DNA from: Alistipes senegalensis
GTDB lineage: Bacteria > Pseudomonadota > Gammaproteobacteria > Burkholderiales > Burkholderiaceae_D
Assembly (NCBI GenBank): GCA_023664945.1
Contig: JAMPER010000001.1
Coordinates: 62,001-126,000, forward strand
Reading direction: 5' to 3'
DNA length: 64,000 bases
Both the position numbers and the translations under genes were made by a program. Positions within the stretch are counted from its first letter, which is position 1. Every line of letters begins with the position of its first letter. This document shows positions 1 to 64,000 of the stretch, one piece after another. Below the pieces are notes generated by a model. That model was not told the origin of the DNA and ran no database searches. It saw nothing but the letters and a program-made list of their open reading frames with translations.

Positions 1-119
1 AAACCCATATTCAGGGTTATCTTGGTAATGCGAGGCACCTGCATTACGGTCTTGTAGGAAAATTGCGCCATCAGATCAGGCACAACCTTTTCCCTGTAAA
101 AATCTCTTAAACGCGCCAT
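1..119 (-). CDS. rplE: 50S ribosomal protein L5, 5' end only (partial)
   Basis: The first 39 codons of L5 read leftwards from an ATG at 119-117 and run off the window edge. The start [16 protein letters not shown] and the following TKITLNMG are typical of the bacterial L5 N-terminus. L5 binds 5S rRNA in the central protuberance of the large subunit. It follows rplX directly, with only two bases between the rplX stop and this ATG, as in the spc operon. Only the N-terminus can be judged. Confidence 0.95.
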
Positions 120-121
120 AA

Positions 122-436
122 TTATTTCGCCCCAACAACTCTGCCACTGGATTTGTAAACGCGAACCTTCTTGCCGTCCACAACCTTGAAACCCACACGC
201 TCAGCCTTATTAGAAACCACGTCATACAATGCCACATTGGAGACATGAATCGGCATCTGTTTATTTTCAATTCCTCCTGTTGCCCCCGTCATCGGGTTGG
301 GACGAATCGTCTTTTTGACCACATTGATATTCTTGACAACAACATAGTCATCCAGGCAACGCTCCACAATACCGCGCTTGCCCTTATCCTTGCCGGCCAG
401 AACAATGACCTCATCATCTTTTCTGATTTTTTTCAT
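122..436 (-). CDS. rplX: 50S ribosomal protein L24
   Basis: This 104-aa protein starts [20 protein letters not shown], the KOW-type N-terminus of L24, one of the first proteins to bind 23S rRNA in large-subunit assembly. I chose the ATG at 436 over a GTG one codon upstream because the purine-rich AGGGGAG lies four bases before the ATG and would crowd the GTG. It sits between rplN and rplE in normal spc order. The length is normal for the family. Confidence 0.96.
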
Positions 437-445
437 CACACTCCC

Positions 446-814
446 CTACAGCACTTCAGGCGCAAGAGAAACAATCTTCATAAAGCGCTCGGTACGTAAT
501 TCACGGGTAACCGGCCCGAAAATACGCGTACCAATCGGTTCCAGCCTGGCATTGAGCAAAACAGCGGCGCTGCCGTCAAATTTGATAAGAGATCCATCAG
601 GCCGGCGCACACCCTTGGCCGTACGGACAACGACAGCATTGTAAATCTCGCCTTTTTTTACCCTTCCCCGCGGCGCAGCGCTTTTGACTGCAACCTTGAT
701 AATGTCGCCGATACCGGCGTAACGGCGCTTGGAACCGCCCAACACCTTGATGCACAAAACTTCTCTTGCGCCCGTGTTGTCGGCCACCTTCAAACGGCTT
801 TCATTCTGAATCAT
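446..814 (-). CDS. rplN: 50S ribosomal protein L14
   Basis: The product is 122 aa, the usual L14 length. It starts [20 protein letters not shown] and contains [14 protein letters not shown], both conserved in L14, which sits at the subunit interface. The open frame extends 21 codons further upstream, but that part has no L14 similarity, so the ATG at 814 is the start. It is the first gene of the spc group, 177 bp after rpsQ. That gap holds a hairpin and marks the S10/spc boundary. Confidence 0.96.
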
Positions 815-923
815 ATTTTCTTTCCCAACTTGAATTCGTCCAGGCACCTGCCTGACGATCAGTCTTGGTCCCGCCATCTGATGTTCTTCACATCATCTGA
901 TTGGGTGGACAGTTCTACACCAA

Positions 924-953
924 AGCTTCGCACCATACCTACGGTGCGAAGCT
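924..953. other. Perfect 11-bp inverted repeat at the S10/spc operon junction
   Basis: AGCTTCGCACC at 924-934 is matched by its exact reverse complement at 943-953, with an 8-base loop. It sits in the 177-bp gap between rpsQ and rplN, the only long gap in the lower ribosomal cluster. No U-rich run follows on either strand, so a simple intrinsic terminator is unlikely. A processing site, a pause or attenuation site, or a protein-binding structure at the operon boundary are alternatives. Confidence 0.6.
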
Positions 954-991
954 CGTAATTATTACATCAATATCAAGCTAACGCAAGCGTT

Positions 992-1258
992 TTATATCAC
1001 CTGCGCAACCTGCACAACACGGGTGACCACCCATGCCTTGTTTTTGGAAAACGGACGGCTTTCCCGTATTTCAACAGTATCACCCACCTTGGCTTCGTTA
1101 GCCTCGTCATGCGCCAGATATTTTTTTGAACGTCTGACGATTTTGCCGTAAAGCGGGTGCTTGACACGGCGCTCAATCAGGACAGAAACAGTTTTATCCA
1201 TCTTGTCGGAAACAACCCTGCCCGTCAGCGCGCGCTGAACTTTTGCCTGATCACTCAT
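992..1258 (-). CDS. rpsQ: 30S ribosomal protein S17
   Basis: This 88-aa protein contains [20 protein letters not shown] and [19 protein letters not shown], the OB-fold signature of S17, a primary 16S rRNA-binding protein. Its ATG overlaps the rpmC stop codon by one base (TAATG), which implies translational coupling. It is the last gene of the S10 group here, followed by the 177-bp junction before rplN. Confidence 0.97.
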
Positions 1259-1449
1259 TATTTATTGCCCTTTGCATTCATAACCGTCTTTACACGTGCA
1301 ATATCACGCCTGACCTTCCTCATCTGGGAAGTATTTGTCAACTGCTGGGTGGCTTTTTGCATACGAAGGCTGAACTGCGCCTTTAACAGGTCATTCAATT
1401 CCTGGCGCAATGCAGCCTGATCTTTATCGCGAAGCTCGGAAGCTTTCAT
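1258..1449 (-). CDS. rpmC: 50S ribosomal protein L29
   Basis: The product is 63 aa starting [18 protein letters not shown], a short helical-hairpin protein near the exit tunnel of the large subunit. Conserved [20 protein letters not shown] follows. The open frame begins seven codons earlier (MASEGVI), but family length and the start context favour the ATG at 1449. It overlaps rpsQ by one base and lies 10 bases after the rplP stop. Confidence 0.95.
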
Positions 1450-1459
1450 AATTACTCCT

Positions 1460-1879
1460 TCACTGGCCAATCCGGCGAGTCACAAACATGGTAGGAAGCG
1501 GCAACTTGGCTGCGGCAAGATTAAACGCCTCGCGCGCCAACTCTTCACTGACACCGTCCATTTCATAAAGCATTTTCCCGGGGCGGATTTCCGCAACCCA
1601 ATACTCCGGATTACCCTTGCCGCTACCCATACGAACCTCTGCCGGTTTCTCGGAAATCGGCTTGTCCGGGAAAACCCGAATCCAGATACGGCCTCCGCGC
1701 CGGATATGACGCGTCATTGCCCGGCGGGCCGCTTCAATCTGGCGTGCGGTAAGCCTTCCGCGGCCGGTTGCCTTAAGTCCGAAATCCCCAAAAGAAACAT
1801 GGGTGCCGCGCTCATGCGAAATACCGACATTGCGCCCTTTTTGTTCTTTCCTGTATTTTCTGCGTCTTGGCTGCAGCAT
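1460..1879 (-). CDS. rplP: 50S ribosomal protein L16
   Basis: This 139-aa protein begins [17 protein letters not shown] and contains [20 protein letters not shown] and [17 protein letters not shown], hallmarks of L16. L16 binds 23S rRNA close to the A-site tRNA. The length and the position between rpsC and rpmC are normal. Confidence 0.97.
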
Positions 1880-1881
1880 AA

Positions 1882-2712
1882 TTATTCTCCTGCCGTTTCA
1901 GCTGGTGCGGACTCCGGTGCTGCATCCGCCTTCTTCGCACGAATACGCTTGACACCGCCCGGCGCCGAAGCGCCATCCACTTTCCTTACACGTTGTTTCC
2001 CGGCCGGTTTTGCATCGTCACGGCGTGCGCCGCGGCGGCGCCTGTCTTCCTCGACACCAGCCTCCACTTTTTGCGCCTCGTCATTACCCAGACGATCGCC
2101 TTTATATACCCAAACCTTGACGCCGATAATACCGTAAGTCGTCAAGGCCTCGCTGAAACCGTAATCAATATCGGCACGCAACGTATGCAACGGCACCCGG
2201 CCCTCGCGATACCACTCCGTACGGGCAATCTCAATACCGTTCAGACGTCCGGAAGACATAATCTTGATACCCTGCGCACCGAGACGCATGGCGTTTTGCA
2301 TAGCGCGGCGCATGGCGCGGCGGAACATAATCCGTTTTTCAAGCTGCTGAGTAATAGAGTCAGCAATAAGCTGCGCATGCGTTTCCGGCTTGCGGATTTC
2401 CTCAATATTGACATGAACCGGCACACCCATAATCCGGGTCAGGTCATTCTTCAGCACTTCAATGTCCTCGCCCTTCTTGCCGATTACCACGCCAGGCCGG
2501 GAACTGTAAATCGTAAAGCGGGCATTCTTTGCCGGCCGCTCAATAACGACATGACCAACGGAGGCATTCTTCAGCTTTTTCCTGAGATAAGTCCGGGCCT
2601 GCAAATCCTCGTTGAGCATACCGGCAAAATTACCGTTGCCGGCATACCAGCGGGATGCCCAGTTGCGCGCCACCGCAAGACGAAATCCGGTTGGATGAAT
2701 CTTTTGTCCCAT
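1882..2712 (-). CDS. rpsC: 30S ribosomal protein S3
   Basis: The 276-aa product starts [14 protein letters not shown] and has the KH-domain motif [16 protein letters not shown] near residue 70, followed by the S3 C-terminal domain. S3 forms part of the mRNA entry site of the small subunit. After about residue 215 it carries a basic, Ala/Lys/Arg-rich tail of about 60 residues, so it is longer than the 233-aa E. coli protein. Such tails are common in beta-proteobacterial S3. It lies 10 bases after rplV and two bases before rplP. Confidence 0.97.
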
Positions 2713-2722
2713 CGTAGTCCCC

Positions 2723-3061
2723 TTAGTTGCCGACAGTCACATAAATGTGACAGGTTTGTTTGGTTACGCGATCACCGCGGCCTTTTGCACGTGGCCTGTA
2801 ACGCTTCAGGAACTGGCCTTTTTCGACATACACCGAAGACACCTTCAGTTCATCAATATCCGCCCCATCATTATGTTCGGCATTCGCAATAGCGGATTCC
2901 AGAACACGTTTGATAATCATCGCACCTTTTTTCGGGGAGAAAGTCAGAATGTCAAGCGCCTGATCCACCTTCTTCCCGCGGATCATATCAGCCACCAGGC
3001 GGCCTTTTTGCGCTGACAGACGCGCACCACGGAGAACAGCTTTTGTTTCCATCATTGCCAT
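2723..3061 (-). CDS. rplV: 50S ribosomal protein L22
   Basis: The product is 112 aa with [20 protein letters not shown] at the start and HIYVTVGN at the end. L22 lines the polypeptide exit tunnel with L4. The loop segment [16 protein letters not shown], which reaches into the tunnel and is altered in some macrolide-resistant strains, looks intact. ATG codons at residues 1, 3 and 4 make the exact start uncertain by a few residues. Confidence 0.96.
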
Positions 3062-3070
3062 AGCTCTCTC

Positions 3071-3346
3071 CTACCTTTTTGCTTTCTTGTCGGCAGCATG
3101 ACCCTTGAAAGTCCGGGTCAATGCAAATTCGCCGAGTTTGTGTCCAACCATATTCTCGGAAATATAGACCGGCACATGCTGTTTGCCATTATGCACAGCG
3201 ATAGTCAGGCCAATAAAATCCGGCATGATCGTCGAGCGGCGCGACCAAGTCTTGATCGGCCTCTTGTCCTTGGATTCCTGCGCAGCTTCCACCTTCTTGA
3301 TCAGGTGAGCATCACAGAAAGGTCCCTTTTTCAATGAACGTGTCAT
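3071..3346 (-). CDS. rpsS: 30S ribosomal protein S19
   Basis: This 91-aa protein begins [19 protein letters not shown] and contains [20 protein letters not shown] and [15 protein letters not shown], which define S19 in the head of the small subunit. It lies between rplB and rplV with gaps of about nine bases on each side. Confidence 0.97.
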
Positions 3347-3355
3347 ATGCTACCC

Positions 3356-4186
3356 CTATTTTCTCTTGCCACGGCGTGAAACGATCATCGAAGTCGTACG
3401 CTTGTTGCTGCGTGTCTTCATGCCCTTGGTTTTTTGGCCCCATGGTGAAACCGGATGACGGCCGCCAGATGTCCGGCCTTCACCGCCGCCATGCGGGTGA
3501 TCCACCGGATTCATTACAACACCGCGCACAGTCGGACGAACACCGCGCCAGCGCTTGGCGCCCGCCTTGCCGATCTTGCGAAGGCTATGTTCGGCATTGC
3601 CTACCTCGCCGATAGTTGCCCGGCATTCAATATGAACGCGGCGAACCTCACCGGAACGAAGGCGAACCTGCGCATACATCCCTTCGCGCGCCATCAGCAC
3701 AACGCTTGCGCCGGCACTTCTCGCCATTTGCGCGCCTTTTCCCGGCAAAATTTCAATACAGTGAATCGTTGTGCCTACCGGAATATTCCTCAAGGGCAGA
3801 CAATTCCCTGTCTTGACCGGCGCTTCCGAACCATTCATCAAGCGGTCGCCTACCGCCAGGCCCTTGGGCGCAATAATATAACGGCGCTCTCCATCAGCAT
3901 AGCAAACCAGCGCAATATCAGCCGTGCGGTTCGGATCATACTCAATCCGTTCCACCTTGGCCGGGACATTGTCCTTGTTGCGCAAAAAATCAATCAGGCG
4001 GTAATGATGCTTGTGTCCACCCCCCATATGACGGGTAGTGATACGCCCATTGTTATTCCTGCCGGCGCTTTTTGATTGTTTTTCAACCAGCCCCGCATAA
4101 GGACGCCCCTTATACAGATCCGGATTAATTACCTTCAGCACCCCCCGGCGGCCAGGTGATGTCGGCTTGACTTTAACGAGAGCCAT
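3356..4186 (-). CDS. rplB: 50S ribosomal protein L2
   Basis: The product is 276 aa starting [19 protein letters not shown]. The near-C-terminal motif [17 protein letters not shown] holds the conserved histidine region linked to peptidyl transferase function. The frame is open for six more codons upstream, but the family start is the ATG at 4186. One base separates this start from the rplW stop, which suggests coupled translation. Confidence 0.97.
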
Positions 4187-4187
4187 C

Positions 4188-4502
4188 TTAAGCCTCCTCG
4201 GCAAAATTGATTTCCTGGCCGGGCTTCAAGCAAACATAGGCATGTTTGACATGGTTTTTCCTGCCAAGCGTTTTTCCGGAGCGCTTTTGCTTGCCGATAC
4301 GGTTCAGCATTTGCACAGACTCCACCTCAACCTTGAAAAGGTTTTCCACTGCCGCCTTCACCTCCGGCTTGGTCGCATCTTTCATGACGCGAAAAACCAC
4401 CTGCTCGTTTTTTTCGGCAGTCATCGTGGCTTTTTCGGAAATAACAGGAGCCAGCAGCACCTTCATCATGCGCTCCTCACTCACCTTCTTCATTCCATTC
4501 AT
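4188..4502 (-). CDS. rplW: 50S ribosomal protein L23
   Basis: The 104-aa product contains [20 protein letters not shown] and [19 protein letters not shown], typical of L23. L23 sits at the exit tunnel and docks trigger factor and SRP. The first ATG overlaps the rplD stop as ATGA, which supports the start at 4502. A later ATG at residue 4 is possible. Confidence 0.95.
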
Positions 4503-5116
4503 GACAGCATCTCCTCAATCTTGCCCAGCGCGGCGCGCGTTATCAACACGTCCTTGAAATAGACAAGCGCAACCGGATCTGCCTGATGCGGTTCCAGCAC
4601 CAGCACATTGCGCAAATTACGGGATGCCAAATACAGGTTTTCATCCAGATTGTCCGTCAGAACAAGAACCGAACCAAAACCGAAAGCCTTAAGCTTGTCT
4701 GCCAGCACCTTTGTCTTGGGCGTTTCAAGAGAAAGCTCATCAATCACCGTCAGACGGCCTTCCCGCGCCAACTGCGAAAGAATAGAGCACACACCTGCCC
4801 GATACATCTTCTTGTTGACTTTGTGGGAAAAATTCTCTTCTCCCGTATTGGGGAAAGCACGACCGCCTCCGCGCCACAGCGGCGAAGAAGCCATACCCGA
4901 ACGGGCACGCCCCGTTCCTTTCTGACGCCACGGCTTTTTGGTGGTATGCGCAACCGTGCGGCGCGTTTTCTGCATACTGTTGGCGCCACGGGCATTAGCC
5001 TGAAAAGCCACCACAATCTGATGAATAAGCGCTTCGTTATATTCGCGGCCAAAAATGGTATCCGGCGCTTCAACTTTGGCAGACTGGTCGCTGCCGTTAA
5101 GGAGCTTGAGTTCCAT
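4499..5116 (-). CDS. rplD: 50S ribosomal protein L4
   Basis: This 205-aa protein has the extended tunnel-loop segment [20 protein letters not shown] near residues 60-80 and the L4 fold around it. In enterobacteria L4 also represses its own S10 operon by acting on a leader RNA. Here the only obvious leader with a strong promoter is upstream of rplC. The gene overlaps rplW by four bases and follows rplC by three. Confidence 0.97.
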
Positions 5117-5119
5117 AAT

Positions 5120-5776
5120 TTATGCCCCCTTCTTGGCTGCGGCTTTTGCCGCCGGTCTGACAATAACCTGCCCGTTCTTTGCACCGGGAACTGCACCCTT
5201 AAGCATCAAAAGCTGACGCTCGGCATCAATACGGGCAACCTCAAGATTCTGCACAGTACGGGTTACATCACCCATATGCCCCGTCATTTTCTTTCCTTTG
5301 AAAACACGGCCGGGGTCCTGGTTCATACCAATAGAACCAGGCACATTGTGCGAAACAGAGTTACCGTGCGTAGCGCGGCCGGATCCGAAATTATGGCGTT
5401 TGATCGTACCGGCATATCCCTTACCAATCGAGATACCCTGCACATCAATCTTTTGCCCCACTTCAAAAATATCGGCCGTAACGGCATCACCCGGCTTCAT
5501 ATCTGCCACAGCGGATGCATCAATACGGAATTCCTTCAGGACACTGCCCGCCTCCACACCTGCTTTTCTGTAATGACCAGCAGCAGCTTTATTCACACGG
5601 GAGGGGCGGCGACTTCCAAATGCGACCTGCACAGCGGTATAGCCGTCTGTCTCAGTCGTCTTGACTTGCGTAATACGGTTGCCAGACACATCCACCACAG
5701 TAACAGGGATAGCTTCCCCCTCATCTGTGAAGATACGCATCATACCAACCTTACGCCCAATAAGGCCCAGGCTCAT
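5120..5776 (-). CDS. rplC: 50S ribosomal protein L3
   Basis: The product is 218 aa starting [20 protein letters not shown]. The [20 protein letters not shown] region is the L3 loop reaching towards the peptidyl transferase centre. In-frame ATGs lie 23, 16 and 4 codons further upstream, but those residues are unlike L3 and fall in the leader. GGAGAATAAA precedes the chosen ATG. A consensus -10 box about 87 bp upstream suggests that this gene starts its own transcription unit in addition to read-through from rpsJ. Confidence 0.97.
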
Positions 5777-5827
5777 TTTATTCTCCATTCCTGTCTGCGA
5801 TTGGACAGGTTGTCTAATATTCATATC

Positions 5828-5857
5828 ACCACCCCAAAAAGCCATTTTCAGGGTGGT
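5828..5857 (-). other. Hairpin at the 5' end of the predicted rplC leader
   Basis: ACCACCC at 5828-5834 pairs with GGGTGGT at 5851-5857 around a 16-base loop. It lies immediately downstream of the predicted rplC transcription start. It could be a regulatory leader structure, for example for r-protein feedback, or only an mRNA-stabilising 5' stem. The sequence does not decide. Confidence 0.45.
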
Positions 5858-5862
5858 TGGGC

Positions 5863-5891
5863 ATTATAGCCCGTGTCTGCTTATCACACAA
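5863..5891 (-). promoter_or_regulatory. Predicted sigma-70 promoter for rplC
   Basis: Read on the minus strand, TTGTGT (5891-5886) is followed after 17 bp by a perfect TATAAT (5868-5863). Transcription would start near 5856 and give a leader of about 80 nt before the rplC ATG. The -35 box is weak, but the exact -10 box and ideal spacing make a real promoter likely. Confidence 0.65.
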
Positions 5892-5923
5892 CCGCAAAAA
5901 CAGACTTTTTTCCATCAAAACAA

Positions 5924-6235
5924 TTATTGCAGTTTGATTTCGACATCTACCCCTGCCGGCAAATCAAGCTTCATCAGCGCATCAACCGTTTTGTCAGTCG
6001 GATCAATAATATCCATCAGACGCTGGTGCGTCCTGATTTCAAACTGATCGCGGGAAGTCTTGTTAACGTGTGGCGAACGCAACACATCAAAACGCTGAAT
6101 ACGTGTCGGCAAAGGAACCGGCCCCTTGACAACCGCACCCGTTCTTTTTGCTGTATCAATAATTTCCTGCGCCGACTGATCAATCAGCTTATAGTCAAAA
6201 GCTTTCAGGCGAATACGAATTTTCTGGTTTTGCAT
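5924..6235 (-). CDS. rpsJ: 30S ribosomal protein S10 (NusE)
   Basis: The 103-aa product starts [19 protein letters not shown] and contains [20 protein letters not shown], the S10 core. S10 is also NusE, which pairs with NusB and NusG in antitermination. The open frame extends 18 codons upstream through a hairpin, so the ATG at 6235 is preferred. Unlike in compact S10 operons, 147 bp separate it from rplC. Confidence 0.97.
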
Positions 6236-6256
6236 GATTACATTCCAAAGAGCGAA

Positions 6257-6278
6257 CTGCGGATGTTGCCATCCGCAG
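6257..6278. other. Perfect 8-bp hairpin between tuf copy 1 and rpsJ
   Basis: CTGCGGAT (6257-6264) and ATCCGCAG (6271-6278) flank a 6-base loop, 22 bases upstream of the rpsJ start. In the direction of transcription only a short, interrupted T-rich stretch follows. It may be a weak attenuator at the str/S10 boundary or a leader element of rpsJ. Confidence 0.5.
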
Positions 6279-6312
6279 TATATATTCACATCAAAAATAC
6301 GATTACAGCAGC

Positions 6313-7503
6313 TTACTCCATAATTTTGGAGACCACACCGGCGCCGACAGTTCTGCCGCCTTCACGGATGGCGAAGCGCAAGCCTTCTTCCATGGCCACC
6401 GGCGAGATGAGTTTGACGGTGATGGAGACGTTGTCGCCCGGCATGACCATTTCTTTGTCTTTGGGCAGTTCAACGGATCCGGTGACGTCTGTTGTCCTGA
6501 AGTAGAATTGCGGCCGGTAGTTGTTGAAGAAGGGGGTATGACGTCCTCCTTCGTCTTTGGACAGGACGTAGATTTCTCCGGTGAAGTGGCTGTGCGGTTT
6601 GATGGAGCCGGGTTTGGCCAGTACCTGGCCGCGTTCGACTTCTTCTCTCTTGGTGCCGCGCAGCAGTACGCCAATGTTGTCGCCTGCCTGGCCCTGATCA
6701 AGGAGTTTCCTGAACATTTCTACGCCGGTGCAGGTGGTCTTGGCGGTTTCTCTGATGCCGACGATTTCGATTTCTTCGCCGACTTTGATGATGCCGCGTT
6801 CTACACGTCCGGTAACGACGGTGCCGCGACCGGAGATGGAGAAGACGTCTTCTACGGGCATGAGGAAGGTGCCGTCTACGGCACGTTCGGGCTCAGGGAT
6901 GTAGGTGTCTAAGGCTTCTGCCAGGGAGAGGATGGATTGTTCGCCCAGTTCGCCTGTGTCGCCTTCCAAGGCCAGTTTGGCAGAGCCTTTGATGATGGGG
7001 GTGTCGTCTCCGGGGAATTCGTAGCGGGAGAGGAGTTCTCTTACTTCCATTTCTACGAGTTCGAGGAGTTCGGCGTCATCTACCATGTCGCATTTGTTGA
7101 GGTAGACGATGATGTAGGGTACGCCTACCTGGCGGGCCAGAAGGATGTGTTCGCGGGTCTGCGGCATGGGGCCGTCTGCTGCGGAGCAAACAAGGATGGC
7201 ACCGTCCATTTGGGCTGCGCCGGTGATCATGTTTTTGATGTAGTCGGCGTGCCCCGGGCAGTCTACGTGGGCGTAGTGGCGGTTGGCGGTTTCGTATTCT
7301 ACGTGGGAGGTGTTGATGGTGATGCCACGGGCTTTTTCTTCGGGCGCCGCATCAATCTGGTCGTAGTCTTTGGCTTCGCCTCCGTATTTCTTGGCCAGTA
7401 TGGTGGCTATCGCTGCCGTCAGGGTGGTCTTGCCGTGGTCTACGTGGCCAATCGTACCTACGTTGACGTGCGGCTTTGTCCTCTCAAATTTGCTCTTTGC
7501 CAT
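6313..7503 (-). CDS. tuf: Elongation factor Tu, copy 1 (str operon)
   Basis: EF-Tu (396 aa) delivers aminoacyl-tRNA to the ribosome as a GTPase. GTP-binding motifs are complete: GHVDHGKT at 19-26, the switch I segment RGITINT at 59-65, DCPGH at 81-85 and NKCD at 136-139. Domains 2 and 3 follow and end in VVSKIME. The copy at 23316-24506 gives an identical protein, and the two genes appear identical in DNA within the coding region while their flanks differ. That pattern fits gene conversion. It lies in the standard place after fusA. Confidence 0.98.
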
Positions 7504-7574
7504 GGTCGTTTTCCTTCAAAAAGAACGATTTATTTATCAAAAATTACCTTTTTCACCCGAAAGCCGGGCAGAAA

Positions 7575-9680
7575 TTACTTTGCTTTTGCGCTGACAACCG
7601 CGTCAGCAACATGTTTGGGCGCTTCAGCATAATGCTTGAATTCCATCGTGTAAGTTGCACGCCCCTGGGTTGCCGAACGCAACGCGGTAGCATAACCAAA
7701 CATCTCCGACAACGGCACCTCTGCGCGAATAATCTTGCCGCCACCGCCTGGAATCTCATCCATACCCTGCACCATACCGCGCCGGGAAGAAAGATCGCCC
7801 ATCACCGTACCGGCATAATCTTCCGGCGTTTCCACCTCCACAGACATCATCGGCTCAAGCAAAACCGGATTGGCCTTGCGCAAACCATCCTTTAACGCCA
7901 TGGAAGCCGCCATCCGGAAAGCATTTTCATTGGAGTCAACATCATGGTACGAACCGAAAAACAGCGTCACCTTGACATCAACCACCGGATACCCGGCCAT
8001 CACGCCAACAGGCAGCGTATCAACAATTCCCTTCTCAACTGCCGGAATATATTCGCGGGGAACAACGCCACCCTTGATAGCGTCAACAAACTCAAAGCCC
8101 TTGCCTGCTTCCTGCGGCTCAATCTTCAGCACAACGTGACCATACTGACCGCGGCCGCCGGACTGCTTGATAAACTTGCCTTCCACTTCCTCGCAAACAG
8201 AACGAATCGTTTCACGATAGGCAACCTGCGGCTTGCCAACCGTTGCTTCCACGCCAAATTCCCGGCGCATACGGTCAACAATAATATCCAGATGCAGCTC
8301 GCCCATGCCGGAAATAATAGTCTGCCCGGATTCCTCATCCGTACGCACCCTGAAAGAAGGATCCTCCTGCGCCAGACGGCCCAGTGCAATCCCCATTTTT
8401 TCCTGGTCTGCTTTGGTTTTCGGCTCAACCGCCTGGGAAATAACCGGATCAGGAAACTCCATCTTCTCCAGCGTAATCGGTGCAGAGGGATCGCACAGCG
8501 TCTCACCCGTAGCAGCCTCACGCAAACCGACTGCGGCGGCAATATCACCTGCACGCACCTCCTTGATTTCCTCACGGTTATTGGCATGCATCTGCAAAAT
8601 ACGGCCCAGTCGTTCCCGCTTGTTCTTCACAGGATTGAAAACCGTATCCCCGGACTGGACAACACCGGAATAAACACGGAAGAAAATCAGCTGCCCAACA
8701 AACGGATCCGTCATAATCTTGAATGCCAGCGCAGAAAACTTTTCATTGTCATCTGCCTTGCGTGTTGCAAGCTGCTCATTGTCATCCACACCCTCAACCG
8801 GCGGAATATCCACAGGAGACGGAAGATACTCAACCACCGCGTCAAGCATCGCCTGAACACCCTTGTTCTTGAATGCCGTCCCGCACATCATCGGCACAAT
8901 CTCGCCATCAATCGTGCGCTGGCGAAGTGCCTTCTTGATATCCTCCTCAGGCAGATCCCCATCCTCAAGGTACTTGTTCATCAGTTCTTCGCTGCTTTCA
9001 GCCGCCGTTTCCAGCAACTTCTCACGCCATTCCTGCGCAACCTCCTGCAAATTGGCCGGGACATCACGATACTCAAACTTGGTCCCTTGGGAAGCATCAT
9101 CCCAATAGACTGCCTTCATCTTGACGAGGTCAACCACCCCTTCAAAACTGTCCTCAGCACCAATCGGCACCTGCAGCGGCACAGGATTAGCCTTCAGACG
9201 CGAACGCATCTGATCATAGACCTTAAAGAAATTGGCTCCCGTCCGGTCCATCTTGTTAACAAAAGCAAGACGCGGCACATGATATTTATTGGCCTGCCGC
9301 CAGACCGTCTCGGACTGGGGCTGCACACCGCCTACTGCGCAATACACCATGCACGCCCCGTCAAGAACCCGCATGGAACGCTCAACCTCAATAGTAAAAT
9401 CAACGTGCCCTGGCGTATCAATAATATTGATGCGATGCTCGGGGAAATTACCAGCCATCCCCTTCCAGAAACAAGTAGTGGCAGCCGAGGTAATCGTAAT
9501 GCCACGTTCCTGCTCCTGCTCCATCCAGTCCATGGTTGCGGCGCCATCATGCACTTCGCCCAATTTGTGATTAACACCGGTATAAAACAGAATACGTTCC
9601 GTCGTCGTGGTTTTCCCCGCGTCAATGTGCGCGGAAATACCGATATTACGATAGCGTTCAATAGGGGTCTTGCGAGCCAT
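7575..9680 (-). CDS. fusA: Elongation factor G
   Basis: EF-G (701 aa) drives ribosomal translocation and, with RRF, ribosome recycling. The P-loop AHIDAGKT lies at residues 17-24, followed by [28 protein letters not shown] and NKMDR. Domains III-V follow, with [15 protein letters not shown] in domain IV. Length and context (rpsL-rpsG-fusA-tuf) are standard. Confidence 0.98.
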
Positions 9681-9801
9681 ATTCAGTCCTAGTCTCTTTC
9701 AGATAAACAAAGCCGAGCTGCACATTCTTTCAGCATGAGCCCGGCCTGCCAACAATTCTTCTCCCGAACAACACCCATCCGGCAGTCGTTCAGGATATAC
9801 A

Positions 9802-10272
9802 TTAAAAGCGGAAATGGGAAAATGCCTTGTTGGCTTCCGCCATCCGATGCACCTCATCGCGCTTTCTCATTGCACCGCCGCGGCCTTCAGCAGCCTCAAG
9901 CAACTCGCCGGCCAAACGCTGCGGCATGGATTTTTCACTGCGCTTGGCTGCCGCTTCACGAATCCAGCGCATGGAAAGCGCCAGGCGGCGGACAGGACGG
10001 ACCTCAACAGGCACCTGATAGTTGGCACCGCCCACACGACGCGACTTAACCTCAACCAGCGGCTTGCAGTTATTGACCGCTGCCATAAAAATTTCCAGCG
10101 GCTCCTTGCCGGACTTGTCCTGAATAATATCAAAAGCGCCATAAATGATATTTTCAGCCACCGACTTCTTGCCGGAAAGCATCAACACATTCACAAATTT
10201 GGCAACATCCACATTGCCAAACTTCGGATCAGGCAAAATTTCACGCTTGGAAACTTCACGACGACGTGGCAT
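9802..10272 (-). CDS. rpsG: 30S ribosomal protein S7
   Basis: The 156-aa product starts [20 protein letters not shown] and includes [20 protein letters not shown], the S7 signature. S7 nucleates assembly of the 30S head and in enterobacteria represses the str operon. The 122-bp gap back to rpsL contains a short TCGGCC/GGCCGA inverted repeat that could belong to such feedback, but this is unproven. Confidence 0.97.
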
Positions 10273-10394
10273 ATCTTTTTCCTTTCTCTCTTCAGCCGGA
10301 TGCCATCAGACACCCCTGGCACACCCTCATGATGCGCCACTTACTCGGCCACCCGGGCCGACCCATACAACACCGGCAAAAATAAAACAGCCGA

Positions 10395-10781
10395 TCAACC
10401 CTTGGCAGCAGCCTTTGCCCGCTTGGCACCGTATTTGGAACGAGCCTGCTTGCGGTCTTTTACCCCCTGCGTATCCAGCGAGCCGCGCACCATATGGTAG
10501 CGCACGCCAGGCAAGTCCTTGACACGGCCGCCGCGCAGCAACACAACACTGTGCTCCTGCAAATTATGGCCTTCACCGCCAATATACGAAATAACCTCAA
10601 AACCATTGGTCAGGCGCACCTTGGCGACCTTACGCAAAGCCGAATTCGGTTTTTTCGGCGTAGTGGTATAAACACGTGTGCAAACGCCGCGTTTTTGGGG
10701 ACAATTTTCCAGCGCAGGCGATTTGCTCTTCACCTTCACGGAAACACGCGGCTTACGAATCAATTGATTGATGGTTGGCAT
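10395..10781 (-). CDS. rpsL: 30S ribosomal protein S12
   Basis: S12 (128 aa) sits in the decoding centre and controls accuracy. [19 protein letters not shown] and [20 protein letters not shown] are intact. The lysines whose replacement gives streptomycin resistance (in PKKPNS and in GRVKDLPG) are wild type, so no target-based resistance is predicted. It is the first gene of the str operon, about 150 nt downstream of a strong predicted promoter. Confidence 0.97.
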
Positions 10782-10936
10782 CGATCTTTCCAGCTATAAA
10801 TTCATATCAAATCCCGGCAGCATCCAATCACGCCGGGGACTCTACGGAGAAACTGTCTGACCGCCAGACGACTGCTTTTCGCAAACAACACCAACGGAAA
10901 GCAACGCCTGTTCAAGGCATACATTGAGAACCAGCA

Positions 10937-10965
10937 ATTCTAAACTGCCCCTTGGCCGAAGTCAA
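10937..10965 (-). promoter_or_regulatory. Strong sigma-70 promoter of the str operon (rpsL-rpsG-fusA-tuf)
   Basis: On the minus strand TTGACT (10965-10960) is separated by 17 bp from TAGAAT (10942-10937). Each hexamer matches five of six consensus bases. The start site would be near 10930, leaving a leader of about 150 nt before rpsL. It lies just after the rpoBC terminator, so it separates two transcription units. Confidence 0.8.
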
Positions 10966-11011
10966 TTCCTCCCATTCCATATTGGAAAACATGCAACAAA
11001 AAAACGGTATT

Positions 11012-11042
11012 AAAAAAGGCCTCCCTTCCCGGAAGGCCTTTT
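11012..11042 (-). terminator. Rho-independent terminator after rpoC
   Basis: Read leftwards, AAGGCC and GGCCTT arms form a GC-rich stem that ends in a run of six T residues (10 bases further on lies a second T tract). It begins about 25 bases after the rpoC stop codon and ends the rplKAJL-rpoBC transcription unit. Confidence 0.8.
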
Positions 11043-11066
11043 CCAGGCCTGATTTTCCCTAACCTG

Positions 11067-14000
11067 TCAGAGTGAATCCGGATTAACAGAATCAGCCTCT
11101 TCCGGTGCCGGGCTGCTTTCTGCCGGTACCGGGCTAAAAAGCATTTCCCGCTCTTCACGTTCCATGGCTTCGCGCTCTTCACGCTCCCAGATACCCTTGA
11201 GCTTGCGCGCCCGATGCACAGCCAGCCCTGTGCCTGCCGGAATCAGGCGTCCCACGATCACATTTTCCTTCAGCCCGCGCAAACCGTCTCGCTTGCCCAT
11301 AATGGCAGCTTCCGTCAGCACACGCGTGGTTTCCTGGAAAGAAGCAGCCGAAATAAACGAGTCAGTTGACAACGAAGCCTTGGTAATCCCCAGGAGCACA
11401 TTTTCATAAGTCGCCGGAATCTTGCCTTCCGCTATAACGCGGTCGTTTTCATCCAGCAGCTCGGAACGTTCCACCTGCTCGCCCGGAATATAGGAAGTAT
11501 CTCCCGCATCAATCACATTAACGCGCCGCAACATCTGGCGGACAATCACCTCAATGTGCTTGTCATTAATCTTCACCCCTTGCAGGCGATACACATCCTG
11601 AACCTCGTCAACAATATAACGCGCCAGCGCTTCAATACCCAGAAGCCGCAGAATATCCTGCGGATCAGCAGGGCCGTCCACAATCATCTCGCCCTTGTTG
11701 ACCACCTGGCCGTCATGGACCAGCACCTGTTTTTCCTTGCCGATCAGGAACTCATGGCGGTTGCCATCCATATCCGTAATCTCAAGACGCTGTTTCCCCT
11801 TGGTCTCCTTGCCAAACGCCACCGTGCCGGTCACCTCTGCCAGCATACCGGCATCCTTGGGTGAACGGGCCTCAAAAAGCTCGGCCACACGCGGCAGCCC
11901 GCCGGTAATATCCCGGGTTTTTTGCGATTCCGTCGGAATACGTGCCAGCACCTCGCCAACCGAAACCTTCTGCCCGTCCTGAACCATCAGCAGCGCGCCA
12001 ATCTGGAAACTGATCGTTACCGCATGCTCCGTACCAGCAATCTTGACCTCCTCCCCATGGTCATCAAGCAACTTGACCTGGGGCCTTGCCGTCTTGGCGG
12101 CAGAACTGCGCCGTTTCGGATCAATTACCACCAGCGTGGAAAGGCCGGTCACCTCGTCCAGCTGCCTTGCCACCGTCACGCCTTCCTCAACATTCTCGAA
12201 CTTGACCGTACCGGCATATTCCGTAATGATCGGCCGCGTCATGGGATCCCACGTTGCCAGCACCTTCCCGGCCTTGATCGCCATATTGTCATGCGCCAGC
12301 AAAGTTGCGCCATAAGGCACCTTGTGCCGTTCGCGCTCACGTCCGATATCATCCGAAATAATAATCTCGCCGGAACGCGAAATAACAATCTGGTCGCCCT
12401 TTTCATTCGTCACATAGCGCATGGCCGAAGTGAAATGAATCGTACCGTTTGAACGCGCCTCCACATTGGATGCCACAGCAGAACGGGAAGCCGCGCCGCC
12501 AATATGGAAAGTCCGCATCGTCAACTGCGTTCCCGGCTCGCCGATTGATTGCGCAGCAATCACACCGACAGCCTCGCCCACATTGACCAGCGTACCCCGG
12601 CCCAGATCGCGGCCATAGCACTTGGCGCACATTCCGTAGCGCGTCTCGCAGGTCAGCGGCGTGCGGACCTTCACCTCATCCACACCCAGGCGGGCAATTT
12701 CCTCCACCATATCCTCATTCAAGAGCGTGCCCGCTTCATACAGCGTTTCCTGCGTTTCCGGATTAATCACATCATTGGCAACCACCCGGCCCAAAATACG
12801 ATCCTTCAAGGCCTCAATCACCTCGCCGCCTTCAATCAGCGCCTTCATGGCAACCCCGTTGGTCGTACCGCAATCCTCCTCAATCACCACCAGGTCCTGC
12901 GTCACATCAACCAGACGGCGGGTCAAATAACCCGAATTGGCCGTCTTTAACGCCGTATCTGCCAGCCCCTTCCTGGCGCCGTGCGTGGAGATGAAATACT
13001 GAAGCACATTCAGCCCCTCGCGGAAATTGGCTGTAATCGGCGTTTCAATAATCGAACCGTCCGGCTTGGCCATCAGCCCGCGCATACCGGCAAGCTGCCT
13101 GATTTGCGCAGCCGAACCACGCGCGCCGGAATCCGCCATCATATAAATGGAATTGAAAGATTCCTGGGTCGTCTTGGAACCGTCGCGCCTGACCACCTCC
13201 TCAACCTTCAGCTGGTCCATCATGGCCTTGCCGACATCATCGCCCGTCTTGCCCCAGATATCCACCACCTTGTTATAACGCTCGCCGTTCGTTACCAGCC
13301 CCGAAGCATATTGCTGCTCAATCTGCTTGACCTCCTGCTCGGCTGCCGCAATCAGATTGGCCTTGACCTGCGGCACCAGCATATCGTCAATAGAAATCGA
13401 AATCCCCGCCCGCGTTGCCAGCCTGAAACCGGATTGCATCAGCCGGTCGGCAAAAATCACCGTTTCCCGCAAACCGCAGCGGCGGAAAGACGTATTGATC
13501 AGCTTGGAAATTTCCTTCTTCTTGAGCGTCGTGTTCAGCAAAGTAAACGGCAGTCCCTCCGGCAAAATCTCGGAAAGAATCGCCCGGCCGACCGTCGTCT
13601 CAAACCGGACAGGACGCCGCACCATTTCCCCCGTTTCCACATCTTTCTGCAACTGGGGAAGGCGCACCGTAATCCGGCTCGTCAGCTCAACCTCCTTATT
13701 GTCATAGGCGCGCAGCACCTCCGAGACATCCGTGAACATCAGGCCTTCGCCCTTGCCGTTGATCTTTTCCCGGGTAGCGTAATACAGCCCCAGCACAATA
13801 TCCTGCGAAGGCACAATCGAAGGCTCCCCGTTGGAAGGGAAAAGAATATTGTTGGAAGCCAGCATCAGCGCGCGTGCTTCCAGCTGCGCCTCAATAGAAA
13901 GCGGCACATGCACCGCCATCTGGTCGCCGTCAAAGTCCGCATTAAACGCCGCGCAAACCAGCGGATGCAGCTGGATAGCCTTGCCCTCAATCAGCACCGG

Positions 14001-15314
14001 TTCAAACGCCTGAATCCCCAGGCGGTGCAAAGTCGGCGCACGGTTGAGCATCACAGGATGCTCGCGGATCACCTCCTCAAGAATATCCCAGACAACCCCT
14101 TCCTGCATATCAACCAGCCGCTTGGCTGCCTTGATAGTCGTTGCCAGCCCCATCAATTCAAGCTTGTTGAAAATAAACGGCTTGAAAAGCTCCAGCGCCA
14201 TCAGCTTCGGCAAGCCGCACTGGTGCAACTTCAACTGCGGTCCCACCACAATCACAGAACGGCCGGAATAATCCACGCGCTTGCCCAAAAGATTCTGACG
14301 GAAACGCCCGCCCTTGCCCTTGATCATCTCGGCCAGCGATTTCAGCGGGCGCTTGTTCGCCCCCGTCATCGCCTTGCCGCGGCGGCCATTGTCCAAAAGC
14401 GAATCCACCGCCTCCTGCAACATCCGCTTCTCATTGCGGGTAATAATCTCCGGCGCACGCAGCTCCAAAAGCCGTTTCAAACGATTATTGCGATTAATCA
14501 CCCGGCGGTACAGATCATTCAGATCAGAAGTCGCAAACCGGCCGCCATCCAGCGGCACCAGCGGCCGCAACTCCGGCGGCAGTACCGGCAGCACCTCCAT
14601 AATCATCCATTCAGGCTTGATACCCGAACGCTGGAAAGCCTCCAGCACCTTCAGACGCTTGGCATACTTCTTGATCTTCGCTTCAGACTTCGACTCACGC
14701 AACTCCGCACGCAGCTGCTCCGCTTCACGGTTGATATCAATAGAGCGCAACAGCTCGCGAATCCCCTCGGCGCCCATCATGGCGCTGAAATCATCGCCAA
14801 ATTCCTCATAACGCGCAGCATAATCATCCTCGGACATAATCTGCCCCTTGCGAAGCGGCGTCATGCCGGGATCCGTCACCACATATGCCTCAAAATAAAG
14901 CACGCGCTCAATATCACGCAGCGTCATATCCAGCACCATCCCCAAACGGGACGGCAGCGACTTCAAAAACCAGATATGGGCGGCAGGCGAAGCCAGCTCA
15001 ATATGCCCCATCCGCTCGCGGCGCACCTTCGCCAGCGTCACCTCAACGCCGCATTTTTCACAAATCACCCCGCGATGCTTCAGGCGCTTGTACTTACTGC
15101 ACAAACACTCGTAATCCTTGATCGGCCCGAAAATCTTGGCGCAAAACAACCCGTCGCGTTCAGGCTTGAAAGTACGGTAATTGATCGTCTCCGGTTTTTT
15201 GACCTCGCCATAAGACCACGACCTGATCTTCTCCGGCGAAGCCAGACCAATCTTGATCGCGTCAAATTGTTCATCCTGTTGAACTTGCTTGAATAAATCG
15301 AGCAGTGCTTTCAT
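11067..15314 (-). CDS. rpoC: DNA-directed RNA polymerase subunit beta'
   Basis: The 1415-aa product is the catalytic beta' subunit. It has the N-terminal zinc-binding cysteines in [19 protein letters not shown], the catalytic [12 protein letters not shown] loop that binds the two Mg ions, and the second zinc cluster ([15 protein letters not shown]) near residue 890. The C-terminal 40 residues are Glu-rich. It follows rpoB by 68 bp with no promoter evident, and a terminator follows it. Confidence 0.98.
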
Positions 15315-15382
15315 ATCTCACTCCGGTTAGGGTGTGTACACAGCGGGAACCCTTCCTGAAAAGCCATCCCCGCTGACTTGCT

Positions 15383-19489
<4,107 letters not shown>

Positions 19490-19641
19490 GGACACTCCGT
19501 GAGTGGCTGAAGGATGGAAAATTCAGGTTTCAGGATCAACACCGCCATTGAACCGGAAAACTCAAGTTTCAATCCCTCACATCATTTCATCACCCCGGCC
19601 GCAGCCCAACAGACCGGGACATGACAGATAAACGAAAGAAT

Positions 19642-19686
19642 GAGCCAGAGCTGAACCCCTCATTATAAAGGGTTCAGCCGTGGCTC
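19642..19686 (-). other. Hairpin in the rplL-rpoB intergenic region (attenuator / processing site candidate)
   Basis: An inner perfect stem, GCTGAACCC (19650-19658) with GGGTTCAGC (19670-19678), is extended by an outer pair GAGCCA/TGGCTC (19642-19647 and 19681-19686). Only a broken T-rich run follows in the transcribed direction. In E. coli the same junction holds a partial terminator and an RNase III site that set the ratio of ribosomal protein to polymerase. This structure is in the equivalent place, and its role is inferred from that. Confidence 0.6.
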
Positions 19687-19718
19687 TACTACAGCCAAAT
19701 TGTAAGAAATTGCAAAAA

Positions 19719-20102
19719 TTACTTGATTTCGACTTTTGCGCCGGCTTCTTCCAGTTTCTTCTTGGCTTCTTCCGCTTCGGCCTTGGAAACACCTTCCTTA
19801 ACCGGCTTCGGAGCGGAGTCAACCATATCCTTGGCTTCCTTCAGGCCCAGGCCGGTAATTTCGCGGACAGCCTTAATAACGCCAACCTTGTTGGAACCAA
19901 ATTCAGCCAGAACAACCGTAAATTCAGTTTGTTCCTCAGCAGCACCGCCGGCAGCACCGCCGGCAGCGCCAGCCGGGCCTGCAACTGCCATAGCAGCAGC
20001 AGAAACGCCAAATTTTTCTTCAAAAGCCTTTACCAGATCATTCAACTCCATGACAGACATGGCGCCTACGGCTTCCAGAATGTCCTCTTTGCTTATTGCC
20101 AT
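19719..20102 (-). CDS. rplL: 50S ribosomal protein L7/L12
   Basis: The 127-aa product begins [20 protein letters not shown]. It has the dimerising N-terminal domain, an Ala/Gly-rich hinge around residues 40-55 and the factor-binding C-terminal domain. L7/L12 forms the flexible stalk that recruits translation GTPases. It is separated from rpoB by 229 bp with a hairpin, which is expected because the stalk protein is needed in several copies per ribosome. Confidence 0.97.
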
Positions 20103-20181
20103 TTGAAACTCCTCAAAATATGAAATTCATGTCGGTTCTGACGCAAAGCGCAAAACAAATCGCGCCTTTGGGAAAAACAGC

Positions 20182-20679
20182 TTAGGCTGCTTCCGCTTCC
20201 TTCTGTGCTGCCAGCGCTGCCAGGCCGCGAGCAAAGCTTGCCACCGGCGCCTGCATAACCCCCATCAACTGGGAGAGCAGCACTTCGCGGCTCGGAATAT
20301 TCGCCAGCGCGCTCACGCCGGCCTTATCCAGCCGTTTCCCCGCATAACTGCCGCTTCGGATAACGAGCATATCGTTGCTTTTGGCAAAGTCCTGCAAAAC
20401 CTTTGCTGCGGCAACGGCATCCTTGGACATGGAATAAATCAGCGGTCCTGTCATATCGGAAGCCAGGTCGGCAAATACCGTCCCTTCCACAGCACGGCGG
20501 GCAAGCGTATTCTTCAGAACACGCAGGTACACCCCCTGCTCGCGTGCCTTGGCGCGCAGTTGCGTCATGTCACCAACCTGGATACCACGATATTCGGCCA
20601 GAACCAGTGTTTCCGTCTGCGCCAATTGTGCGCTGACTTCCTCAACGACGGCCTTTTTGTCACTCAGATTGAGACCCAC
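20182..20679 (-). CDS. rplJ: 50S ribosomal protein L10
   Basis: L10 (165 aa) anchors L7/L12 dimers to 23S rRNA. The protein starts with a GTG codon read as [17 protein letters not shown]. GGAGG six bases upstream fixes this start, and the 17 extra residues upstream are not L10-like. [20 protein letters not shown] and [12 protein letters not shown] are conserved. The 287-bp untranslated region before it is where the L10-L7/L12 complex binds in other bacteria for feedback control. Confidence 0.96.
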
Positions 20680-20966
20680 GGTCAACCTCCAAAAATAGTG
20701 CATCAATACCTGAAACAGGCACCTTCGCACCAGTTTAATACACGGTGTCCAAAGTTAGGAGTTTACTGCCGGCATCATTCGCCTGAAACCGCAAAACCTG
20801 CTTGGGCTCACCATCTGCGCTGGGTCAGAAAAAACCTTTCCTGTTTTAACCGGCAACTGCATATACAAATGCCGGCCCAGCGGTCTTTGATTGCCCGAAC
20901 CGGCACAACTGCCCGGTCCGGCCCAAAGTCCTGCCCGGCTTATCAAAGCCGGGACTTCATTCATCA
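20680..20966 (-). promoter_or_regulatory. rplA-rplJ intergenic region, candidate L10 autoregulatory leader
   Basis: This 287-bp gap has no plausible gene. It contains a perfect hairpin, CCCGGCTT (20934-20941) with AAGCCGGG (20946-20953) and a 4-base loop, just after rplA, and further GC-rich repeats of the GCCGG/CCGGC type. No U tract or clear promoter stands out. In many bacteria this leader binds the L10-L12 complex. The assignment here rests on position only. Confidence 0.45.
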
Positions 20967-21662
20967 TCAGGCAGCAAGCGTCGCCTGATCCACCTTCACG
21001 CCAGCGCCCATCGTCGAGGAAAGCGATATCTTCTTGACATACGCCCCCTTGCTGCTTGCCGGCTTGGCCTTGATCAACGCATCCATCAAGGCATTAATAT
21101 TGGTCTTCAAATCGGCATCCGAAAATGAACGGCGGCCGACAGAGGCATGGATAATACCCGCCCGGTCAGTCCTGTATTGAATCTGACCGCCCTTGGCATT
21201 CTTAACAGCCTGCGCCACATCAGGCGTTACCGTACCTACACGCGGGTTCGGCATCAGGCCGCGCGGCCCAAGAATCTGCCCCAGCGCGCCGACAACCCGC
21301 ATGGCATCCGGCGAAGCAATCACCACATCAAACGGCATATCGCCGGCCTTGATACGGTCCGCCAGGTCTTCCATGCCCACAATATCCGCACCGGCTTCCT
21401 TGGCCAGATCAGCCTTTTCGCCTGTCGCAAAAACAGCCACCCGCACTTCCTTGCCCGTACCGGCAGGCAAAACAACCGAACCGCGGACAACCTGATCCGA
21501 TTTCCGGGGATCCACGCCAAGCTGAACCGCAATATCAATGGATTCATTAAACTTGGCAGTCGCAAACTCCTTCAACAGCGCCAGCGCCTCATCCACCGGA
21601 TACAGCTTGTTGCGGTCAACCTTTTCCTTGAAGGCACGCACTCTCTTCGATACTTTAGCCAT
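20967..21662 (-). CDS. rplA: 50S ribosomal protein L1
   Basis: The 231-aa product contains [20 protein letters not shown] and [19 protein letters not shown], the L1 signatures. L1 forms the mobile stalk near the E site and in other bacteria represses the rplKA mRNA. Its ATG overlaps the rplK stop by one base (TAATG), as expected for a coupled pair. Confidence 0.97.
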
Positions 21663-22093
21663 TACATCCCCTCCACTGTAATACCCATGGACCGGGCAGA
21701 ACCGGCAAGCGTACGCACCGCCGCCTCAAGATCGGCCGCCGTCAGATCAGGCTGCTTGGTTTTCGCAATTTCTTCTATCTGGGCACGCGTAATCGACCCC
21801 ACCTTGTCGGCATTCGGCCTTTGAGACCCCTTTTCAATACCTGCCGCCTTCTTGATCAGGAAGGTTGCCGGCGGCGTTTTCATCACAAAAGAAAAGGACT
21901 TGTCCGCATAAGCCGTAATCACAACAGGGATCGGCATCCCTGCTTCGTAGTTTTGCGTCTGCGCATTAAACGCCTTGCAAAACTCCATAATATTCAGACC
22001 ACGCTGACCCAGAGCCGGGCCGATAGGAGGAGAAGGATTGGCTTTACCCGCTGGCACCTGCAGCTTGATATAGCCGGCAATTTTTTTGGCCAT
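21662..22093 (-). CDS. rplK: 50S ribosomal protein L11
   Basis: The 143-aa product starts [20 protein letters not shown] and includes [20 protein letters not shown], typical of L11. L11 binds the GTPase-associated rRNA region and is needed for RelA activation. The open frame extends 14 codons upstream (MMSGRYDSL...), which are not L11-like. It overlaps rplA by one base. Confidence 0.97.
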
Positions 22094-22197
22094 ATTATTT
22101 CCTGTTTTTAATGAGTCATAACGCCCGGACATCAAGCCGGGCTCCTCTTGCCGGTTTTACGACACTTCTGCCGCAGCGCACCGGACAAACGCAAAAA

Positions 22198-22797
22198 CTA
22201 AACCTTCTCCACCTGCCCAAACTCAAGTTCAACAGGCGTAGAACGTCCAAAAATAGTCACCAGAACGCGAAGACGAGACTTTTCATAATTGACTTCTTCA
22301 ACATTCCCATTGAAATCGGCAAACGGCCCTTCCTTGATGCGCACCAGCTCGCCCACCTCATAAGAAACCTTGGGCCTCGGCTTATCCACACCATCCTGCA
22401 TCTGCTGAAGCAGCTTGTCAATTTCATGCTGCGGAATCGGGGTAGGCCGGTTTGATTTTCCCCCAATAAAGCCGGTAATCTTTGGTGTATTCCTGACCAG
22501 ATGCCAGGTCTCGTCCGTCATCTCCATTTCAACCAGGATATACCCCGGAAAAAAACGACGCTCCGTCACCGACTTTTGGCCAGCCTTTACCTCAACCACC
22601 TCTTCCGTCGGCACCAGTATTTCGCCAAAACGGTCTTTCATGCCCATGCGCTCAATACGCTCAAGCAAAGCGCGCCGGACACTTTTCTCCATACCGGAAT
22701 AGGCATGCACCACATACCAGCGTTTCTTGTCAGAAGCCGCGCCGCCAGCACTCGAAGCTGCCGCAACATTCAGTTCTTCCTGGCGTTCTTCGCTCAT
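22198..22797 (-). CDS. nusG: Transcription termination/antitermination protein NusG
   Basis: NusG (199 aa) binds RNA polymerase and couples it to Rho or to the ribosome through S10. The NGN domain starts around residue 26 ([16 protein letters not shown]) and the KOW domain is near the C-terminus ([16 protein letters not shown]). An Ala/Gly/Ser-rich segment of about 20 residues precedes the NGN domain. It overlaps secE by four bases. Confidence 0.97.
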
Positions 22798-23147
22798 TGT
22801 CTATTCCAGCCCAGTATGAAATCGTACAAAACCACTTCCAGCACTTTATCCGTCCCAAAAAGGAAAAGCGCCATCACAATCGCAAAACCAAACACAATAG
22901 CCGTTACCCGAAGCGCATCCTTGCGCTCCGGCCAGACAACCTTCCTTGTCTCACGAACAGATTCACGCGCAAAAACAAGAAAATCCCTGCCCGTTTCAGA
23001 AAACCAGGCAATAACCGCCCCTACCGCCAGGCCAAAAACCAAAACGCCGGCACGCATAAACACAGGCCGGGTGGCAAGCAAATAATATCCCACAATACCT
23101 GCGACGCAGGCCGCAAGCGCGATGATTATCTTAATTTTATCGTTCAT
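22794..23147 (-). CDS. secE: Protein translocase subunit SecE
   Basis: SecE (117 aa) clamps SecY in the inner-membrane translocon. Three hydrophobic segments are visible at about residues 6-25, 33-49 and 84-104. The conserved amphipathic motif [18 protein letters not shown] precedes the last one. This three-segment form is like the E. coli protein. It lies directly after tRNA-Trp and overlaps nusG by four bases. Confidence 0.96.
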
Positions 23148-23204
23148 GATGCCTGCAAATCCGCACAGCGCAACCCGTCCATCTCATTCACACTCATGCG
23201 CATT

Positions 23205-23280
23205 TGGCAGGGGAGGAGGGGCTCGAACCCCCAACTTTCGGTTTTGGAGACCGACGCTCTACCAATTGAACTACTCCCCT
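23205..23280 (-). tRNA. tRNA-Trp (anticodon CCA)
   Basis: The minus strand folds as a tRNA. The acceptor stem AGGGGAG pairs with CTCCCCT, the D-loop carries AGTTCAATTGGT, the anticodon loop reads CTCCAAA and the T-arm contains GGTTCGAGCCC. The 3' GCCA is encoded. It lies between tuf copy 2 and secE, the classical trpT position. Confidence 0.96.
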
Positions 23281-23315
23281 ACGCGCACGAAACTGTTTCT
23301 CAACAGGCCGCTTTC

Positions 23316-24506
23316 TTACTCCATAATTTTGGAGACCACACCGGCGCCGACAGTTCTGCCGCCTTCACGGATGGCGAAGCGCAAGCCTTCTTCCATGGCC
23401 ACCGGCGAGATGAGTTTGACGGTGATGGAGACGTTGTCGCCCGGCATGACCATTTCTTTGTCTTTGGGCAGTTCAACGGATCCGGTGACGTCTGTTGTCC
23501 TGAAGTAGAATTGCGGCCGGTAGTTGTTGAAGAAGGGGGTATGACGTCCTCCTTCGTCTTTGGACAGGACGTAGATTTCTCCGGTGAAGTGGCTGTGCGG
23601 TTTGATGGAGCCGGGTTTGGCCAGTACCTGGCCGCGTTCGACTTCTTCTCTCTTGGTGCCGCGCAGCAGTACGCCAATGTTGTCGCCTGCCTGGCCCTGA
23701 TCAAGGAGTTTCCTGAACATTTCTACGCCGGTGCAGGTGGTCTTGGCGGTTTCTCTGATGCCGACGATTTCGATTTCTTCGCCGACTTTGATGATGCCGC
23801 GTTCTACACGTCCGGTAACGACGGTGCCGCGACCGGAGATGGAGAAGACGTCTTCTACGGGCATGAGGAAGGTGCCGTCTACGGCACGTTCGGGCTCAGG
23901 GATGTAGGTGTCTAAGGCTTCTGCCAGGGAGAGGATGGATTGTTCGCCCAGTTCGCCTGTGTCGCCTTCCAAGGCCAGTTTGGCAGAGCCTTTGATGATG
24001 GGGGTGTCGTCTCCGGGGAATTCGTAGCGGGAGAGGAGTTCTCTTACTTCCATTTCTACGAGTTCGAGGAGTTCGGCGTCATCTACCATGTCGCATTTGT
24101 TGAGGTAGACGATGATGTAGGGTACGCCTACCTGGCGGGCCAGAAGGATGTGTTCGCGGGTCTGCGGCATGGGGCCGTCTGCTGCGGAGCAAACAAGGAT
24201 GGCACCGTCCATTTGGGCTGCGCCGGTGATCATGTTTTTGATGTAGTCGGCGTGCCCCGGGCAGTCTACGTGGGCGTAGTGGCGGTTGGCGGTTTCGTAT
24301 TCTACGTGGGAGGTGTTGATGGTGATGCCACGGGCTTTTTCTTCGGGCGCCGCATCAATCTGGTCGTAGTCTTTGGCTTCGCCTCCGTATTTCTTGGCCA
24401 GTATGGTGGCTATCGCTGCCGTCAGGGTGGTCTTGCCGTGGTCTACGTGGCCAATCGTACCTACGTTGACGTGCGGCTTTGTCCTCTCAAATTTGCTCTT
24501 TGCCAT
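23316..24506 (-). CDS. tuf: Elongation factor Tu, copy 2 (tRNA-tufB operon)
   Basis: This second EF-Tu is identical in all 396 residues to the copy at 6313-7503, and opposite-strand translations are also identical across the gene, so the DNA matches throughout. GAGGAG lies seven bases before the ATG. The flanks differ from copy 1: tRNA-Thr is upstream and tRNA-Trp downstream, the usual tufB arrangement. Having two copies raises EF-Tu dosage, and homogenisation by gene conversion is the likely cause of identity. Confidence 0.98.
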
Positions 24507-24581
24507 GGTTGACTCCTCACGAATAAATTGGGAATCGGGCGCGGCCCGGCCTCCCTACCTGCTGCCTCACTCAATAATCAA

Positions 24582-24656
<75 letters not shown>

Positions 24657-24679
24657 CTTGAAACCTGCACGGCAAAAAC

Positions 24680-24753
24680 TGGAGCGGGCGAAGGGAATCG
24701 AACCCTCATCTTAAGCTTGGAAGGCTTCGGCTCTACCATTGAGCTACACCCGC
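24680..24753 (-). tRNA. tRNA-Gly (anticodon TCC)
   Basis: The acceptor GCGGGTG pairs with CGCCCGC with one G-T pair. The D-arm TAGCTCAATGGTAGAGC, an anticodon loop with TTCCAAG and a T-arm with GGTTCGATTCC are present. The 3' TCCA is encoded. It is the second tRNA of the Tyr-Gly-Thr trio before tuf. Confidence 0.96.
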
Positions 24754-24792
24754 CTGATCTTCCACTTCAGTTAAAACCGGATTGGTATTCTT

Positions 24793-24878
24793 TGGTGGAG
24801 GGGGCTGGATTCGAACCAGCGTACTCGTAAGAGGGCAGATTTACAGTCTGCTGCCTTTAACCACTCGGCCACCCCTCC
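24793..24878 (-). tRNA. tRNA-Tyr (anticodon GTA)
   Basis: This is a class II tRNA of 86 nt with the long variable arm expected for tyrosine. The acceptor GGAGGGG pairs with CCCCTCC, the anticodon loop reads CTGTAAA and the T-arm contains GGTTCGAATCC. ACCA is encoded. It is the first gene of the tRNA-tuf-trpT-secE-nusG transcript. Confidence 0.96.
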
Positions 24879-24892
24879 GCAAGGAACCTCAA

Positions 24893-24922
24893 ATTATGCA
24901 ACCACTCCTGTCTTTATGTCAA
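24893..24922 (-). promoter_or_regulatory. Sigma-70 promoter of the tRNA-Tyr/Gly/Thr-tuf operon
   Basis: The minus strand has a perfect TTGACA (24922-24917), an 18-bp spacer and CATAAT (24898-24893). Initiation near 24886 would be only a few bases before the tRNA-Tyr 5' end at 24878, which is typical for stable-RNA operons. It probably drives everything from tRNA-Tyr through secE-nusG. Confidence 0.8.
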
Positions 24923-25078
24923 TGGCTAAATCACAATTTACCCATTAAATTGGTAAACCAGGCCAGAACCGCTCATGGTAAACCTGCCCGTCCTTCCCGC
25001 TGCCGGCAAAAACCGCCGCCTGATGCAATAAAAGGTTATCATAACCGCTTTCAGCCCCAAAATGCAAAAAAAGAAACC

Positions 25079-25192
25079 ATGTCTGATTCCAACAAACCCA
25101 AAACCAGCTTTGTTACACGCGCCTTCAGGGCAGTCGCCATTTTTTTCCTGATCATGGCCGCTTACTATTTTGCAAAAGCCTGGCTCAAATAA
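25079..25192 (+). CDS. Small single-pass membrane protein (37 aa), hypothetical
   Basis: An ATG at 25079 opens 37 codons. The predicted peptide has a polar start (MSDSNKPKTSFVTRAFRA), then a hydrophobic stretch at about residues 18-33 (VAIFFLIMAAYYFA) and a short basic end. That is a plausible inner-membrane microprotein. The upstream signal is only an A-rich AAAGAAA. It lies between the divergent tRNA promoter and the 3' end of dacB. The open frame continues upstream through antisense of tRNA-Tyr, which is not coding. I do not recognise a family. Confidence 0.45.
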   Translation: MSDSNKPKTSFVTRAFRAVAIFFLIMAAYYFAKAWLK

Positions 25193-25216
25193 TACCGCCA
25201 GGCAGCACCGCCGGCA

Positions 25217-26695
25217 TCAGCCATGGTCGTGCACCCATTCCAGCAAGGCATCTCTTGCCCTGCTGCCCAAAGCCGCATGGGAATGGTTGACCATAAAAAC
25301 AACCGCATACCGCTGGCCCGATGCCGCCAGCACATAACCGGCAATAGCGCGCACATCCTGGATACTGCCGGTTTTCAGGTGCGCCTTCCCGGCCACACTG
25401 CTTTGCCTCATACTGTTGGCCAGCGTTCCGTCCCTTCCCGCTACCGGCAGCGATGCCATCAGCTCCGGCATCACTGCCGAACGATAGGCCTCCGCCAAAA
25501 CATCCCCCATAGTCCTGGGAGAAATACGCTCAACCCGCGACAATCCCGAACCATTTTCAATATAAAGATCCTGAATGGAAATCCCCCGTGACGCAAAAAA
25601 AGCCCGGACGGCAAACGCACCTTTTTCCGGGCTGGCCGGTTCATTTAACGAAGGAGAGCCCGCCGTCATCAAAACATGCCGCGCCATCACATTATTGCTG
25701 TACTTATTGATATCGCGTACCACTTCGCTTAAGGGAGAAGACTGCCATTCCTCCAGCAAATAGGCATTCCCGTCCACACGCCCTTCCTTTACCCCTCCCG
25801 AAAAAGACCCGCCCAACACCTTCCACATCCCGGCAAATACCGCCCGAAAAAAAGCAGAACGATCCATCGTAGCCGGAGAAACCAGCCAGGTCTGATCACC
25901 GCAAGCCAGCGGATATTCCCCCTCAAATACCGCCTCCCTCTCAGAAAAATGCAGCTTTATCCCCTGTTGCCATGCCTGGCACCTCCCCGTATCCGTCAGG
26001 GCAGGCGGCACAATCGCCACACCATCCAGCTTGGGAACCGTCTGCACACGAACCGTTCCCTCCAGGCCATCAGGCTTAAAAAGCACCTCCACAACATGCT
26101 GGTTCAAAAGCAACGCGTCAGGGCCCGCGTTATAAGGCCTAAAAGGATCATTATCAAAAGCGCCCGGATCAAAAAAACGCTCCTCAAACACTCCGCGATC
26201 CAGCACCAGATCCCCGCGAATATCGCGAATCCCCCTTGAGCGCAGCCGCTGCAAAAGCACCCACAAATCTTCCAGCCTGAAAGCAGGATCACCGCCGCCC
26301 CTGAAAACCAGATCCCCGTTCAATACCCCACCATCCATGGAACCCTTCGCATATACCGCCGTCTTCCAGCGATAAGCCGGCCCCAGTATTTCCAGCGCCG
26401 CATACGTCGTCACCACCTTCATCGTGGAAGCCGGCATATAAGGCGTATCCTCATTTAACGCAAATACCGGAAGCCGGGCAGCACCGCCATCAGAAAGCGG
26501 CCGGACATAAACCCCCACCGCCTCAACCGGAATACCCGCCCGTTTCAGTTCCCTTGCCACCGGCTCGGGCAACGCCGTTTTATCCTGCGCAGCCCCGCCC
26601 GGCGGGCACAGCATAAAAAACACCAACAGGCAACCCCATACCTGCCTGCAAACACTTGCGCAGCCAAAAACCGCCACTCTGCCTTTCACTCCCAT
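25217..26695 (-). CDS. dacB: D-alanyl-D-alanine carboxypeptidase/endopeptidase (PBP4)
   Basis: This S13-family penicillin-binding protein trims and opens peptidoglycan cross-links in the periplasm. From the ATG at 26695 it is 492 aa, with a signal peptide (hydrophobic GCLLVFFMLC around residues 21-30, cleavage near AAQ). The catalytic SxxK is STMK at 90-93, SNN lies in INKYSNNVMARHV, and KTG is in HLKTGSIQDVRAIAGY. The frame is open for 59 more codons upstream, but those residues do not look like a signal sequence. A GTG two codons after the chosen ATG, with GGGGAG eight bases upstream, is a possible alternative start. It is divergent from the iron operon. Confidence 0.92.
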   Translation of the reverse strand: MGVKGRVAVFGCASVCRQVWGCLLVFFMLCPPGGAAQDKTALPEPVARELKRAGIPVEAVGVYVRPLSDGGAARLPVFALNEDTPYMPASTMKVVTTYAALEILGPAYRWKTAVYAKGSMDGGVLNGDLVFRGGGDPAFRLEDLWVLLQRLRSRGIRDIRGDLVLDRGVFEERFFDPGAFDNDPFRPYNAGPDALLLNQHVVEVLFKPDGLEGTVRVQTVPKLDGVAIVPPALTDTGRCQAWQQGIKLHFSEREAVFEGEYPLACGDQTWLVSPATMDRSAFFRAVFAGMWKVLGGSFSGGVKEGRVDGNAYLLEEWQSSPLSEVVRDINKYSNNVMARHVLMTAGSPSLNEPASPEKGAFAVRAFFASRGISIQDLYIENGSGLSRVERISPRTMGDVLAEAYRSAVMPELMASLPVAGRDGTLANSMRQSSVAGKAHLKTGSIQDVRAIAGYVLAASGQRYAVVFMVNHSHAALGSRARDALLEWVHDHG

Positions 26696-26820
26696 TACTC
26701 CCCCGTTTCCTGCACCCCTGCATACCCCCTGCCGCTGCAAAAAAGGCAACACCCCCTTTTTTCCAAGCACCCCGAATTTTAATCGCTTCACCAGCAATTC
26801 TGTACCAAACAGACAACAGG

Positions 26821-26865
26821 AAAAAGCAATGCAAATAAAAATAATTCTCATTTGCATTGCTTTTT
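26821..26865. promoter_or_regulatory. Perfect 16-bp inverted repeat with Fur-like box upstream of feoA
   Basis: AAAAAGCAATGCAAAT (26821-26836) is matched by its exact reverse complement at 26850-26865 around a 13-base AT-rich centre. The centre plus right arm read AATAATTCTCATTTGC, very close to enterobacterial Fur boxes. It lies in the dacB/feoA divergent region just upstream of and overlapping the predicted feo promoter. Fur itself is encoded at 39770-40207. T runs at both outer ends also make it terminator-shaped, but no gene points into it. Confidence 0.7.
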
Positions 26866-26885
26866 TAATCAAGAATCATTATTAT
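26857..26885 (+). promoter_or_regulatory. Predicted promoter of the feo operon
   Basis: TTGCTT (26857-26862) is followed after 17 bp by TATTAT (26880-26885). The -35 box lies in the right arm of the inverted repeat, and the spacer and -10 overlap a second Fur-like stretch. Bound Fur would block polymerase here, fitting repression by iron. The start site would be near 26892. Confidence 0.55.
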
Positions 26886-26893
26886 TTTCATCC
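26871..26893. promoter_or_regulatory. Second Fur-like box
   Basis: GAATCATTATTATTTTCATC resembles the GATAATGATAATCATTATC consensus with several mismatches and lies immediately downstream of the first box. Tandem sites are common at iron-uptake promoters. It is recognised by eye only. Confidence 0.5.
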
Positions 26894-26963
26894 ATCAGCC
26901 TTGCGGCATATCCAGCTTTCACACAATTACATGCCGGATAACCGCATCAAGCCGGAGAATAAA

Positions 26964-27251
26964 ATGACATTTGATACCCCCGTCCAGGCCAGGCAATTCT
27001 GTAACCTGACACAACTGAAAAAAGGCGAAAGCGCCACCGTTATGGGACTGGCACGGCCAGATGCCGGGCATCCGGCATTTTTCCATACCCGTCTCATGGC
27101 ACTGGGCTTTTTCCGGGGAGAAAAAGTATCCGTCATCGCCGGAACCCACTCCGACAAGGATCCTCTCGCCGTGCGAATTGGCAACACCGCTCTTGCCCTG
27201 GGCAAACCCGAAGCTGCCATGATTTATGTCATGCGGGAAACACAAGCCTGA
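26964..27251 (+). CDS. feoA: FeoA-type ferrous iron transport protein (first copy)
   Basis: The 95-aa product is a small SH3-like FeoA domain: LTQLKKGESATVMGL, then LMALGFFRGEKVSVIAGTHS and DPLAVRIGNTALALGKPEA. FeoA is a cytoplasmic partner of FeoB. I chose the ATG at 26964 because GGAG lies six bases before it. ATGs at 26829 and 26931 are in frame but lie in the Fur-box region or lack a good ribosome site. It is the first gene of the feo operon, 90 bp before the Cys-rich/FeoA fusion. Confidence 0.88.
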   Translation: MTFDTPVQARQFCNLTQLKKGESATVMGLARPDAGHPAFFHTRLMALGFFRGEKVSVIAGTHSDKDPLAVRIGNTALALGKPEAAMIYVMRETQA

Positions 27252-27341
27252 CCGGGATAAAACACACCAACAAAAAAATGAGCGCTTTGCCAAGCCTGTT
27301 CGATTTGCATTTCCCGTCTTTCCGGAAAAAGGGAGGAAACA

Positions 27342-27857
27342 ATGCCTGACACGATTTTGGTATTAACCATTGTAGCAGCAGCTGCCAGCTACATCATTTA
27401 CCGGTACGGTTTCAGAAAATCGGGAGCCTGTTCCTGCGGCACCAGGCCAGGTTCCGTTGCCGCCTGCGCCGGCTGTTGCCATAGCGACGGTCAAAAAAAC
27501 CTCCTTCTCAAAAACCCGCAACCACAGCACACCTGCTGCCAGGAAAAAGCCGGCAGAAAAAGGGAAATCTGTCACTGTGCAACAAACGAGAAAAACAACA
27601 TGCGAACCATCAATTTACGTCAGATGCAAATCGGTGAAACAGCAACCGTTACCTCCATCACAGCACAGGGAGAACTGGGCAGGCGCATCCGCGATATGGG
27701 ACTCGTGCCCGGCGCAACAGTTGAAATCATAGGCCGCGCACCCCTGAAAGACCCGGTTGCCTTGCAGCTGCAAGGATTCACCCTGACCCTGCGCAACAAC
27801 GAGGCAGACTGGATTACCGTTACCCTTCCTTCAGAAAAAAATCCGCCCCGGGCCTAG
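27342..27857 (+). CDS. FeoB-associated Cys-rich membrane protein fused to FeoA (second FeoA)
   Basis: This single 171-aa frame joins two parts. Residues 1-85 have a hydrophobic N-terminus (ILVLTIVAAAASYIIYRYGF) followed by nine cysteines in CSC, CAGCC, CC and CHC clusters, the form of the small FeoB-associated Cys-rich proteins. Residues 87-165 are a FeoA domain (MRTINLRQMQIGETATV, LGRRIRDMGLVPGATVEIIG). GGAGG lies four bases before the first ATG. The internal ATG at 27600 has no convincing ribosome site, so a true fusion is more likely than two genes. The partner feoB follows after 148 bp. Confidence 0.85.
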   Translation: MPDTILVLTIVAAAASYIIYRYGFRKSGACSCGTRPGSVAACAGCCHSDGQKNLLLKNPQPQHTCCQEKAGRKREICHCATNEKNNMRTINLRQMQIGETATVTSITAQGELGRRIRDMGLVPGATVEIIGRAPLKDPVALQLQGFTLTLRNNEADWITVTLPSEKNPPRA

Positions 27858-27875
27858 CGCCACAACCTCGCTTTA

Positions 27876-27925
27876 CCCCTGCTGTCTTCTGTTCTGTTGA
27901 TGCGCCTAAAAAAGGCGCACAGGGG
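27876..27925 (+). other. Stem-loop between the Cys-rich/FeoA fusion and feoB
   Basis: TGCGCCT (27901-27907) pairs with AGGCGCA (27913-27919) around an A5 loop, and outer CCCCTG (27876-27881) pairs with CAGGGG (27920-27925). No T tract follows, so it is not a normal terminator. It may be an mRNA-stability or processing element that sets feoB expression relative to feoA. Confidence 0.4.
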
Positions 27926-28005
27926 CAAGGTATGCGCCTGCGCTTGCCGGAATTCGATAAACCACCCCGTTTTTACTTCTAACCTATCTGTAGATGGAGT
28001 CATTC

Positions 28006-30255
28006 ATGGAACCTGCAAATTCTGTCACCATTGCATTGGCAGGCAATCCTAACGCCGGTAAAACCACACTCTTTAACGCCATTACCGGAGCACGCCAGCA
28101 TGTGGGCAACTACCCCGGCATTACGGTTGAGAAAAAAACTGGTCTGGCCGAACTTGACGGAGAAACCCTCGCGCTTGTGGACCTGCCCGGCACCTACTCC
28201 CTGACAGCCTACAGCCCGGAAGAGCGGGTCGCCCGGCGTATGCTCACCGAAGAAAAACCGGATGTCGTCCTGCACGTAGTCGATGCAGGCGCACTGCAAC
28301 GCAACCTGTACCTGACCGTCCAGCTCCTGGAACTTGGCCTTCCCGTTGTCATTGCGCTCAACATGATGGATGAAGTACACAGCCGCGGCGACAGCATTGA
28401 TACCGAAAAACTTTCCCGGCTATTAAATGTCCCCGTCGTTGAAACCATCGGCCGTACCGGCAAAGGCATCACCGAAGCCTTGCGCACCGCCGCCGCTGTA
28501 GGCAAAGCCAACCGGGAAAAACCGCATACGCCCCGCCAATTCTCCTACGGGACAGATATTGACCCCGTCCTGGACACCATGGCAGCACAAATAGAAAAAG
28601 ACCTGGAGCAAACCGGCAAACAGGCTTCAGTTCCCTATCCCGCCCGGTGGCTAGCGCTGAAATTCCTGGAAAACGATACGGATATCCGGGAAAGCGGCCT
28701 GTTTTCCACGGAAACCCGGCCCGCCCTTGAATCCGAATACAACAAACTGGCAAAACATCTGGAAGACACCCTTCAAACCTACCCCGAAGCCACCATTGCC
28801 GACTTTCGCTACGGCTACATCTCCGGCGTTCTCCGCCAGGATATCGTCACCCGCCATAAAAGCGTCCACGCACGCCGGCACTTCTCCGACAAAATTGACA
28901 AATACCTTACCCATAACCTCATTGGCATCCTGTGCATGGGCCTGATCTTCTACCTGGTCTATGAAATTGCCTTCTCCCTTGGCTCCATCCCCATGGACTG
29001 GGTAGATGGCTTTTTCGGCTGGCTTGGCGAAACAGCCGATGCAACCCTTCCTGACGGGCTGTTCAAATCCCTCATCGTTGACGGCATCATCGGCGGCGTT
29101 GGCGGCATCATGACCTTTGTGCCGCTAATCTTCATCATGTTCTTCCTGATAGCCTTCCTGGAAGATTTGGGCTACATGGCGCGCATATCCTACATGCTTG
29201 ACCGCGTCTTCCGTTTCTTCGGTCTGCACGGCGCCTCCATCATGCCCTACATGATCAGCGGCGGCATTGCCGGCGGATGCGCCGTCCCCGGTGTCATGGC
29301 AACCCGCACCCTGCGAAGCCCCAAAGAAAAGATGGCCACCATGCTGACCTTGCCCTTCATGGCCTGCGGCGCCAAAATCCCCGTATTCCTGCTCCTGGTA
29401 AGCGCCTTCTTCCCCGAAGAAAACCAGGCTGCCATCATGCTCAGCATCACCGCTGCCGGATGGATACTGGCCCTGCTGTCTGCCCGGGCGCTGCGCTCAA
29501 CCATCATCGCCGGTCCGGCAACCCCGTTCGTCATGGAACTGCCCCCCTACCGCCTGCCAACCCTGCGCGGCCTTCTCATGCACACCTGGGAACGCGGCTG
29601 GCAATACCTGAAAAAAGCAGGCACCATCATCCTGGCCATCTCCATCGTCATGTGGGCCATCCTCACCTTCCCGCAGCTGCCCGGCGACATGGCCGAAAAC
29701 TATGCCGCCCAGGTCGCCGCTGCCGAAGAAAAAGCCGAAGCTGCCGAAACCGCGCTGGAAAAAGCGGCAGAGGCCGATAAAAACACACTGGCGGCCGAAC
29801 TCGAAGAAGCCAAAGAAGCCGTCGAAACACTGCAAAACGAAGAAAGCAGTGCCAAACTCCGCTATTCCATCGCCGGACGCATCGGCTCCGTATTCGAACC
29901 GGTCACCCAATTCGCCGGATTCGACTGGCGCACCAACATCGCCCTTTTGGGCGGCTTCGCAGCCAAGGAAGTCCTGGTCTCCACCCTGGGCACCGCCTAT
30001 TCTTTGGGTGAAGTCGATCCCGAAGAAGCCGATCCGTTAAGCGAAAAAATCCAGAGCGATCCGCACTGGAACAAAGCCAATGCCGCCAGCCTCATCATCT
30101 TTGTGCTGATCTACGCCCCGTGCGTCGTCACCATCGCCGCCATGAAATCCGAAACCGGCGGCTGGCGCTGGCCCCTGTTCAGCCTTTTCGGCAGCACCCT
30201 GTTTGCCTATCTCCTGGCGGTTGCCGTCTATCAGGCAGGCGCCCTGCTCATATAA
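28006..30255 (+). CDS. feoB: Ferrous iron transporter FeoB
   Basis: FeoB is the inner-membrane Fe(II) permease with a cytosolic G domain. From the ATG at 28006 (GGAG six bases upstream) it is 749 aa. G-motifs are GNPNAGKTT at 13-21, DLPG at 59-62 and NMMD at 119-122. The membrane part begins around residue 300 and holds two Gate-like repeats (GGIAGGCAVPGVMATRTL; GFAAKEVLVSTLGTAYSLG). An Ala/Glu/Lys-rich predicted coiled coil of about 55 residues (around 565-620) interrupts the membrane domain. It ends the feo operon. Confidence 0.96.
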   Translation: MEPANSVTIALAGNPNAGKTTLFNAITGARQHVGNYPGITVEKKTGLAELDGETLALVDLPGTYSLTAYSPEERVARRMLTEEKPDVVLHVVDAGALQRNLYLTVQLLELGLPVVIALNMMDEVHSRGDSIDTEKLSRLLNVPVVETIGRTGKGITEALRTAAAVGKANREKPHTPRQFSYGTDIDPVLDTMAAQIEKDLEQTGKQASVPYPARWLALKFLENDTDIRESGLFSTETRPALESEYNKLAKHLEDTLQTYPEATIADFRYGYISGVLRQDIVTRHKSVHARRHFSDKIDKYLTHNLIGILCMGLIFYLVYEIAFSLGSIPMDWVDGFFGWLGETADATLPDGLFKSLIVDGIIGGVGGIMTFVPLIFIMFFLIAFLEDLGYMARISYMLDRVFRFFGLHGASIMPYMISGGIAGGCAVPGVMATRTLRSPKEKMATMLTLPFMACGAKIPVFLLLVSAFFPEENQAAIMLSITAAGWILALLSARALRSTIIAGPATPFVMELPPYRLPTLRGLLMHTWERGWQYLKKAGTIILAISIVMWAILTFPQLPGDMAENYAAQVAAAEEKAEAAETALEKAAEADKNTLAAELEEAKEAVETLQNEESSAKLRYSIAGRIGSVFEPVTQFAGFDWRTNIALLGGFAAKEVLVSTLGTAYSLGEVDPEEADPLSEKIQSDPHWNKANAASLIIFVLIYAPCVVTIAAMKSETGGWRWPLFSLFGSTLFAYLLAVAVYQAGALLI

Positions 30256-30367
30256 ACCCCGCCGGCATCCGGCAAGCCGCATGGCAGCCGGCGCATTCCC
30301 CCGCGCTGGCTGCCACATTGCCGGTTCCTTCCTCCAAAACAAACCGCCACTTTTTTTCCTTTCATCC

Positions 30368-30397
30368 CTTGAAATCCATTATAAGCGCCCCTATACT
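30368..30397 (+). promoter_or_regulatory. Overlapping sigma-32 / sigma-70 promoter of groESL
   Basis: CTTGAAA (30368-30374), a 13-bp spacer and CCCCTATAC (from 30388) match the heat-shock sigma-32 pattern. The same stretch reads TTGAAA, 17 bp, TATACT (30392-30397) for sigma-70. Both would initiate inside or next to the CIRCE element. Confidence 0.7.
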
Positions 30398-30423
30398 TAG
30401 CACTCGTTAGGCGGGAGTGCTAA
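30397..30423 (+). promoter_or_regulatory. CIRCE element (HrcA operator)
   Basis: The inverted repeat TTAGCACTC-N9-GAGTGCTAA is a perfect match to the CIRCE consensus. HrcA binds it and represses chaperone genes until heat shock. hrcA itself is not in this window. The element lies 74 bp before groES, in the expected 5' UTR or start-site position. Confidence 0.95.
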
Positions 30424-30497
30424 TAACCCGCCGCAGAAACGGGCATTTCGGTTGCCCCTGCATCTATCAACCATCAGTACCAAAAGGAATTATTGTT

Positions 30498-30788
30498 ATG
30501 AAACTTCGTCCCTTACAAGACCGTCTCATTGTCAAACGCATGGATCTGGAAACCAAAACCGCATCCGGCATCGTCATTCCTGAAACAGCCGCAGAAAAAC
30601 CGGATCAAGGCGAAGTCCTCGCTGTTGGCAACGGCAAAATCACGCCGGAAGGCAAAGTGCTGCCCATGGATGTCAAAGTTGGCGACCGCGTCCTCTTTGG
30701 CAAATATTCCGGCCAGACCGTCAAAGTAGATGGTGAAGAGCTGCTCGTCATGCACGAGAGCGACATCATGGCCATCCTGGACAAATAA
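30498..30788 (+). CDS. groES: Co-chaperonin GroES
   Basis: The 96-aa product starts [20 protein letters not shown] and includes the mobile loop region [20 protein letters not shown]. GroES caps the GroEL chamber. The frame extends 27 codons upstream through the CIRCE region, so the ATG at 30498 is taken. AAAGGAAT precedes it. groEL follows after 60 bp in the same transcript. Confidence 0.97.
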
Positions 30789-30827
30789 ATCCGGGAAAGC
30801 CGTCAGGACAATAAAACCGAAATTTAA

Positions 30828-32495
<1,668 letters not shown>

Positions 32496-32527
32496 TTTCC
32501 GCCAGGGTTCATCCCCCTTTGCTCTTC

Positions 32528-32562
32528 AACCCCCGCAATGCCAGGCATTGCGGGGGTTTTTC
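32528..32562 (+). terminator. Rho-independent terminator after groEL
   Basis: CCCCCGCAATGCC and GGCATTGCGGGGG form a perfect 13-bp stem with a very short loop, followed by TTTTT. AA precedes the stem. This ends the groESL transcript and isolates the next gene cluster. Confidence 0.92.
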
Positions 32563-32852
32563 AACCAAACAAGCGGCAAGGGCCTTCCTGCCCGTTTGGC
32601 AGGTAAATCAGGTAAAATACAGGAAATATTACCATTCGATACGGTATTGTCGTTGCCTGATATGCAAAAACACTTCTCTCTCCCCCCCCCGCTGATTTTT
32701 CATTAAAAAACCAACACTTAACGCGCTTCTGCGTGTCAGGGTTATATAACGCCGCCCCGTGCCTGCCTGTGTGCTGCACGGGGTTTGTGTTTTCCGGCGG
32801 CACAACAGAGTCGTTGTTGCTCCGGCACAGATAAACCGAAAAGGCATCCGGG
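32563..32852. other. 290-bp intergenic region with a C9 tract upstream of the accessory cassette
   Basis: No credible gene is seen here. The notable feature is CTTCTCTCT followed by nine consecutive C residues at 32682-32690, about 160 bp before the first cassette gene. Several AT-rich stretches and a TATATAAC at about 32743 could serve in a promoter, but I find no convincing -35/-10 pair. The tract could vary in length by slipped-strand pairing. Confidence 0.5.
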
Positions 32853-33116
32853 ATGTTTTTCTGCACAAAGTGCGGCGAATGCTGCCGGCATGTAAGGGAA
32901 ACCGGCCTGCTCGCTGAACTGGACAGGGGAGACGGATGCTGCCGGTATTTAACCGGCAATTTGTGCGCAATCTATGAAACGCGCCCGCTGCTATGCCGGG
33001 TGGATGAGGCTTATGAAACACTGTTCAAGGCGGTGATGTCTCGGGATGAATATGACCGCCTGAACGCCGAACAATGCCGGAAACTGATAAGTAATCAATC
33101 ATGTCAACAGAAATAG
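32853..33116 (+). CDS. CxxCxxCC (YkgJ-type) metal-binding protein
   Basis: This 87-aa cytoplasmic protein begins MFFCTKCGECCRHV, with C4, C7, C10 and C11. A second set of cysteines follows in GCCRYLTGNLCAIYETRPLLC. This spacing is that of the YkgJ/CxxCxxCC family, thought to chelate zinc or an iron-sulfur centre. The biochemical role is not established. It is the first gene of the four-gene cassette and overlaps the next gene by 16 bp, so the two are probably cotranslated. Its ribosome site is weak (AAGG eight bases upstream). Confidence 0.85.
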   Translation: MFFCTKCGECCRHVRETGLLAELDRGDGCCRYLTGNLCAIYETRPLLCRVDEAYETLFKAVMSRDEYDRLNAEQCRKLISNQSCQQK

Positions 33117-34687
33117 ACCGGAAAGAAAAAGAAGACAGCCAGAAAGGCAAACAGCTGAAACAGGCCGCCTTAAATGGCGCGGCAGCGGAAACCGTGCAGC
33201 GTTACGGTTCTGCCGTCAAGGAATACAACGTCGCCTATTCCGGCGTGGATAATGAAGCCGGAAAAAAGCTGACCAGGGGCCTGAAAGACATTGCGAAATC
33301 CAAAGTGCATCCGGATTACCGGGATGCCAATCTCAAACAGCAGGCCGGCTTTTCCGCAGAAGTGCTGGATACAGCGGATACCAACGCAGAATATATTATC
33401 CGCAAAAGCCCTGTCAGAAAAATACGGACGGATGACCTAAAGAAAATGGTTGACCCGCATTCCGGCAAACCGGTTGGCGGAACAAACGACACCTTGTTTG
33501 ACCATGTTGAGCTGGATAAGCATGGCAATATCATTCCCAGTTCTGCCGCGCAGATGAAATTTGTCGGCAAGACCCCTGAAGACGCTTACAACAAGCTCAT
33601 GTCCCCAGAGTATCAAAAATATTTTGATACCAATGCAAAAATAGAAGTACCGTCTGATCAATACAACGAATTGAACCGGATAAATGAAAACAGGCTGGCC
33701 AGCCTCGAAAAGCAATACCAGCGGGCAAAGGCATCCGGCAAAGATGAAACAGCCGCTGGCATCCAAAAGAAAATCGAAAAATGCCGGCAGTTGAAACGCA
33801 ACCTGAAAAAAAGCACGGTATCCAACCAGGATGCCGTAGATGCCAGAACGAATCCGCTCCGGACTACCGCCGGCAGAATGGCAAAAGTGGCACACCGCGC
33901 CGGGGTGGAGCAGGCAAAGCTGGGCGCAGCCATCAGCGGATCTCTCTCCCTGATTCAGAATACAGTGGCTGTCCTAAAGGGCGAAAAAAAGGCCGATGAG
34001 GCGGCATGGGATGTCTGCCAGGAAACAGGGAAAGCAGCCGTAGCCAGCTATGCCACCGCTTTTAGCTGCAGCATCTTAAAAGGCACCATGCAGAATGCAG
34101 GCTCATCGTGGCTTCGGAATCTGTCAAAAACCAACCTGCCTGCCGTGATGCTGACAACCACGCTTGACATGGGCAAGGCATTCAAAGGCTATCTCTCCGG
34201 CGAAATAGATGGCCTGCAATGTCTGGAAGCACTGGGGCAAAGCGGGGTAAATCAGCTCTCTTCGGCAATGTTTGCCACCATCGGGCAAATAGTAATCCCG
34301 ATTCCTGTTGTAGGCGCAATCATCGGCGCCATGGCAGGCTGCGCGCTTTCTTCCGCCTGCTACAGCGAAGTAGTCACGGCACTCAAAGAAGCCCGGCTGG
34401 CACGTGAAGAGCGGTTGAGGATAGAAGCGGAATGCGAAAGGCTTATAGAAATGACAAGGGCCTACCGCCTTCAGGCCGAAGCAATGGTGGAACGCTATTT
34501 ATGCGATCACCTGCAAACCTTTCACCAGGGATTTCAGGAAATATCCCGGGCCATGCAAACGGGCGATACAGACAGCTTCATGGCGGCCAATGCCGCCATG
34601 CAGGAAAAACTGGGGCATCAGGCGTCATTTTCTTCTTTCCCGGAATTTGATGCCTTAATGCAAAGCAACACCCCTTTGAAACTGTAA
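33101..34687 (+). CDS. 528-aa hypothetical protein with central hydrophobic domain
   Basis: The protein has three visible parts. Residues 1-200 are polar and soluble, with KQQAGFSAEVLDTADTNAEY, a run of Asp residues and AAQMKFVGKTPEDAYNKL. About 190-260 is a Lys/Glu-rich, coiled-coil-like stretch. Residues 270-440 hold Gly/Ala-rich hydrophobic segments, the clearest being QIVIPIPVVGAIIGAMAGCA near 400. A charged helical C-terminus follows (EARLAREERLRIEAECERL). The soluble part reminds me of N-terminal domains in recurrent bacterial hypothetical proteins of toxin-like character, but I cannot name a family. No signal peptide is seen. It is coupled to the metal-binding gene upstream. Confidence 0.8.
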   Translation: MSTEIDRKEKEDSQKGKQLKQAALNGAAAETVQRYGSAVKEYNVAYSGVDNEAGKKLTRGLKDIAKSKVHPDYRDANLKQQAGFSAEVLDTADTNAEYIIRKSPVRKIRTDDLKKMVDPHSGKPVGGTNDTLFDHVELDKHGNIIPSSAAQMKFVGKTPEDAYNKLMSPEYQKYFDTNAKIEVPSDQYNELNRINENRLASLEKQYQRAKASGKDETAAGIQKKIEKCRQLKRNLKKSTVSNQDAVDARTNPLRTTAGRMAKVAHRAGVEQAKLGAAISGSLSLIQNTVAVLKGEKKADEAAWDVCQETGKAAVASYATAFSCSILKGTMQNAGSSWLRNLSKTNLPAVMLTTTLDMGKAFKGYLSGEIDGLQCLEALGQSGVNQLSSAMFATIGQIVIPIPVVGAIIGAMAGCALSSACYSEVVTALKEARLAREERLRIEAECERLIEMTRAYRLQAEAMVERYLCDHLQTFHQGFQEISRAMQTGDTDSFMAANAAMQEKLGHQASFSSFPEFDALMQSNTPLKL

Positions 34688-34705
34688 ACAGGAAGGAGAA
34701 GATAA

Positions 34706-35224
34706 ATGGAAATAGAAAACATTGATGTAACAAAAGATATGCTGAAATGCGCCTATTTCATGATGTCGGCCGATGGAAAAATTACGCTGCCGGAATTGCA
34801 AAAATTCGAACTTTTCTGCGAGGAGTATCCCGGATCTGACTGGGCACAGAACAGCATTATCAGCGAATGTGACGAGGAGATTGCCCGCCACGGAGTTTAT
34901 GTGGCGACAAAAAAATTGCTGCTTGCCTGCTTGGATGATGAACAAAAGCGTTATCTGCTCTGGATTCTTGTAAATATTGCCTATGCCGACGGGGAATACG
35001 CTGCGGCGGAAAGGGAACTGCTTCGCTATGCCGCAAAAGAGATGGAAATGGATGAATCCCTTGTCCTGGAAATGGAAGATTCTGCGGAAACACTTCTGGC
35101 GCTGAAGGAAAAAGAAAAATGGATGGCCGGAAGAAAAACCGGTCAGGCCAACCTTGAAAAAAACATTAAGAAAGACTGGGATGACGTAACAAACAGCATC
35201 CATGCGCTGGTCTTAATCGGATAA
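34706..35224 (+). CDS. TerB-like protein
   Basis: This 172-aa protein looks like a single TerB domain. It has KCAYFMMSADGKITLPELQKF near residue 20 and the partner motif WILVNIAYADGEYAAAEREL near residue 95, both acidic helical motifs of the tellurite-resistance TerB / DjlA-N superfamily. TerB-type domains bind metal and occur in stress or conflict gene clusters. GGAAGGAG lies seven bases before the ATG. The last 40 residues are Lys-rich. It lies 18 bp after the 528-aa gene. The family call is by motif only. Confidence 0.75.
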   Translation: MEIENIDVTKDMLKCAYFMMSADGKITLPELQKFELFCEEYPGSDWAQNSIISECDEEIARHGVYVATKKLLLACLDDEQKRYLLWILVNIAYADGEYAAAERELLRYAAKEMEMDESLVLEMEDSAETLLALKEKEKWMAGRKTGQANLEKNIKKDWDDVTNSIHALVLIG

Positions 35225-35262
35225 CCCGAACAAAAATAACAAAACCCCTTCAGGAGAAAAAT

Positions 35263-36279
35263 ATGCCCTTACCCTTACTTTTTATCGGCGCTGCCGCCGC
35301 TACCGGACTTTTCGGCGCAGGAAAAGCCATCAAGGCCGCTTCAGATAACAGCAAGGCAAATGATATCCATAAAGAGGCGGAAAAACTGGTTGAAACATCA
35401 AAGAAAACCCTGGAAACAGCCAAAGCAGCCAGCGGGAAATCCCTGGAAACGCTGGGCGAAAAAAAGATTGACGTGCTGGATACGGGATTAAGGCGCTTTG
35501 TGGATGCGTTTGAGCAGCTCCATAACGTGGATTTCCAGAATTCGGTCGGGCTGGATGAATTGGGAAAATTCAGGATAGACAGGCAGGCGCTCAAAGAATT
35601 TCGGGAAATGGCCGACTTCGCCGCCTCTGTCGCAGGCGGCGTCACGGGCGGTGCGATAGCCGGGGCCATGACAGCCTTTGGCGCTTATGGCGCCGCAACA
35701 ACCTTTGCGGCAGCGTCAACTGGCACGGCCATTTCTGCCTTGAGCGGGGCAGCGGCAACGAATGCCACGCTGGCATTCTTTGGCGGCGGTTCACTGGCGG
35801 CAGGCGGTCTTGGCGTAGCAGGCGGCACGGCAGTTTTGGGCGGCCTGGTAGCAGGCCCTGCGCTGGCCGTGATGGGGCTGGTAATGGGCGCAAAAGCCAG
35901 CGCCAATCTTGACAGGGCGCGTTCAAACTGGGTAGAAGCCAGAAAGATCCACGAAGAATTGAAAACCGCCGCCATGATGTGCAATGCCATTCGGCGCAGG
36001 GCATACATGTTCCAGCGCCTGCTGATTCGCTGCGACGCGGTTTTTACCCCACTGGTTTTTGCGCTTGAAGAAACCATCAAAACCAGCGGGACAAACTATC
36101 AGCATTTTTCTGATGAGCAAAAACACACAGTCGGCATGGCGGCCAGCATGGCAGGCACAATAAAAAGTATTCTGGATACGCCGATTCTCACGAAGGAAGG
36201 CAAGCTGACAGACGAATCGGAAGCCAAGGCAAAAGAAATCGGCAGCCTGAAAATACTGGAACAGCGCACAACGGCCTGA
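35263..36279 (+). CDS. 338-aa hypothetical protein with long Gly/Ala-rich membrane-like segment
   Basis: The N-terminus is hydrophobic and short (MPLPLLFIGAAAATGLFGAG). A helical, Lys/Glu/Ala-rich segment follows (about 25-125). A very Gly/Ala/Thr-rich stretch at about 125-215 holds repeated GGxxxG-like spacing (AGGVTGGAIAGAM, GGGSLAAGGLGVAGGTAVLGG). The last 120 residues are soluble and contain the MMCNAIRRRAYMFQRLL helix. Such glycine-zipper regions can pack into membranes or oligomerise. I recognise it as a recurrent hypothetical type but know no assigned function. AGGAG lies six bases before the ATG, and it is 38 bp after the TerB gene. Confidence 0.8.
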   Translation: MPLPLLFIGAAAATGLFGAGKAIKAASDNSKANDIHKEAEKLVETSKKTLETAKAASGKSLETLGEKKIDVLDTGLRRFVDAFEQLHNVDFQNSVGLDELGKFRIDRQALKEFREMADFAASVAGGVTGGAIAGAMTAFGAYGAATTFAAASTGTAISALSGAAATNATLAFFGGGSLAAGGLGVAGGTAVLGGLVAGPALAVMGLVMGAKASANLDRARSNWVEARKIHEELKTAAMMCNAIRRRAYMFQRLLIRCDAVFTPLVFALEETIKTSGTNYQHFSDEQKHTVGMAASMAGTIKSILDTPILTKEGKLTDESEAKAKEIGSLKILEQRTTA

Positions 36280-36485
36280 TATATTGGCTTGCCGGTTATT
36301 CAGCCGCGGCGCAGGGAGACAGGGCAAAACCCCGCTGGAAAACCTTGCGCCGCCCCGGCAACCCGCCATCCGGCTTTCTCCCCTTGGGCACTTTCAGCGT
36401 GATACCGGAATACTGCCTTACCCGCGCCATAGCGTTTTTTCCTCCCCGGCAACAACGCCGGTTCCACCATCTGGGCTTCATCCCC

Positions 36486-36491
36486 TATAAT
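36486..36491 (+). promoter_or_regulatory. Consensus -10 box upstream of the ClC gene
   Basis: A perfect TATAAT lies 32 bp before the ClC start codon. No good -35 hexamer is present at 16-18 bp, so an activator or a weak promoter is implied. The rest of the 244-bp gap after the cassette (36280-36523) shows no gene. Confidence 0.45.
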
Positions 36492-36523
36492 GGGATAACC
36501 ATCAACGAAGCCTTGTTTCTACC

Positions 36524-37900
36524 ATGTCTTCATCCCAACCGGAAAAACCGGAGGAAACCCTTTCCACGGCAGGGGCAAACCTGTCGGCCAACCGCCTGGT
36601 TGATAAAACCCGTGACGCCTGGCACCACATCCTCATCTGGCTCCTGGCGTCCACCTTGATCGGCCTGGTCGGCGTCGGCGTTGCCATTGCCAGCAACATG
36701 GCCAACGAAGCCAACCTCTGGCTACAGGAAAAACTGCATTACTGGCTTTTGCTGCTCATTCCAGCCGCCTTTGCCCTGTTCTCATACCTCACCGGCCGCT
36801 TTTTTTCCGGAACGCAGGGCAGTGGCATTCCCCAGACCATCGCTGTCATTGACGATCCGGACAGCCGGAAAAAAAGCAACCTCCTTTCCATCCGCAACCT
36901 GTGCGGCAAAATTGCCATGCTCCTGGGCGGCCTGGTCATGGGCGCTTCCATCGGTCGCGAAGGCCCCACCGTCCAGATTGGCGCCTCACTCAGCCACGCC
37001 TTCTACGGCCACGATCCTTTCAAAACAGCGGAACATCGCCGCACCCTGGTGCTGGCAGGCGGCGCGGCAGGCATTGCCGCCGCATTCAATACCCCGCTGG
37101 CCGGCATCATGTTCGCCATAGAAGAACTCAACAAAAAATATCCCTTCAACGCCCACAGTTCCACCCTGCTCACCGTCATCATCGCCGGGCTCATCTCGCT
37201 GGCCATCCAGGGAAACTACACCTACTTCGGCATCACCCACGTCACGCTGGATCTGTCCCAGCACCTTTATGCCATTGCCGCCTGCAGCCTGTTGGGCGGG
37301 GCGGCAGGCGGCCTTTTCAGCCTGCTTACCCAGAAATTCACCTTCCTGCTTCCCGAACGCTGCCGCCGCTTCATCCAGGCCCATCCCTACCTCTTTGCCG
37401 CCCTGTGCGGGCTCCTCGTCGCCATACTGGGTTTCATCACACACGGCATGACATTCGGCACCAGCTACCAGCCCACCCGCATGACACTGGAGGCAGAAAA
37501 CAGCCTCTTCGTCTGGTATTACGGCATCTGCAAATTCCTGGCAACCCTCCTGTCCACACTAAGCGGCATTCCGGGCGGCCTTTTTGCGCCCACCCTTTCC
37601 GTCGGTGCCGGGCTGGGAGACAGCCTCTCCGCCCTGCTGCCGGGCATCGCCCCCCACGGCGCCATCATCATCCTCGTCATGGTTGCCTACCTCTCGGGCG
37701 TCACCCGCTCCCCGCTCACCTCCTTCATCATCACCATGGAAATGACAGGCAGCAACCACATGCTGCTTTCCCTCATGATAACGGCCCTTTTCGCCAGCGG
37801 CGTCTCCCGCTTCATCAGCCCGGTGCCGCTCTATCACGCGCTGGCCGAGCGATACGCCTACCGTGCCCCTGCTGCCGCGCCAACCATAAAAAACGGATAA
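36524..37900 (+). CDS. clcA: ClC-type H+/Cl- exchange transporter
   Basis: The 458-aa membrane protein carries the ClC selectivity motifs in order: GSGIPQ near residue 105, GREGPTVQIGAS near 145 with the gating glutamate, and GGLFAPTLSVGAGLG near 350. A proton-path glutamate pair is present in FAIEEL near 205, so an antiporter rather than a channel is likely. About eleven hydrophobic segments are visible. ClC antiporters support acid resistance by electrical balancing of proton-consuming decarboxylation. The next gene starts four bases after its stop. Confidence 0.93.
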   Translation: MSSSQPEKPEETLSTAGANLSANRLVDKTRDAWHHILIWLLASTLIGLVGVGVAIASNMANEANLWLQEKLHYWLLLLIPAAFALFSYLTGRFFSGTQGSGIPQTIAVIDDPDSRKKSNLLSIRNLCGKIAMLLGGLVMGASIGREGPTVQIGASLSHAFYGHDPFKTAEHRRTLVLAGGAAGIAAAFNTPLAGIMFAIEELNKKYPFNAHSSTLLTVIIAGLISLAIQGNYTYFGITHVTLDLSQHLYAIAACSLLGGAAGGLFSLLTQKFTFLLPERCRRFIQAHPYLFAALCGLLVAILGFITHGMTFGTSYQPTRMTLEAENSLFVWYYGICKFLATLLSTLSGIPGGLFAPTLSVGAGLGDSLSALLPGIAPHGAIIILVMVAYLSGVTRSPLTSFIITMEMTGSNHMLLSLMITALFASGVSRFISPVPLYHALAERYAYRAPAAAPTIKNG

Positions 37901-37904
37901 CGTC

Positions 37905-39119
37905 ATGTCCAGACCCATCGACTTTCCTCCCGCCTTCCTGGAAGAAATCAAAGCCATCCGGCGCGATATCCACGCCCATCCCGAAACCGCCTATGAAGAA
38001 ACACGGACAGCAGACCTGATTGCAGGCAAACTGCAAGAAAGCGGCATTGCCGTCATTCGCGGCATCGGCGGCACCGGCGTCATCGGCAAAATCAAAAACG
38101 GAAAAAGCCGGCGCGCCATCGGCCTGCGCGCCGATATGGACGCCCTGCCAATCAACGAAACCAACCGGTTTGCCCATGCCTCCCGCCACCCCGGGAAAAT
38201 GCACGCCTGCGGCCACGACGGCCATACCGCCATGCTGCTGGGCGCAGCCATTCACCTGGCCAACACCCGCCGGTTTGACGGCACAGTCTATACCATCTTC
38301 CAGCCCGCCGAAGAAGGCCATGGCGGCGCAAAACGCATGATACAGGAAGGCCTGTTCAACACCTGCCCCGTTGACGCCATCTTCGGCCTGCACAACTGGC
38401 CGGACTATGCGGCAGGCACCTTTGCCGTCAGAACCGGCCCGCTGATGGCCTCAAGCAACACCTTTACCCTCACCATCCACGGCAAAGGCGGACACGGCGC
38501 ACAGCCCAACCAGACCATTGACCCGATCATGACCGCCGTACAAATCGCCCAAAGCTGGCAAACCATCATCAGCCGCAACAAGGCCCCGGCAGAAGCGGCA
38601 ACATTGTCCGTCACCCGTATCGAAGCCGGCAACACCTTTAACGTCATACCCAATCAGGCTGTCATGGCCGGCACCGTCCGCACCTTCACCCCTGAAGTCC
38701 TCGACCTGGTAGAACAACGCATGCGCGAAATTGCCGGACACACCGCAGCCGCTTTCCATTGCCGTGCCGAATTTGTTTTCCACCGGAACTACCCGCCACT
38801 TGCCAATCATCCGGCTGAAACGGCCTTTGCCATTGATGTCATGGAATCCATCGCCGGCCCTTCCCGTGTCGTCAGGGATGCCGGGCCTACCATGATCGCC
38901 GAAGACTTCTCCTTCATGCTGGCGCAAAAACCGGGGTGCTACGCCTTCATCGGCGCCAGCGCCGGCGAATACCGGGAAGCAGGGCACAGCGATGCCCCCT
39001 GCCGGCTTCACAGTCCCGGCTTTGACTTCAACGATGCCATTTTGCCCACCGGCATGAGCTACTGGATCCGGCTGGCAGAAACCTGCCTTGCCCCGCCAGC
39101 CGGCAGCCAGCCTGCCTGA
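37905..39119 (+). CDS. M20-family amidohydrolase (aminoacylase / hippurate hydrolase type)
   Basis: This 404-aa cytoplasmic metal-dependent hydrolase has RRDIHAHPETAYEE, LRADMDALPI, HACGHDGHTAMLLGAA and QPAEEGHGGAKRMI, the metal-binding motifs of the M20D amidohydrolases. These remove N-acyl groups from amino acids or related amides. The substrate cannot be read from sequence. It is four bases downstream of clcA, so the two are cotranscribed, though the functional link is unclear. Confidence 0.9.
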   Translation: MSRPIDFPPAFLEEIKAIRRDIHAHPETAYEETRTADLIAGKLQESGIAVIRGIGGTGVIGKIKNGKSRRAIGLRADMDALPINETNRFAHASRHPGKMHACGHDGHTAMLLGAAIHLANTRRFDGTVYTIFQPAEEGHGGAKRMIQEGLFNTCPVDAIFGLHNWPDYAAGTFAVRTGPLMASSNTFTLTIHGKGGHGAQPNQTIDPIMTAVQIAQSWQTIISRNKAPAEAATLSVTRIEAGNTFNVIPNQAVMAGTVRTFTPEVLDLVEQRMREIAGHTAAAFHCRAEFVFHRNYPPLANHPAETAFAIDVMESIAGPSRVVRDAGPTMIAEDFSFMLAQKPGCYAFIGASAGEYREAGHSDAPCRLHSPGFDFNDAILPTGMSYWIRLAETCLAPPAGSQPA

Positions 39120-39252
39120 CATTTCGCAACCAGCCTGGCAGTTCTGCGATTTTCCGCCGCAACAAGGCCGGTTCATGGTATAACTCTATCCTGCAAAACG
39201 GCAGCGCCAAAACGGTTGCCGCAACCCGATAACAAAAGATAAGCGAGGTGAA

Positions 39253-39666
39253 ATGAAAATCAGGGACATCATGACCAAATCTGTCGTAACGGTTGAGATG
39301 GATGACAAGCTGTCTTTGGTCAAAGAAATTTTTGATAACTCAAAATTCCATCACTTGCTGGTCATGGAAGAAGGCAAACTCTTTGGCGTCGTCTCCGACC
39401 GGGATCTGCTCAAAGCCATCAGCCCCAACCTGGGCACCATGGTCATTACCTACCGGGATCTGGCCACGCTCAACAAACGCGTACACCAGATCATGACGCG
39501 CAAACCCGTTACCCTGAAAGCCGATGATTCCATCAGCGATGCAGCGGCCCTTTTCAATACCCACCGGATATCCTGTCTCCCGGTAGTGGACGATGATTTC
39601 CGGCCGGTAGGCATCGTCAGCTGGCGCGACCTGATCAAAACCATGCTGCCCCAGCCGCAAATCTGA
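39253..39666 (+). CDS. CBS-domain pair protein
   Basis: The 137-aa product is two CBS domains and nothing else: IMTKSVVTVEMDDKL...VSDRDLLKAI, then IMTRKPVTLKADDSI...GIVSWRDLIKTM. CBS pairs bind adenine nucleotides and act as energy sensors, usually in trans here since no effector domain is present. GCGAGGTG lies before the ATG. A bidirectional terminator follows. Confidence 0.92.
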   Translation: MKIRDIMTKSVVTVEMDDKLSLVKEIFDNSKFHHLLVMEEGKLFGVVSDRDLLKAISPNLGTMVITYRDLATLNKRVHQIMTRKPVTLKADDSISDAAALFNTHRISCLPVVDDDFRPVGIVSWRDLIKTMLPQPQI

Positions 39667-39701
39667 CCGGCTTTGCCCGTTATCCCCGGGAAAGCACATA
39701 C

Positions 39702-39737
39702 AAAAACGGCAGGGCTGCCTTTGGGCAAACAACCCTG
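39702..39737. terminator. Bidirectional terminator between the CBS gene and fur
   Basis: AAAAACGGCAGGG and CCCTGCCGTTTTTT form a 9-bp GC stem with flanking A and T runs, so it can end transcripts from both sides. It lies between two convergent genes. Confidence 0.88.
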
Positions 39738-39769
39738 CCGTTTTTTACTTACAGCCGCCGGTACACCCC

Positions 39770-40207
39770 TTATTTCCGGCAGGCAGGAACGCAATACCCA
39801 TACAGGGCCAGCGCATGATCCACCATCTCGAACCCGCGCTCACGGGCCACCGCCTGCTGGCGCTTTTCAATCTCGCTGTCATGAAACTCTTCCACCCTGC
39901 CGCAATTTAGGCAAACAATATGGTCGTGATGCGTTCCCTCATTGATCTCGTAAACCGCCTTGCCCGCCTCAAAAAAATTGCGGGTCAAAATACCGGCCTG
40001 CTCAAACTGTGACAGCACCCGGTAAACCGTAGCCAGGCCGATTTCCAGATTATCAGCCACCAGCAGGCGATAAACATCTTCCGCACTCAAATGCCGTACC
40101 GGATTTTGCTGGAAAATTTCCAGAATCTTGATACGGGGCTGTGTTGCCTTGAGGCCGCTGGCCTTGAGTTCAGCCGGGTTGTCATGTGCAGCAACCGGCT
40201 TATTCAT
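39770..40207 (-). CDS. fur: Ferric uptake regulator Fur
   Basis: Fur (145 aa) represses iron-uptake genes when loaded with Fe(II). The winged-helix domain contains [20 protein letters not shown]. The metal-binding part has HHDH at 93-96, the zinc pair C99/C102 and a second pair C139/C143. It is the likely regulator of the feo operon in this window. AGGAGG precedes the ATG. It is divergent from bamE, the usual beta-proteobacterial layout. Confidence 0.96.
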
Positions 40208-40259
40208 ATTCCCCTCCTGTCAAAAGCATAAAATGCTCCCTATTTTTCCTATCTGCTTT

Positions 40260-40288
40260 ATCATATAGTGTTTACTGGTTCAGCTCAA
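40260..40288 (-). promoter_or_regulatory. Predicted promoter of fur
   Basis: On the minus strand TTGAGC (40288-40283), a 17-bp spacer and TATGAT (40265-40260) form a good sigma-70 promoter, giving a leader of about 45 nt before the fur ATG. The leader contains an AGCAT/ATGCT repeat. No clear Fur box is seen. Confidence 0.65.
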
Positions 40289-40317
40289 CGAATTGCAACA
40301 AGGGTTAAAATCGCGCA

Positions 40318-41412
40318 ATGCACACCACCTTGCCCTCCCCATGGCGTCTGCCGGTTCTGTTATTGGCCGCGAGTCTTCTCGCCGGTTGCGGCGTTGCAAC
40401 AAAAAAAACCTTTCTGGGAGAACCTGTTCAGGAAACTGCCGGCAACGCCGTGCCCGTTTCCTCCGGCGAAACCGCTCCGCAGGCTCCCGATACCCTTTCC
40501 CGCAATCCGGGCCTGGATTCAGCCGAGGCAACCGGGGTACAAAAACTCCTGAACATCGTCACCCCCTACCGCATCAACATCCAGCAAGGCAACTTCATCT
40601 CACGGGAAATGCTCTCGCGCATCCAGCCCGGCATGACACCCGAGCAAGTCCGCTTTGCCCTGGGCACGCCGCTTCTGGCCGATATCTTCCATGCCGGACG
40701 CTGGGATTACGTCTTCCGCCTGCAAAAACCGAACGGCCAGATAACCAACAACCGTGTCATCATCTATTTTGAAGATAACCGCGTTGCCCGCATCGTCAGC
40801 GATCCCCTGCCGGATGAAACCCAATATCTGGAAACCATCGCCGGCCCCGCCCCGAAAAAAACCGCCGGCAACACCAAACAAACAGCCGCCCCTTCAGCTG
40901 AAGAAACCGGAGAAAACACCGCATTGCTCCCGGTTGACACCCCCTCGTCCGAACCGGATGAAACCATCCGGACCCCGGATACCGCAGCCCATGAAACCGA
41001 TACTGCGCAGGAACAACCGCATGAGGCATCCTCCGCTGTCCCTGCGCCCCGTATTGCGCCTCAACACCGCGCTGCCCCACACCTGCCCCCGGCTTCAGAC
41101 ACTGCGCCTGAAACTGCCGGGCCGGCCTCCCCTCCTGTTACCGCCGAACCTTTACCGGCTCCGGCAGTGCCTGAAGCACCGCCCCGTAAAACGCCTATCC
41201 CGCAGGATACTGCTGTAAGGCACGAACCATCCCGTCCGGCAGCAATGCAGGCACCTGCCCCGGCAAAAGCAGAACCCGAGCCAATCAGGGAACCGGCAAA
41301 AAAAGCCGCCGTTACCGTGCAGGATCGGGAAATGCCTGCGGAACCGGAAGAAGATTTCAGGGCTGCGCCCAATTCCGCCATGCAGCTCCACGAATTGATG
41401 CAACCACAATAA
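40318..41412 (+). CDS. bamE: Outer-membrane assembly lipoprotein BamE (SmpA/OmlA) with long C-terminal tail
   Basis: BamE is a lipoprotein of the BAM complex, which inserts outer-membrane beta-barrels. The lipobox LLAGC ends at C24. The SmpA/OmlA domain spans about residues 75-165, with [20 protein letters not shown] and the [20 protein letters not shown] strand region. The family is normally 110-180 aa, but this protein has 364 aa. The last 190 residues are Pro/Ala/Glu/Thr-rich and predicted disordered. The frame is clean to the stop, so the tail is real unless a frame error exists. dapB starts 14 bp later. Confidence 0.9.
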
Positions 41413-41426
41413 AAGGAAAAGAACCC

Positions 41427-44961
<3,535 letters not shown>

Positions 44962-44968
44962 GGCCCCC

Positions 44969-45520
44969 ATGGAAACCGCCGCCATATCCCGCCGTCCCGG
45001 CCTTGCCGGGATGCTGGCCCTCCTGGCCGGCATCCTCCTGCTTTCTGCCTGCGGATTTTCCCTTCGCGGCACCGGCGGCGACTACACACTGCCCTTCAAA
45101 ACCCTGTACATCAACCTGCCTGCCAACACCTACTTTGCCGCCATCCTCCGGCGGCAAATAGAAAGCGCCGGCGCAACAGTAGTGGCCGAACCCAAACAGG
45201 CGGAAGCATCCCTCACCGTTCTCGCCAATACCAGAACACGCGAAACCCTTTCGCTCAGCACAGCAGGGCGCGTGCGCGAATACGCCCTTTTTTACACCTT
45301 CCGCTTTCAGGTAACCGACAGGCAAAACCAGCTCCTGCTGGCGCCGGCAGAAATCCGCCTAAGGCGTACCCTGACATACAGCGAATCGCAGGCCTACGCC
45401 AAGGAAAAAGAAGAAGAAATGCTCTATGAAAGCATGGAAAACGATGTCATACAGCAAGTCGTGCAGCGAATGGTTGACATTCCCCCCATAACAGACCAGT
45501 CGGCAGAACCCGGGCTGTAA
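44969..45520 (+). CDS. lptE: LPS-assembly lipoprotein LptE
   Basis: LptE (183 aa) plugs the LptD barrel and helps export lipopolysaccharide to the outer leaflet. A signal peptide ends in the lipobox LLSAC, followed by GFSLRGTGGDYTLPFKTLYI. Conserved YTFRFQVTDRQNQLLLAPAE and a C-terminal amphipathic helix are present. The longer open frame upstream overlaps leuS in another frame, so the ATG at 44969 is the start. The leuS-lptE-holA order is typical. Confidence 0.93.
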   Translation: METAAISRRPGLAGMLALLAGILLLSACGFSLRGTGGDYTLPFKTLYINLPANTYFAAILRRQIESAGATVVAEPKQAEASLTVLANTRTRETLSLSTAGRVREYALFYTFRFQVTDRQNQLLLAPAEIRLRRTLTYSESQAYAKEKEEEMLYESMENDVIQQVVQRMVDIPPITDQSAEPGL

Positions 45521-45534
45521 CCCAACCCTGTCTT

Positions 45535-46566
45535 ATGCAGTTACGCCCGGAATCACTCGACGCCCACCTGGAAAAAACGCTGGAGCCCCTGTACGTCATT
45601 GCCAGCGATGAACACCTGTTGCTCCTGGAAGCCTCGGATAAAATCCGGCAGGCCGCAAGAAAACAGGGCTGTACCGAACGGCGCGTATTGACCGTAGAAC
45701 GCGGCTTCAAATGGAGCGAACTCCACGCGGCAGATACCGCCATGTCGCTTTTTGGCGAACGCAAATTCATTGAACTGCGCATCCCCACAGGCCGTCCCGG
45801 CAAAGAAGGTGCCCAGGCCCTGCAACGCTATATCGCTGCCCCGAACGCGGATAATGTCACATTAATCACCTTGCCGCGGCTCGACTGGGCAACGCAGAAA
45901 TCCGCCTGGGTCACCGCCCTGCAAAAAACCGCCGTTTACCTGGACATCCCCCTTGTCGGCCGCGCCCAGCTGGGGGAATGGATCGTCTCGCGCCTTCGCG
46001 CCCAGAACCAGACCGTGGAACCGGAAGGACTGGCCTTTCTGTCCGCACGGGTAGAAGGCAACCTGCTTGCCGCCAGCCAGGAAATCCGCAAGCTCGGCCT
46101 CCTCTATCCGGAAGGCAAACTCACCTTTGGGCAAATCAGGGAAGCCGTCTTAAACGTGGCGCGTTACGATATCTTGCAGCTCAGCGAAGCCATGCTGGCA
46201 GGCGACCTTCCCCGCCTCATCCGGATACTGGAAAGCCTAAAAGGCGAAGGCGAACCCCTGCCGCTGGTCTTGTGGACCATTACCGAAGAAATCCGCGTCC
46301 TCCTGAAACTGCATACCGGCATGGCAAACGGACAACCGCTTGGCGCACTCATGAAAAGCCTGCGGATATGGGGCCCACGGGAAAAAACCGTCTCCGCCGC
46401 CCTGAGGCGAGTCAATACCGGCACGCTCACCCAATCGCTTATGCTTGCCGCCCAGGTCGATAAAATCATCAAGGGGCTGCGTACCGATACCCTGTTTGAC
46501 GACGCCTGGGATGCCCTGCTCAAACTGTGCCTGTCTGTTGCCGCAAATAGCGCAAAACAGGGCTAA
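45535..46566 (+). CDS. holA: DNA polymerase III subunit delta
   Basis: HolA (343 aa) is the wrench of the clamp loader that opens the beta ring. LEPLYVIASDEHLLLLEASD at the N-terminus and LTLITLPRLDWATQKSAW-like AAA core sequence are typical of delta, as is IRILESLKGEGEPLPLVLW in the third domain. The start is 15 bp after lptE. Confidence 0.94.
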   Translation: MQLRPESLDAHLEKTLEPLYVIASDEHLLLLEASDKIRQAARKQGCTERRVLTVERGFKWSELHAADTAMSLFGERKFIELRIPTGRPGKEGAQALQRYIAAPNADNVTLITLPRLDWATQKSAWVTALQKTAVYLDIPLVGRAQLGEWIVSRLRAQNQTVEPEGLAFLSARVEGNLLAASQEIRKLGLLYPEGKLTFGQIREAVLNVARYDILQLSEAMLAGDLPRLIRILESLKGEGEPLPLVLWTITEEIRVLLKLHTGMANGQPLGALMKSLRIWGPREKTVSAALRRVNTGTLTQSLMLAAQVDKIIKGLRTDTLFDDAWDALLKLCLSVAANSAKQG

Positions 46567-46596
46567 ACCGCGTACAATCTACTTTCTTTCCCGCTT

Positions 46597-47880
46597 ATGG
46601 TTGACTGCCCCATGATGACCCTCAAGGACAATATGCGCCGCATCGGCAAACAGGCGCGCCAGGCTTCAACAAGCATGGCAAAAGCCGGCACCGCCATCAA
46701 AAACCAGGCGCTTTGCCACATTGCCGCCGCCATCCGGCAGCATAAAGAAAACCTGCTGCAAGCCAATGCAAAAGACCTGGCCGCCGCCCGTGAAAACGGG
46801 CTGGAACCGGCCCTCCTGGACCGCCTGACCCTCACATCCGCCGGCATTGCCGCCATGGCCGAAGGCCTGGAACAAATTGCGGCACTGCCCGATCCGGTCG
46901 GCGAAATCACCAGCCTGCAAAACCGCCCAAGCGGCATCCAGGTCGGCCAGATGCGCGTTCCCCTGGGCGTCATCGGTATCATCTACGAAGCCCGTCCCAA
47001 CGTCACGGCAGATGCCGCCGGGCTGTGCATCAAAAGCGGCAATGCCGCCATCCTGCGCGGCGGCTCCGAAGCCATCCACTGCAACCGGGCGCTGGCCGCC
47101 CTGGTACAGGAAGGGCTGGTCAAGGCAGGCCTGCCCGCCGAAGCCGTCCAGGTAGTCGAAACAACCGACAGGGCGGCAGTAGGGGAAATGATCACCATGA
47201 CAGAATATATCGACGTCATTGTCCCGCGCGGCGGAAAAGGGCTGATCGAGCGCCTCATGCGGGAATCGCGCATCCCCATGATCAAACACCTTGACGGCAT
47301 CTGCCATATCTACATCGACAATGATGCCGATGAAGAAAAAACCCTGGCCGTTGCCTTTAACGCCAAATGCCAGCGCTACGGCACCTGCAACACCATGGAA
47401 ACCCTTCTGGTTGCCAGGACAATCGCCCCGGCCATCCTGCCAAAGCTTGCCAGGCGCTACCAGGCTGAAAAAGTCGAGCTGCGCTGCGATCCGGCTGCCA
47501 TGCGCATCCTGGCCAATTACCCTTACCTGAAAGCCGCCGAAGAACAGGACTGGGGAACCGAATACCTGGCACCCGTGCTTTCCGTCAAAATCGTTGACGG
47601 GCTGGATGAAGCCATCAGCCACATCAACACCTGGTCCTCGCAGCATACCGATGCCATCCTCACAGAAAACTACAGCCATGCCATGCGCTTCCTGAGAGAA
47701 GTGGATTCCGCCTCCGTCATGGTCAACGCCTCCACCCGCTTTGCCGATGGCTTCGAATACGGGCTCGGTGCGGAAATCGGCATTTCCAACGACAAGCTGC
47801 ACGCCCGCGGCCCGGTCGGCCTAAAAGGGCTGACCTCCCGGAAATACATCGTTTTCGGCCACGGCGAAATCAGGAAATAA
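46597..47880 (+). CDS. proA: Gamma-glutamyl phosphate reductase
   Basis: ProA (427 aa from the first ATG) reduces gamma-glutamyl phosphate to the semialdehyde in proline synthesis. The fold is aldehyde-dehydrogenase-like, with [32 protein letters not shown] and the catalytic cysteine in [15 protein letters not shown]. ATGs at residues 6 and 7 (46612 and 46615) would give a more typical 421-422 aa, so the first six residues are uncertain. Confidence 0.96.
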
Positions 47881-47927
47881 GCCCCCCTGGCAACCCGGCG
47901 CCACCTCGCCCTAACGGAGAAAAAATC

Positions 47928-49160
47928 ATGTCCGCCCCTCATACCTACTTTTGCACCTGTCCGAGAGGGCTGGAAACACTGCTTGCCGAAGAACTGGCCG
48001 AAATTGCCGAAAAAAGCGCAACACTCACCGTCCATGCCCCGGCCTCCGGCGGCGTCCCCTGCTCGGGCAGCACCGAAGACGGCTGGCTGATGAACCTGCA
48101 TTCCCGCATCGCCTCGCGCATCCTGCTTCGCCTTACCCAGGGGAACTACAAAAACGAAGACGACATCTACCGCCTTGCCCTGGCACAGCCATGGGAAAAC
48201 TGGTTTGAAGCCGAAAATACCATCCGGATAGACGTTACCGCCATCAAATCCCCCCTGAAAAGCCTAAGCTTTACCACCCTCAAAATCAAGGATGCCGTGG
48301 CAGACCGCTTCCGCAGCCATTTCGGCAAGCGCCCCTCAGTGGATACCAAAGCGCCCGATATCCATATCGTGGCTTTCTTCAACGCCAGCCAGTTTACGCT
48401 CTACCTCGATACTTCGGGAGAACCGCTTTTCAAGCGGGGCTGGCGAACCCGGACAGGAGACGCCCCCCTGCGTGAAAACCTGGCTGCCGCCCTCCTGCGC
48501 GCCGCCGGCTGGAAACCGGGAACCGTCCTGTTTGACCCCATGTGCGGCTCCGGCACCATCCTGGCAGAAGCCGCACAGATGCTGGCCGGGATTCCCCCTG
48601 GCATGAACCGGCCCTTTGCCTTTGAAAAACTCAAAGGATTTGACCTGGCAAAATGGGAAAAACTCAAACAGGCCGTCATCCCCCGAAAACTGCCCGCCGA
48701 ACCGACCCTTTTCGGCAGCGATATCTCCGGCGACATGATTGCCATGGCCCGGCACAACCTGGCGGCGGCCCGTATCCCGATAGAAATCCCCTTAAAGCAA
48801 ATAGAAGCCCAGGAAGTCTTCCCGCCTTCCCCTGTGCCCGGCATCCTGCTCACCAACCCGCCGTACGGGGAACGCATCACCATGCGGGGCGACAGGACAA
48901 AAAAAGAAGCAGGCGAGCTGCCCCGCCTGTTTTACAGTGTGCTGGGGACCACCCTCAAACAGCGTTTCGCCAACTGGCAAGTCTTCCTGCTCACCTCCGA
49001 TATGGACGTGCCCGCCATGCTCCGGCTGAAAGCCGCCAGAAAAACCCCGTTCTACAACGGGGCAATCGAATGCCGCCTCTTCCGTTTTGACATGATAGCC
49101 GGCTCCAACCGCAAAAAAACGGCGCAAACAGAACAGGAAGCCCCTCCCCGTGAAAAATGA
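47928..49160 (+). CDS. THUMP-domain class I RNA methyltransferase (RlmL/YcbY N-half type)
   Basis: The 410-aa product has an N-terminal ferredoxin-like and THUMP part (about 1-170) and a SAM-dependent methyltransferase domain with FDPMCGSGTILAEAAQ near 205 and the target-base motif NPPYGERI near 310. This is the arrangement of the N-half of enterobacterial RlmKL, which methylates N2 of a 23S rRNA guanine. The exact target here is not proven. It overlaps pabAB by four bases. Confidence 0.9.
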   Translation: MSAPHTYFCTCPRGLETLLAEELAEIAEKSATLTVHAPASGGVPCSGSTEDGWLMNLHSRIASRILLRLTQGNYKNEDDIYRLALAQPWENWFEAENTIRIDVTAIKSPLKSLSFTTLKIKDAVADRFRSHFGKRPSVDTKAPDIHIVAFFNASQFTLYLDTSGEPLFKRGWRTRTGDAPLRENLAAALLRAAGWKPGTVLFDPMCGSGTILAEAAQMLAGIPPGMNRPFAFEKLKGFDLAKWEKLKQAVIPRKLPAEPTLFGSDISGDMIAMARHNLAAARIPIEIPLKQIEAQEVFPPSPVPGILLTNPPYGERITMRGDRTKKEAGELPRLFYSVLGTTLKQRFANWQVFLLTSDMDVPAMLRLKAARKTPFYNGAIECRLFRFDMIAGSNRKKTAQTEQEAPPREK

Positions 49161-51283
49161 CAACCGATACCGCCAGGCCGTTGCGTACCCTGCTCGTTGA
49201 CAATTACGACTCTTTCACGCACAACCTCTATCACCTCATTACCCGGGTCAACGGCATTCCGCCCGTCCTCATCAAAAACGATGAAAAAAACTGGCAGCCA
49301 TCCAACCTGAAAAACATTGACAATATCGTCATCTCGCCGGGGCCGGGCAACCCCGTCAACCCGTCAGACTTTGGCCTGTGCCGTGATATCCTGCTGGCCG
49401 CCGGCATCCCCGTTTTGGGCGTCTGCCTCGGGCATCAGGGCTTATGTGCCCTCTACGGCGGCAGGGTTGATCTTGCGCCTGAACCCTGCCACGGCCGCCT
49501 CTCGCAGGTCACGCATGGCCAAACCGGCCTTTTTGCGCACATTCCCTCCCCCTTCTCCGTTGTCCGCTACCATTCCCTGGCCGTCTATGACCTGCCCAAA
49601 GAACTGCAAGCCACCGCCTGGTCGGAAGATGGCGTCATCATGGGCGCAGCGCACCGCAGCCGCCCGCTCTTCGGCGTCCAGTTCCATCCGGAATCCGTCT
49701 GCACCGAATACGGCCTCCAGCTCTTTCGCAATTTTGCCGCCATCACCCGCCAGTGGCGCCAACACCGGACACCCCCTGATGCACCGCCACCGCCGGAACA
49801 CCGCTTCCCTTCTGCCCGGTTAAGCCCGCCGCCTGCCCCCGCCGCTTCAGGCAAACTGGCCGTTCTTTACCGCTGCCTGCCGTGCCATACAGATACCGAA
49901 ACCCTTTTTGACGCCCTTTTCCGGCACAACCGCTATGCCGCCTGGCTCGACAGCAGCCAACAGCAATACGGCTCCGGCCGTTTTTCCATCCTGTGCAGCG
50001 CTTCCGGCCCGCTGGGCCGGACCGTCAAAGCCAACGTCCTGAACCAAACGCTTGAACTGGCCGCCGCCGGGAAAACCACCGTCATCCAGGCAGACTTTTT
50101 TGACTGGCTGGAAAAAGACCTTGCACAACACCACATCGACATACCGGACACCCCCTTTGAATTTGCGCTGGGCTGGGCAGGCTACATCGGCTATGAAATG
50201 AAAGCCGCAAGCGAAAACATCCCCGGCCCGCCCTCCCCTTTCCCGGATGCCTGCCTGCTCTTCTGCGACCGCGCCCTTGTCATGGACCACAACAAAAAAG
50301 AAGCCTGGCTCCTGGCGCTGGCAGAAAAGTCAGACACTGCCGAAGCAACACGCTGGCTAGAAGAAACAGGCAAGCGCCTGGCTGATTCTGCCACCGCCTG
50401 GCCTGCCGCCTCCCCCCTGCCGGAAAAACTGGCGCTTGACAGCCCCCTGACACTGCGCCATAACAAAGCCGCCTACCTGGAAAAAATACGGCAGTGCCAG
50501 GAAGCGCTAAGACAGGGAGAAAGCTATGAAATCTGCCTCACCAACATGGCCAGCGCCGCCACCTCAGCCGATCCCTGGACAGCATGGCGCATGCTCCGCC
50601 GCGCCAACCCGGCCCCCTACGGCGCTTACCTGAAACTGGATGGCATCAGCATACTGAGCTGCTCGCCCGAATGCTTCCTCTCCCTCTCGCGGGACGGTAC
50701 CATCCAGTCCAAGCCCATCAAAGGCACACGCCCCCGCTCAACCAATCCCGTGCTGGACAGGCAGCAAAAAAACGAACTGGCCGCCAGCAAAAAAGAACAG
50801 GCCGAAAACCTGATGATCGTTGACCTGGTCCGCAACGACCTGGGCAGAATAGCCCGGCCCGGCTCCGTTGCCGTTTCCAGCCTCTTTGCCATCGAATCCT
50901 ATCCCACCGTCCACCAGATGGTCAGCACCGTCACCGCCCGCCTGAAGGAAGGCGTCTCTGCCAGCCAATGCGTCAGGGCTGCTTTCCCGGGCGGCTCCAT
51001 GACCGGCGCGCCCAAAAAACGCACCCTGGAAATCCTGGACAGGCTTGAAGGTGGCCCGCGCGGTATCTATTCCGGCACACTGGGCTACTTTTCCCTGTGC
51101 GGCAGCGCCAGCCTCAGCATCATCATCCGCACACTGGTCATGTCTGCCTCCCGGCTCTCCTTCGGCGTCGGCGGCGCGATAACCGTCCTTTCCGACCCGG
51201 AAGCAGAATTTGAGGAAACCCGCGTCAAAGCACGGGCCTTCCTGTCCCTTTTTGATACCGATTTCCCGCCTTCCGGCTGCTGA
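49157..51283 (+). CDS. pabB: Fused aminodeoxychorismate synthase PabA-PabB
   Basis: This 708-aa fusion makes 4-amino-4-deoxychorismate for folate. Residues 1-195 are a glutamine amidotransferase: VDNYDSFTHNLYHLI, the nucleophile C90 in GVCLGHQG, and the His-Glu pair in FHPESVCTEYG. A Pro-rich linker (about 197-235) leads to the chorismate-binding synthase. Its PIKGTRPR motif, with Lys rather than the Ala of TrpE, marks PabB rather than anthranilate synthase. pabC lies 10 bp downstream. Confidence 0.93.
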   Translation: MTTDTARPLRTLLVDNYDSFTHNLYHLITRVNGIPPVLIKNDEKNWQPSNLKNIDNIVISPGPGNPVNPSDFGLCRDILLAAGIPVLGVCLGHQGLCALYGGRVDLAPEPCHGRLSQVTHGQTGLFAHIPSPFSVVRYHSLAVYDLPKELQATAWSEDGVIMGAAHRSRPLFGVQFHPESVCTEYGLQLFRNFAAITRQWRQHRTPPDAPPPPEHRFPSARLSPPPAPAASGKLAVLYRCLPCHTDTETLFDALFRHNRYAAWLDSSQQQYGSGRFSILCSASGPLGRTVKANVLNQTLELAAAGKTTVIQADFFDWLEKDLAQHHIDIPDTPFEFALGWAGYIGYEMKAASENIPGPPSPFPDACLLFCDRALVMDHNKKEAWLLALAEKSDTAEATRWLEETGKRLADSATAWPAASPLPEKLALDSPLTLRHNKAAYLEKIRQCQEALRQGESYEICLTNMASAATSADPWTAWRMLRRANPAPYGAYLKLDGISILSCSPECFLSLSRDGTIQSKPIKGTRPRSTNPVLDRQQKNELAASKKEQAENLMIVDLVRNDLGRIARPGSVAVSSLFAIESYPTVHQMVSTVTARLKEGVSASQCVRAAFPGGSMTGAPKKRTLEILDRLEGGPRGIYSGTLGYFSLCGSASLSIIIRTLVMSASRLSFGVGGAITVLSDPEAEFEETRVKARAFLSLFDTDFPPSGC

Positions 51284-51292
51284 AACCCTGCC

Positions 51293-52096
51293 ATGGCCTC
51301 CCCTGAAACCGTTTTTCGTTATATTGCCCCAAACCGGCTGCAACCCGTTGCCGCCAGCCGGGAAAAACTGATCGTTGCCGATTCATTCCTGGTGGCAGAC
51401 GGCAAGGCCCGTGCCCCCGTCCAGCACGCAAAACGCTTCTTCCACAGCTGCCAGACCCTGGGCGGCATCCCCATCGGCACACTGCGGCACTTCTGGCAGC
51501 TGGCCATACAGCACATTCCGGCGCAAGACCAATGGTTCCCCCGCCTGGAACTGGTGCGCACAACAGGGGAACCCTGCCTGCAAATCCGGCTGCGCACCGC
51601 ACCCGTGCTGCAACAAACCGTCCGGCTGATTGACTGCGCCATACCCGACAAAAGAACCTCTCCCAGACACAAAGGGCCGGATATCCTGCACCTCACAAAA
51701 GCAAGGGAAACCATCCTGGCGGCAGGCGCCAGCGAAGGCATCCTCTGCACCCCTGCCGGCTACCTGCTGGAAGGCCTCTTCAGCAGCATCCTCTGGTGGG
51801 AAAACGGCACCCTTTGCCAGACACCCCCGTCAAAACGGGTACTGCCTTCTGTCACCGCCAGCCTCATCAGGGAAATCGCCCTAAAAACCGGCATACCATT
51901 TGCCTGGCGCTTCAGGCGATGCCACGAACTCAACGGGTGCGAAACCTGGGCCGTCAACGCCCTCCACGGCATCCGCCCTGCCGTCAACTGGCAGCATACC
52001 CCCTGGCATGTTCCCGGCCATACCGCCCGCAATGAATGGCAAGACAGGCTCAACAGCCATGCCCTTTGCCCGCTTCACACAACCTGCCTTCCCTGA
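51293..52096 (+). CDS. pabC: Aminodeoxychorismate lyase-like class IV aminotransferase
   Basis: The 267-aa product has class IV PLP-enzyme features: SFLVADGKARAPVQHAKRFF at the N-terminus, a candidate PLP lysine in RHKGPDILHLTKAR, and the EGLFSSILWWENG / TPPSKRVLPSVT segment. Position right after pabAB implies the next step, release of 4-aminobenzoate and pyruvate. Similarity to branched-chain aminotransferases is weaker, so PabC is the better call. Confidence 0.82.
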   Translation: MASPETVFRYIAPNRLQPVAASREKLIVADSFLVADGKARAPVQHAKRFFHSCQTLGGIPIGTLRHFWQLAIQHIPAQDQWFPRLELVRTTGEPCLQIRLRTAPVLQQTVRLIDCAIPDKRTSPRHKGPDILHLTKARETILAAGASEGILCTPAGYLLEGLFSSILWWENGTLCQTPPSKRVLPSVTASLIREIALKTGIPFAWRFRRCHELNGCETWAVNALHGIRPAVNWQHTPWHVPGHTARNEWQDRLNSHALCPLHTTCLP

Positions 52097-52115
52097 AAGC
52101 GGCAGGCAGCCTGGC

Positions 52116-53468
52116 CTAATTGCCCGCCACCGTCATATTCTCAATCAGGACAGAACCGGATTCCCTGCCGCCGCGGCTGATCCGGTCTGCGCCCACCGCC
52201 GCTATCTGCGCAAACATGTCTTTCAGGTTCCCGGCAATCGTAATCTCCTGCACCGGATGCTGAATTACCCCCCGCTCAACCCAAAAACCCGAAGCGCCGC
52301 GGGAATAATCCCCCGTCACATAATTGATGCCCTGCCCCATCAGCTCGGTCACCACCAGCCCGGTATCCATTTTTTTCAGCATGGCGGCAAAATCATCATC
52401 AGGGCCTGTCTGCGAAGAAGACAGGAAAAGATTATGCGCCCCGCCGGCATTGCCGGTCGTTTTCATCCCCAGCCGCCTGGCAGAATAGGAAGACAGGAAA
52501 TATCCCTGGACAATGCCGCCGGCAACCACATCCCGCGCCGTGGTTCTCACCCCCTCATCGTCAAAAGGCGACGAACCCATCGCGCCCGGGATACGCGGAT
52601 CCTCGTGAAGCCGGATATGCGCCGGGAAAACCGGCTTGCCAAGCGAATCCAGGAGAAAACTGGTCCGGCGATACAGCGCCCAGCCGGATACGGCATGGAC
52701 AAACGCGCCCATCAGGCCCAGCGCCACCGGCGCTTCAAAAAGCACCGGACATTGCCGCGTGCCAATCCGGCGCGCGCCCAGCCGCGCCAGCGCCCGATCT
52801 GCCGCCCTTCGCCCGACCGCTTCAGGCAACTCCAGCCTGCCGGGATGGCGGGATGCCGTGTACCAGTAATCCCGCTCCATCCCCGCGCCGCGCCCTGCAA
52901 TCGGCGCAACCGAAACCGCATGGCTGCTGTACGGATACCCGCCCATGAATCCCTGCGAATCTGCGCTGATAAAGTGGAAATGCTGCAACGACACCTCCGC
53001 CCCCTCGCTGTTGGTAATCCGCTTGTCCACCTCAAAAGCAGCCCCCTCGCAGCGCATGGCTATCTCTGCCGCCTCATCCGCCGTTATCCTCCAGGGAAAA
53101 TACAACCCCAGATCCGGCGGGTTCCTCTCCAGCATATCGGCATCCGGCAGGCCCGCGCTGGCGTCTTCTGTTGTAAAAGAAGCAATATCGTAAGCCGCCT
53201 CAACCATCGCGCGCAGGGAGGGCTCCGAAAAATCCGAAGAAGTCGCATTGCCCCGGCGGCGGCCGATATACAGCGTTGCGCCCACTGCCTTATCCTGGTT
53301 GCGCTCAATCGTTTCCACCTTTCCCTTGCGCACGCTGACCGTCATGCCGTTGCCATCGCTGACACCCACCGCCGCCGAAGTCGCGCCCTTCTCCCTGGCA
53401 TAACGCAACACATCGGCAGCAACCTGCTCCAGCTGGGCCCGGGTATGGACGAAAACAGGATCATTCAT
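52116..53468 (-). CDS. pmbA: Metalloprotease subunit PmbA/TldE
   Basis: The 450-aa protein belongs to the TldD/PmbA family, which with TldD matures microcin B17 and degrades unfolded peptides. Typical stretches are VSVRKGKVETIERNQDKAVG near residue 50, AYDIASFTTEDASAGLPD near 105 and MGSSPFDDEGVRTTARDVV near 300. The E subunit lacks the HExxxH of TldD, and no such motif is seen. I take the ATG at 53468 with AAGGGA seven bases upstream. It converges with pabC and diverges from darP. Confidence 0.94.
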   Translation of the reverse strand: MNDPVFVHTRAQLEQVAADVLRYAREKGATSAAVGVSDGNGMTVSVRKGKVETIERNQDKAVGATLYIGRRRGNATSSDFSEPSLRAMVEAAYDIASFTTEDASAGLPDADMLERNPPDLGLYFPWRITADEAAEIAMRCEGAAFEVDKRITNSEGAEVSLQHFHFISADSQGFMGGYPYSSHAVSVAPIAGRGAGMERDYWYTASRHPGRLELPEAVGRRAADRALARLGARRIGTRQCPVLFEAPVALGLMGAFVHAVSGWALYRRTSFLLDSLGKPVFPAHIRLHEDPRIPGAMGSSPFDDEGVRTTARDVVAGGIVQGYFLSSYSARRLGMKTTGNAGGAHNLFLSSSQTGPDDDFAAMLKKMDTGLVVTELMGQGINYVTGDYSRGASGFWVERGVIQHPVQEITIAGNLKDMFAQIAAVGADRISRGGRESGSVLIENMTVAGN

Positions 53469-53554
53469 GATCAATTCCCTTTTTCATGGCGAAACAGGAC
53501 TGATATGATAGCAGGCAATGACATCCGGTTTTATGCGCTTTTTCAGAATACCCT

Positions 53555-54118
53555 ATGCACCGTCCACCTCATGCCTTAACCAATACCCCGCCCGGCACGC
53601 TGGAACAGGAATACGACAAGCCCTCCAAATCCCAGCGCAAGCGCGACATGACCGCCCTGCAAAAACTGGGGGAACAACTGGCAGATGCCCCGGCAGAGCG
53701 GCTCAAACGGCTGTCCCTCCCCGAAAACCTCGGCACCGCGATTGAAGAATACCGGAAAATCAAAAGCCATGAAGGAAAGCGGCGCCAGCTCCAATTTATC
53801 GGAAAAATCATGCGCGGCCTGGAAGAAACCGACATTGCCGCCCTTCATGCAGCCGTTGAAAGCTGGCGCGGCCAGTCCAAAGCCGAAACTGCCGCCATCC
53901 ATGCCCTTGAGCGGCAGCGGGAAAAACTCCTGGCAGACGATGCGGCGCTGACAACCTTTCTGGCCGACCATCCGCACCTGGACCGGCAACGCCTGCGCAG
54001 CCTCATCCGCCAGGCCAGAAAAGAGCAGGCAGAAAGCAAACCGCCAAAAGCCTACCGCGAAATCTTCCAGATCCTCAAACAGGCCCGCGAAAACAAAGGA
54101 GCCGGACATGCCGCCTGA
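53555..54118 (+). CDS. darP: Ribosome-associated protein DarP (YjgA)
   Basis: This 187-aa charged helical protein has KPSKSQRKRDMTALQKLGEQ near residue 25 and AIEEYRKIKSHEGKRRQLQF near 65, the DUF615/YjgA hallmarks. DarP assists late assembly of the 50S subunit. Divergence from pmbA is the standard proteobacterial neighbourhood. It overlaps mog by 11 bp. Confidence 0.95.
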   Translation: MHRPPHALTNTPPGTLEQEYDKPSKSQRKRDMTALQKLGEQLADAPAERLKRLSLPENLGTAIEEYRKIKSHEGKRRQLQFIGKIMRGLEETDIAALHAAVESWRGQSKAETAAIHALERQREKLLADDAALTTFLADHPHLDRQRLRSLIRQARKEQAESKPPKAYREIFQILKQARENKGAGHAA

Positions 54119-54713
54119 GACCCCCATCCCCATCGGCCTGGTCTCCGTCTCGGATCGCGCATCGGATGGCGCCTATGCCGACCAGGGCATCCCGGCGCTG
54201 AAAACCTGGCTTACGGATGCCATCATCACCCCCTGCCATTTTGAAACCCGCCTGATACCGGATGAAAAAACCCTAATCGAGCAAACCCTCCTGGAACTGG
54301 CTCGCGATATCCGCTGCCCGCTCATCCTCACCACCGGCGGAACCGGTCCCGCCCGGCGCGACGTCACGCCGGACGCCACCCTGGCCGTCGGCACCAAAAC
54401 CATGCCCGGCATAGCGGAGCAAATGCGCCAGATCAGCCTTCATTTCGTCCCCACAGCGGTATTGTCAAGGCAGGTTGCTGTCATCCGTGAAGAACCGGAA
54501 CATGCCTCCCTGATTATCAACCTGCCCGGCAGGCCCCAATCCATCAGGCAAACGCTGGAAGGCGTCAAAAACACAGACGGCACATGGCGCATCCCCGGCA
54601 TTTTTACCGCCATCCCTTACTGTATTGAACTGATCGGGGGGCCCCGCATTGAAACCCGCCCGGCCATCTCCCCGGCATGGCGTCCGCCTCCGGCCGCCCG
54701 CCAGCCGGACTGA
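54108..54713 (+). CDS. mog: Molybdopterin adenylyltransferase
   Basis: The 201-aa MoaB/Mog-fold protein contains IGLVSVSDRASDGAYADQGI at the N-terminus, LTTGGTGPARRDVTPDAT near 80 and LIINLPGRPQSIRQTL near 135. It adenylates molybdopterin before molybdenum insertion. The size and N-terminus match Mog rather than MoaB. It shares an mRNA with darP through an 11-bp overlap. Confidence 0.94.
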   Translation: MPPETPIPIGLVSVSDRASDGAYADQGIPALKTWLTDAIITPCHFETRLIPDEKTLIEQTLLELARDIRCPLILTTGGTGPARRDVTPDATLAVGTKTMPGIAEQMRQISLHFVPTAVLSRQVAVIREEPEHASLIINLPGRPQSIRQTLEGVKNTDGTWRIPGIFTAIPYCIELIGGPRIETRPAISPAWRPPPAARQPD

Positions 54714-54766
54714 TTCCCCTTTTTCCACCGGAAAATTTTGAAAAACCAACCACTCGAAGAGGCCCC

Positions 54767-55441
54767 ATGAGCACACTGAAACTGGACTACAACCAGGTCG
54801 ATACCGGCAGCAATCCGCCCGTTTCCGTCATCTTGATGCACGGTCTGGGCGACCACGGCTCCAGCTTTGTCCCGCTGGTTCAATACCTTGACCTGACAGG
54901 CTGCCCGCCCATCCGCTTCATATTCCCCCATGCGCCGGAACGCGCCGTCACCATCAACATGGGTTACGAAATGCGCGCCTGGTTCGACATCTACGGCGGA
55001 TTTGAGGCCACCGACAACGAAGACACAGACGGCATAAAGGAATCCCGCCGCCTCATTACCGACCTGATCAACCAGGAAAAAGCACGCGGCGTCCCTGCCG
55101 AAAAAATCATCCTGGCCGGCTTTTCACAGGGATGCGCCATGGCGCTTTACACCGCCCTTTGCAGCCCGGAAAAAATGGGCGGCGTCATCGGCTTGTCCGG
55201 CTATATGCCGCTTATCGGCTCCTTCCCGGACGAACGCCATCCCGCCAACCAGGATACGCCCATCTTCCTGGCGCACGGCACCCATGACGAAGTCGTGCCG
55301 TTTACCCGTGCCGAAGATACCCGCCGCCTGCTGGATTCCCTCGGCTACCAGGTAGAATGGCATCAATATCCCATCCCCCACACCCTGTCGCCTGAAGAAC
55401 TCGGTGATATCGCCGCCTGGCTCCGCCGCCAGCTGGCCTAA
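54767..55441 (+). CDS. Serine carboxylesterase (phospholipase/carboxylesterase family)
   Basis: The 224-aa alpha/beta hydrolase starts MSTLKLDYNQVD. It has the oxyanion motif LMHGLGDHGSSF, the nucleophile serine in LAGFSQGCAMALY, the acid in AHGTHDEVVPF and the histidine in YPIPHTLSPEEL. No signal peptide is present, so it is cytoplasmic. The natural substrate is unknown. The open frame upstream overlaps mog and is not used. Confidence 0.93.
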   Translation: MSTLKLDYNQVDTGSNPPVSVILMHGLGDHGSSFVPLVQYLDLTGCPPIRFIFPHAPERAVTINMGYEMRAWFDIYGGFEATDNEDTDGIKESRRLITDLINQEKARGVPAEKIILAGFSQGCAMALYTALCSPEKMGGVIGLSGYMPLIGSFPDERHPANQDTPIFLAHGTHDEVVPFTRAEDTRRLLDSLGYQVEWHQYPIPHTLSPEELGDIAAWLRRQLA

Positions 55442-55454
55442 AAAAACCGGCACA

Positions 55455-55483
55455 AAAGAAAAGGCTGCCCAAAAGGCAGCCTT
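55455..55483 (-). terminator. Terminator after yaeQ
   Basis: Read leftwards, AAGGCTGCC and GGCAGCCTT arms are followed by TTTTCTTTT. The stem starts six bases after the yaeQ stop. In the rightward direction no T run follows, so it mainly serves the minus-strand operon. Confidence 0.75.
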
Positions 55484-55488
55484 GCCGC

Positions 55489-56037
55489 TTATGGCACAGG
55501 CATCACCCGATACGATGGCAAATCCACCTGCACCGCAGCACCTTCTCCCGTCAGGTAAAGCTGCCCGTCCTGGACAGAACAGGCCAGCCGCATAAAACGC
55601 TGCGCCATGGCGGCCATTGCCTGCGTTACCGCCACAGGCAGCAGGTAAACCGAAAGATTTTCCTGCCCGGCAACCGTCTTTTTCACCTGCTGCCACCAGC
55701 GGGAAGCGCCACGCCCATAAGCATAAATCACCGCCTGCTCCGCCTGCCGCGACACCTGTACGAGCCGCCGCGCATCCGGCAGGCCCACTTCAATCCAGCG
55801 CAATACCCGGCCAGTTGCATCTTTTAACCATACATCCGGTTCCGCCGTCTCCGAAAGCCCCCTGGCAAACGCTAGCCCCTCTTCCGCATGATGCAAAAAA
55901 GCCAGGAGCCTCACCATCATCCGCTCGTCAGTCTCCGAAGGATGGCGCGCCAGCGTCAGCGCATGATGCCGGTAATAATGGCGGTCCATATCCGAGATAT
56001 CAATCTCCGCCTTGAAAATCGTTGCCGGCAAAGCCAA
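55489..56037 (-). CDS. yaeQ: YaeQ family protein
   Basis: The product is 182 aa with TTG as start, read Met-ALPATIFKAEIDISDMDR. GGAGG lies eight bases before the TTG, and the longer frame upstream has no YaeQ character. Conserved stretches are HHALTLARHPSETDERMMVR and EVGLPDARRLVQVSRQAEQ. The YaeQ fold resembles PD-(D/E)XK nucleases, but its role is unsettled. It lies 70 bp after the ABC ATPase and is probably in the same transcript. Confidence 0.9.
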   Translation of the reverse strand: MALPATIFKAEIDISDMDRHYYRHHALTLARHPSETDERMMVRLLAFLHHAEEGLAFARGLSETAEPDVWLKDATGRVLRWIEVGLPDARRLVQVSRQAEQAVIYAYGRGASRWWQQVKKTVAGQENLSVYLLPVAVTQAMAAMAQRFMRLACSVQDGQLYLTGEGAAVQVDLPSYRVMPVP

Positions 56038-56107
56038 TTTTTCTTCCTCCCCATATCCAGAAACAAGGCATCCCCCTTGCTGCAAACTGCTTGCCCTGCG
56101 CTTTCCG

Positions 56108-57799
56108 TCACGAAAAATGCCGCCCCTTCGGAATCGCGTCAAGCAGCATCCGGGTATAAGGATGCCGCGGCTGGCGGTAAATCTCGTCCGCATCCGCCAT
56201 TTCCACCACTTCCCCCTGCCGCATCACCATCACCTGATCCGCCATATACTTCACCACCGCCAGATCATGGGAAATAAACAGGTAACTGATGCCCAGCTCA
56301 TCCTGGAGATCCTGAAGCAGATTCAGCACCTGCGCCTGCACCGAAACATCCAGCGCGGAAACCGATTCATCGCACACCAGCACCTCCGGGGAAAGCACAA
56401 GGCAGCGCGCAATGGCAATCCGCTGGCGCTGCCCGCCGGAAAACGCATGGGGATAACGGTAAAAAGCCGATTCCGGCAGCCCCACCCTCGCCAGCCACCG
56501 GAAAGCCATTTCCATCCGTTCCTCCCGGTTTACGCCAACCCCGTGAATCTGCATCGGCTCCATCAAAATCTGCCCGACAGTAAAACGCGGATTCAACGAA
56601 GCAAACGGATTCTGGAAAACAACCTGGAGACGCCGTTTATAAGCCATAAACGCCTTCGGCGTCATGGCAAACAAATCCTTGCCGTCAAAAAACGCTTCCC
56701 CGCCGGTCGGCTCATGCAATCGCAAGAGCGTCAGCCCCATCGTCGTCTTGCCCGAGCCGGATTCCCCCACCACGCCAAGCGTCTTCCCCCTGGGCAACAC
56801 AAAAGAAACATCCTTCACAGCACAAAACTCACTCCTGCCAAACAAGCCCCGTTTGCTGAAAAAACACTTTTGCAAATGCCTCACCTCCAGCAGCGGGCTA
56901 TCCCCGCTGCCATAACCGCGCTTTCGCTCCGGCTGCGCCATTATGGCAGCGCCACCCAACATCTCCTCAATCACCGGCAGCCGCTGCGGCCTGGCGTCAA
57001 GCGGCGGACGGCAGGCCAAAAGCGCTGCCGTATAAGGGTGTGAAGGATGCGCCAATACCTGGGCAGCCTTGCCTGCCTCCTGTATCTCCCCGTGCCGCAT
57101 CACCATCACCGCATCGGCAACTTCGGCAACCAGCTGCAAATCATGCGTAATAAACAGCACCGACATCTGCCGCGAACGCTGCAACGCCTTCAGCAAATCC
57201 ACAATCTGCTTCTGTATCGTCATATCCAGCGCCGTTGTCGGCTCATCCGCTATCAGCAGCTGCGGCTCGCAAGCAATCGCCATGGCAATCATCACCCGCT
57301 GCTGCTGCCCGCCGGAAAGCTGGTGGGGATAGGCATCCACCCGGCTAGCCGGATCGGCAAACCCCACCTCCCCCAGCAAGGCAACCGCCCGTTCCCTTGC
57401 CTGCGCTGCATCCATTCCCCGGTGCAGCCTCAGCACCTCGTCAATCTGGCTGCCCACCGTAAAAACCGGGTTTAACGACGACATGGGATCCTGGAAAATC
57501 ATGGAAATCCGGCTGCCGCACAACTTCCGGCGCTCCCTGCCTGAAAGGGCCAGCAGATTCTGCCCCTCAAAAAGAATAGCGGCATCCGGGTTGACAACCG
57601 CCGTCTCCGGCAAAAGCCCCATCACCGCCAGGCTGCTGACCGATTTGCCGCTGCCGGATTCCCCCACCAGCGCCACCGTCTGATTGCGTGGGACATCAAA
57701 CGAAACATGCCTGACCGCCTCAAACACCGTATGCCGGTCTTGCCGAAAAGCCACCCGAAGATTTTTTACCTGCAAAAGCGGCATCGTTTCCGGCCCCAT
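56108..57799 (-). CDS. Double-domain peptide ABC transporter ATPase (YejF type)
   Basis: This 563-aa protein carries two complete OppD/OppF-like nucleotide-binding domains in one chain. Each has a Walker [10 protein letters not shown] (near residues 40 and 320), an ABC signature ([12 protein letters not shown] and [12 protein letters not shown]) and a Walker B with D-E. It powers the permease pair encoded just upstream. The ATG at 57799 overlaps the permease stop by one base (TGATG), which fixes the likely start. MPLLQVKN five codons later is an alternative. Confidence 0.93.
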
Positions 57800-58920
57800 C
57801 ACCGTCCCCCCAGGCGGGGGTCCAGCGCATCCCGCAATCCATCCGTAAACAGGGAAAACGCCGTAATCAGCACCGCCATAGCGGCCGTCACTGCCGCCAG
57901 CTGCCACCACTTGCCCAAAATCAGCTCATTTTGCGCCTCATTTAACATGCTGCCCCACGACACCACGCCCACCGGCACGCCAAAGCCCAGAAAACTCAAA
58001 ATCACTTCCGACTTGATAAACCCCACAGCCAGGATAGACAATTGCACCAGCGGCACATGGCTGACATTCGGCAGAATATGCGAAAACATGCGCCGCCAGT
58101 GCGAAGCGCCGATAGCCCCGGCCGCCATCACATATTCCCGCCCCTTGTGCCGGATATACTCCGCCCTCACCAGCCGGAAAACCCCCGTCCAGCCCGTCAG
58201 ACCAAGAATCAGGATGATAGTAAGCACTCCCTTCTTCTGCAACACAGCCGCTACTGCCAGCACCAGGAGCAAATAGGGAACAGACGTAAAAACACTGTAG
58301 AACCAGTTGAAAAAATCATCCAGCCTCCCGCCAAAATAACCGGCAACAGCGCCGAACACCGTACCAATCAGCGTCGCCACCAAAGCAGCGGCCAGCCCCA
58401 CCACAATAGAAGTCTCCCCGCCCTTGATCGTTTTCCTGACAATATCATGCCCCCACTTGTCCCCCCCGAAAGGAAGCGTTTCCTTCCGGCTGGCCTGCAA
58501 AACAGCCGCCTGCTCCTGCATACCGGCACGGATGGCCGCCAGCTCTTCCGCCAGCGGATCAGCCACACCATCCGCCTCCGCCAGCCCAACGGCATCTCCC
58601 GCCATATCAGCCCGCAGGCGGCGTATCACCTCACGCAAGGGATCAACAGGATTCTCCGGGCGCACATCGGCCGTGCCTTCCGGCCTGGAAAACCCGGCGG
58701 CATCCTTGCCTGATTCCCCCCCCAGAAAACCGGGAGGCGCATAATTTACGCCCACCTCTTCCGCCCAGTCCGCCGCCACCAGCCCCGTTGCCGACAAGCC
58801 CAGCATCACGAAAAAAAAGCTGACAACAACCAGCGAAACCATGGATACCGCATCGCCGCGCAAACGCCGCCACACCATGGCCCACAAACCGGCAGATACA
58901 GGCGCACCGTCTTCTCTCAT
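57799..58920 (-). CDS. Peptide ABC transporter permease (DppC/OppC/YejE type)
   Basis: The 373-aa inner-membrane permease has one N-terminal membrane segment (about 26-48), then an unusually long, acidic, probably periplasmic loop of about 110 residues. The five-segment permease core from about 165 follows, with the EAA-type motif EYVMAAGAIGASHWRRMFSH near 265. The extra loop makes it longer than ordinary 300-aa DppC proteins. Four bases separate it from the first permease. Confidence 0.92.
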   Translation of the reverse strand: MREDGAPVSAGLWAMVWRRLRGDAVSMVSLVVVSFFFVMLGLSATGLVAADWAEEVGVNYAPPGFLGGESGKDAAGFSRPEGTADVRPENPVDPLREVIRRLRADMAGDAVGLAEADGVADPLAEELAAIRAGMQEQAAVLQASRKETLPFGGDKWGHDIVRKTIKGGETSIVVGLAAALVATLIGTVFGAVAGYFGGRLDDFFNWFYSVFTSVPYLLLVLAVAAVLQKKGVLTIILILGLTGWTGVFRLVRAEYIRHKGREYVMAAGAIGASHWRRMFSHILPNVSHVPLVQLSILAVGFIKSEVILSFLGFGVPVGVVSWGSMLNEAQNELILGKWWQLAAVTAAMAVLITAFSLFTDGLRDALDPRLGGR

Positions 58921-58923
58921 GGC

Positions 58924-59862
58924 CTACTTCAGCTGAACGCGGGGATCCACCATCTGATAAAGCAAATCCGCCAGCAGGTTAAACAGCATCGTGGCAACCG
59001 CCACCAGCACCGTCACCGCCTTGATCACAGGAAAATCGCTCCTTTCCACCGCCAGGATAATCTCCCGCCCAATGCCGGGAATGGAAAAAAACCGCTCCAC
59101 CAGAAAAGCGCCAATCAACAGCGCCGGCAAATTGGACGTCACATAAGTAATAATCGGCACCGCCGCATTGCGCAGCACATGCACCCACATCACCCGGCCC
59201 TCACTCGCGCCCTTTGCCCGGGCCGTGCGGACATAATCCTGCCCGGTCTCATCCAGCACAAAAGTCCGGAAAAGCCGGAGATTGGGCGCCAGGCTGACCG
59301 CCAGCAAAATAATAACCGGCAACAGCGCATAACCGGAAAGATTCTCCCACAGGCTGTCTCCCCATCCCTGCACAGGAAACAACCCCAGCTTATACGCCAG
59401 CCCATACTGGAACACAATAATATAAACTAGGATACTGACCGACATACCGATAGTGCAGGCTATCATCACCATGCGGTCTGTCAGCGTCCCCCGCACATGG
59501 GCAACCGCCAGCGCCAACGCCACGGCAACCAGCGTCTCCAGCACCGTCAGCGGCACAAGGAGCGTCAGCGAAGGCCCCAGCCGCGTCAGCACAATCTGCG
59601 AAACCGGCTCGCCGGTACTCCAGCTGCTGCCAAAATCAAACATGACAACCTGTTTGATAAACAGCCCAAACTGCACATAATAAGGCTCGTCTATCCCCAG
59701 CTGCCTGCGGATATTGGCAATCTGCGCCGGATTGGCAATCTTCCCGGCAAGAATATAGGCGGGATCGCCGCCAACCCAGTTAAACAGCACAAAAACCAGG
59801 AAAAGCACCCCAAGCAGCGTCGGGATCATTTGCCATAGCCGCCGGAACAGATAAGCAGACAT
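58924..59862 (-). CDS. Peptide ABC transporter permease (DppB/OppB type)
   Basis: The 312-aa protein begins MSAYLFRRLWQMIPTLLGVL and has six hydrophobic segments. The EAA loop reads DYVRTARAKGASEGRVMWVH, and LVERFFSIPGIGREIILAVE follows, both typical of the B-type permease of oligopeptide transporters. It pairs with the downstream C-type permease. It starts 16 bp after the M3 peptidase gene, so the peptidase is part of the operon. Confidence 0.93.
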   Translation of the reverse strand: MSAYLFRRLWQMIPTLLGVLFLVFVLFNWVGGDPAYILAGKIANPAQIANIRRQLGIDEPYYVQFGLFIKQVVMFDFGSSWSTGEPVSQIVLTRLGPSLTLLVPLTVLETLVAVALALAVAHVRGTLTDRMVMIACTIGMSVSILVYIIVFQYGLAYKLGLFPVQGWGDSLWENLSGYALLPVIILLAVSLAPNLRLFRTFVLDETGQDYVRTARAKGASEGRVMWVHVLRNAAVPIITYVTSNLPALLIGAFLVERFFSIPGIGREIILAVERSDFPVIKAVTVLVAVATMLFNLLADLLYQMVDPRVQLK

Positions 59863-59878
59863 TGCACGCCGTCAGGTT

Positions 59879-61921
59879 CTATTTACGCACCGGCCCTTTG
59901 GCAGCGCCCGCCAGTTCCCGGTAAAAGGCATCGCTGTTGGCATCCCGCCCGAGAAAAGCGCGCACCAGCTCCTCCGCATAAGCCTCCCCGCCACGCTCCA
60001 GCACCGTTTCCCTGTATCGCCGCCCTGCGGCCGGATTCATCAGATTGCCGCCAAACTGCGTCAGCATATCCGCCGCCAATACCTCCGACCACAGATAACC
60101 GTAATACCCGGCCGCATAACCGCTCACCGTATGGCTGAACTGCCCGGGAAACCGGGTGCCCTGGATATACCCCAGCGGCGTCGCACCTTCCATCGCTTCC
60201 CACAACGCCATGGCATCCTTTTTCCGGCCGTCATACAAGGCCATATCATAACGGGCATACAACAGCTGGCGCGCGTAAAACAGGCCCTTGCCATACCGCC
60301 TGGCCTCATTGATCCGTTTGAGAAAATCCCCTTCCACCACCGGGCAGGCAGGAGAACAATACTGCGGCAGCAACGCAAGAGAAGGCCCGGCATAAGCCCA
60401 CTCCTCAAACATCTGGGAAGGCGCTTCCACAAAATCCCGCTCCACACTCGTGCCGGAATGTTCAATATAACGCGTTTTCGACAACACCCCGTGCAAAACA
60501 TGCCCAAACTCATGCAAAAGCGTTTCCAGCTCATTGCCGTTCAATCCCGTCCGGTTGAAATTGGTCACCAGAACCGAAACAGGCTTTCTTCCTTCCAGCG
60601 TGCTGCCCCCCCTGGCCGGGAAAGCCGCCGCATGGCCATACTTCCCGTCCCGCGGGAAAAGATCCAGGTAAATACCGCCCAGGCGCTCCCCGCTTTCCCT
60701 GTCATACACGCCAAAATACAGCACATCCTCATGCCAGCGCGGCGCCTCTTCCTGCCTGAAAGAAAGCCCGTACAGGGATTCCGCCAGCCCCATCGCCCAC
60801 TTCACCGCCGCATCCGTCGGGAAATAGCGCCGCAAAGCCTCCTGGTCCACATCAAAACGCGCTTTCCGGACCTTTTCCTGCCAATAGGCCACATCCCACC
60901 GCTCAATCACTGCCTCTGCAAGAGGCAAACCAAGCGAATCCGCCTTATATTGCCGCAAAGCCTCCAGCTCCTGCTTTTCCGCCGCGCCTGTCGCCTCCTG
61001 GACCTGCTGGAGAAAATCCCCGACAGTCCCCGGCTTTTTCACCATCCGCCGCCGCAGCCGGTAATCGGCATAACTGCGGTAACCTGCCAGTTCCGCCATT
61101 TCCTGGCGCAATGCCACCGCCTCATTCAGCAGCGCCAGGTTCTCGGGCGTTCCCCGGTTCAGAAATTCCGCCTGATATTGGCGCCTCGCCTCGCTGTCTT
61201 CCGCATACTGCATAAAAGGAAGATAGACCGGATAAGAAAAATCCAGCAGATAATTGCCGCTGCCGTCCCGCTTCAGACGGGCCAGATAATCCTCCGGCAG
61301 CCCCCGCATCTGCTCCGGCGAAAACACCACCCGCGTCCGGTTATCCCGGATATGGCGGGAAAACGCCTGCTGTATCTCGTCCAACCGTGCCTGAATCGCC
61401 CGCATCCGCTCCTGCTTCTTCGGCATCAGTGTTACGCCCGCATCCTCAAAATCGCCAAGGATATCCCTGCGCAGCTTGCGTTCCACATTGTCTTTTGAAC
61501 GCAGCACCCTGACACCGGCATACAACTTGGCATTCAGGTACAAATCCGTGAGAAAAGCCCGGATTTGGGTATCGCACGCCTCCGCACTGCCGCGCACCCC
61601 CTCGTCAGGCGAAACCTGGCTTAACAGATATACCGGGCCATGCAGGTCGTCTATCGCCATTTGCAGCCGGTTCCACTCCTTCATAAACTGCGCAGAGCCG
61701 TCCGGCGTATAAGCCTTCACCGCCTCAAGCCCGGCAACACGCTGTTTCCAGTCCTCCAGCCCCTGGCCGCACAAGGCCGGGATTTCATCCGCCTGCCATA
61801 CAGGCAGCCGCGCCTGATCCGTTTCCGCCCGGGAAGGCGCGGCAAAAACACAGGCAAACGCCAAAACCGCCGCAAGAGAAAAACGGGCTGCAAAAGAAAC
61901 CGAAAATGTCATTTTCATCAT
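59879..61921 (-). CDS. Secreted M3-family oligopeptidase
   Basis: The protein is 680 aa from the ATG at 61921 and begins with a signal peptide (FSLAAVLAFACVFAAPSRAE), so it acts in the periplasm or outside. The zinc site HEFGHVLH lies near residue 465, with the following glutamate supplied by VEAPSQMFEEWAY. M3 enzymes (thimet, oligopeptidase A, Dcp) cut short peptides. Most bacterial relatives are cytoplasmic, so the leader is notable. It sits between the substrate-binding and permease genes of a peptide importer. Alternative ATGs lie at residues 2 and 4. Confidence 0.9.
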   Translation of the reverse strand: MMKMTFSVSFAARFSLAAVLAFACVFAAPSRAETDQARLPVWQADEIPALCGQGLEDWKQRVAGLEAVKAYTPDGSAQFMKEWNRLQMAIDDLHGPVYLLSQVSPDEGVRGSAEACDTQIRAFLTDLYLNAKLYAGVRVLRSKDNVERKLRRDILGDFEDAGVTLMPKKQERMRAIQARLDEIQQAFSRHIRDNRTRVVFSPEQMRGLPEDYLARLKRDGSGNYLLDFSYPVYLPFMQYAEDSEARRQYQAEFLNRGTPENLALLNEAVALRQEMAELAGYRSYADYRLRRRMVKKPGTVGDFLQQVQEATGAAEKQELEALRQYKADSLGLPLAEAVIERWDVAYWQEKVRKARFDVDQEALRRYFPTDAAVKWAMGLAESLYGLSFRQEEAPRWHEDVLYFGVYDRESGERLGGIYLDLFPRDGKYGHAAAFPARGGSTLEGRKPVSVLVTNFNRTGLNGNELETLLHEFGHVLHGVLSKTRYIEHSGTSVERDFVEAPSQMFEEWAYAGPSLALLPQYCSPACPVVEGDFLKRINEARRYGKGLFYARQLLYARYDMALYDGRKKDAMALWEAMEGATPLGYIQGTRFPGQFSHTVSGYAAGYYGYLWSEVLAADMLTQFGGNLMNPAAGRRYRETVLERGGEAYAEELVRAFLGRDANSDAFYRELAGAAKGPVRK

Positions 61922-62017
61922 GCCGTCCAAATTATCCGGATTGGTATTACAGGAATTCCATTGTAAAGGCAAAGGCAAACGCCATGCCAGCGCGCAAGAC
62001 TCCCTCCGCGCCCAGCG

Positions 62018-63826
62018 CTAAGGCCTCTCATCCATATCCATGTAAATCCATTCACTGTGCATCACAGGATGCTTCTTAAAACCTGCCACATAAGGATGCA
62101 GCAGCATATTGCGGTAACGCGCATACCCGATCCGCGTCGGCGCATACACTTCCAGGATACGCGCCATCTTCCGGTAAAGCCGGTTGCGCGCCTCCCCGTC
62201 CGGCAGCGTAACCGATTGTTCATACAAGGCATCAAAAGCGTCAATTGCCATGCAGCCGTTATTGCTCTGGCCGGTATGCGGCCCATAAAAAAGCTGCATG
62301 AAATTGTCGCCATCCGGATAATCGGCAATCCACGGGCTCGTGCGCATCATCAGGCGGCACTGCTTTTCCGCCTTCAGCAAATCCGGGAAAAGCCGCCTGT
62401 CGCTCTTCATGCGGATAGAAAGCGAATCAAACGTCTTTTTCCACATCTCGCTTTGCAGCTGGCCGGTCGAATCCGCACGGGCTGAAAAAACAACCTCCAG
62501 CGGGCTGCCGTCCGGCCGGGTACGCCAGCCATCCCGGCCTATTTTGTAGCCAAACCGGTCCAAAAGCGCATTGGCCAATGCCACATCATGCGGCACACTG
62601 CTCCGGTAAGCCGGGTCATGGCCCGCCACGCCGGGCGGAATCGGATAAGCCAAAGAAACCGCCTGCCCATTCCACACAATCCGGATTTCCTCCTCCACAT
62701 CATGCGCCATCGCAATCGCCCGGCGCAGGGCAATTTTCTCCTTCTCCAGCCCGCCCAGCACCGGATCCCGCATATTGAAATAATAATGGCTCAACTCCGC
62801 ATCCACCGTCCGGGAAAGCCGGATACCCTGGGCAGACAACGCAGGCCGCAGCCGTCCGTCTTCCAGCGCTTCCGGCGCAAGCGGCCCGTCCAGATTCAGC
62901 ATATCCGCCTCCCCCTTTTTGAAAGCCAGCCAGCGGGAAGCATCTTCCGGAATCACACTGATTTCCACCCGGCCAATCTGCGGCACCGTCTTGCCCTGCA
63001 TCCTCCTCACAATTTCCGCATCCTCAGGGTCACTTCCCGCCGGAAAATCCCACACCATCTTCCTGAATGAAGGATTGGCAGACAACACAATCCGGGAACC
63101 CCGCTTCCATTCCGAAAGCACATAAGGCCCCGTCCCCACAGGATGGGCCATCACATGAAAAGAAGCATCGCCATACCTTTCCACCACTTCCCGCGCCATC
63201 GCACAGGTCGGGTAATGCGCCAGAATATGGGTAAAAAGATAATCCGGCCGGGAAAGCTGTATGCGCAGCATATAGCGGCCCATCGCCTTCAGCCCGGCAA
63301 CCGGCTGCCCGTAATCCGGCCGGCCGGTTGCGCCCTTGCCTTTCGCCCAGGCCGCCAGCCCAACAATCTTGTCCTCCACCAGCCAGCCCCACGCCGAGCC
63401 AACAGCCGGATCAGCCAGCCGCTTGATGGCATAAACAAAATCCGCCGCCGTCAGCTCCCGCGGCCTGCCGCCAAAAGCCGGGTCATCTGCAAAGAAAATC
63501 CCTTTCTTTACCCGGATAACATACGTCTTTCCCCCATCGCTGATTTCAGGCATTCCCTCTGCCGTCAGCGGCATCAGCCTGGCCGGCCTTGCCAGGTAAT
63601 CATAGGTATATAACGGCTCGCAAATCGAGCGAATCACCTGCGAAGAATACAGGTCATGCGCCACCGCCGGATCAAACCCGGTTTCCGGCGCAGGAAACAC
63701 ATAACGCAGCACCTTGCCAGCATCGGCGGCATAGCCGCCCGCACAAACGGCAAGCGCCAGCGCTGCCGCCAGTGCCTTCAGCCAAAAGCGCCCGACCTTG
63801 CTATTATTCCTTTTATTCAACACCAA
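62018..63826 (-). CDS. Peptide ABC transporter substrate-binding protein (family 5)
   Basis: This 602-aa periplasmic binding protein has a signal peptide ending near GGYAADA (residue 34). The family-5 pattern follows: LRYVFPAPETGFDPAVAHDL, a LTAADFVYAIKRLADP segment and YYFNMRDPVLGG. Such proteins bind di- and oligopeptides or similar solutes for DppBC/OppBC-type permeases. It is the first gene of the operon, and a 96-bp gap without a terminator leads to the peptidase. Confidence 0.92.
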   Translation of the reverse strand: MVLNKRNNSKVGRFWLKALAAALALAVCAGGYAADAGKVLRYVFPAPETGFDPAVAHDLYSSQVIRSICEPLYTYDYLARPARLMPLTAEGMPEISDGGKTYVIRVKKGIFFADDPAFGGRPRELTAADFVYAIKRLADPAVGSAWGWLVEDKIVGLAAWAKGKGATGRPDYGQPVAGLKAMGRYMLRIQLSRPDYLFTHILAHYPTCAMAREVVERYGDASFHVMAHPVGTGPYVLSEWKRGSRIVLSANPSFRKMVWDFPAGSDPEDAEIVRRMQGKTVPQIGRVEISVIPEDASRWLAFKKGEADMLNLDGPLAPEALEDGRLRPALSAQGIRLSRTVDAELSHYYFNMRDPVLGGLEKEKIALRRAIAMAHDVEEEIRIVWNGQAVSLAYPIPPGVAGHDPAYRSSVPHDVALANALLDRFGYKIGRDGWRTRPDGSPLEVVFSARADSTGQLQSEMWKKTFDSLSIRMKSDRRLFPDLLKAEKQCRLMMRTSPWIADYPDGDNFMQLFYGPHTGQSNNGCMAIDAFDALYEQSVTLPDGEARNRLYRKMARILEVYAPTRIGYARYRNMLLHPYVAGFKKHPVMHSEWIYMDMDERP

Positions 63827-64000
63827 ACGCCTTCTTCTACCACCCTTGCCCGGCAGCTTTCCTGCCCGGCCGGGAAACAGCTGGGTTCCTCATATGAAAA
63901 CAACATGATATTGTACGTCCATGGCAACTCGCCATATCGACATGGCATGAAAAAAACAACCTCTCCCGATGAAACCACTATATCCAGCCGGAAACAAAAA
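63827..64000. promoter_or_regulatory. Divergent upstream region with ATGGC/GCCAT repeats
   Basis: This region upstream of the binding-protein gene holds a TACAAT -10-like box on the minus strand (63915-63910) with a poor -35. Just beyond lie ATGGC-N5-GCCAT-N6-ATGGC repeats (about 63921-63946), an arrangement that could be an operator. Regulation of the peptide operon from here is plausible but unproven. Confidence 0.35.
63947..64000 (+). CDS. Possible N-terminus of a divergent gene (partial, 18 codons)
   Basis: An ATG at 63947 opens a frame that reads MKKTTSPDETTISSRKQK and runs off the window. The polar, basic start resembles that of many regulators, but 18 residues cannot be assigned. There is no clear ribosome site. 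Position divergent to the peptide operon is the only other support. Confidence 0.25.
   Translation, partial: MKKTTSPDETTISSRKQK

What the first reader, a model, noticed from the sequence alone, without database searches (positions are those of the whole stretch)
32853..36279. Four-gene cassette (metal-binding CxxCxxCC protein, 528-aa membrane-domain protein, TerB-like protein, Gly/Ala-zipper protein) as a candidate undescribed system
Seen: four genes in one direction, with a 16-bp overlap and then gaps of 18 and 38 bp. They are isolated by the groEL terminator on one side and a 244-bp gap before clcA on the other. Two proteins have large hydrophobic or glycine-zipper segments and two look like small metal- or signal-handling proteins. 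Codon use is less C-ending than in the flanking feoB, groEL and clcA, which suggests separate ancestry. Known: TerB-type domains occur in stress and conflict clusters. Inference: a membrane-acting stress, envelope-defence or phage-response module in which the TerB and CxxCxxCC proteins sense and the two membrane proteins act.
Basis: partly seen in the sequence, partly recalled or inferred. Interest (0 to 1): 0.75.

Follow-up and report, generated by a model that had tools for sequence, protein, structure and literature searches.

The report
Horizontally acquired nuclease-membrane defence candidate operon
Four genes that sit together between two housekeeping genes belong to a small operon shared by distant bacteria, most likely a defence against viruses or plasmids that pairs a predicted DNA-cutting enzyme with membrane-associated and metal-binding proteins.

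Summary
The cassette is probably a gained insertion: a close relative has groEL and clcA adjacent without it. It is a real unit: of 66 loci found by the 528-aa gene alone, 62 carry the 338-aa gene, 40 a TerB-type gene, 36 the CxxCxxCC gene and 22 a WYL regulator. One genome fuses the CxxCxxCC domain to the 528-aa protein. Not wholly undescribed: genes 2 and 4 match PADLOC's two-gene phage-defence candidate PDC-M09. Added here: the TerB and cysteine parts, an invariant E...D...QxK signature in the 528-aa protein (65 of 65), and a parallel form with an HNH-type protein in its place on plasmids and, without the cysteine gene, in two Aeromonas jumbo phages examined. I read it as a modular anti-phage or anti-plasmid system with a nuclease effector and a glycine-zipper partner. 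Nuclease fold, membrane location and defence are inferred: structure prediction was off, profile matches to a nuclease failed, and enrichment beside defence genes was unclear. A 2025 TerB system, Dionysus, could not be read.

The parts
32564..36433 (.). Approximate extent of the segment (about 3.87 kb) absent from the same place in relative G007
   Evidence: blastn of window 30001-38200 against L146: homology ends at window 32563 and resumes at 36434; no clear target-site duplication seen, so the ends are approximate
32530..32561 (+). groEL intrinsic terminator at the left boundary (13-bp arms, T run); not part of the cassette
   Evidence: read directly; a similar hairpin stands in L146
32853..33116 (+). 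gene 1, CxxCxxCC (YkgJ-type) cysteine-cluster protein, 87 aa, eight conserved cysteines
   Evidence: PF03692; C4, C7, C10, C11, C30, C38, C48 in 39 of 39 aligned rows, C75 in 38 of 39
33101..34687 (+). gene 2, 528 aa, PDC-M09B homologue, predicted nuclease-membrane effector
   Evidence: PADLOC PDC-M09B 7.9e-16 over residues 151-435
33233..33700 (+). gene 2 N-terminal domain (residues 45-200) with invariant E87, D134, Q151, K153 (E...D...QxK)
   Evidence: 65 of 65 aligned sequences, window included; helix-strand-strand-strand-helix-strand propensity by a simple scale
33899..34375 (+). gene 2 hydrophobic, glycine-rich C-terminal part (residues about 267-425; hydropathy peaks near 283 and 391-412)
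   Evidence: hydropathy averaged over 65 sequences; limits by eye
34706..35224 (+). gene 3, TerB-family protein, 172 aa
   Evidence: PF05099 2e-10
35263..36279 (+). gene 4, 338 aa, PDC-M09A homologue, glycine-zipper protein
   Evidence: PADLOC PDC-M09A 2.5e-27; 56 of 59 aligned family members, window included, match PDC-M09A
35611..35907 (+). gene 4 glycine/alanine-rich hydrophobic segment (residues about 117-215), where most of its conserved residues lie
   Evidence: limits by eye

Best explanation
A horizontally acquired four-gene operon, an expanded relative of the PADLOC candidate PDC-M09, that most likely protects the cell from phages or plasmids. The 528-aa protein is a nuclease-like effector (PD-(D/E)XK-type signature) with a hydrophobic C-terminal half; the 338-aa glycine-zipper protein is its membrane or assembly partner; the TerB and eight-cysteine (zinc or iron-sulphur binding) proteins sense or restrain the effector; in many other copies a WYL protein probably controls expression. 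On infection the partner would release or position the nuclease to cut incoming DNA or the cell's own. Shown: the genes, their recurrence together, the empty site, the conserved motif, PDC-M09 homology, and a form with an HNH-type protein in the effector slot. Inferred: direction of the gain or loss, nuclease activity, membrane location, metal binding, division of labour, defence.
For: PDC-M09A/B matches. Partner co-occurrence in loci found by gene 2 alone: of 66, 62 gene 4, 40 TerB-type, 36 gene 1, 22 WYL; of the 46 with enough flank, 45, 28, 31 and 19, and 18 of 46 have genes 1-4. Distances of genes 2, 4 and 1 correlate (2-4 r 0.83, 59 loci; 2-1 r 0.70, 36; 4-1 r 0.75, 35; 0 of 2000 permutations each). 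Gene 1 domain fused to the gene 2 N-terminus in L096, the order of the window. Empty site in a close relative and no cassette match between groEL and clcA in seven other same-genus genomes; 12 of 12 other same-genus genomes lack matches to gene 2 and to the gene 4 family. Tree of 65: the window groups with 8 Bacillota, 2 Actinomycetota and 2 Pseudomonadota rows (98/92). E87, D134, Q151, K153 in 65 of 65; G83, A86, E87, Q151, K153 also in 3 of 3 distant PDC-M09B proteins. Effector swap: gene 4 - HNH protein - gene 1 in L179, L192, L193, L194, L197 (5 of 9 bacterial loci examined) and gene 4 - HNH in phages L198, L199 (2 of 2); D110, H111, N140, N149 in 9 of 9 bacterial HNH proteins. WYL in 23 of 23 members of the recurrent cluster.
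Against: No activity has been tested. No profile match of the N-domain to a nuclease: Mrr_cat by hhalign gave 1.3% probability, and PDB sequence searches found no nuclease. D134 is opposite a gap in the three PDC-M09B proteins (a D lies nearby with other spacing). The defence-neighbourhood control was not clean: PADLOC families at E 1e-10 numbered 171 (122 neighbours) and 72 (119 neighbours) against 56 (116 control genes), and control genes too matched mad3, mad6, MzaA and SduA. 18 of the 46 well-flanked loci lack a recognised TerB and 15 lack gene 1, so these are optional. The window copy has no WYL gene beside it and stands between groEL and clcA. The C-terminal halves of the HNH protein and gene 2 match each other no better than reversed controls.
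Confidence: 0.58

Rival explanations
1. Pure membrane-damage (abortive) system: genes 2 and 4 form a glycine-zipper pore when TerB or gene 1 sense infection; the N-domain of gene 2 is a sensor, not a nuclease.
For: Gene 4 is strongly glycine-zipper-like (22 against 12.5 motifs; 5 of 500 shuffles) and gene 2 has hydrophobic segments; weak, sub-cut-off SLATT/DUF4231 hints for gene 4; 6 of 59 gene 4 relatives match LeoBC (best 1.3e-7).
Against: All nine invariant columns of gene 2 lie in residues 48-174, none in the hydrophobic part; the parallel form has an HNH signature in that slot.
Confidence: 0.2
2. Metal or tellurite/oxidative stress module unrelated to phages: TerB and the cysteine protein sense metal or redox state and the membrane proteins respond.
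For: TerB and CxxCxxCC families; eight conserved cysteines.
Against: No TerC or TerD match among the four genes; TerB and gene 1 are the optional parts while gene 4 accompanies gene 2 in 62 of 66 loci; genes 2 and 4 match a phage-defence candidate; the HNH form lies on plasmids and jumbo phages.
Confidence: 0.1
3. Interbacterial or phage-borne weapon: a nuclease toxin with its delivery and immunity partners, not a defence system.
For: Nuclease-plus-hydrophobic architecture; gene 4 - HNH pair in Aeromonas jumbo phages.
Against: No secretion-type family appeared among the four genes; signal peptides and immunity genes were not searched for. The frequent WYL association (22 of 66) suits regulated intracellular conflict.
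Confidence: 0.12

Closest known systems
PADLOC candidate PDC-M09 (PDCs: guilt-by-embedding candidates of Payne et al. 2024, a preprint seen only as a citation in passages of PMC12988326; the preprint itself is not held)
   Same: Homologues of both its proteins: gene 4 = M09A, gene 2 = M09B
   Different: TerB lies between them, and there are extra TerB and CxxCxxCC genes; the three loci with strong M09B matches (L012-L014) show M09A directly beside M09B, a 310-331-aa neighbour, and no TerB or gene 1 match nearby
Shango and Bunzi (TerB-containing anti-phage systems; passages of PMC10250203 and PMC10952713)
   Same: A TerB-family protein in a defence operon
   Different: Shango has ATPase and helicase genes; neither is in this cassette. 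Bunzi's partner protein was not compared directly
Dionysus (TerB homologue; van den Berg et al. 2025 preprint, seen only as mentions in passages of PMC12926258)
   Same: TerB homologue in a reported anti-phage system
   Different: Could not be compared; it may overlap with this operon
LeoBC (PADLOC model; association with the dynamin-like LeoA is recalled)
   Same: 6 of 59 gene 4 relatives match LeoBC (best 1.3e-7)
   Different: No dynamin-type match among the four genes
HNH-form operon on Klebsiella and other plasmids (WYL - glycine-zipper protein - 'cob(I)alamin adenosyltransferase' - YkgJ in L192)
   Same: Same gene 4, gene 1 and WYL families
   Different: HNH signature instead of E...D...QxK; no TerB match in the loci scanned.

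Membership tests
PDC-M09 (PADLOC) | homologue of M09A | tested here: met
   gene 4, 2.5e-27
PDC-M09 (PADLOC) | homologue of M09B | tested here: met
   gene 2, 7.9e-16, profile positions 116-409 of 486
PDC-M09 (PADLOC) | two adjacent genes | tested here: inconclusive
   same operon, but TerB lies between them; PADLOC's own system rule was not run
PDC-M09 (PADLOC) | anti-phage activity | not testable with these tools
   0 papers in the held library contain 'PDC-M09'
PD-(D/E)XK nuclease superfamily | conserved E/D...[E/Q]xK active site (motif recalled) | tested here: met
   E87, D134, Q151, K153 in 65 of 65
PD-(D/E)XK nuclease superfamily | profile similarity to a member family | tested here: not met
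   Mrr_cat hhalign 1.3%, the only member family compared this way; Pfam on 65 members gave no nuclease among the 25 families shown; no nuclease among PDB matches
PD-(D/E)XK nuclease superfamily | restriction-endonuclease core fold | tested here: inconclusive
   secondary-structure propensities fit; structure prediction switched off
TerB family (PF05099) | profile match over cut-off | tested here: met
   41.5 bits against 24.4
CxxCxxCC / YkgJ family (PF03692) | profile match and cysteine motif | tested here: met
   23.6 bits against 23, motif CxxCGxCC; metal binding not testable
Ter (tellurite) operon | TerC and TerD partners | tested here: not met
   no such match among the four genes
Shango | TerB with ATPase and helicase genes | tested here: not met
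   no ATPase or helicase match among the four genes
Bunzi | its component proteins | tested here: inconclusive
   gene 3 has no PADLOC match at E 1 and genes 2 and 4 only PDC-M09; whether the library holds Bunzi models was not checked
Dionysus | its TerB protein and partners | not testable with these tools
   preprint not held

The most novel reading that the evidence does not exclude
A modular conflict system in which a glycine-zipper membrane protein and an eight-cysteine protein serve interchangeable nuclease effectors (E...D...QxK type or HNH type), with optional TerB and WYL parts, spread over chromosomes of many phyla, plasmids and jumbo phages. It would be a membrane-linked nuclease defence of a kind not yet described, with the two-gene PDC-M09 as one minimal form.
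Probability: 0.48. Interest if true: 0.8.

Novelty: new variant of a known kind. Interest (0 to 1): 0.6.

Why it matters
It turns a two-gene database candidate, for which I found no test in the held library, into a defined multi-part operon with a likely catalytic site, an optional regulatory layer and a natural effector swap, so its mechanism can be tested directly. Cupriavidus metallidurans CH34 carries the HNH form. It also gives a context for the TerB and CxxCxxCC families, and suggests that a protein named cob(I)alamin adenosyltransferase on many Klebsiella plasmids is probably misnamed.

Tried and rejected
Mrr_cat as the nuclease family: no profile match. PDB sequence searches with profiles of gene 2, its N-domain and gene 4, and with the HNH protein, gave only helical or apparently chance matches; TerB found TerB structures (2ou3 0.0011, 2jxu 0.017). 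Pfam and PHROGs on the 65 gene 2 rows: weak, scattered matches among the 25 families shown. Phages: no gene 2 match with the window or the Enterobacter copy. E. coli: no match with the Enterobacter operon as DNA. Plasmids: 2 records for gene 2, 0 for gene 4, although one of those records (Azospirillum) holds a 41% relative, so the filter probably hid it. Viral contigs: none with the window protein, one with the alignment (L170, which has gene 2 and a TerB-type match).

Rows dropped: the G095 match (it lies in an rpoC-like ORF). Weak matches (G116, G124, G133, G161, G239, all at E 7e-5 or worse) were not counted as relatives; G151 carries genes 3, 1, 4 and a 130-aa piece like the gene 2 C-terminus. 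Left out of alignments: L059 (Megasphaera, as L058 and L061) and L069 (384 aa) from gene 2; L059 and L090 from gene 4; eight of 38 listed TerB rows, with two divergent ones added; 54 of 65 N-domains used in A6. Of 439 neighbour genes of 150 aa or more, 241 went to PADLOC (L058, L059 and L079-L102 were not sent). Control: 116 genes from 14 of the 16 fetched regions. PADLOC was not run on the HNH protein, nor on other genes of the window (cap reached).

C-terminal similarity of the HNH protein and gene 2: no better than reversed controls. Promoter scan: no more than shuffles. Literature: searches found no paper describing genes 1-4 as one system; listings and passages only, no paper read whole, and no preprints are held. 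Passages of PMC13092281 have no TerB or WYL; passages of PMC4012209 note WYL-TerB fusions.
Full report
Observation. The four ORFs, their strand, the 16-bp overlap, the 18- and 38-bp gaps and the 244-bp gap before clcA are exactly as described. Gene 1 is a CxxCxxCC protein and gene 3 a TerB protein; genes 2 and 4 have no significant Pfam family.

Origin. Third-position C is 0.24-0.31 in the cassette and 0.50-0.56 in five neighbours. In same-genus genome G007 (ClcA 98%, GroEL 99% identical) groEL and clcA are adjacent, and homology to the window breaks near 32563 and 36434, so about 3.87 kb was gained here or lost there. In the seven other same-genus genomes examined, groEL and clcA also stand near each other (about 0.2 to 0.75 kb between match ends) with no match to genes 1-4 in the stretch. 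Gene 2 is absent from 12 of 12 other same-genus genomes and the gene 4 family from the same 12; 6 of these 12 are at least 90% complete. This favours gain. In a tree of 65 gene 2 proteins the smallest well-supported set with the window holds 8 Bacillota, 2 Actinomycetota and 2 Pseudomonadota rows (98/92), while the eight rows with betaproteobacterial names lie in the other half; the mixed company suits transfer between phyla, but a tree alone does not prove it.

It is a unit. A scan of the held genomes of 84,980 species with a three-sequence gene 2 alignment found 66 loci, titled as nine phyla among the 64 placed in the tree (two rows without a group, and one, a 'Cyanobacteria' MAG, perhaps mis-binned). 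Gene 4 is nearby in 62 of 66, a TerB-type gene in 40, gene 1 in 36 and a WYL gene in 22; among the 46 with at least 1.5 kb before and 3 kb after, 45, 28, 31 and 19, and 18 of 46 have genes 1 to 4. TerB and WYL assignments rest on iterated profiles and clustering in my scripts and are lower bounds. The usual order is (WYL) - 2 - 3 - 4 - 1; the window has 1 - 2 - 3 - 4 and no WYL beside it. Distances of genes 2, 4 and 1 are correlated (0 of 2000 permutations reach the observed values), though shared host ancestry contributes. In a Fusobacteriaceae MAG the gene 1 domain is fused to the start of gene 2 (L096).

Known relatives. Genes 2 and 4 match PADLOC PDC-M09B and M09A, and 56 of 59 gene 4 rows match M09A. 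PDC systems are candidates from a guilt-by-embedding screen (passages of PMC12988326); no held paper contains the name PDC-M09. Three loci with strong M09B matches have M09A beside M09B without TerB or gene 1 matches nearby. WYL proteins of the BrxR family co-localise with many defence systems (passages of PMC9122601); all 23 members of the recurrent cluster scanned carry WYL. TerB occurs in Shango and Bunzi (passages) and Dionysus (mentions).

What gene 2 may be. In 65 sequences only nine columns are invariant, all within residues 48-174: G48, N77, G83, A86, E87, D134, Q151, K153, Y174. E...D...QxK with helix-strand-strand-strand-helix-strand propensities fits a PD-(D/E)XK nuclease (motif and fold order recalled). 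G83, A86, E87, Q151 and K153 are kept in three distant PDC-M09B proteins; G48, N77 and Y174 are not kept in all and D134 faces a gap. Profile comparison with Mrr_cat and PDB sequence searches found nothing, so the fold is unproven.

An independent hint. Genome G354 has gene 4, then a 523-aa protein that does not match the gene 2 profile at E 1e-3, then gene 1. That protein has an HNH-type signature (motif recalled): D110, H111, N140 and N149 are invariant in 9 of 9 bacterial relatives aligned, and the two phage copies keep them. Relatives occur in 69 plasmid records, 39 of them Klebsiella; of the 20 best rows, 18 are named cobalamin adenosyltransferase and 19 run into a YkgJ gene. Of nine bacterial loci examined, gene 4 and gene 1 flank it in five (L179, L192, L193, L194, L197). 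L195 had neither; L185 and L186 had neither but only short flanks; L196 gave weak, unsteady matches beside an annotated glycine-zipper protein and lies near a Sau3AI-type restriction gene. Aeromonas phages LAh10 and D3 (about 260 kb) carry gene 4 beside the HNH protein, without gene 1, TerB or WYL matches. The same partners serving two different nuclease signatures is the best evidence here that gene 2 is a nuclease effector. More remotely, in a Ruminococcus albus plasmid a gene 2 relative follows a HerA/DUF87-type ATPase gene, and in an Oscillospiraceae MAG it follows an ORF of similar start and size.

Neighbourhood. PADLOC families shown among 241 neighbours include type I methyltransferases, mad2, mad3, mad6, BrxA, BrxB, MzaC, type IV restriction and HEC-05 (25 families shown per call). 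Of 116 control genes from 14 regions of the window's phylum, 56 families matched, mad3, mad6, MzaA and SduA among them, against 171 (122 genes) and 72 (119 genes). Families are not genes, so this is suggestive at most.

Mechanism, most likely. Gene 4 anchors or oligomerises at the membrane; gene 2 is held there and cuts DNA on infection; TerB and gene 1 tune or sense; WYL controls expression where present. Only conservation and linkage are shown; the rest is inference. Limits: the scan requires conserved gene 2 peptides, so 66 is a lower bound. In 398 genomes sampled from the window's phylum, 8 matched the gene 2 profile: the window's own at full length, three PDC-M09-type partial matches, and four weak ones; 17 matched the gene 4 profile.

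Noticed in passing
L198:3979-6575 and L199:3979-6575 (Aeromonas phages LAh10 and D3): Gene 4 homologue (2.2e-50 in L198) followed by the HNH protein; in LAh10 annotated as chemotaxis protein and cobalamin adenosyltransferase: a phage-borne form of the pair.
   Followed up: partly
L192:7393-10841 (Klebsiella michiganensis plasmid): WYL gene (141 aa, next to an IS3 element), gene 4, HNH protein named ATP--cob(I)alamin adenosyltransferase, YkgJ gene.
   Followed up: partly
L083, L087, L088, L091, L092: Gene 1 is 233 aa, with about 145 extra C-terminal residues; no further Pfam match in the two scanned (L083, L088). Four of these five loci lack a recognised TerB.
   Followed up: partly
L004:8762-13311 and L098:817-5405: A gene 2 relative follows a HerA/DUF87-type ATPase gene (Pfam match in L004) or a similar ORF (L098) instead of standing beside gene 4.
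   Followed up: partly
L190:436-2496: Order TerB - gene 1 - gene 4 - 130-aa piece like the gene 2 C-terminus, without the nuclease-like domain; reduced or decayed form.
   Followed up: partly
L047, L054, L095: Closely related cassettes in two Treponema MAGs and a 'Cyanobacteria' MAG; recent transfer or a mis-binned contig.
   Followed up: no
L071:7923-9542: Azospirillum gene 2 with a WYL gene upstream but no gene 4 recognised beside it; possibly decaying.
   Followed up: no
L193:4745-7889: Laboratory strain Cupriavidus metallidurans CH34 carries gene 4 - HNH - gene 1 on its megaplasmid; no features are listed there in the PLSDB table.
   Followed up: partly
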